NCBI GenBank assembly: GCA_018903255.1
Contig: JAHIQT010000160.1
Location: forward strand, 1 to 32,856
Origin: Bacillota bacterium
GTDB taxonomy: Bacteria; Bacillota; Clostridia; Eubacteriales; Eubacteriaceae
DNA: 32,856 nucleotides
Direction of reading: 5' to 3'
A program made the translations under genes and the position numbers. Of this stretch, positions 1 to 32,856 are shown one piece after another; position 1 is the stretch's first letter, and each line of letters starts with the position of its first letter. Below the pieces are notes generated by a model, which did no database searches, had not been told where the DNA came from, and worked only from the letters and a program-made list of their open reading frames with translations.

Positions 1-50
1 AAAAGCGTGATCAAAAAATGTGGTAGAATAATAGTGGCAAATAATAATAG

Positions 51-68
51 TTGGCACGAAAACTGCTT
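51..68 (+). promoter_or_regulatory. sigma-54 (-24/-12) promoter for the thiamine-precursor transporter operon
   Basis: TTGGCACGAAAACTGCTT matches YTGGCACG-N4-TTGCW (one mismatch); near-identical to the site at 3151-3168. Confidence 0.8.
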
Positions 69-70
69 AT

Positions 71-112
71 TTAAAATACAACGAATCAAGTTTTTGATTC
101 GTTGTATTTTAA
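71..112 (+). other. perfect 19-bp stem / 4-nt loop hairpin at the predicted 5' end of the transcript
   Basis: TTAAAATACAACGAATCAA-GTTT-TTGATTCGTTGTATTTTAA. Confidence 0.75.
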
Positions 113-134
113 ATATGTCTTGGAGGTGAGAATT

Positions 135-422
135 TTGGCAAAAGTGAATCTAAGCTTACAGGTTTTACCGGTGGTACCGGACAGTGAGATTTATTACGTG
201 GTGGATCAGGTGATTGAGATGATCAGTCAGACCGGCCTCAAGTATCTGGTCGGTCCTTTTGAGACGTCAATTGAGGGCGAACTCGATGAACTCCTGGAGA
301 TTGTTAAGCGCGCCCAGACGATCTGCACCCAACATGGAGCCCAGCGGGTGGTTTCAATCGTGAAAATTGATTACAAGGAAGAAGGCGTCACAATTGATGA
401 GAAAGTATCAAAATATCAGTGA
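135..422 (+). CDS. thiamine-binding protein, MTH1187/YkoF family
   Basis: AKVNLSLQVLPVVPDSEIYYVVDQVIEMI...GPFETSIEGELDELLEIVKRAQ resembles the family; TTG start at 135 after GGAGGTGA, better than ATG 102. Confidence 0.75.
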   Translation: MAKVNLSLQVLPVVPDSEIYYVVDQVIEMISQTGLKYLVGPFETSIEGELDELLEIVKRAQTICTQHGAQRVVSIVKIDYKEEGVTIDEKVSKYQ

Positions 423-1170
423 CAAGCTTATCCCGATTCTGTTTATTCTCGCCATTCTGGTCGTCTGGGAGTTGGTTGTTAACCTAGCTATCGTAGCCCG
501 CTACATCCTCCCAGCCCCCACCGATATTGTCGATGCGTTAATCGCAAACGGCTCGGATATCATAATGCACACCGGGGTAACCTTTTTCGAAGGAATGACC
601 GGCCTGCTGGTGGCGGTTTTATTATCACTGCTTATGGCAATTGTGATGGATCAGTTTCCGATCGTCAAAAAAGCGATCTATCCGGTGCTGGTGATCTCGC
701 AAACGGTGCCGATTATCGTGATTGCGCCGTTACTGGCGATGTGGTTTGGCTTTGGGATCGCCCCAAAAATATTCGTGGTCGTGCTGGTCTGTTTTTTCCC
801 AATTACCGTAAACCTGATTGAAGGCCTCCAAAGTGTTGATGGAGAACTGATTAATCTGGTCCGCTCGATGGGCGCCAGCAAGGGTCAGATTTTTGCCAAA
901 ATCAAGTTTCCCAGCGCCCTGCCTTATTTTTTTTCGGGTCTTAAAATTGCCGCAACCTATAGCATCATGGGAGCGGTCATTGGCGAATGGCTAGGTGGCA
1001 AAGCCGGGCTTGGGGTATACATGTTAAGAGCACGGCATGCCTTTGCCCTGGATCTGGTTTTTGCGTCGATCCTGGTGATTGTTGTCTTGTCGATCATTTT
1101 ATTTTATGGCATTGCCGGGATTCAAAGGGCGCTGATGCCCTGGGAGAAATTAAAGGAGGAAGAGGAATGA
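397..1170 (+). CDS. ABC transporter permease, ThiX / SsuC-like
   Basis: Hydrophobic protein with ABC permease EAA-type region (LINLVRSMGASKGQIFAKIKFPSALPYFFSGLKIA); overlaps downstream lipoprotein gene by ATGA. Confidence 0.8.
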   Translation: MRKYQNISDKLIPILFILAILVVWELVVNLAIVARYILPAPTDIVDALIANGSDIIMHTGVTFFEGMTGLLVAVLLSLLMAIVMDQFPIVKKAIYPVLVISQTVPIIVIAPLLAMWFGFGIAPKIFVVVLVCFFPITVNLIEGLQSVDGELINLVRSMGASKGQIFAKIKFPSALPYFFSGLKIAATYSIMGAVIGEWLGGKAGLGVYMLRARHAFALDLVFASILVIVVLSIILFYGIAGIQRALMPWEKLKEEEE

Positions 1171-2138
1171 AAAAGCGGTTATTACTACTGATCGGAATTA
1201 TTCTGATTACATTAACGGGGTGTACACCAAAAAGCGAAGCGGAAATTACCGTGGTTCTGGACTGGGTGCCCAATACCAATCATACTGGCTTGTATGTGGC
1301 CAAGGAACTGGGCTATTTTGAAGCAGAAGGCCTCGAGGTTGAGATCATTCAACCCAGCGAAGGTGGCAGTGCTGATCTGATTGCCGCCGGACAGGGCGAA
1401 TTTGGGGTCAGTTATCAGGAACAGGTAAGCTATGCCAGAACCGCCGCTAATCCCTTGCCGATAAAGGCCATTGCCGCGATTATCCAGCATAACACTTCCG
1501 GCTTTGCCTCACCGGTTGGGCGTAATATTGTCAGCCCCAAAGATTTTGAAGGAAAAAAATATGGCGGCTGGGGTTCCCCGATGGAAGTAGCGACTTTAAA
1601 GGGGCTAATGGAAGGCAGCAATGCTGATTTTAGTAAACTTGAAATTGTCGATGTGGGAGCGATGGACTATTTTACAGCGGTTAAAGACCACGTTGATTTC
1701 ACCTGGATTTTCTATGGTTGGGATGGCGTTTCGGCCGAGCTGAAGAATGAGCCGATCAATTTTATCAAACTTCAGGATGTCGACAAAAATCTCGATTACT
1801 ATACCCCGGTGATTATTGCCAGTGAAGATTATCTAAAAAAGAATCCCGAAACGGCTAAAAAGTTCTTACGGGCAGTGACCAAAGGCTATCAATACGCGAT
1901 TGAAAATCCTGAAGCAGCTGCCGATTTATTATTGATCGATAACCCCGAAATTGACCGCGAGCTGGCGGTCGCGTCGCAGCAGTATCTGGCTGGTGAATAT
2001 CAGAGCGATGCCCCAAAATGGGGACTCATGCGTACTGAAATTTGGGAAAACTATGGCAAGTGGATGAATGATCAGGGCTTGCTGGAAAATCAGTTAAATG
2101 CCAATGAGGCCTTTACCAATGAATACCTACCAGAATAA
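1167..2138 (+). CDS. ABC transporter substrate-binding lipoprotein, NMT1/ThiY-like (thiamine pyrimidine precursor)
   Basis: Lipobox LTGC; EITVVLDWVPNTNHTGLYVAKELGYFEAEGLEVEII typical of NMT1/THI5-like proteins. Confidence 0.85.
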   Translation: MKKRLLLLIGIILITLTGCTPKSEAEITVVLDWVPNTNHTGLYVAKELGYFEAEGLEVEIIQPSEGGSADLIAAGQGEFGVSYQEQVSYARTAANPLPIKAIAAIIQHNTSGFASPVGRNIVSPKDFEGKKYGGWGSPMEVATLKGLMEGSNADFSKLEIVDVGAMDYFTAVKDHVDFTWIFYGWDGVSAELKNEPINFIKLQDVDKNLDYYTPVIIASEDYLKKNPETAKKFLRAVTKGYQYAIENPEAAADLLLIDNPEIDRELAVASQQYLAGEYQSDAPKWGLMRTEIWENYGKWMNDQGLLENQLNANEAFTNEYLPE

Positions 2139-2871
2139 TTGTGTACTTAAGGTTATGGGGGTAACCAAGGAGTATAACCATAAAAATATCGTTGAAGATA
2201 TTGATATTTACCTGAATCAGGGCGAATTTGTCTCAGTCCTGGGTCCTAGCGGCTGCGGTAAAAGCACGCTGTTTAACGTCATTGCCGGGTTGCTGAAGCC
2301 AGAAGCGGGAAAGGTCATTGTCAACGGCACCGAGGTGACCGGAAAAACCGGGGTGGTCAGCTATATGTACCAGAAGGATTTGCTGCTGCCCTGGCGTAAC
2401 GTCATTGATAACGGCATTTTACCACTGGAAATTCGCGGCATACCTAAAAAAGAAGCCCGCGAAAAGGTAAAGGAGATGCTGGCGGTTTTTCAACTGGAAG
2501 AAGATGGAAAAAAGTATCCGATCCAGTTGTCCGGCGGGATGAAACAACGGGTTTCACTGCTGCGGACGACCATGTTTTCCAGGGAAATCATGCTACTCGA
2601 TGAACCCTTCGGGGGGCTCGATGCCATTACCCGGCTGAAAATGCAGGAATACCTGCTGGAAATATTAAAAAAAATCAAGGGTTCGGTCTTGTTTATTACC
2701 CATGATATCGACGAAGCCATCTTTCTGTCGGATCGGATCTATATCATTAACGGATCGCCAGCTCATATTGTCGAAGAAATAGCCGTGCCAGTTAAACATG
2801 CCAGTCCTGAGCTGATGATGACATCGCCAGAATTGCGCCAACTGCGCAGCAATATTTTAAGACAATTGTGA
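2119..2871 (+). CDS. ABC transporter ATP-binding protein, ThiZ/SsuB-like
   Basis: Walker A GPSGCGKST, signature LSGGMKQR, Walker B MLLDEPFGGLD; overlaps upstream gene. Confidence 0.85.
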   Translation: MNTYQNNCVLKVMGVTKEYNHKNIVEDIDIYLNQGEFVSVLGPSGCGKSTLFNVIAGLLKPEAGKVIVNGTEVTGKTGVVSYMYQKDLLLPWRNVIDNGILPLEIRGIPKKEAREKVKEMLAVFQLEEDGKKYPIQLSGGMKQRVSLLRTTMFSREIMLLDEPFGGLDAITRLKMQEYLLEILKKIKGSVLFITHDIDEAIFLSDRIYIINGSPAHIVEEIAVPVKHASPELMMTSPELRQLRSNILRQL

Positions 2872-2944
2872 AACAGCCGGTCAGCCTGCGCGCCCCTAGC
2901 AACCGGGCCAGATAGATCAATCACGACAAACAGTAGGGTAGTGT

Positions 2945-2970
2945 GTCGGGGCGGTAATTAACCGCCCGCA
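2945..2970. repeat. short palindromic repeat, GGGGCGGT-AATTA-ACCGCCCGC family
   Basis: GTCGGGGCGGTAATTAACCGCCCGCA; related palindromes at 7651-7678 and 24601-24631. Confidence 0.6.
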
Positions 2971-2974
2971 ATCA

Positions 2975-3008
2975 AAGCAGTCTCATAATTGAGACTGCTT
3001 TTCTCTTT
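2975..3008 (+). terminator. Rho-independent terminator of the transporter operon
   Basis: AAGCAGTCTC-ATAATT-GAGACTGCTT followed by T-rich tract. Confidence 0.75.
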
Positions 3009-3037
3009 TTGAGAATTCAATTCTCAAAAAGAGAAAA
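2999..3037. repeat. perfect 19-bp inverted repeat with 1-nt loop
   Basis: TTTTCTCTTTTTGAGAATT-C-AATTCTCAAAAAGAGAAAA. Confidence 0.75.
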
Positions 3038-3103
3038 AATCAGATGATAATTGGTCGAGACCTGCCCTCAATGGCTTGTAAAAATGGAAGTTAAGGCCGT
3101 TTT

Positions 3104-3129
3104 AGTAAACGTTTAAATAAATGTTTACT
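3104..3129. promoter_or_regulatory. dyad-symmetric operator candidate upstream of aco sigma-54 promoter
   Basis: AGTAAACGTTTAAATAAATGTTTACT, inverted repeat of AGTAAACRTTT; about 22 bp upstream of the -24 box. Confidence 0.5.
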
Positions 3130-3150
3130 TAAAAAGAAAGTTTGTCAGGT

Positions 3151-3168
3151 TTGGCACGAAAATTGCTT
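3151..3168 (+). promoter_or_regulatory. sigma-54 (-24/-12) promoter of the acetoin dehydrogenase locus
   Basis: TTGGCACGAAAATTGCTT, full consensus match. Confidence 0.88.
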
Positions 3169-3204
3169 GACATATAACTAACATCAAAACAAGGAGGTTT
3201 GCTT

Positions 3205-3507
3205 ATGGCGTTAAAGGCAGCATTTATTTTTATTGCCCCCAATGCTGATCCGGCGATTCACCGGTCAGTGGTCGAAACCGAAGCAGTCACCCTGATCTCA
3301 GTAGGGGTTTCATCCTACGAATCGGCGGTGGATGCAGCCCTGAAGCTAGTCGCTGAAGGGGTAGTCGCCTTCGAACTCTGCGGTGGGTTCGGAAATCGGG
3401 GAACGGCGATGATCAGTGAAGCCGTTAAAGGAAAAGCCGCAGTCGGTGTGGTTCGCTTTGATATCCATCCCGGGCTGGAGAATAAAAGCGGAGATGATAT
3501 TTTTTAG
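3205..3507 (+). CDS. DUF6506-like small protein
   Basis: MALKAAFIFIAPNADPAIHRSVVETEAVTLISVGV...FELCGGFGNRG; start ATG after AAGGAGGTTTGCTT. Confidence 0.65.
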   Translation: MALKAAFIFIAPNADPAIHRSVVETEAVTLISVGVSSYESAVDAALKLVAEGVVAFELCGGFGNRGTAMISEAVKGKAAVGVVRFDIHPGLENKSGDDIF

Positions 3508-3565
3508 CAGCAGTGCTAGCACCGGCCATGATTAGCAGGTGGTAAAAACGAAGGAGGTGACTCTT

Positions 3566-3925
3566 ATTAAAAAGTTCATCATTGAATTTGGAATGGGAAT
3601 GGATTTTCATGGACAGGATGTTAATAAGGCGGCAGCAAAAGCCATTAAAGACGCAATTTCTCGCAGCTGTCTGATTGGGCTGAGTGAGATCCACGGCTTG
3701 ACCGAAGAAAATTTGAATGAAAAAATGATGATTGAGGCTATTATTGGCGTATCCCGGCCAGAAGATTTAAAGATCGAGGAGCTTAAAAAACTCTTTCCGG
3801 TAGGAACGGTGACCATTAAAGCAGAGAAAGGAGGATTAACAACCGCCGGTCTTTTCTTTCCCGGTTTTGGTGATACCAATAATACCATTGAAGCAGCGAT
3901 AGTATGTGTAACCGTAAGTGTGTAA
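3566..3925 (+). CDS. Lin0512-family protein
   Basis: KKFIIEFGMGMDFHGQDVNKAAAKAIKDAISRSCLIGLSEI; AAGGAGGTG ends 6 nt before an in-frame ATT; GTG at 3539 lacks an RBS. Confidence 0.65.
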   Translation: MKKFIIEFGMGMDFHGQDVNKAAAKAIKDAISRSCLIGLSEIHGLTEENLNEKMMIEAIIGVSRPEDLKIEELKKLFPVGTVTIKAEKGGLTTAGLFFPGFGDTNNTIEAAIVCVTVSV

Positions 3926-3983
3926 ATAACTCGTGTGAATCAGATGCCGCATAAGCGAAGCAGATAAAAAAGGAGGAACTATT

Positions 3984-4970
3984 TTGAAAATTTCAAACGA
4001 AACGATCATTGAAATGTATGAAAAAATGGTAAAAATCAGGAAGTTCGAAAATCGGGCGCTGAATCTTTTTGCTGAAGGTCAGTTTGGCGGATTCGTTCAC
4101 CTTTATATTGGTGAAGAAGCAGTTGCAACGGGGGTATGTGAAAGTTTGCGGGAAGATGACTTTATCACCTCTACCCATCGTGGTCATGGACATATTATTG
4201 CCAAAGGCGGCGATTTAAAATACATGATGGCCGAGCTTTATGGCAAAGATACCGGTTATTGTAAAGGCAAGGGCGGATCAATGCATATTGCGGATGCAAC
4301 CAAGGGCATCCTCGGTGCCAATGGGATCGTTGGTGCTGGCCATAACATTGCTACTGGAGCGGCACTGGGGATTCAGTACAAGGGCACCGATCAGGTTTGT
4401 GCCTGCTTCTTTGGTGATGCCTCAACCAACCAGAGTACCTTCCATGAAGGCTTAAATCTAGCCAGTACCTGGAAATTGCCGGTTGTCTTTATTTGCGAAA
4501 ATAACGGCTACGGAATATCCGTCAGTCAGGCCAGACATCAAAACATCACCGACATCTCGCAGCGCGCTGTTTCATACAATATTCCTGGCATTACGGTCGA
4601 TGGAAATGATGTCTTTGCGGTCTTTGAAGCTGTTTCAGAAGCGGTTGCCAGAGCCCGGAAAGGTCAGGGACCAACCCTTATTGAATGCAAAACCTATCGC
4701 TGGCGTGGTCATTTCGAAGGTGATCCCACGGTTTACCGGCCAGAAGGCGAATTGGAACAATGGAAGAAAAAAGATCCGATTCCCAGGCTAGAAAAATACA
4801 TGCTTGAAAACCAGGTTATGACTCAAGAAGAGATGGATAAACTTAACGAGAAAATTGACGCTCTGGTTGAAGAAGCCGTTGATTTTGCTCAAGCAAGTAA
4901 ATTCCCCGATGTATCATCCGCTGTTGAAGATGTATACACCGATATAATAGAGGAGGGACGATCAAGATGA
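3984..4970 (+). CDS. acoA: acetoin dehydrogenase E1 alpha subunit (TPP-dependent)
   Basis: TPP-E1 alpha motifs (GKGGSMHIAD, FFGDASTNQSTFHEGLNLAS, CENNGYGIS) plus downstream aco genes. Confidence 0.9.
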   Translation: MKISNETIIEMYEKMVKIRKFENRALNLFAEGQFGGFVHLYIGEEAVATGVCESLREDDFITSTHRGHGHIIAKGGDLKYMMAELYGKDTGYCKGKGGSMHIADATKGILGANGIVGAGHNIATGAALGIQYKGTDQVCACFFGDASTNQSTFHEGLNLASTWKLPVVFICENNGYGISVSQARHQNITDISQRAVSYNIPGITVDGNDVFAVFEAVSEAVARARKGQGPTLIECKTYRWRGHFEGDPTVYRPEGELEQWKKKDPIPRLEKYMLENQVMTQEEMDKLNEKIDALVEEAVDFAQASKFPDVSSAVEDVYTDIIEEGRSR

Positions 4971-5938
4971 GAGAGCTCACTTATGGTCAAGGAATCAAAG
5001 AAGGAATGCGGATCAAAATGCTGGAAAATCCTGACGTATTTATTTTTGGAGAAGACGTTGGTCTCTTTGGCGGATGCTTTGGAGTAACAGCAGGATTATT
5101 TGAAGAATTCGGCGAAAAACGCGTCCGGGACACCCCCATCTCTGAAGGTGCCATTATCGGTGCCGCTGTTGGTGCTGCCGCCGTTGGCTTACGGCCGATT
5201 CCAGAGCTGATGTTTGTTGACTTTGCCACCGTAGGGATGGATCAGTTGGTCAATCAGGCCGCTAAAATGCGCTACATGTTTGGCGGTAAACTAAAACTAC
5301 CGATGGTGGTGCGTTTGCCATCCGGTGGCGGTGTCGCAGCTGCTGCCCAGCATTCCCAATCGCTAGAAGCCTGGTTTACCCATGTACCTGGCCTGAAGGT
5401 AGTTTATCCCTCCAATGCTCAGGACGCCATCGGTTTAATGCTCTCAGCCATCGATGATGATAATCCGGTTATCTATCTGGAAAATAAAACCTTGTATGCC
5501 GTTGCCAGCCAAGTCGAAGATGAGGTCAAACCGATTCCGTTGGGAAAAGCGAATATCAAACGGGAAGGTAGTGACGTTACGATTATCACCTATGGTAAAC
5601 AGGTGTACGATTCCTTAAAAGCAGCCGAAATGTTAGAAAAAGATGGCATTGATGTCGAAGTTGTCGATTTGCGATCCCTCTATCCACTGGATACCGAAGC
5701 GATCTTTGAATCAGTTAAGAAAACCCATAAGGTTGTGATTGTCTCGGAAGAAGCCAAACGCGGCAGCTATGCGGGAGAAGTGGCCGCTATTATTGCTGAT
5801 GAATGCTTCTACGAATGTGATGCCCCGATCAAACGGGTTTGTGCCCTCAATACCCCAATTCCCTTTTCCGGAAATCTGGAAGCTTATGTGTTGCCAAATG
5901 CCGACGACGTGGTTCAGGCGGTTAAATCCTTGTTTTAA
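4967..5938 (+). CDS. acoB: acetoin dehydrogenase E1 beta subunit
   Basis: Transketolase-type E1 beta (FGEDVGLFGGCFGVTAGL, PISEGAIIGAAVGAA); overlaps acoA stop by 4 bp. Confidence 0.9.
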   Translation: MRELTYGQGIKEGMRIKMLENPDVFIFGEDVGLFGGCFGVTAGLFEEFGEKRVRDTPISEGAIIGAAVGAAAVGLRPIPELMFVDFATVGMDQLVNQAAKMRYMFGGKLKLPMVVRLPSGGGVAAAAQHSQSLEAWFTHVPGLKVVYPSNAQDAIGLMLSAIDDDNPVIYLENKTLYAVASQVEDEVKPIPLGKANIKREGSDVTIITYGKQVYDSLKAAEMLEKDGIDVEVVDLRSLYPLDTEAIFESVKKTHKVVIVSEEAKRGSYAGEVAAIIADECFYECDAPIKRVCALNTPIPFSGNLEAYVLPNADDVVQAVKSLF

Positions 5939-5971
5939 CCAATAACATATTAACATGGTAAAAGGCCATGG

Positions 5972-6022
5972 TTCTGGAAATAATGGAGTGAAAACGATGA
6001 AATTATTTCCAGAATTTTTTTA
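5972..6022 (+). terminator. terminator-like hairpin between acoB and acoX
   Basis: TTCTGGAAATAAT ... ATTATTTCCAGAA followed by TTTTTTT; 18-nt loop. Confidence 0.65.
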
Positions 6023-6043
6023 AGAGTTACAAGATGCCTGCCG

Positions 6044-6233
6044 TACCGACCAATTGTTAATCTATTGTTTGCTGCGCTACACGAAATCCGCTACGCTTAT
6101 TTCGTGTAAGTCGCGGGCAGTCGCCAACTACAAGCAAAGCTTGTGATTGGCTCGTTGCCTTCGCGCAGGATCGGACAGGTTTATCAACCTGTTCGCCCCG
6201 ATGCAAACAATATGATGTAACAATTGTCGGTAC
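6044..6233 (+). repeat. structured inverted-terminus repeat, copy 1 (190 bp)
   Basis: Starts GTACCGACCAATTGTTA, ends TAACAATTGTCGGTAC; internal hairpins; about 94% identical by eye to inverted copy at 10237-10426. Confidence 0.88.
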
Positions 6234-6288
6234 TACGTTATGGGCTAATTATTAATGCGTTTTAAAGACAGAAAAAGGTGGTGGACTT

Positions 6289-7287
6289 ATGAATTCAATC
6301 GGAATAATTGCCAATCCTGCTTCAGGAAAGGACATCAGACGACTGGTTGCTCATGCAACGGTGATTGATAATAATGAAAAAATAAATATTGTTGAGCGGA
6401 TCATCCTGGGTGCCCAGCAAAATGGGGTGGATCGGGTTTATATGATGCCAGATCCTTACAATATGGGTTATCGCGTGGAGGATAAGCTTAAAACTTCCGG
6501 CGAGTTGCAATGTCAAATTGAAGTGTTCGATTTTTATAAGGAGGACACGGTCGAAGATACCTATAAAGCGGTTCAATTGATGAATCAAAAAAACGCGGGT
6601 TGTATTGTCACCCTGGGGGGTGATGGCACCAATCGGGCGGTGGCCAAAGACATCGGCGAGATTCCGATGATTTCGATCTCCACCGGCACCAACAATGTCT
6701 ATCCAGATATGATTGAAGGCACGATTGCCGGCATCGCCGCGGCAGTAGTGGCTTCCCATAAATTTGACAAAAATGTCTATTCTAATAGAGATAAGATTAT
6801 AGAAATTTACACCGATGGGCAGCTTCGGGATATTGCGCTGATCGATGCGGTGATTTCCCGGGATATCTTTGTCGGTTCCCGGGCGATTTGGCGAGTTGAA
6901 GATATCGAAAAGATCTTCGTAGCCCGAAGTCATCCCGCCTCGATCGGTTTTTCAGCTGTGGTGGGAGGAAAAACCATTATCACCGAAGCAGACGATTATG
7001 GCGCCTATGTCAGCATTGATAAAGATGCCCCTAAAATAAAAATACCGATGTCAGCGGGGATTGTTCTGGCGATTGGTACCAGTGAACCGGTGATTTTAAA
7101 TTTTAACGAAAAATATACATTTACCACCTATTGCCGGGGAACCATTGCACTCGATGGTGAACGAGAAATTGAATTCCATCAAAACCAGGACTTTACCTTT
7201 AAAATCAGCCGCAACGGGCCGTGGCATGTCGATGTTAAAAAAGCCATCGAAGTGGGACAGAAAAACGGATTTTTTAAAGTTTTGTAA
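6289..7287 (+). CDS. acoX: AcoX-like ATP-NAD kinase family protein
   Basis: IGIIANPASGKDIRRL and LGGDGTNRAVAKDI motifs; position within aco cluster. Confidence 0.8.
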   Translation: MNSIGIIANPASGKDIRRLVAHATVIDNNEKINIVERIILGAQQNGVDRVYMMPDPYNMGYRVEDKLKTSGELQCQIEVFDFYKEDTVEDTYKAVQLMNQKNAGCIVTLGGDGTNRAVAKDIGEIPMISISTGTNNVYPDMIEGTIAGIAAAVVASHKFDKNVYSNRDKIIEIYTDGQLRDIALIDAVISRDIFVGSRAIWRVEDIEKIFVARSHPASIGFSAVVGGKTIITEADDYGAYVSIDKDAPKIKIPMSAGIVLAIGTSEPVILNFNEKYTFTTYCRGTIALDGEREIEFHQNQDFTFKISRNGPWHVDVKKAIEVGQKNGFFKVL

Positions 7288-7307
7288 AATAACAGGAGGA
7301 TTGCATT

Positions 7308-8645
7308 ATGGCTAAGTTTTTAGTAATGCCCAAGCTCGGATTGACGATGACTGAAGGGAATATTGCCAATTGGCGAAAAAAAGAAGGCGATAGCGTCGCG
7401 ATGGGTGAAATTATTTTCGATGTGGAAACCGATAAAATAACTAAAGAGTTTGAATCACCGGGAGAAGGAGTCATTAAAAAGATATTGGTAACCGAGGGCA
7501 CCGTCGAGGTGCTAAAGCCGATTGCCATTATCGGAAAAGCTGATGAAGATATTTCAGCCCTGCTGGCTGAAGCGGAAAAGGCCGGCGACAGCCCTGCTGC
7601 TGAAGTTAAGCCAGCATCAGAGCCGGATCAGGTCGCCGCAGCATCATCCAGTAGGGGCGATTATCAATCGCCCGCACCGGCAGTCGGTGGGCGGGTTAAA
7701 GCGTCTGCCCGAACCAAGAAAATCGCCGCCGACCTAAACATTGACATTTCCCAGGTAACCGGCACTGGTCCGCAGGGAGCCATTACCGAAAAAGATGTCG
7801 CCGAGTTTGCCGAAAAGGCAAAAACCGTGCAGCCGAAAATTTCCCCGACAGCCGGAGTGGTTGCCGCCGGTTTGGGCGTCGATCCCGGTCAGATTAATAA
7901 GGATGGCCGGATTATGAAGGCTGATGTGCTGGCTTTTAAACAAAATGCCGATTTCCTTAAATATGCCGATCCCCAGGAATTCACCAAGCCGATGTCAGCA
8001 ATGCGAAAAATTATTGCCAGTCGGATGTCAGCCAGTCAGGAAACCTCGGCCACCGTTAACTACAACCAGCGGGTCGATACGACGGCCATGAAACAGCTTA
8101 GAGAAGAATTAAAAGGCACTGCAAAAATAACCTATACCGACATTCTGGTGAAGATATTATCGCGGGCGCTGTTGGAGTTTCCACTTTTAAATAGCTCAAT
8201 TGTCGGCACCGACATTGTCACCCGAAATTATGTCAATATGGGTGTAGCGGTAGCCCTGCCAGATGGACTGATTGTACCGGTGGTCAAATTTGTTAATAAA
8301 TTAGATCTGGGTCAGATTTCGGCAGAAATCAAAGCCTTAGCGGAAAAAGCCCGAAACAATGAACTGGAAACCGATCAAATAAGCGGAGGAACCTTTACCC
8401 TGACCAATATTGGGATGTTTGGGATGGAATCCTTCACGCCGATTATCAATCAGCCGGAGGTTGCCATATTGGGCGTTAATACGATCATCGATACGCCGAT
8501 GGTGGTGGACGGCCAGGTGGTCATTAAACCGATGATGAACCTCAGTTTGACCGCTGATCATCGGGTGGTTGATGGTTCGGTAGCGGCTGCCTTTGTGGCC
8601 AGACTCAAAGAGCTGATTGAAAAACCCGGATTGTTGTTATTGTAA
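7308..8645 (+). CDS. acoC: dihydrolipoamide acetyltransferase (E2) of acetoin dehydrogenase
   Basis: Lipoyl domain (ETDKITKEFESPGEG), subunit-binding domain, catalytic domain ending LSLTADHRVVDGSVAAAFVARLKELIE. Confidence 0.88.
   Translation: MAKFLVMPKLGLTMTEGNIANWRKKEGDSVAMGEIIFDVETDKITKEFESPGEGVIKKILVTEGTVEVLKPIAIIGKADEDISALLAEAEKAGDSPAAEVKPASEPDQVAAASSSRGDYQSPAPAVGGRVKASARTKKIAADLNIDISQVTGTGPQGAITEKDVAEFAEKAKTVQPKISPTAGVVAAGLGVDPGQINKDGRIMKADVLAFKQNADFLKYADPQEFTKPMSAMRKIIASRMSASQETSATVNYNQRVDTTAMKQLREELKGTAKITYTDILVKILSRALLEFPLLNSSIVGTDIVTRNYVNMGVAVALPDGLIVPVVKFVNKLDLGQISAEIKALAEKARNNELETDQISGGTFTLTNIGMFGMESFTPIINQPEVAILGVNTIIDTPMVVDGQVVIKPMMNLSLTADHRVVDGSVAAAFVARLKELIEKPGLLLL
7651..7678. 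repeat. short palindromic repeat inside acoC coding sequence
   Basis: GTAGGGGCGATT-ATC-AATCGCCCGCACC; encodes in-frame SRGDYQSPAP in an interdomain linker. Confidence 0.6.
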
Positions 8646-8658
8646 TGGAGGCGAAACG

Positions 8659-10062
8659 ATGAAGATTGTAATTTTAGGAGGCGGTCCGGGCGGCTATGTA
8701 GCAGCCATCCGGGCGGCTCAGTTAGGCGCTGAGGTAACCCTGGTTGAAAACAAATTTCTCGGTGGAACTTGCCTCAATGTCGGCTGTATTCCCACCAAGG
8801 TGCTGCTCCATACCACCGAACTGATTGATGCGCTGGAAAATGATGCTAAAGAACTGGGCATTACAATTTCTGGCTATGAAGCTGACTGGACAAAACTCCA
8901 GAAAAGAAAAAACAAAATTATTAAAAAATTGGTTGGCGGTGTCAATGGTTTATTAAAAAATAACAGCGTTACCAAAATAATGGGTACCGGTGTTTTTGTT
9001 AACAACCATCAAATTAAAGTGATCACTGAAAATCAAGACGCATCGGGCACCGCAGCAACACTGATCGATTTTGATTTTGCGATCATTGCCAGCGGTTCAA
9101 CCCCGGTGATTCCGCCGATACCGGGCTCTAATCATCCGGATGTGATTACCAGTGATACGGCGCTGTCATTGGAAGCTGTTCCCAAAAGTATGTGTATCAT
9201 TGGCGGTGGCGTTATCGGTTGTGAATTTGCCAGCGTCTACAATGCTTTTGGTTGCAAGGTCACGATCATTGAAATGTTACCAGAGATTGTTGCCAATATG
9301 GATCAGGACATTGTCAAGCCGCTAAAAGACAAATTAATTAAAGATGGCGTCGAAATCTTTACCAACACCAGGGTCGAATCAATCCAGGAAGACCCCCAAG
9401 GTCTAGCGGTCACGACCAGTTCAAAAGCGGGCGAAAGAATTATTACTGCTCAAAAAGTGCTGCTTTCGGTCGGTCGAAAACCAGTGATTGATAGCTTAGA
9501 ACTCAATCAGGTCGGCCTTGAAACCGTAAGCGGAGCGATTAAAGTCAACCACAAAATGCAGACCAATGTCCCAAACATCTATGCAGTCGGTGATTGCAAT
9601 GGTGGGGTGATGCTGGCCCATGTGGCATCGGCTGAAGGGATCTTTGCGGTTGAGACGATTTTCGGGAAGCGATCCCAAATTGATTTTAAAACGATCCCCT
9701 ATTGTGTCTATACCAAACCGGAACTGGCCAGTGTCGGGCTCACCGAGGCTCAGGCCAGGGAAGCTGGCTATCAAGTAAAGGTCGGTAATTTTCCAGTCGC
9801 GATCAATGGTAAAGCGATGATCATGGGCGAAACCACCGGAGTGGTCAAATACGTAACCGATGCGGCCACCGGCGAAATCCTGGGACTGCACATGGCCGGA
9901 CCAAGAGCCACCGATCTGATTGTCGAAGGAGCCCTGGCGATTCGCCTGGAAGCGACCGTAGACGAACTGATGTCGACCATCCATGCCCACCCGACCGTCG
10001 GCGAAGCCCTAATGGAAGCCGCCCATGCTGTCAAAGGCGAAGCGATTCATATGATGAGATAA
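8659..10062 (+). CDS. acoL: dihydrolipoamide dehydrogenase (E3)
   Basis: MKIVILGGGPGGYVAAIRAAQLGA, redox-active GGTCLNVGCIPTK, C-terminal HAHPTVGEALMEAAHAV; start at 8659 after GGAGG. Confidence 0.88.
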   Translation: MKIVILGGGPGGYVAAIRAAQLGAEVTLVENKFLGGTCLNVGCIPTKVLLHTTELIDALENDAKELGITISGYEADWTKLQKRKNKIIKKLVGGVNGLLKNNSVTKIMGTGVFVNNHQIKVITENQDASGTAATLIDFDFAIIASGSTPVIPPIPGSNHPDVITSDTALSLEAVPKSMCIIGGGVIGCEFASVYNAFGCKVTIIEMLPEIVANMDQDIVKPLKDKLIKDGVEIFTNTRVESIQEDPQGLAVTTSSKAGERIITAQKVLLSVGRKPVIDSLELNQVGLETVSGAIKVNHKMQTNVPNIYAVGDCNGGVMLAHVASAEGIFAVETIFGKRSQIDFKTIPYCVYTKPELASVGLTEAQAREAGYQVKVGNFPVAINGKAMIMGETTGVVKYVTDAATGEILGLHMAGPRATDLIVEGALAIRLEATVDELMSTIHAHPTVGEALMEAAHAVKGEAIHMMR

Positions 10063-10236
10063 GTAGGACAGCAAAGAGAAGTTGATCACACTCAAAAAAG
10101 CGTGCGATTGACTTCTTTTCGCTTTTCTTGGAATTTTAAGGTTAATAACCGATACAGGAGGTATATACTTAAGTATAAAGATTTTACCTATTATATAAAT
10201 CAGCCCTGTGAAACGATTTGATTAACAGATAACGCA

Positions 10237-10426
10237 GTACCGACAATTGTTACATCATGTTGTTTGCATCGGGGCGAACAGGTCTTAGACCTGTACGATC
10301 CTGCGCGAAGGCAACGAGCCAATCACAAGCTTCGCTTGTAGTTGGCGACTGCCCGCGACTTACACGAAAGAAGCGTAGCGAATTTCGTGTAGCGCAGCAA
10401 ACAACAGATTAACAATTGGTCGGTAC
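10237..10426 (-). repeat. structured inverted-terminus repeat, copy 2 (190 bp), inverted relative to copy 1
   Basis: GTACCGACAATTGTTACATC...GATTAACAATTGGTCGGTAC; reverse complement aligns to 6044-6233 throughout. Confidence 0.88.
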
Positions 10427-10496
10427 GGAAGATTAGTGACACTGTTAGGCTGCACGCTTCGTAATAGGTTTAAATCACGAAAGGATTTGTGAATCA

Positions 10497-13400
10497 ATGG
10501 ACGCTTATTTAAATTTATTAATCCAGGGCACGGTACTGATTGGCTGTACCCTGCTTTTGTTGTGGATTTTTTTGATGAAATCGGGGAAATCACCGCGACT
10601 TAACATGCGTGATGCATCCCTTTCAAGTGAAGAATTAGAAGGTCATGCCAAGAGAATTGCCATCGAGCATGCCATATCGATCAAAAAAAGAGCAAAACAA
10701 TCGCCAATTGTCAGGATGAACGAAAACTATCGTTTTATTTTGAATGTCTATCAGGATCTCAGCGAAGATCTCCAAAAAAAGATAGCGGTACCACCGGCTT
10801 CAGAGTGGCTGCTTGATAATTTCTATATCATTGAAAAACAGGTCAAAGGCATGCGACGGGACGTAAAAAAATCCAATTACGATCGCTTGCCGCTGCTTAA
10901 GTCAGGGCCACTCAAGGGACAGATCCGTATTTTTGCAGTGGCGGTAGAACTGGTATCCCATACCGATGGTCAGATTGATGAAAAAATATTGACTGACTAT
11001 TTAAAGGCCTACCAGTCACATGCCGTTCTATTTGATCGTGAAATCGTAGCGCTACCGATGATGGTCAGCCTGGCACTGATTGAAAACATCCGGGTACTCT
11101 GTGAAGAAATAAAAACAACCCGCGGTCAATGGCAAAAAGCTGATAAAATATTTACCAAATGGCTGGAAAACGAAGCCAATGATTCACAGAAAACGTTCAA
11201 ACTTTTTGAAGACAATCTCCAAAGCCTGGACGAAGCCAACCCCTCCTTTGTCGAGCATTTGTTTTATCGCTTGAGACGTTCTGGCCGCAGCTATGTGGAA
11301 GTGCTTAAGGTGATGGATGAAAACTTAAATAAACTGGGGGCCACCACCGAGCAAATCACCAATAAAGAACATGGGGCTCAAGCTGTCAATACCATTTCGA
11401 TGGGAAATACGATCACCAGTATTCATTTTTTTTCATCCCTGGACTGGTCCGAGCTCTTTGAATCAGTGAGTATGGTCGAGCAGATCTTAAAACAGGATCC
11501 CGATGGCACCTATCCGCTGATGGATATTGCCACCCGGAATCACTATCGAACCAAAGTCGAAGAATTGGCACTGGGCTTTGGGGTATCAGAAATTTATCTG
11601 GCTAAAGAGGTGGTTGAGTTTGCCAAAGCTGCCTATACTGGTCGCTATCAAAATCAGTTAGAAGATCCGGCCGTCCAAAAAACCTGGCATGTCGGCTATT
11701 ACCTGATTGATAAGGGTCTTAAAAGCCTTGAGAATAAAGAAAAAAAGATTAACAGCTTTAGACCAAAGGCAGATAGCGTCGGGATAAAAAACCCAGGCGT
11801 GCTTTATTTGGGTGCGATGGCTGTCATTACGCTGCTCTTTTTATTGGTGGCAGTCCGTTACTCCAATTTTACGGCTCCCTCACAGCTGCTGCTGTTCTCG
11901 GTTCTAGCCATCGTTGCGGTGCTGATCCCGGCATCAGAAATTGCCGTATCGGCAGTCAACTGGATTGTTTGTAACGCCCTGAAACCGGCTTTTTTTCCAC
12001 GACTTCAATTAAAAAGGGGAATTCCCGAAAGCATGAGCACGATCGTCGCAGTGCCAACCCTGCTTTCTGATCAAAAGCGGGTGACAGAGTTGCTGGCCAG
12101 TCTGGAAAGCCATTATCTTTCTAACCGCGAAGAGCATCTTTACTTTGCCTTAGTCGGTGCCTTTAGTGACGCTGATAAAGCAGCGATGATTGATGATCCG
12201 GCGATCATCGAAACCGCCCTGGCCGGCATTAAGAATCTTAATTTAAAGTATGCCCCGGATACTACCGATAAGTTTTATTTTTTCCATCGTGACAGCCAAT
12301 ATAACGAAAAGAATGACAAGTGGTTTGGATGGGAACGAAAAAGAGGCGCTTTGATGGAATTCAACGACCTGATTCTCGGCGCTACCGATACCAGCTTTAG
12401 CTATGCGTCTGCTAAAAAACCGCCCTTTGACCATATCAAGTATGTGATCACCCTGGACAGCGATACAATTCTGCCGATGGGAATGGCCAAAAAAATGATC
12501 GCTACCATGGCGCACCCGCTCAACCGACCGGTAATCGACAAAAGCCGTGGGGTAGTGGTGGAAGGCTATGGCTTGATGCAGCCACGAATTGAAGTCGAGA
12601 ACGAAAGCTCAAACAAATCACTTTTTTCCCGGATCTTCACCGGTCAGGAAGGGATTGATCCCTATGCCACCGCAATTTCTGACGTTTATCAGGATCTTTT
12701 TGGCGAAGGGATATTTGTTGGTAAGGGCATTTATGATCTTGCTGTATTCCAGAGCATCATGCGCGATGCCATCCCCGACAACACCATTCTTAGTCATGAT
12801 CTGTTGGAGGGTTCTTATGTCCGCACCGGCCTGGTCACCGATCTTAAGCTGGTCGATTCCTACCCCTCGAAATACAATTCATTTTCAGCTCGACTACACC
12901 GCTGGGTTCGTGGTGACTGGCAATTGCTGCCGATTCTATTTCACAAAATTTTCGACCGCCGTCACGAAAAAATATTTAATCCGCTTTCGCGGCTGTCCAA
13001 ATGGAAAATGATCGATAATTTGAGAAGAAGTCTGGTGCCGCCGGCACTGATGTTACTGATCTTTATGAGCTTTTCAATTCTTCCTGGAAATGTTTTTTTC
13101 TGGCTGGGTTTTTTCCTGCTGCCGCAGATATTCCCGCTGTTGATGGGGGTGATCGGTTTTCTTGTTTCAGCGCGGATTGGCAACGACCGGATCAAACGCT
13201 ATATGCCGGTGATGTTCGGCCTCAAAGCAGTACTGCTGCAATTTTTGCTGGTGCTGATCTTTTTACCCTATCAGGCCTGGCTGATGAGCCATGCGATTAT
13301 GGTAACCCTGACCCGGGTGTTTATTACCAAGAAAAACCTGCTAGAATGGGTAACTGCCGATGATACCGAGAAATTTCAGAAAAATTCACTGATCGCCTAT

Positions 13401-16400
13401 CTTTTTACGATGAAGGCGGCGCTACTTCAGGCACCAATACCCGTCATCCTGGCGCTGCTTTTTAAACCCGAAGCACTGCCACTCGGCCTGCTGTTTTTTG
13501 CCATCTGGGTCAGTGGTCCGGTGATCGCCTGGTTTATCAGCCGGGATCAGCCGCAAAAGGTGCTGCTGCTATCGGCTAGCGATGCCCTTTTCCTGGGTCG
13601 GATTACCCGCAAAACCTGGCGCTATTTTGAAGACTTTGCCAATGCCAAAAGTCATTATCTGATTCCCGACAATTATCAGGCCGACCCACCCCGAGGTCTT
13701 GCCCAGCGGACATCACCGACCAATATCGGGCTGGGTCTGCTGGCGCCACTGACAGCCAGAGACTTTGGCTATATCAGTACTGGGCGGATGATTGAAGTGA
13801 TTGATAAAACCCTTCAGACCATCGAATCGATGGAAAAATGGCAGGGTCATCTGCTTAACTGGTATGATACCCTGACCCTGAAACCGCTGCGACCGGCCTA
13901 TGTTTCAACGGTCGACAGCGGCAACTTTCTCTGCTACCTGGTGACCTTAAACCAGGGACTTAAGGACTACCTCAACAGTCCCCTGATTGATCCCCGCTTT
14001 GTAAGTGGAATCCGCGATACCCTCCAGTGTGTCGGAAAAAGCGATTACCCTGTCTACAGTATGATTTTACCAGTTGATCCCGCCGCTGACAAAAAAACGC
14101 TCGACTTAATGGCATGGCATCAGACCCTCGAGACCCTGATAAAGACAGAAACGCTGGCGGAACTCGCTGAAGGGGTCTGGAAGACAAAAACGATCGAGAT
14201 GATTAGCCTGTTCAGAAATGAAATGACTCGCTTTTTGCCGGGCATCGATTTGCTTAAAAAAATGCCGGACGGCTTGATTCGTGCGGCCAAAAAAGAAGCG
14301 GCTGATGAGGCCGTCTTTGCAGATCTTAAAAATCTCGAGAACTCCTTAATCAGTAATGATGATGTGCTTGATTTACCGCAGACCCATCAGCAAACCGCCG
14401 CCATTGCCGATCGACTGGCAGCGGCGGTCAGGAAATGGGATCAGGATGATTACCGTGATCTGCTGGCATGGCTGGCAGAAAGCAGTCGAGCCCTAAATAC
14501 GGCTGCGACAGCCTGCCGCAATTTTGTCGACCAGTACAGCCGGCTGATCGATCGGATCGATGTCCTGATCGATACGATGGAATTCTTGCCGCTCTATGAT
14601 CAGAAAAAAGAACTGTTTAGTATCGGCTTTAATCTCGAAGACAACAAGCTGACCAATTCATTTTATGATCTGCTGGCCTCAGAGGCCCGTCAAACCAGCT
14701 ATATCTGTATTGCCAAGGGTAAGATCCCGGCTTCGCACTGGTTTAAACTGGGGCGGGCACTGACGACTGTGGATCATTACAAAGGATTGATCTCCTGGAC
14801 CGGTACGATGTTTGAATATTTAATGCCACTGCTGATTATGAAAAGCTATCAGAATACCCTGCTCGACGAAACCTATTCCTTCGTGATTAAAAGTCAGAAG
14901 AAATACGGTAATCAGCGGGAAATGCCCTGGGGCACATCCGAATCGGGCTATCACGCCATGGATAAACACCACGATTACAAATACAAGGCCATTGGGGTGC
15001 CCTGGTTGGGACTTAAGCGGGGCTTGATTGAAGATGCCGTGACTGCCCCCTATGCCACCTTCCTGGCGCTGATGGTTGACCCGGAAGCGGCCATTAAGAA
15101 TATAAAACGGCTCAAGGATGACGGTCTCGAAGGCCCCTACGGATTTTATGAAGCAGCCGACTATACCCCCGAACGGCTGGGTTTTGAAACAAAGCGGGCA
15201 GTCGTAAAAAGTTTTATGGCTCATCATCAGGGGATGAGTTTAATGGCACTCAATAACTGTATCAATGACAATATCATGCAGACCCGTTTTCATGAAGATC
15301 CTGAAATCCATGCGGCCAGATTACTGCTGCAGGAAAAAGTTTCTTCAGACTTGATCTTTACCAAGGGTAGCAAGGAAAAACTGCTGCCTTACAAGGGCAA
15401 GATCACCAAAGAGAAAAGTGCGGTACGACGCTTTACAAAACCCAACACCATGCTACCCAAAGCCCATATCCTTTCTAACGGCAATTATTCGGTGATGATT
15501 ACGGATCGCGGAACCGGCTACAGCAAAAGCAAAATGGCCGCCGTCACACGGTGGCGTGAAGACCGCACCCTCGATCAATACGGGATGTTTTTCTACTTAA
15601 AAAATTTAACCAATAAGGCCATCTGGTCGGCTACCGCAGCACCGCTTAATCAAAAACCGGATCAGTATGAGGTCGTTTTTACCGCTGACAAAGCCACCTT
15701 TAAGCGCACCGATGGTGACATTGAAACGAAAACCGAGATCGTCGTGGCATCGGGTGACAACGTCGAAATCAGACGAGTCAGCTTAAAAAACAACGGCAAA
15801 AAATCCTGTAGCCTGGAATTGACCAGCTATTTTGAACTGGTCATGGCAACGCAAGCCAGCGATATTGCCCATCCAGCTTTTGGTAATCTTTTTATCGAAA
15901 CCGAAATCGATCATCGCAGGAAATGCCTGATTGCCAACCGGCGACCCCGATCAGATAGTGACAAAGGGATGTGGTTGGCCAATGCGGTTGTCAGCAAAGG
16001 CAATATCGCCGACGAGATTCAGTACGAAACCGATCGGATGCAGTTTATTGGCCGGGGCAACAACCCCCAAAATCCGGTCGTCATCAATCAGGATAAACCG
16101 CTGTCAAGCACCAGTGGACCGGTGCTTGATCCGGTCATGAGTACCCGGGTCAAGGTGACCATCGAGGCTGGTAAAAGCGCCCAGTTTTCCTTTGTCACCG
16201 GCTTTTGCGAAAGCAAAGAATCAATCCTTCATCTGATTGATAAATATGAAACCGTAAGTGCGGTCGAAGGTGCTTTCAAACTGGCCTTAACAAGGAGTCA
16301 GGTGGAATCCCGATACCTCAATTTAGATACCGACGAGTCTGAGCTTTATCAGGATATGATCTCCCATCTTGTTTTTTTAAGCCCGACAAAGCGGAGCAGT

Positions 16401-19289
16401 CAGGAAATAATCCTTAAAAATAGCCAAGGTCAGTCGGCCTTGTGGAAGTATGGCATCTCCGGAGACAATCCGATTGTGTTGGTAGATTTAAGTAAAATCG
16501 ACCAGGTCAAGCTATTGGTTGAGCTTTTAAAAGGCCACGAATACTGGCGTTTGATGGGTTTAAACGTCGATCTGGTGATCTTGAGTGAAGAGGAATATTC
16601 CTATTCACTGCCCCTCTATGCGCTGATTTCTGATATCGTATTATCCAAACAAACCCATGATATTTTAAATGTCAGTGAGGATTTCTTTATTCTCGAAAAA
16701 AATAAAATTGCAGCGGCCGACATACCGCTACTCTATGCTCTTGCCCGAGTCATTTTAAAAGGCGGTATGGGAACCCTGCGAGACCAGCTTGAAGGGGTTC
16801 GCGAAAGAGTCATCACCAGCTTGATTCCTGAAAAAATAGTGGTACAAAGCAAGCCGATTACTTATCCGGTATCACCAACTGATCAACCGGAGCGCTTGTA
16901 CAACAATGGCATTGGCGGCTTTAAAAAAGATGGCAGTGAGTATATCATCCATCTTGAAAACGGAGAAAATACCCCGGCACCCTGGGTCAATGTGATTGCC
17001 AACCAAAACTTCGGCTTTATGGTTTCAGAATCAGGTTCGGGCTACTCTTGGTATCAAAATAGCCGCGAAAACAAACTGACGCCCTGGTCAAATGATGTCG
17101 TCTCAGATCCACCCGGAGAAGTCGTTTATCTGGGTGATGGCGATACCGGAGAAAACTGGACGATCACCCCACTACCGATCCGGGAAGTCGAAGATTATAC
17201 GATTAAGCATGGCTTTGGCTACACCAATTTTGAACATGCCAGTCACGGCATCAAACAACGGATGATTCAGTTTGTACCGACAACAGACCCGGTAAAAATA
17301 AGTCTGATTAATTTAAAAAATGAATCGAATCAGGAACGTCATCTCACCCTGACCTGTTACATCCGCCCGGTATTGGGGGTCAGTGATCAGGCAACGGCCA
17401 TGCATATTAATAGTGAACAGGATGAAGGTGGTGCATTGTTAATGAGAAACCCTTATAACGAAGGGTTTCCCGGAGAAATATTATTCATCGATGCATCAAT
17501 TCCACAGCGGTCGGTTACCAGTGACCGCAAAGCCTTTTTCGGTAATGGCGATATGACCTGTCCGGAAAGCCTGGCCGATATAAGTCTTGATGGGGCTATA
17601 GGCGCTGGGATTGATCCCTGCGGAGCGATTCAGGTGAAGGTTACCCTGGGACCCAATGAGCGGAAGGATATTGCCTTCCTGTTGGGCGCAGCAAATAATC
17701 AAGATGAGGTAACGATGCTGAGCCAGAAGTATCGTGAGCTACGAAATGTCCAGGAAGCATTATCTGAAGTCATCAGTTTCTGGAAAAGCAAGCTGGGAGT
17801 GATCCAGGTGGATACCCCAACGGATTCCATCAATCTGATGGTTAATGGATGGCTTCAGTACCAGGTTATTTCCTGTCGACTATGGGGAAGATCAGGATTC
17901 TATCAAGCCGGTGGAGCATTTGGGTTTAGAGATCAGCTCCAGGATGCCTTATCAATTACCAACATATGGCCGGAAATAGCTCGAGCACAAATTCTGCTCC
18001 ATGCCGGTCACCAGTATATTCAGGGCGATGTTCAGCATTGGTGGCATGAACCAATGGGTTTGGGAACCCGAACCCATTTTTCCGATGATCGATTATGGCT
18101 GCCCTATGTCACCGCCGAATACATCCGCATTACCGGTGACCGCCAAATTCTGGAAGAAGCGGTTAACTTTATCGAAGAACCGGAATTAGGCGAATTTGAA
18201 GATGAAAAATGCGGTAGCCCCTGGAAAATCGAAACCTCCGCTTCCTTGTATGACCATTGTCTGCGAGCCTTTGAAGTTTCCCTGAAATTCGGAAAACATG
18301 GACTGCCGCTGATGGGTTCCGGGGACTGGAATGATGGAATGAACACCGTCGGTAATAAGGGGCGGGGCGAAAGCGTCTGGTTAGGCTGGTTCCTGATTGC
18401 CAATCTGGACCTGTTTATTCCCATTTGCAAAGAAAAGGGCGACCTGGAACGAGCCATAAAATATCAAAGCGTCAAAGCCGAGATCATGGCGGCCATCGAA
18501 AAAACGGCCTGGGATGGTAGCTGGTATCGTCGGGCTTATTTCGACAACGGCGATGTCTTGGGGTCGGCTGGGAACAGCGAGTGTAAAATCGACTCCATTG
18601 CCCAAAGTTGGTCAGTTATTTCCGGCGCTGGGGAAAGCGAGCGTTCGCTTACGGCCATGAATTCACTGGAAGACTATCTGGTCAGCCGTGAAGATGGTCT
18701 GATTAAGCTACTGACGCCACCTTTTGACAAGTCCGAGCTGGAACCGGGATACATCAAGGGTTATATTCCGGGAGTCCGGGAAAATGGCGGACAATACACC
18801 CATGCCGCAGCCTGGGCGATCATTGCTTTTGCCAAACTGGGTGATGGCGATAAAGCCTGGGATCTGTTTGAGCTGATTAACCCGATTAACCACACCACCA
18901 ACATGCGCGACTATACCCGTTACAAGGTCGAGCCCTATGTGTTTGCGGCCGATGTCTATTCCACTTATCCGCATACCGGCAGAGGTGGCTGGACCTGGTA
19001 TACCGGTGCCGCCGGTTGGATGTACCGGGCTGGTCTGGAATATATTCTAGGCTTTCAGAAAAACGGCGAGACCATTGTCATGGACCCATGTATTCCCGGA
19101 AGAATGAAAGAATATCAGATCAGCTATCGCTATCTGGAAACAGACTATCAAATAAAAGTAAAAAATCCCGACGGTGTCAATAAAGGTGTCAAAACCATTT
19201 CGGTGGATGGGATCATCTCAACCAGAAATATTATCAACCTGGTCAATGATAAAGTAAATCATCAGGTTGAAGTATTGATGGGATTGTAA
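10497..19289 (+). CDS. cyclic beta-1,2-glucan synthase-like protein (GT84 + glucoamylase-like + GH94 phosphorylase-like)
   Basis: 2930 aa; GT segment (YVITLDSDTILPMGMAKKMIATMAHPLNRP, RLHRWVRGDWQL), glucoamylase-like segment (WGTSESGYHAMD...GFYEAADYTPERLG...MAHHQGMSLMA), GH94-like C-terminus (FRDQLQDALSI, GSGDWNDGMN, RGGWTWYTGAAGWMYR). Confidence 0.88.
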   Translation: MDAYLNLLIQGTVLIGCTLLLLWIFLMKSGKSPRLNMRDASLSSEELEGHAKRIAIEHAISIKKRAKQSPIVRMNENYRFILNVYQDLSEDLQKKIAVPPASEWLLDNFYIIEKQVKGMRRDVKKSNYDRLPLLKSGPLKGQIRIFAVAVELVSHTDGQIDEKILTDYLKAYQSHAVLFDREIVALPMMVSLALIENIRVLCEEIKTTRGQWQKADKIFTKWLENEANDSQKTFKLFEDNLQSLDEANPSFVEHLFYRLRRSGRSYVEVLKVMDENLNKLGATTEQITNKEHGAQAVNTISMGNTITSIHFFSSLDWSELFESVSMVEQILKQDPDGTYPLMDIATRNHYRTKVEELALGFGVSEIYLAKEVVEFAKAAYTGRYQNQLEDPAVQKTWHVGYYLIDKGLKSLENKEKKINSFRPKADSVGIKNPGVLYLGAMAVITLLFLLVAVRYSNFTAPSQLLLFSVLAIVAVLIPASEIAVSAVNWIVCNALKPAFFPRLQLKRGIPESMSTIVAVPTLLSDQKRVTELLASLESHYLSNREEHLYFALVGAFSDADKAAMIDDPAIIETALAGIKNLNLKYAPDTTDKFYFFHRDSQYNEKNDKWFGWERKRGALMEFNDLILGATDTSFSYASAKKPPFDHIKYVITLDSDTILPMGMAKKMIATMAHPLNRPVIDKSRGVVVEGYGLMQPRIEVENESSNKSLFSRIFTGQEGIDPYATAISDVYQDLFGEGIFVGKGIYDLAVFQSIMRDAIPDNTILSHDLLEGSYVRTGLVTDLKLVDSYPSKYNSFSARLHRWVRGDWQLLPILFHKIFDRRHEKIFNPLSRLSKWKMIDNLRRSLVPPALMLLIFMSFSILPGNVFFWLGFFLLPQIFPLLMGVIGFLVSARIGNDRIKRYMPVMFGLKAVLLQFLLVLIFLPYQAWLMSHAIMVTLTRVFITKKNLLEWVTADDTEKFQKNSLIAYLFTMKAALLQAPIPVILALLFKPEALPLGLLFFAIWVSGPVIAWFISRDQPQKVLLLSASDALFLGRITRKTWRYFEDFANAKSHYLIPDNYQADPPRGLAQRTSPTNIGLGLLAPLTARDFGYISTGRMIEVIDKTLQTIESMEKWQGHLLNWYDTLTLKPLRPAYVSTVDSGNFLCYLVTLNQGLKDYLNSPLIDPRFVSGIRDTLQCVGKSDYPVYSMILPVDPAADKKTLDLMAWHQTLETLIKTETLAELAEGVWKTKTIEMISLFRNEMTRFLPGIDLLKKMPDGLIRAAKKEAADEAVFADLKNLENSLISNDDVLDLPQTHQQTAAIADRLAAAVRKWDQDDYRDLLAWLAESSRALNTAATACRNFVDQYSRLIDRIDVLIDTMEFLPLYDQKKELFSIGFNLEDNKLTNSFYDLLASEARQTSYICIAKGKIPASHWFKLGRALTTVDHYKGLISWTGTMFEYLMPLLIMKSYQNTLLDETYSFVIKSQKKYGNQREMPWGTSESGYHAMDKHHDYKYKAIGVPWLGLKRGLIEDAVTAPYATFLALMVDPEAAIKNIKRLKDDGLEGPYGFYEAADYTPERLGFETKRAVVKSFMAHHQGMSLMALNNCINDNIMQTRFHEDPEIHAARLLLQEKVSSDLIFTKGSKEKLLPYKGKITKEKSAVRRFTKPNTMLPKAHILSNGNYSVMITDRGTGYSKSKMAAVTRWREDRTLDQYGMFFYLKNLTNKAIWSATAAPLNQKPDQYEVVFTADKATFKRTDGDIETKTEIVVASGDNVEIRRVSLKNNGKKSCSLELTSYFELVMATQASDIAHPAFGNLFIETEIDHRRKCLIANRRPRSDSDKGMWLANAVVSKGNIADEIQYETDRMQFIGRGNNPQNPVVINQDKPLSSTSGPVLDPVMSTRVKVTIEAGKSAQFSFVTGFCESKESILHLIDKYETVSAVEGAFKLALTRSQVESRYLNLDTDESELYQDMISHLVFLSPTKRSSQEIILKNSQGQSALWKYGISGDNPIVLVDLSKIDQVKLLVELLKGHEYWRLMGLNVDLVILSEEEYSYSLPLYALISDIVLSKQTHDILNVSEDFFILEKNKIAAADIPLLYALARVILKGGMGTLRDQLEGVRERVITSLIPEKIVVQSKPITYPVSPTDQPERLYNNGIGGFKKDGSEYIIHLENGENTPAPWVNVIANQNFGFMVSESGSGYSWYQNSRENKLTPWSNDVVSDPPGEVVYLGDGDTGENWTITPLPIREVEDYTIKHGFGYTNFEHASHGIKQRMIQFVPTTDPVKISLINLKNESNQERHLTLTCYIRPVLGVSDQATAMHINSEQDEGGALLMRNPYNEGFPGEILFIDASIPQRSVTSDRKAFFGNGDMTCPESLADISLDGAIGAGIDPCGAIQVKVTLGPNERKDIAFLLGAANNQDEVTMLSQKYRELRNVQEALSEVISFWKSKLGVIQVDTPTDSINLMVNGWLQYQVISCRLWGRSGFYQAGGAFGFRDQLQDALSITNIWPEIARAQILLHAGHQYIQGDVQHWWHEPMGLGTRTHFSDDRLWLPYVTAEYIRITGDRQILEEAVNFIEEPELGEFEDEKCGSPWKIETSASLYDHCLRAFEVSLKFGKHGLPLMGSGDWNDGMNTVGNKGRGESVWLGWFLIANLDLFIPICKEKGDLERAIKYQSVKAEIMAAIEKTAWDGSWYRRAYFDNGDVLGSAGNSECKIDSIAQSWSVISGAGESERSLTAMNSLEDYLVSREDGLIKLLTPPFDKSELEPGYIKGYIPGVRENGGQYTHAAAWAIIAFAKLGDGDKAWDLFELINPINHTTNMRDYTRYKVEPYVFAADVYSTYPHTGRGGWTWYTGAAGWMYRAGLEYILGFQKNGETIVMDPCIPGRMKEYQISYRYLETDYQIKVKNPDGVNKGVKTISVDGIISTRNIINLVNDKVNHQVEVLMGL

Positions 19290-19313
19290 ACCACAGGCGT
19301 TACAGTACAAACT

Positions 19314-19347
19314 CAAAGCCAGGTATGATTTTTCATACCTGGCTTTG
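19314..19347. terminator. terminator-like hairpin between convergent genes
   Basis: CAAAGCCAGGTATG-ATTTTT-CATACCTGGCTTTG, 14-bp perfect stem. Confidence 0.7.
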
Positions 19348-19385
19348 TTGTTGATATTATTTATTAAATTATTAATGTTAAAGAA

Positions 19386-19769
19386 TTAATGACTCTGACC
19401 ATGAACCTCATGATCCTTAAGAGCGATCACATGATTGTCATCATCGAGTATCAGCACCCGGGGCTTAAAATCCAGCGCCTCTTTCCGATCGATCATGGCA
19501 TAGGTGATGATGATCACCTTATCGCCTTTGTGAACCAGTCGCGCCGCAGCGCCATTGACACAGATCACGCCGCTGCCGCGTTTTCCCACAATCGTATAGG
19601 TTTCAAAACGCTGGCCGTTATTCACATCCACTACCTGAACCTTTTCACCGGGAAGAATATCCGCCTGTTCCAGCAGCTCCTCATCGATGGTGATGCTGCC
19701 CACATAATTGAGGTCAGCCTCGGTGACGGTTGCCCGATGGAGCTTTGACTTAAATAGGGTGATATACAT
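19386..19769 (-). CDS. panD: aspartate 1-decarboxylase
   Basis: [29 protein letters not shown] with the G-S processing site; next to panC/panB. Confidence 0.92.
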
Positions 19770-19772
19770 AAT

Positions 19773-20621
19773 TTACCTCTTAATCAAAATGATATTATCA
19801 ATCAGCCGGGTGTTCCCGAAGCGAACCGCTACCGCCGCCAGAGCCGGCGAGGTGATGGTTTCGATGTCTGCCAGGGTTTCAAAATCAAGGATATCAACGT
19901 AATCAATAGCAGCCAGTGGCATGGTGGTAATCTGGTTAATAATCGCAGCTTTTATGATTTTGACCGAGCGTTCACCAGATCCATAAAGGGCTTTGGCGGA
20001 AGCCAGCGACTGGCTGAGAACCAGAGCCTGGTCTCGGGCCGCTAGATTCAGAAACACATTCCGGGAACTCAGGGCCAAACCATCGGCTTCCCGGACAATC
20101 GGGCAGACTATAATCTCAACAGACATATGCAAATCCCGGATCATTTTTTTAATCACCGCCACCTGTTGGGCATCTTTCTGGCCAAAATAGGCTCTAGTTG
20201 GCTGGATCAGATTGAACAACAGGTTGATCACTGTGGTCACGCCTTTAAAATGAGTGGGTCGGGACTGGCCGCAGAGTTTTTTGGTGATGTCGCCTTCCAC
20301 TTCCACAAAGGTTGAGGCACCCGTCGGGTAGATTTCGGCCGGATCAGGAAAGAACAGCAGATCGGTTCCAGCAGCTTCGGCAAGTTGTGAATCCCGGTCA
20401 AAATCCCGGGGGTAGGCGTCCAGATCCTCACCCGGGGCAAATTGGGTGGGATTAACAAAGATACTCACGACGGTCACATCATTTTGACTTTGTGCTTCAT
20501 TAATTAATGCAAGATGACCATCGTGGAGATAGCCCATAGTCGGGACAAAGCCAATGGTTTTATCCCGACCAAAGTCTTCAAGACAGCTCTTTAGTTCCGC
20601 TATGGTTTTGGCAATCTTCAT
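19773..20621 (-). CDS. panC: pantothenate synthetase
   Basis: GFVPTMGYLHDGHLALINEA, VVSIFVNPTQFAPGEDLDAYPRD; start at MKIAKTIAEL, overlapping panB end. Confidence 0.93.
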   Translation of the reverse strand: MKIAKTIAELKSCLEDFGRDKTIGFVPTMGYLHDGHLALINEAQSQNDVTVVSIFVNPTQFAPGEDLDAYPRDFDRDSQLAEAAGTDLLFFPDPAEIYPTGASTFVEVEGDITKKLCGQSRPTHFKGVTTVINLLFNLIQPTRAYFGQKDAQQVAVIKKMIRDLHMSVEIIVCPIVREADGLALSSRNVFLNLAARDQALVLSQSLASAKALYGSGERSVKIIKAAIINQITTMPLAAIDYVDILDFETLADIETITSPALAAVAVRFGNTRLIDNIILIKR

Positions 20622-20625
20622 GGTC

Positions 20626-21462
20626 TTATTGCTGCAATTCGGCAATAACCGCATCATCAATGGTGAAGGTATGCTTTTCTTCCGGGAACTGCGCAGTCTT
20701 TACCTCGGAGACATAGGCCGTGACAGAATCCTTAATGGTCTCATTCAGCGCCGCATAACGCTTGGAAAACTTGGGCGATTGACCAGAGTACATGCCCAGC
20801 AGATCATGAATGACCAGCACCTGACCGTCGCAGTAGCGACCGGCACCGATACCGATGGTGGGTACGGATAATTTTTGCGTAATCAGAGTTGCCAGTTTTT
20901 CAGGAATCCCTTCCAGGACAATAGCAAAGACTCCCGCCGCTTCCAGCGCCAGGGCATCATCAATGACTTTCTGGGCCTGAGCAGTGTCTTTACCCTGAAC
21001 CTTAAATCCACCGAACAGGTTAACCGACTGGGGCGTCAGACCGATATGCCCCATGACGGGAATCTGAGCCTTGACAATGGCTTTGACATTGGCAACCTGA
21101 TCCACGCCGCCTTCAAGCTTGACAGCATGGGCCTTACCTTCCTGAATCAACCGGCCGGCATTGCGAACAGCGTCTGCCACCGAAATATGATAGGATAAAA
21201 AGGGCATGTCGCCGACGATCAGGGCGTTTTCGGCGCCCCGGGCGACGGCTTTACAATGGTAAACCATATCGTCCATAGTCACTTCCAGGGTGGATTCATA
21301 GCCCTGGACAACCATCCCCAGAGAATCGCCCACCAGAATCGCATCGATGCCGGCATCGTTGACGATTTTGGCCATTGAATAATCATACGCCGTTAGCATG
21401 GTGATTTTTTCCTTGTTTGCTTTGGCTTGTAAAAAAGAACTGACAGTAAATTTACTTTTCAT
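20626..21462 (-). CDS. panB: 3-methyl-2-oxobutanoate hydroxymethyltransferase
   Basis: [47 protein letters not shown]. Confidence 0.94.
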
Positions 21463-21482
21463 TCGTTTCTTCCTTTATTTTT

Positions 21483-22340
21483 TTATTTTAGTTGATTTTT
21501 TAAATGATCATAGGTTTCTGCATCAATCCGTTTGTCTTTGATCATCTCAATGGTGGCTAAGCCCATGGTCTGGTAGAGTGCCAGGAATTCCGGGGCTTGG
21601 GTTTTTAAGGCTTCGATGTGTTTACTGATGGTGTTTTCATCTCCCCGAACCAGGGGGCCGGTGAGGGCGTTTACCGTTCCTGATCTTTCGATGTTACTCA
21701 GGGTGGCGGAGATCAGCGGCATAAATGCCCGGACGATTTCATCTGTGGCAATTCCGGTGCTTTTAAGTAGCTCAAAACCCGAATCAATCAGAGTCACCAG
21801 ATAATTGGAGAGGATACAGGCAGCGGCGTGGTAAAGCACCTTATCACCCTTGTCGATCACGGAATAGGGATTGCCGGTGATCTGAAGGATTCTTTGTACC
21901 TCGGCCAGCCCCTTTTCATTGCCTTCGAGGGTAAAAACCGTTTGCTTTAAGTTTTGAGCGGCAGTGAAGGGATCAGAAAAACTCATGATCGGGTGAAGCG
22001 AACACAAACCACACCCTGAAGTTAAAAGCGGATCAAAAAGATCGGTGGACAGAGCGCCGCTGGTATGGACAAGAGTATGTTGCTCGGTTAAGCAGGAGGT
22101 TTGGACGAGTTGATTGATAACCGCAGAAATCTGATCATCCCCGGTGGTGATAAAAATCACTTCACTTGCGGTAACAAGGCTGGGAAGGTCGCTAAAAATT
22201 GTGGCGTCAGTTGCGTCAGCAGCGCCTTGAGAAGAGGTTTCACTACGGCTTAGGTAACCTGATAGGGTCAGACTATTTTGTTTGAAAAAAATGCCCATGG
22301 CGGTGCCGACTTTGCCGGCGCCAATAAATCCGATTTTCAT
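21483..22340 (-). CDS. panG: Rossmann-fold / DUF2520 protein, candidate ketopantoate reductase (PanG-like)
   Basis: MKIGFIGAGKVGTAMGIFFKQN and LCSLHPIMSFSDP; directly upstream of panBCD on the same strand. Confidence 0.6.
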   Translation of the reverse strand: MKIGFIGAGKVGTAMGIFFKQNSLTLSGYLSRSETSSQGAADATDATIFSDLPSLVTASEVIFITTGDDQISAVINQLVQTSCLTEQHTLVHTSGALSTDLFDPLLTSGCGLCSLHPIMSFSDPFTAAQNLKQTVFTLEGNEKGLAEVQRILQITGNPYSVIDKGDKVLYHAAACILSNYLVTLIDSGFELLKSTGIATDEIVRAFMPLISATLSNIERSGTVNALTGPLVRGDENTISKHIEALKTQAPEFLALYQTMGLATIEMIKDKRIDAETYDHLKNQLK

Positions 22341-22721
22341 GCATTTACACCTGTTAGTAGTATTTGGTTATGACCGCAAAGAGCAGCGAAACACATGGCA
22401 CGCAAACCTGTGGCTGTTGAAAATCTGGTTGTCGGTACTCTGTTCGACAAAACTGGATGGCAGTAGTTTAAATTTGCGCAAAGAAAAAAGGTCCTCTGCA
22501 CTGAAAATAAACAACTGCAAAAAGACCTATCATGACATTATAAAAATGCAAAACAGTAAGGTTTTATTCAGTCTCTATCACCAGGGATTAGAGCAGATTT
22601 TTATATTCTTATAAAAGTTTTTGTGCGTTAATCATGTGCAGCTCTTAACGATGCCACCATGTGGGTATGATACAACATGCCGAATTATAATGCAAGCGTT
22701 TATTTTGAGGTTTTAATTTTA

Positions 22722-22757
22722 AAAAAACAAGTGATTTTAAAACCACTTGTTTTTTTT
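22722..22757 (-). terminator. terminator overlapping the 3' end of corA
   Basis: Minus strand: AAAACAAGTGGTTTTAAAATCACTTGTTTTTTT. Confidence 0.65.
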
Positions 22758-23660
22758 GAAATAGATCAGCGTTCCGGCAGCAACTACGATACATAAAACA
22801 ATCACAAACGGATAACCGTATACCCAATGAAACTCTGGCATCATGATGTTCATCCCGTACCAGCCAACAATCAGAGTCAACGGCAGAAAAATGGAAGTAA
22901 CGACAGTGAAAATTTTCATGACATTATTTAGATTTATGTCCAGTTGGGCCTGGTAGGCTTCCCGAACCTGGGTGCCATAATCCCGGAGGTTCAGCACATT
23001 GGTAAAGAGGCGGTTGATCCGATTGGTGAGAATTTTAAAATAGCGCAGTTCTTTTTTATCGATCAGGTTATTTTCATTTTCTTCGATGGCCTCGGAAATT
23101 TCAAAAAGCTGTTCATAATATTGCTTAAGACTCAGCAGACGCTTGCGGAAGGTGATCAGATAATCGACCAGATCGTTTTTAACCGAGACAATAAATTCTT
23201 CTTCCAAATCGGTTATTTCCTCTTCAATCGAAGCCAGCACCTCCCGGTCATCAATGGTGAGTTTATCAAAAAACAAATGGAAAAACTTTCCCAGACTGTG
23301 AACCTTGATACCTTCGGTCTGGGTGTTGATAACAATACCGTTGATAAAATCGCTGCGATCCGACACAAAAACCAGTAAATCGGCCCGGAAATAGATACCG
23401 ATCCGCTGCGGTTTGAGATCCTGACAGATCGCTTCGGGAAGAATGATCGTTATAAAATCAAAGCCATCATAGCTGTCAAATTTTGATGAGCGGCTGTTCA
23501 GACATTCGTCAACCAGTCGGTCGCTGATTCCCAGTTTGCCACTGACTGTCGCCAGCGCTGGGAAGTCAAGGAGACAAAGATGGATTTGATTGTTGTTTGG
23601 ATCAATCTGTTCAAGGGAATCCGTTGTGAAGGCGTCATTTTCAAGACGATAAATCTGCAT
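22737..23660 (-). CDS. corA: CorA-family divalent cation transporter
   Basis: C-terminal TM pair with YGMNIMMPEF motif; start likely at MQIYRLENDAF. Confidence 0.85.
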   Translation of the reverse strand: MQIYRLENDAFTTDSLEQIDPNNNQIHLCLLDFPALATVSGKLGISDRLVDECLNSRSSKFDSYDGFDFITIILPEAICQDLKPQRIGIYFRADLLVFVSDRSDFINGIVINTQTEGIKVHSLGKFFHLFFDKLTIDDREVLASIEEEITDLEEEFIVSVKNDLVDYLITFRKRLLSLKQYYEQLFEISEAIEENENNLIDKKELRYFKILTNRINRLFTNVLNLRDYGTQVREAYQAQLDINLNNVMKIFTVVTSIFLPLTLIVGWYGMNIMMPEFHWVYGYPFVIVLCIVVAAGTLIYFKKNKWF

Positions 23661-23664
23661 CTGA

Positions 23665-24426
23665 CTACCTTTGCTTGGCTTTATTGCGGACAACATAATG
23701 CGAATTCTGATTTTTGCTGGTTCGGCGAGCTTCAATTTCAAATTGATTCAAGGATAAAATCAGCGGCCGCAGTTTTGAGTGACCATAATTCCGGGTATCA
23801 AAATCCGGATAGCGATTATTGAGCCGGGAACCGACCTCGCCCAGGTTCGCCCAACCATCTTCATCAGAACTTTCAGTGATAATGGTTTTAAGTGATTGAA
23901 TCAGTTCTTTTTTGCTGGCCATGCCTTCTTTTTGAGTGCCCTGTTTTCCGTTTTGAACGTTTTCAGATTGCTCTGCCGCAGCTTCCGGATCGCTGGCCAG
24001 AACTTCCAGATATTTGAACTTTTCACAGGCCGAGATAAAAGGGGTGGGGGTTTTCTTTTCGCCCATGCCTACTACATACATCCCGGCTTCCCGGAGTCGG
24101 GTCGCCAGCCGGGTGAAGTCGCTGTCACTGGAGACAATACAAAATCCGTCCACGTTATTGGAATAAAGAATATCCATAGCATCGATAATCAGTGCGGCAT
24201 CGGTGGCATTTTTTCCGGTGGTGTAACTGTATTGCTGAATCGGAGTAATGGAATAGTTAAGTAATACAGTTTTCCAGGATCCCAGCTGGGGTTTGGTCCA
24301 GTCACCGTAGATGCGCTTAAATGTCGGCATGCCAAGGTTGGAGATTTCATCAAAAATATACTTAATATATTTGTCTGAGACATTATCGGCATCGATTAAG
24401 ACGGCAATTTTCATATCATTTTTCAT
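23665..24426 (-). CDS. NYN-domain (LabA/DUF88) protein with C-terminal OST-HTH-like domain
   Basis: KIAVLIDADNVSDKYIKYIFDEI, DAALIIDAMDILYSNNVDGFCIVSSDSDFTRLATRLREAG. Confidence 0.85.
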   Translation of the reverse strand: MKNDMKIAVLIDADNVSDKYIKYIFDEISNLGMPTFKRIYGDWTKPQLGSWKTVLLNYSITPIQQYSYTTGKNATDAALIIDAMDILYSNNVDGFCIVSSDSDFTRLATRLREAGMYVVGMGEKKTPTPFISACEKFKYLEVLASDPEAAAEQSENVQNGKQGTQKEGMASKKELIQSLKTIITESSDEDGWANLGEVGSRLNNRYPDFDTRNYGHSKLRPLILSLNQFEIEARRTSKNQNSHYVVRNKAKQR

Positions 24427-24522
24427 CGGTCACCCTTCTATTTCTATAGCGATTAGTTGTTTTCGATCAGTTTGTTAGTCTCAGTATAATAGAAATCGCA
24501 CTTTTTTACAACCAACAGCTAC

Positions 24523-24551
24523 CATAAAAAAAACTGATCATAATCGATCAG
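24523..24551 (-). terminator. Rho-independent terminator downstream of uracil permease
   Basis: Minus strand: CTGATCGATTATGATCAGTTTTTTTTATGG. Confidence 0.7.
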
Positions 24552-24600
24552 CTATTTCAGGTTGTCGGTACTAGGTTATGTTATTCTTTTTTTTGTGAGG

Positions 24601-24631
24601 TTCGTAGGGGCGGGTAAGCCGCCCCTACGAA
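24601..24631. repeat. short palindromic repeat, GTAGGGGCGG family (13-bp perfect stem)
   Basis: TTCGTAGGGGCGG-GTAAG-CCGCCCCTACGAA. Confidence 0.7.
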
Positions 24632-24648
24632 GCAGTTAAAACAAATAT

Positions 24649-25989
24649 TTAGGGTTGGTCGTAAAGATGTTCTTCTTCCCGGTCATTGGTCAGCTTTAGT
24701 TTATCCAGGATAAAGAAGATCAGGCTTAAAATCATCCCGACCACGGCGGCCAGAACCATGCCTTTGAGCTGAATACTGCCAAAGGTAACGGCGATGCCGG
24801 ATAATCCGACTACAAATACCACTGAAGTCAGAGCCAGATTACGGGATTTGCCATAATCGACCTGGGCATCAACTAGAATACGGATACCAGCGGCACCGAT
24901 CATCCCATATAAAAGGAAGGAAATCCCACCGATGACCGGTCCGGGAATGGTGGAGATCAGCATCGATAATTTACCAACAAAGGAACAAATAATCGAGATA
25001 ATCGCAGCTCCGGCAATAACCTGAACACTATAGACTTTGGTCACAGCCATAACGCCAATATTTTCACCATAGGTAGTGGTTGGTACAGAGCCAATTAAAC
25101 CAGACAACATTGTCGAAAAATTATCGGCAAACAAGGACCGGTGCAAACCGGGGTCTTTTAAGAGATCCCGTTCGACCACCTTGCTCGTAACAATCTGGTG
25201 ACCAATGTGCTCAGAAGCAATAACCAAAAGAACCGGTAAAATGATAATAATCGCTTCTAAATTAAATTGTGGCAATTGGAAGTTTGGCAGTGAAAACCAG
25301 GGCGCTTCAGCCACGGCAGCAAAGGTAGTCGGGCCAACCACACCGGTAATCAGGGCGGTCAGGTAACCGGCTACAATCGCGATCAGGATCGGAATCACCG
25401 CCAGAAATTTTCTAAACATAACCGAGCCAAAAACGGCAAAGGCCAGGGTGACCAGAAAAACAATTACATTTTCAGGAACGATCGCGGTGACGACCTGCTC
25501 ATATAAGCCAGTGGCGGTATCCAGGACATAAGTGGTGCTGCTGACAATCCCAGCGGTACTAGCAGCCGTATGAGCCAATTCAAGACCAATTAGCGCGACC
25601 ACCGGACCCATCGCCGCTGGTGGGAGCACCACGTTGATCCATTCAATCCCAAATTTATAAATGATCCCGGCCAGGATACAGCCGCACAAACCAACTACCA
25701 CAAAACCGCCGAGCGCATAAGAATAGCCCCAGGTGGCAATAACAATACCGGCGGGAGCTAAGAAGGCAAAACTGGAACCCAGATAAGCAGGCGCCTTACC
25801 CTTGGTAATAAACATAAATAATAAGGTACCGACACCATTCATAAAGAGTACGATGGCCGGGTTGATGCCAAAGAGGAAGGGCACTAAAACTGATGCGCCA
25901 AACATCGCAAACATATGCTGCAAGCTTAGCGGCACGAGCATATTTAATGGCACCTTCTCCTCCACTTGTATAATTCTTCGACTTTCCAA
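24649..25989 (-). CDS. uraA: NCS2 family uracil/xanthine permease
   Basis: VEEKVPLNMLVPLSLQHMFAMFGASVLVPFLFGINPA; ASEHIGHQIVTSKV; SVPTTTYGENIGVMAVTKVYS. Confidence 0.9.
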   Translation of the reverse strand: MESRRIIQVEEKVPLNMLVPLSLQHMFAMFGASVLVPFLFGINPAIVLFMNGVGTLLFMFITKGKAPAYLGSSFAFLAPAGIVIATWGYSYALGGFVVVGLCGCILAGIIYKFGIEWINVVLPPAAMGPVVALIGLELAHTAASTAGIVSSTTYVLDTATGLYEQVVTAIVPENVIVFLVTLAFAVFGSVMFRKFLAVIPILIAIVAGYLTALITGVVGPTTFAAVAEAPWFSLPNFQLPQFNLEAIIIILPVLLVIASEHIGHQIVTSKVVERDLLKDPGLHRSLFADNFSTMLSGLIGSVPTTTYGENIGVMAVTKVYSVQVIAGAAIISIICSFVGKLSMLISTIPGPVIGGISFLLYGMIGAAGIRILVDAQVDYGKSRNLALTSVVFVVGLSGIAVTFGSIQLKGMVLAAVVGMILSLIFFILDKLKLTNDREEEHLYDQP

Positions 25990-26173
25990 AAAAAATTTCC
26001 TCCATTCTTTTCATTTTCCTTTGAAATTATAACACAGGAATGATGTGGAGCAAAGACTTTATCCAATTAAATGGATAATTATAAAAAAATATCAGAAGCG
26101 TCTTTGAGATTATTTACCAGCTACCCATGCTATGTTACAATGCAGATATAGTGATAAAATTTAAGGAGTGCAC

Positions 26174-27073
26174 ATGAGAATTTCAGTTGAAACAAAAATA
26201 TATGCCGTCATCGGCGACCCCATTGGCCAAAGCTTATCCCCGCAACTGCACAACGGATTATTCAAAGCAAACGCAGTCGATGCCCTATACCTGCCGATTG
26301 CGGTCAAATCGGAGGATTTAAAAAAACTGCTAGATGGCTTCAGACTGATGAATTTTGGCGGCTTCAACATCACCAAACCCCATAAAATGGAGATTATCGA
26401 GTATCTGGATCGTTTAGATCCGCTCGCTGAGAAAATTGGTGCGGTGAATACGGTGGTTTATCAGGACAAACAAATGATCGGTTACAATACCGACGGCTTT
26501 GGCTTTATTAAATCGATTGAGGAAAAAATTAGTAAAATCCCCAAAGAAAGGTTGACGATTCTGATTTTAGGCTGTGGCGGTGCCGTTAAATCGGTGGCCA
26601 TGGCTTTGGCCGATTGGGGGATCAAAAAAGTCATCATTGCCAACCGAACAGCAGCAAAAGCCGAGGCGCTGGTAAAGCTGATTAATAAGAGTTGGCCTGG
26701 GAAAGCGGAGGCGATTTCAATGGCACCAGAGGCGCTAAAAAAAGCTGTCGATGCCGCCGCGGTGGTGGTTAACGGTACCAGTGTCGGGATGGCCGATAGC
26801 GCTTTGCAATCGCCGCTAGCTAAAGCATTGCTAAAAAAAGAGTTGTTGGTATATGATATGATCTATAGCCCGCCGGTCACACAACTGTTAAAAGATGCCA
26901 AAGAAATTGGTGCCCAAACCCAGAATGGATTGGATATGCTCTTGTACCAGGGTCTGCTGGCCTTTGAATTATGGACCGGAATTTTTCCCGATCCGTCAGC
27001 AGGCAAAAAATTATTGGAGGAAAATTCAGAGGGAAATTCAGAGCAAAAATTGTTGAAAGAAGGAATAAAATAA
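26174..27073 (+). CDS. aroE: shikimate dehydrogenase
   Basis: YAVIGDPIGQSLSPQLHNGLFKA, GFNITKPHK, QNGLDMLLYQGLLAFELWTG. Confidence 0.93.
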   Translation: MRISVETKIYAVIGDPIGQSLSPQLHNGLFKANAVDALYLPIAVKSEDLKKLLDGFRLMNFGGFNITKPHKMEIIEYLDRLDPLAEKIGAVNTVVYQDKQMIGYNTDGFGFIKSIEEKISKIPKERLTILILGCGGAVKSVAMALADWGIKKVIIANRTAAKAEALVKLINKSWPGKAEAISMAPEALKKAVDAAAVVVNGTSVGMADSALQSPLAKALLKKELLVYDMIYSPPVTQLLKDAKEIGAQTQNGLDMLLYQGLLAFELWTGIFPDPSAGKKLLEENSEGNSEQKLLKEGIK

Positions 27074-27074
27074 G

Positions 27075-27602
27075 ATGTCAAGTGCTAAACAATCGATTGC
27101 CCTGATTGGTTTTATGGCAACCGGAAAATCGACCATCGGCCCGCTGCTGGCGCAGGAACTGGAATTTGAATTGATTGACACCGATGCGCTGGTAGAAGCC
27201 GAGATCGGCATGTCGGTAGCTGACATTTTTAGCCAGTTAGGCGAAGAGGCCTTTCGCGATGCCGAACATCAGGCGCTAAAAAAGGCCTTGAGTATCAAAA
27301 ATCGAGTGATTTCTACTGGCGGCGGGATGATTCTCTTTAAAAGGAATCGTAAATTATTGGCTGACCAGGCATTTGTGGTCAGTCTGTCAGCCCAGCCAGA
27401 AACCATCTATCAACGGGTCAAAGATGATGACACCAGGCCCTTACTTAAATGTCAAGATCCACTCTTGCGAATCAGACAAATGCTGGCCGAGCGGCAGCAT
27501 TATTACGACGCGTGTGATTTTAAGATTTCAACCGAAAACTGGTCGGCTGAAGATTGTTGTCAGAAAATTAAAGCAGCTTTTTATTTGAAGTATAATGAGT
27601 GA
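27075..27602 (+). CDS. aroK: shikimate kinase
   Basis: SIALIGFMATGKSTIGPLLAQELEFELIDTDALVEAEIGMSVADIF. Confidence 0.93.
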   Translation: MSSAKQSIALIGFMATGKSTIGPLLAQELEFELIDTDALVEAEIGMSVADIFSQLGEEAFRDAEHQALKKALSIKNRVISTGGGMILFKRNRKLLADQAFVVSLSAQPETIYQRVKDDDTRPLLKCQDPLLRIRQMLAERQHYYDACDFKISTENWSAEDCCQKIKAAFYLKYNE

Positions 27603-27707
27603 AGTGTAGTGATTGAAGCATAGTGGATGAAGGATCATGAAAATTGAATCATTGTTCTGGAGATGATGGTTTAATCAAAATAAAGGATCGGCAAACCTGG
27701 ACAAAAA

Positions 27708-27731
27708 AACACCGATCATCTGATCGGTGTT
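27708..27731. terminator. bidirectional terminator-like hairpin
   Basis: AACACCGATCA-TC-TGATCGGTGTT between convergent genes. Confidence 0.65.
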
Positions 27732-27737
27732 GCGCGA

Positions 27738-27989
27738 TTATTTCATAGCCTTGAGATCACAAATATAGCAATCGGTCAGTCGCTGAACGGCTTCGGGATT
27801 TTTAACCGGCCAGGTGGTTTCAAGTGCCTCGCAATGCCCCATAGAGGTTGCTTCATCAAATACAAAATCAATACAGCCGTTACATTTTTTATCGCGCGTT
27901 TTTTTAATTAATTCCAGGACCGACTCATTTACAAATTCTCTGAATTCCTTATAAGCGATTGTTTTATGGTTTTCAAACATGCTCATCAC
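27738..27989 (-). CDS. small Cys-rich hypothetical protein
   Basis: 83 aa with CNGC ... C ... CYIC, possible metal-binding. Confidence 0.6.
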   Translation of the reverse strand: MMSMFENHKTIAYKEFREFVNESVLELIKKTRDKKCNGCIDFVFDEATSMGHCEALETTWPVKNPEAVQRLTDCYICDLKAMK

Positions 27990-28151
27990 TTCACCTTGCT
28001 TTCTGGAAATAGATTATTGGAAAGGGTAGGAGGTTCTCGATTTATAACCAATCCATTATTAACCTAATAGTACCCCATAAATACAAAAAAACAAGGTAAA
28101 ATTTTGTCGTGTTTTCATTTTTAGAAAATAATTCAAAATTAAAAAAAACAT

Positions 28152-28180
28152 TTGATATTTTTTTTAAGCTGTGTTATCAT
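28152..28180 (+). promoter_or_regulatory. sigma-70/A-like promoter upstream of the tRNA-Leu repeat cluster
   Basis: TTGATA - 17 nt - TATCAT. Confidence 0.5.
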
Positions 28181-28194
28181 TTATAGCAGTGTCT

Positions 28195-28302
28195 TGTGAA
28201 TCGCTTAGTTATGACGCATGTATCGGAAATCTTTACAAACAACAAAATATACTTTTATTTTACGCCGAAGTGATGGAATTGGCATAAGCAGAGAACCCAA
28301 AT
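28195..28302 (+). repeat. tRNA-Leu 5' module copy A, with truncated tRNA-Leu at 28264-28284
   Basis: TGTGAATCGCTTAGTTATGAC...GCCGAAGTGATGGAATTGGCA then TAAGCAGAGAACCCAAAT. Confidence 0.85.
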
Positions 28303-28303
28303 G

Positions 28304-28439
28304 ACGCTTTATCCCGATTTCTAAGCAGAAATCGGTCGGAAGTTGAGCGAAAGCGAAACGACAGTGATAAAGCTAACGCATTTTTATTAAAAACTCATCC
28401 ACTAAGGATGAAAAGAGTTTTTAATAAAAATACGATCCG
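28304..28439. repeat. multi-hairpin insertion between tRNA-Leu module copies A and B
   Basis: GCTTTATC...GATAAAGC outer arms, CGATTTC..GAAATCG inner hairpin, then a long hairpin ATTTTTATTAAAAACTC/GAGTTTTTAATAAAAAT at 28380-28431; flanked by AATG. Confidence 0.55.
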
Positions 28440-28442
28440 AAT

Positions 28443-28557
28443 GATTTGGTGTGAATCGCTTAGTTATGACTCAAGTGTCGGAAATCTTTATAAACAACAA
28501 AATATACTTTTATTTACGCCGAAGTGATGGAATTGGCATAAGCAGAGAACCCAAATC
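28443..28557 (+). repeat. tRNA-Leu 5' module copy B, with truncated tRNA-Leu at 28518-28538
   Basis: GATTTGGTGTGAATCGCTTAG...GCCGAAGTGATGGAATTGGCATAAGCAGAGAACCCAAATC. Confidence 0.85.
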
Positions 28558-28636
28558 TTTGATTTGGTGTGAATCGCTTAGTTATGACTCATGTGTCGGA
28601 AATCTTTACAAACAACAAAATATACTTTTATTTTAC

Positions 28637-28723
28637 GCCGAAGTGATGGAATTGGCAGACGTGACGGACTCAAAATCCGTTGTGAGCAATCACGTGCGGG
28701 TTCGAGTCCCGCCTTCGGCACCA
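28637..28723 (+). tRNA. tRNA-Leu (anticodon CAA), CCA encoded
   Basis: GCCGAAG...CTTCGGCACCA acceptor; anticodon arm ACGGA-CTCAAAA-TCCGT; T arm GCGGGTTCGAGTCCCGC. Confidence 0.93.
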
Positions 28724-28728
28724 CTATC

Positions 28729-28805
28729 GCTCCCTTAGCTCAGTTGGCTAGAGCACCTGACTCTTAATCAGGGTGTCCAGAGTTCGAGTCTCTGAGGGAG
28801 CACCA
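28729..28805 (+). tRNA. tRNA-Lys (anticodon CTT), CCA encoded
   Basis: GCTCCCTTAGCTCAGTTGG...CCTGA-CTCTTAA-TCAGG...AGGGAGCACCA. Confidence 0.95.
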
Positions 28806-28817
28806 ATAATAGCGCAT

Positions 28818-28850
28818 AACAGAGCCGTTTATCGACTCTGTTTTTTTTAT
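28818..28850 (+). terminator. terminator after tRNA-Lys
   Basis: ACAGAG ... CTCTGT followed by TTTTTTT. Confidence 0.7.
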
Positions 28851-28916
28851 TCCTAATTTAGAATACAGGCCATTTACGGTGCGTTATAGACATTAAGTGG
28901 CGATCAAAGTGGCGAT

Positions 28917-29126
28917 TTATTCCGGCCGTTTTATGTTCTTTTCGACATCACTAATGTCGTCGTGAACGTAAATTTTTGTCGTTGTTTCGATGGAAGCGTG
29001 ACCCAATAATTTTTGGAGTGTAAAAACATCAGTGCCGGTTTTGTAGAGTAACGTGCCATAGGTATGCCTAAGCTCATGCGGTGCCAGCTGAGGGATCTCT
29101 GGGTGTTTAGCTTTCAAGTCAGACAA
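28917..29126 (-). pseudogene. C-terminal remnant of a tyrosine recombinase/integrase
   Basis: APHELRHTYGTLLYKTGTDVFTLQKLLGHASIETTTKIYVH; catalytic C-terminus only, next to tRNA-Lys. Confidence 0.85.
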
Positions 29127-29315
29127 GAAAACACTGTAATGAAGAACCTCCTCTTTTCATTAATAATTTGATTATACTACTTAATGTATAGCGTTGAAAT
29201 GATTAAGGAGAGTAAAATTTTAACATTGACCAATATAAGTTAATGAAAATCACCATTTATTAACAAGTGTTAAGAAAATGTGTTGCGTGTAAGGTGATTT
29301 AGAAGATAAAAAAGA

Positions 29316-29339
29316 AAAGCCGGTATTAATACCGGCTTT
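29316..29339 (-). terminator. terminator after DUF2335 gene
   Basis: AAAGCCGGTATTAATACCGGCTTT 24-bp palindrome followed on minus strand by TCTTTTTTATC. Confidence 0.75.
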
Positions 29340-29342
29340 AAA

Positions 29343-29867
29343 TTATTCAACACTAGATTTTGTATCCTGTGATTTCTCTGTTCTTTCTGTTCGTTCTGAA
29401 CGGGTGCCGTAAATAAATGATGTCACGATGGATGCCAGGCTCGCACCGGTGATAAATGTTCCAGCAACAACAGCACCTTGGACAATTGCATAAATACCGC
29501 CAAGCGTTCCTGTCATGCCAATAATAAAAGCGAAAATAACGCCTAGGCGACTATCTTTGACATTTGAATGAATCGCTGTTTTTTCGAGATCCTGCCGATG
29601 CGATGCCTGGTTTTCTGCCATTGTTAATATTCGTTCGGCTGCTCCGGGGACGATTTCTTCATAGCCTTTAAGAATTCGTGGGTGTGGTAATGGTCCGGAG
29701 TAATACTCCTCCATGCTCATTTCCATCCGCATCATTATCGAAAGCAGTTCTTCCTTCGACTTTGTCTCTAATTCAGAAAGATCAATACAGTCGATTGTCT
29801 CGGTTTCGTTTTGATGGTTAACTAGATCAGTCTTTTTTTCTTTTGATTCTTCCATTGTATTGATCAA
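29343..29867 (-). CDS. DUF2335-like membrane protein
   Basis: EYYSGPLPHPRILKGYEEIVPGAAERILTMAENQASHRQ followed by two predicted TM helices. Confidence 0.75.
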   Translation of the reverse strand: MINTMEESKEKKTDLVNHQNETETIDCIDLSELETKSKEELLSIMMRMEMSMEEYYSGPLPHPRILKGYEEIVPGAAERILTMAENQASHRQDLEKTAIHSNVKDSRLGVIFAFIIGMTGTLGGIYAIVQGAVVAGTFITGASLASIVTSFIYGTRSERTERTEKSQDTKSSVE

Positions 29868-30042
29868 TCGCCTCTCTGAGATCTTTTCCCGTCACGCCCC
29901 AATCGGACTTTAATGCTCTGCAATCAGCTTTTTGTCCAGAAGTGCTATCGTTGTAGATATTGCGCGTGGATCTTAAGTCGATAGCTCGACCAAAACCTCT
30001 CAAAAAGCTTGGCTTTGCAAACAAAAAATCAGTTCTGTACAT
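29827..30042 (-). CDS. small hypothetical protein paired with the DUF2335 gene
   Basis: MYRTDFLFAKPSFLRGFGRAIDLRSTRNIYNDSTSGQKADCRALKSDWGVTGKDLREAI; RBS GGAGG upstream; overlaps DUF2335 start. Confidence 0.7.
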   Translation of the reverse strand: MYRTDFLFAKPSFLRGFGRAIDLRSTRNIYNDSTSGQKADCRALKSDWGVTGKDLREAIDQYNGRIKRKKD

Positions 30043-30198
30043 TTAAAACACCTCCTTGCAATGATTAGCATACATTATACTACAGCTTATCACTTTACTG
30101 AAAGAGTAATATATTGCTTCTATGGACAGATTATACCCAAAATATCTTAAAATTATAGGAATGAATTGTTAAACTTTAAATAATTTGGAAAGCGGATC

Positions 30199-30478
30199 TC
30201 AAGCAAACATGCTCAGGTAGATTTTTATAGTAGCATTACTTAAGCCTTTCTCATCGGTGTGTATTTCTTTGACTTCTCCGGTAATGTATGCGCCATCTTC
30301 AAGGTCAAAATCAAATAGTTTGTCCTCAAGGCTTTTTTTAATGTCCCCGTGCTCTTCATCACCCATAGTTGTAACTAATATAGTATCGCTTCGTGCATCG
30401 CCAATACAAATTTCAACGGGATCGCCAACTTTGAGATTTTTGAAATTGTTTTGTCGATTTCCTCCGCTTGAAGCCTGG
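30199..30478 (-). pseudogene. 5'-truncated gene remnant
   Basis: Minus-strand open frame without a start: ASSGGNRQNNFKNLKVGDPVEICIGDARSDTILVTTMGDEEHGDIKKSLEDKLFDFDLEDGAYITGEVKEIHTDEKGLSNATIKIYLSMFA*. Confidence 0.45.
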
Positions 30479-30853
30479 GCTGATCAGTGGCTGCAAATCT
30501 ATAAGGAAGATACTTTCAGTGAATGCGCATTGATGTTTGTTTTTATTGATATTTTACTGTGTTGCGCTGTGGTGGTTCCAGAACTGCACCTGAATTGAAT
30601 GAAAAAATGGTTGTTTTTTAACCTGGTGCGAATATATTGGCTAAAGGAAGAAGCTTCTGGTTATGTTGAAATATAGAAAAGATCTCAAATGAAGTTATTT
30701 TTATGGATCTGTGCTTGAAGTTGATAATTGCGTAATTAACAATTTATTTGTCAATAAAAATAAAACGGGAGGTTTATAGTGATAAAAATCAGAGATAGTG
30801 ATAAAATAATAGAAAATATAAAGCCAATAAAATAAATAGGACAGGAGTAAGGT

Positions 30854-31936
30854 ATGAAGAGTATAAATGGTTATTTAATGAGCCAGGATACGCAAATCGC
30901 CCGGATTGAAAATAATAAGATAATATCCATAAAGCCAAGCTTACTTCCACTTTATTTGCATTTGAACGGTGATTTAATCGAGTGGCTTGAAAGTCGAGCC
31001 ATTGACAGGCATCGGGTTAATTCAAGATTGCTTAAACGACTGTTGCGGCTTACAACTGCGGAGGACGCAGAAGTGGCCATGCATGTCAACGCTTCCACGA
31101 TCACCGACACCTACTGGGTATGTGAAGATTCCGAACCGACACTAACCTATGGGGATGTTCGTTTCAGTCAGAACTACTTCGACAACCTGGCCTTAAATGG
31201 CGATCCGGACAGCTTTAATCGTGTCAACAATCAAGGGATGACGCATAGCCGAACACCGGAACTTACCAATATTGGTTCATTTGAGAAATGCTGGCGAATC
31301 GAAAATGGTGACTGGTGGCTCTACAAAAACGGAAACACCTTTGAAAGATTTTCGGAACAGTTTATCTGTGAGCTGGGGAGGCTGCTGAACTTTAATATGG
31401 CACACTGTGAACTTTGGGAGAAGGGTATTAAGAGCCTTGATTTTACAAATGGGGCAAAGGTCAATTATGAGCCAGCACGTAGTCTGGTTGGTGATGATAT
31501 TGATTACGTCACTAATTACAATAAAATCAAGAAATTAAGCCCGCATATGGCTAAGGAGTATCTGGATATTTTACTATTGGATACGGTTTGCTTCAATATG
31601 GATCGACATACCGAGAATTACGGTTTTCTTAGAGATATCAATACCGGTGATTTTATCAGTATGGCACCGAACTTTGATAATAATATTGCTCTGATCAGTC
31701 GCGGTTATCCATCCGATAAAACCAGAAAAAACGACCTGTTTATCCGTGATTTCATTGAATTGTTTGAGCAAATCGGTGTTGACTATTACCTTCCGGTGCT
31801 TCATGAGGAAATGATTAAAACAGCTTTATCGAGAGTTTCCATTGCAGTGGATGCTGACTATATTAAGCAGTTTATTTCAAACGGATACACGCAGCTCACT
31901 AATCATTTTCCGGTAACCCATTTTAATATGTTTTAG
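30854..31936 (+). CDS. solitary HipA-like kinase-domain protein
   Basis: LLLDTVCFNMDRHTENYGFLRDINTGDFISMAPNFDNNIAL resembles the HipA catalytic core; no HipB-like HTH gene adjacent. Confidence 0.7.
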   Translation: MKSINGYLMSQDTQIARIENNKIISIKPSLLPLYLHLNGDLIEWLESRAIDRHRVNSRLLKRLLRLTTAEDAEVAMHVNASTITDTYWVCEDSEPTLTYGDVRFSQNYFDNLALNGDPDSFNRVNNQGMTHSRTPELTNIGSFEKCWRIENGDWWLYKNGNTFERFSEQFICELGRLLNFNMAHCELWEKGIKSLDFTNGAKVNYEPARSLVGDDIDYVTNYNKIKKLSPHMAKEYLDILLLDTVCFNMDRHTENYGFLRDINTGDFISMAPNFDNNIALISRGYPSDKTRKNDLFIRDFIELFEQIGVDYYLPVLHEEMIKTALSRVSIAVDADYIKQFISNGYTQLTNHFPVTHFNMF

Positions 31937-32215
31937 TGAATAATACGGGGTTAAAATTAATACTGTGAAAAAGCAGATGGCGTTAAAACTTTCTAAGTAC
32001 CCAATCGCACCAGTTTACTTAACCGATGGTTTTATTAAGCATCGGAAATAATTAAGGCGCAGTAAGCGCTTGAGTTGGCACGGCGCAACTGATATAATTA
32101 CACGCAATTAATATTAAGCTATTAAATGCAAGCATGAGAATTCGCAAGCATGAGTATTAACGTAGAACAAAATAATCAGACACTGATGTGTCAAAAGGAA
32201 TGGGGAGCAGAGCTA

Positions 32216-32377
32216 ATGGAATCTACAAAAAGCAATGCATGTTCTTATTTAGAGTGTGGTTTTAATGTCAGCGGAAAATGTCCGGACATGGATGTACTGA
32301 AAAATCCCTACAAAGAGACCGGCTGTATTTTTTACAAAAATAAGAATATTCAGACAGACGGTAACAAAAGCGAGTAA
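32216..32377 (+). CDS. small Cys-containing hypothetical protein
   Basis: MESTKSNACSYLECGFNVSGKCPDMDVLKNPYKETGCIFYKNKN; start chosen after GGGGAG. Confidence 0.55.
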   Translation: MESTKSNACSYLECGFNVSGKCPDMDVLKNPYKETGCIFYKNKNIQTDGNKSE

Positions 32378-32421
32378 TAAAGAAAACACCGGAAGGTGTT
32401 TGAGGTTGGAGACAGACTACC

Positions 32422-32552
32422 GTACCGACCAATTGTTAATCTGTTGTATGCGCGCAATTCGTACAGTTGCATTTACAGTTCGAAAAAGAACGAACGTTTC
32501 CTTGCAACTGTTCGTCTTGAGGCATACAACATGATATAACAATTGTCGGTAC
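32422..32552 (+). repeat. structured inverted-terminus repeat, copy 3 (131 bp, divergent core)
   Basis: GTACCGACCAATTGTTAATCTGTTGTATGC ... GCATACAACATGATATAACAATTGTCGGTAC; core differs from copies 1 and 2. Confidence 0.85.
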
Positions 32553-32574
32553 TACCAATCTTTTTTTGACAGTT

Positions 32575-32603
32575 TAAAGAAAACACCGAAAGGTGTTTTT
32601 TTT
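32575..32603 (+). terminator. terminator hairpin with near-duplicate at 32378-32401
   Basis: AAACACC-GAA-AGGTGTTTTTTTTT; TAAAGAAAACACCGGAAGGTGTTT on the other side of repeat copy 3. Confidence 0.7.
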
Positions 32604-32629
32604 TATAGAAACACATAAAAAACCGATAT

Positions 32630-32645
32630 CGTTGCATTTGCAACG
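32630..32645. promoter_or_regulatory. CRP/FNR-type operator candidate for hcp
   Basis: CGTTGCATTTGCAACG perfect palindrome; TATAAT at 32667-32672 places its centre at about -41.5. Confidence 0.55.
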
Positions 32646-32757
32646 GCATGCATCACAGTCCCCGGATATAATAACAACATACAAGGTGGTAGCGATACCG
32701 AATAAACTTTCAAAACTTAACGGTTATGATGAAATAAAATTTCAGGAGGACGATATT

Positions 32758-32856
32758 ATGAGTATGTTTTGTTATCAGTGTCAGGAAGCGGCAAAAGGAG
32801 CCGGATGTAGTGTTAAAGGGGTTTGTGGAAAAAGTGAAGAGGTTGCCAAGCTTCAG
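32758..32856 (+). CDS. hcp: hybrid cluster protein (hydroxylamine reductase), 5' end, truncated by window
   Basis: [34 protein letters not shown]-terminal Cys motif of Hcp; RBS AGGAGG. Confidence 0.88.

Follow-up and report, generated by a model that had tools for sequence, protein, structure and literature searches.

A family of Acetobacterium MITEs with IS1182-type ends and duplicated terminator stem-loops at their insertion sites

Structure-directed insertion has been described for IS1272, a member of the IS1182 family that inserts into stem-loops and removes them (PMC5678879, PMC4923244). Alongside this replacement, a hypothetical pathway b was drawn in which the 3′ ends of the IS join the 5′ feet of cruciform stem-loops, thereby duplicating the whole stem-loop (PMC5678879). 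Among small repeats, the pneumococcal SPRITE resembles terminators (PMC10969869). The repeat described here belongs to a genuine family of mobile elements, MITEs with IS1182-type ends whose target duplication and fate after insertion are both unusual.

The starting point was the window, a stretch of 32,856 nucleotides that forms contig C114 of its own genome (G000; 83% complete, 2.9 Mb). The original prediction placed three copies of a folded repeat there, and all three were recovered as GTACC...GGTAC at 6043-6233 (+), 10237-10426 (−) and 32422-32552 (+). Each forms a long and almost perfect hairpin. The basal stem, given as about 25-30 bp, measures 29-30 bp with conserved one-base bulges, and the compensatory stem changes quoted between the three copies are correct. 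Copies 1 and 2 have a 92-bp internal module in common; copy 3 has the same basal stem and an unrelated interior. The parts of the three copies are as follows.

6018 to 6023, + strand: copy 1, left target duplication TTTTAA (sequence and empty-site comparison)
6024 to 6259, + strand: copy 1, entire inserted element: core with its decayed end segments on both sides (comparison of eight empty sites)
6041 to 6234, + strand: copy 1, hairpin core (CCGTACC...GGTACT), long form (read, folded, BLAST matches)
6076 to 6167, + strand: copy 1, 92-bp internal module (relatives with the short form at this site lack it)
6260 to 6265, + strand: copy 1, right target duplication TTTTAA (sequence and empty-site comparison)
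10236 to 10428, − strand: copy 2, hairpin core, long form, reverse orientation (empty site L238; short form L239)
10302 to 10393, − strand: copy 2, 92-bp internal module (limits from alignment to copy 1)
32383 to 32401, + strand: copy 3, terminator stem-loop, left duplicate AAAACACCGGAAGGTGTTT
32402 to 32419, + strand: copy 3, left end segment gaggttggagacagacta
32420 to 32553, + strand: copy 3, hairpin core with a different interior (sequence, fold)
32554 to 32576, + strand: copy 3, right end segment accaatctttttttgacagttta, an IS1182-type end
32580 to 32598, + strand: copy 3, terminator stem-loop, right duplicate AAAACACCGAAAGGTGTTT, followed by a T-tract

Elsewhere in the window, the Rfam pan motif (RF01749) lies at 22565-22660 (−), near minus-strand ORFs (19773-22340) that resemble pantothenate genes, as judged by eye.

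Searches of the host genome and its relatives revealed a family far bigger than three copies. Copy 1 returned 62 BLAST matches in its own genome, where the 16-nt right arm TAACAATTGTCGGTAC gave 56 matches with up to 2 mismatches, compared with 2 for a reversed-pattern control. Public genomes hold at least 102 stretches with the element, and every carrier stretch with a shown origin is Acetobacterium or the MAG HGW-Firmicutes-4. Many Acetobacterium genomes carry dozens of copies each; the plasmid and phage records searched gave no match. We extracted 161 distinct candidates (45 from the window's own genome and 116 from others), 150 of them with a core of at least 95 bp. The commonest core spans 101-103 bp from CC to T (81 copies), and longer forms contain the 92-bp module, a copy-3-type apical hairpin, a 19-mer (TGACCWAGGGGTCAGACCC) placed in one arm or the other, or combinations of these. 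With its ends the element measures ∼140-270 bp; like a MITE, it is short, multicopy and devoid of transposase coding capacity.

Smaller repeats accompany the element. The 19-mer, a 19-bp double palindrome, occurs at 38 places in the window's own genome (e.g. G000:C29:24295-24313), both outside the element and in either arm of many copies, always as a clean insertion (e.g. between CAA and TTG). It is frequent in the window's lineage and rare in the other sampled genomes, and has the look of an independent, tiny repeat, mobile or REP-like. The internal module of long copies is also found free-standing, twice in tandem at G000:C29:31881-32037 and again at G000:C167:11501-11546 (L018, L030), and is thus a repeat in its own right nested in the MITE. 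One remnant (L265, G000:C101:27418-27436) consists of the left end, the first core bases, the 19-mer, a T-tract and a GACAA-like right end with no big hairpin, and is possibly a minimal or deleted copy. An integron attC site, suggested by an AATTGTT box, was rejected: the arms run the wrong way round, and the copies stand singly and in both orientations.

Intact copies are laid out as GAGGTTGTCGATAAACTA, then CC-hairpin-ACT, then GGGTTATCTTTTTTGACAGTCTG. Conservation reaches beyond the stem, ∼18 nt to its left and 23-25 nt to its right, and these outer segments, not the stem termini, are the real transposon ends. Many copies have degenerate ends, with right-end mismatch counts that look bimodal; such copies may represent an old burst or a second end type. 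At L285 (G017:C1, near 3366923) the right end GGACAACCTC is a mirror image of GAGGTTGTC, the left end, so a copy can carry the same type of end twice.

Just outside the ends, many copies lie between two near-identical stem-loops, and a T-tract usually follows the one on the right. A direct repeat abuts both ends in 21 of the 37 intact-end copies, where ∼0.4 would be expected from shuffled partners; the repeats counted lie above the 99th percentile of the shuffled-partner control, which covers the 37 intact-end copies, and the 21 are partly non-independent, as some sites are orthologous between genomes. Typical stem-loop pairs are AGAGCAACCGAGAAATTGGTTGCTCT with AGAGCAACTGAGAAATTGGTTGCTCT and ATAAGCGAGACTATCTCGCTTAT with ATAAGCGAGACCATCTCGCTTAT, and in three of the 21 the same 8-bp repeat, AAATAATT, takes the place of a full stem-loop. 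The two stem-loops at one site are usually non-identical. At L124 their loops, AAGCACCCGATGGGTGCTT and AAGCACCCATCGGGTGCTT, are reverse complements, as if one had been flipped.

Comparison of filled with empty sites establishes both the defined ends and the target duplication expected of a MITE. The site of copy 3 is empty in A. wieringae DSM 1911 (L171), which has one terminator (AAAACACCGAAAGGTGTTTTTTT) where the window has two around the element. Two further pairs, L165/L089 and L144/L019, likewise have one terminator when empty and two when filled. With three such sites, it follows that insertion duplicates the terminator stem-loop. Copies 1 and 2 are without duplication of a whole stem-loop. 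The copy 1 site is uninterrupted in eight relatives (L216, L217, L219, L221-L225), around ..TTTCCAGAA..TTTTTTAAAGACAG.., and is filled in G000, G004 and G016 with a TTTTAA duplication, L218 and L220 holding the short form. At the copy 2 site, G006 is empty with the palindrome CCTATTATTGTAATAGG, which the element splits in the filled genomes (G000, G013 and G002). Loss of the stem-loop with no target duplication, as for IS1272, is not what these sites show, since the stem-loop is duplicated; copy 2 may be a partial exception.

The surroundings of the element point the same way. Of the 134 copies flanked by genes on either side, the gap is convergent for 32, tandem for 96 and divergent for 6, compared with 70 divergent among 471 control gaps, all classes resting on simple ORF calling; three copies sit inside an ORF. 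This preference for gene ends fits a target made of terminator stem-loops. Duplications end at the stem foot in sites of unrelated sequence, which suggests that the target would be a folded hairpin when attacked. A MITE/REP-like element mobilised through folded DNA had been predicted. Its MITE-like nature holds and folded DNA does matter; the evidence for folding bears on the target, whose terminator stem-loops are duplicated, and not on excision of the element itself, and the ends lie beyond the stem termini.

Taken as a whole, the repeat is very probably a non-autonomous MITE with a hairpin core between IS1182-type ends, which inserts with duplication of a stem-loop and whose core interior is later exchanged. 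The proposed target is an intrinsic-terminator stem-loop or another short palindrome, probably in the form of an extruded or single-stranded hairpin. The 3′ ends of the element would join the two 5′ feet of the target stem-loop, and gap repair would then leave one complete stem-loop on either side, making insertions nearly harmless. These strand-level steps are carried over from the published IS1272 model and would hold by analogy; the footprint that pathway b predicts is the one the Acetobacterium elements carry. After insertion, the outer ends decay and the hairpin core remains conserved. Its interior is replaced at the same site, for which gene conversion between dispersed copies would be the simplest route.

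The conserved core invites another reading. Compared with dinucleotide shuffles, copy 1 folds with z = −10.0 as RNA and −9.0 as DNA, and copy 3 with z = −9.1 as DNA. The predicted covariation persists in a larger alignment of 74 distinct short copies: pairing holds in 96.3% of cells, and changes on both sides affect 13 pairs (7.3 in shuffles) and 123 cells (41.3 in shuffles), counts drawn from copies that are related and whose interiors are exchanged in place. The signal disappears when the pairing partner is slid. In 60 decayed-end copies the ends show 58% mismatch and the 3′ arm 5%, so the core survives longer than the ends. Mismatch in the outermost bases of the right end has reached background level, and part of the core-adjacent T-tract is kept. 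The 3′ arm is perfect over 27 nt in 67 of 106 loci. The public-genome loci were found via the 5′ arm, whose conservation follows from that choice of data; the 3′ arm is free of this effect.

The excess of compensatory changes, together with the 3′ arm and partial T-tract that survive in decayed-end copies, would suit a host-functional structured RNA or DNA, for example a bidirectional 3′-end or RNA-stability element, spread by transposition and kept by selection on its fold. Interiors at shared sites are freely variable, however, and any one site is empty in many relatives. A uniform core would also result from concerted evolution, and the spacing of 9 nt between stem and T-tract is not that of a canonical intrinsic terminator. 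We regard such a host function as possible, and as the lesser explanation. The original prediction had taken the paired changes as a sign of selection on the fold; the changes are real across the 74 copies, but copies exchange interiors in place, so covariation alone is no proof of selection on RNA. A structured ncRNA, the other form that the prediction allowed, may still describe the hairpin; the window's copies have no Rfam match at gathering scores.

That interiors change under a fixed insertion is apparent from sites shared between genomes. Different internal forms occupy 19 of 25 such sites, the forms being classed by simple patterns and most differences being visible in core length. Thirteen of 20 differing pairs have linkers more alike than at least 98% of other pairs, several of them far from the consensus, and one of the 13 has linkers identical over 41 nt. 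These 13 pairs are most readily understood as single old insertions that acquired a different interior afterwards. Independent insertions into one terminator could also produce differing interiors, as insertion at the stem foot would bring separate events to one position, and 7 of the 20 pairs have no linker sharing beyond background. This we consider rather unlikely overall, given that the degenerate linkers of the other 13 are shared to a level reached by <2% of other pairs; for the 7 it may apply. For in-place exchange after a single insertion, gene conversion between dispersed copies would explain both the swaps and the uniform basal stem; other gain or loss of modules, or selection on the fold, may contribute instead. 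More tentatively, the core could be a maintained, exchangeable cassette: old insertions would lose their ends yet preserve the fold, take up other interiors from other copies (of the short, 92-bp-module, copy-3 or 19-mer type), and persist as dispersed, concertedly evolving gene-end elements seeded at terminators.

A transposase with matching ends had been suggested as a thing to look for, and it was found in part: the right end of the MITE occurs in IS1182 elements of the genus, and the left end differs. Transposases with PF13751 are present in 15 of 19 genomes of the genus. Three loci (L187, L189, L190) are IS elements of ∼1.5 kb with ends CAGACTGTCAAA..., one IS end (CAGACTGTCAAAAAAG) being identical to the MITE right end over ∼16 bp. 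The transposase of L190 is assigned to NCBIfam IS1182 (NF033551; 362 bits against a cut-off of 270) and also matches PF05598 and PF13751; the transposase genes of L187 and L189 are broken by stops as read. Duplicated stem-loops flank L190 and L189 as they do the MITE, L187 being less clear. The MITE left end GAGGTTGTCGATAAA fits a TGTC-centred pattern shared by the L190 type and two further IS1182 groups of Acetobacterium. An IS carrying both MITE ends, or the exact left end, was not found: a search with the left end GAGGTTGTCRATAAAD gave five matches, four of them ordinary MITE copies and the fifth (L286) a left end plus core start only. The window's own, incomplete genome yielded no intact L190-type IS. 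Other IS1182 groups in Acetobacterium end in different sequences, and no obvious stem-loop duplication is seen in those of their flanks that were inspected. The shared right end, target type and target duplication strongly suggest that an IS1182-family (DDE) transposase encoded elsewhere would mobilise the MITE in trans.

Two other accounts fare worse beside these IS elements. A REP-like element whose folded hairpin is the substrate of a Y1 (TnpA_REP) transposase would accord with the many extragenic hairpins and with six Y1_Tnp matches in the window's own genome, but is very improbable: the ends match a DDE element, the nested 19-mer and module patterns tested are not convincingly flanking Y1 genes, and Y1 transposition is, as general knowledge, not expected to duplicate its target, let alone a whole stem-loop. 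That the paired stem-loops are merely pre-existing tandem terminators, which do exist in bacteria and could account for the usual difference between the two copies at a site, can be set aside almost entirely, because the three empty sites with a single terminator contradict it there, the repeats directly adjoin the element ends with constant spacing, and the genus's autonomous IS elements are arranged alike.

In the papers found, structure-directed insertion by the IS1182 family is described only as stem-loop replacement by IS1272. Among literature represented for the most part by titles and abstracts, and as weak evidence, nothing was found on Acetobacterium MITEs or REPs, on an IS1182 MITE, or on whole-stem-loop duplication as a result from data. 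The family offers dozens of natural examples with empty sites, which makes the attack positions, and a need for an extruded or single-stranded target, directly testable in a cultivable genus. It also shows how insertion at gene ends can keep the terminator stem-loop, and how dispersed hairpins swap interiors at fixed sites.

REP/BIME sequences with TnpA_REP resemble the family in their many extragenic hairpins and differ in a Y1 chemistry generally held to leave no target duplication; the Y1 genes found are not convincingly accompanied by the nested modules. Bacterial MITEs, including the pneumococcal BOX, RUP and SPRITE, are likewise small, multicopy, extragenic, folded and nested, but their review, with which the family was compared by description, contains no IS1182 MITE and no terminator-duplicating target (PMC10969869). 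The genus's own L187, L189 and L190 share the right end and the flanking stem-loop duplication with the MITE; they are 1.5 kb long with a transposase, whereas the MITE has a different left end and, as far as read, an unrelated interior. Closest in target choice is IS1272/TnSha1, an IS1182-family insertion into stem-loops, often terminators, with no target sequence consensus (PMC5678879, PMC4923244). The Acetobacterium MITE differs in having no transposase gene and, above all, in its outcome: IS1272 replaces or partly deletes the stem-loop with no target duplication, whereas the Acetobacterium element duplicates the whole stem-loop.
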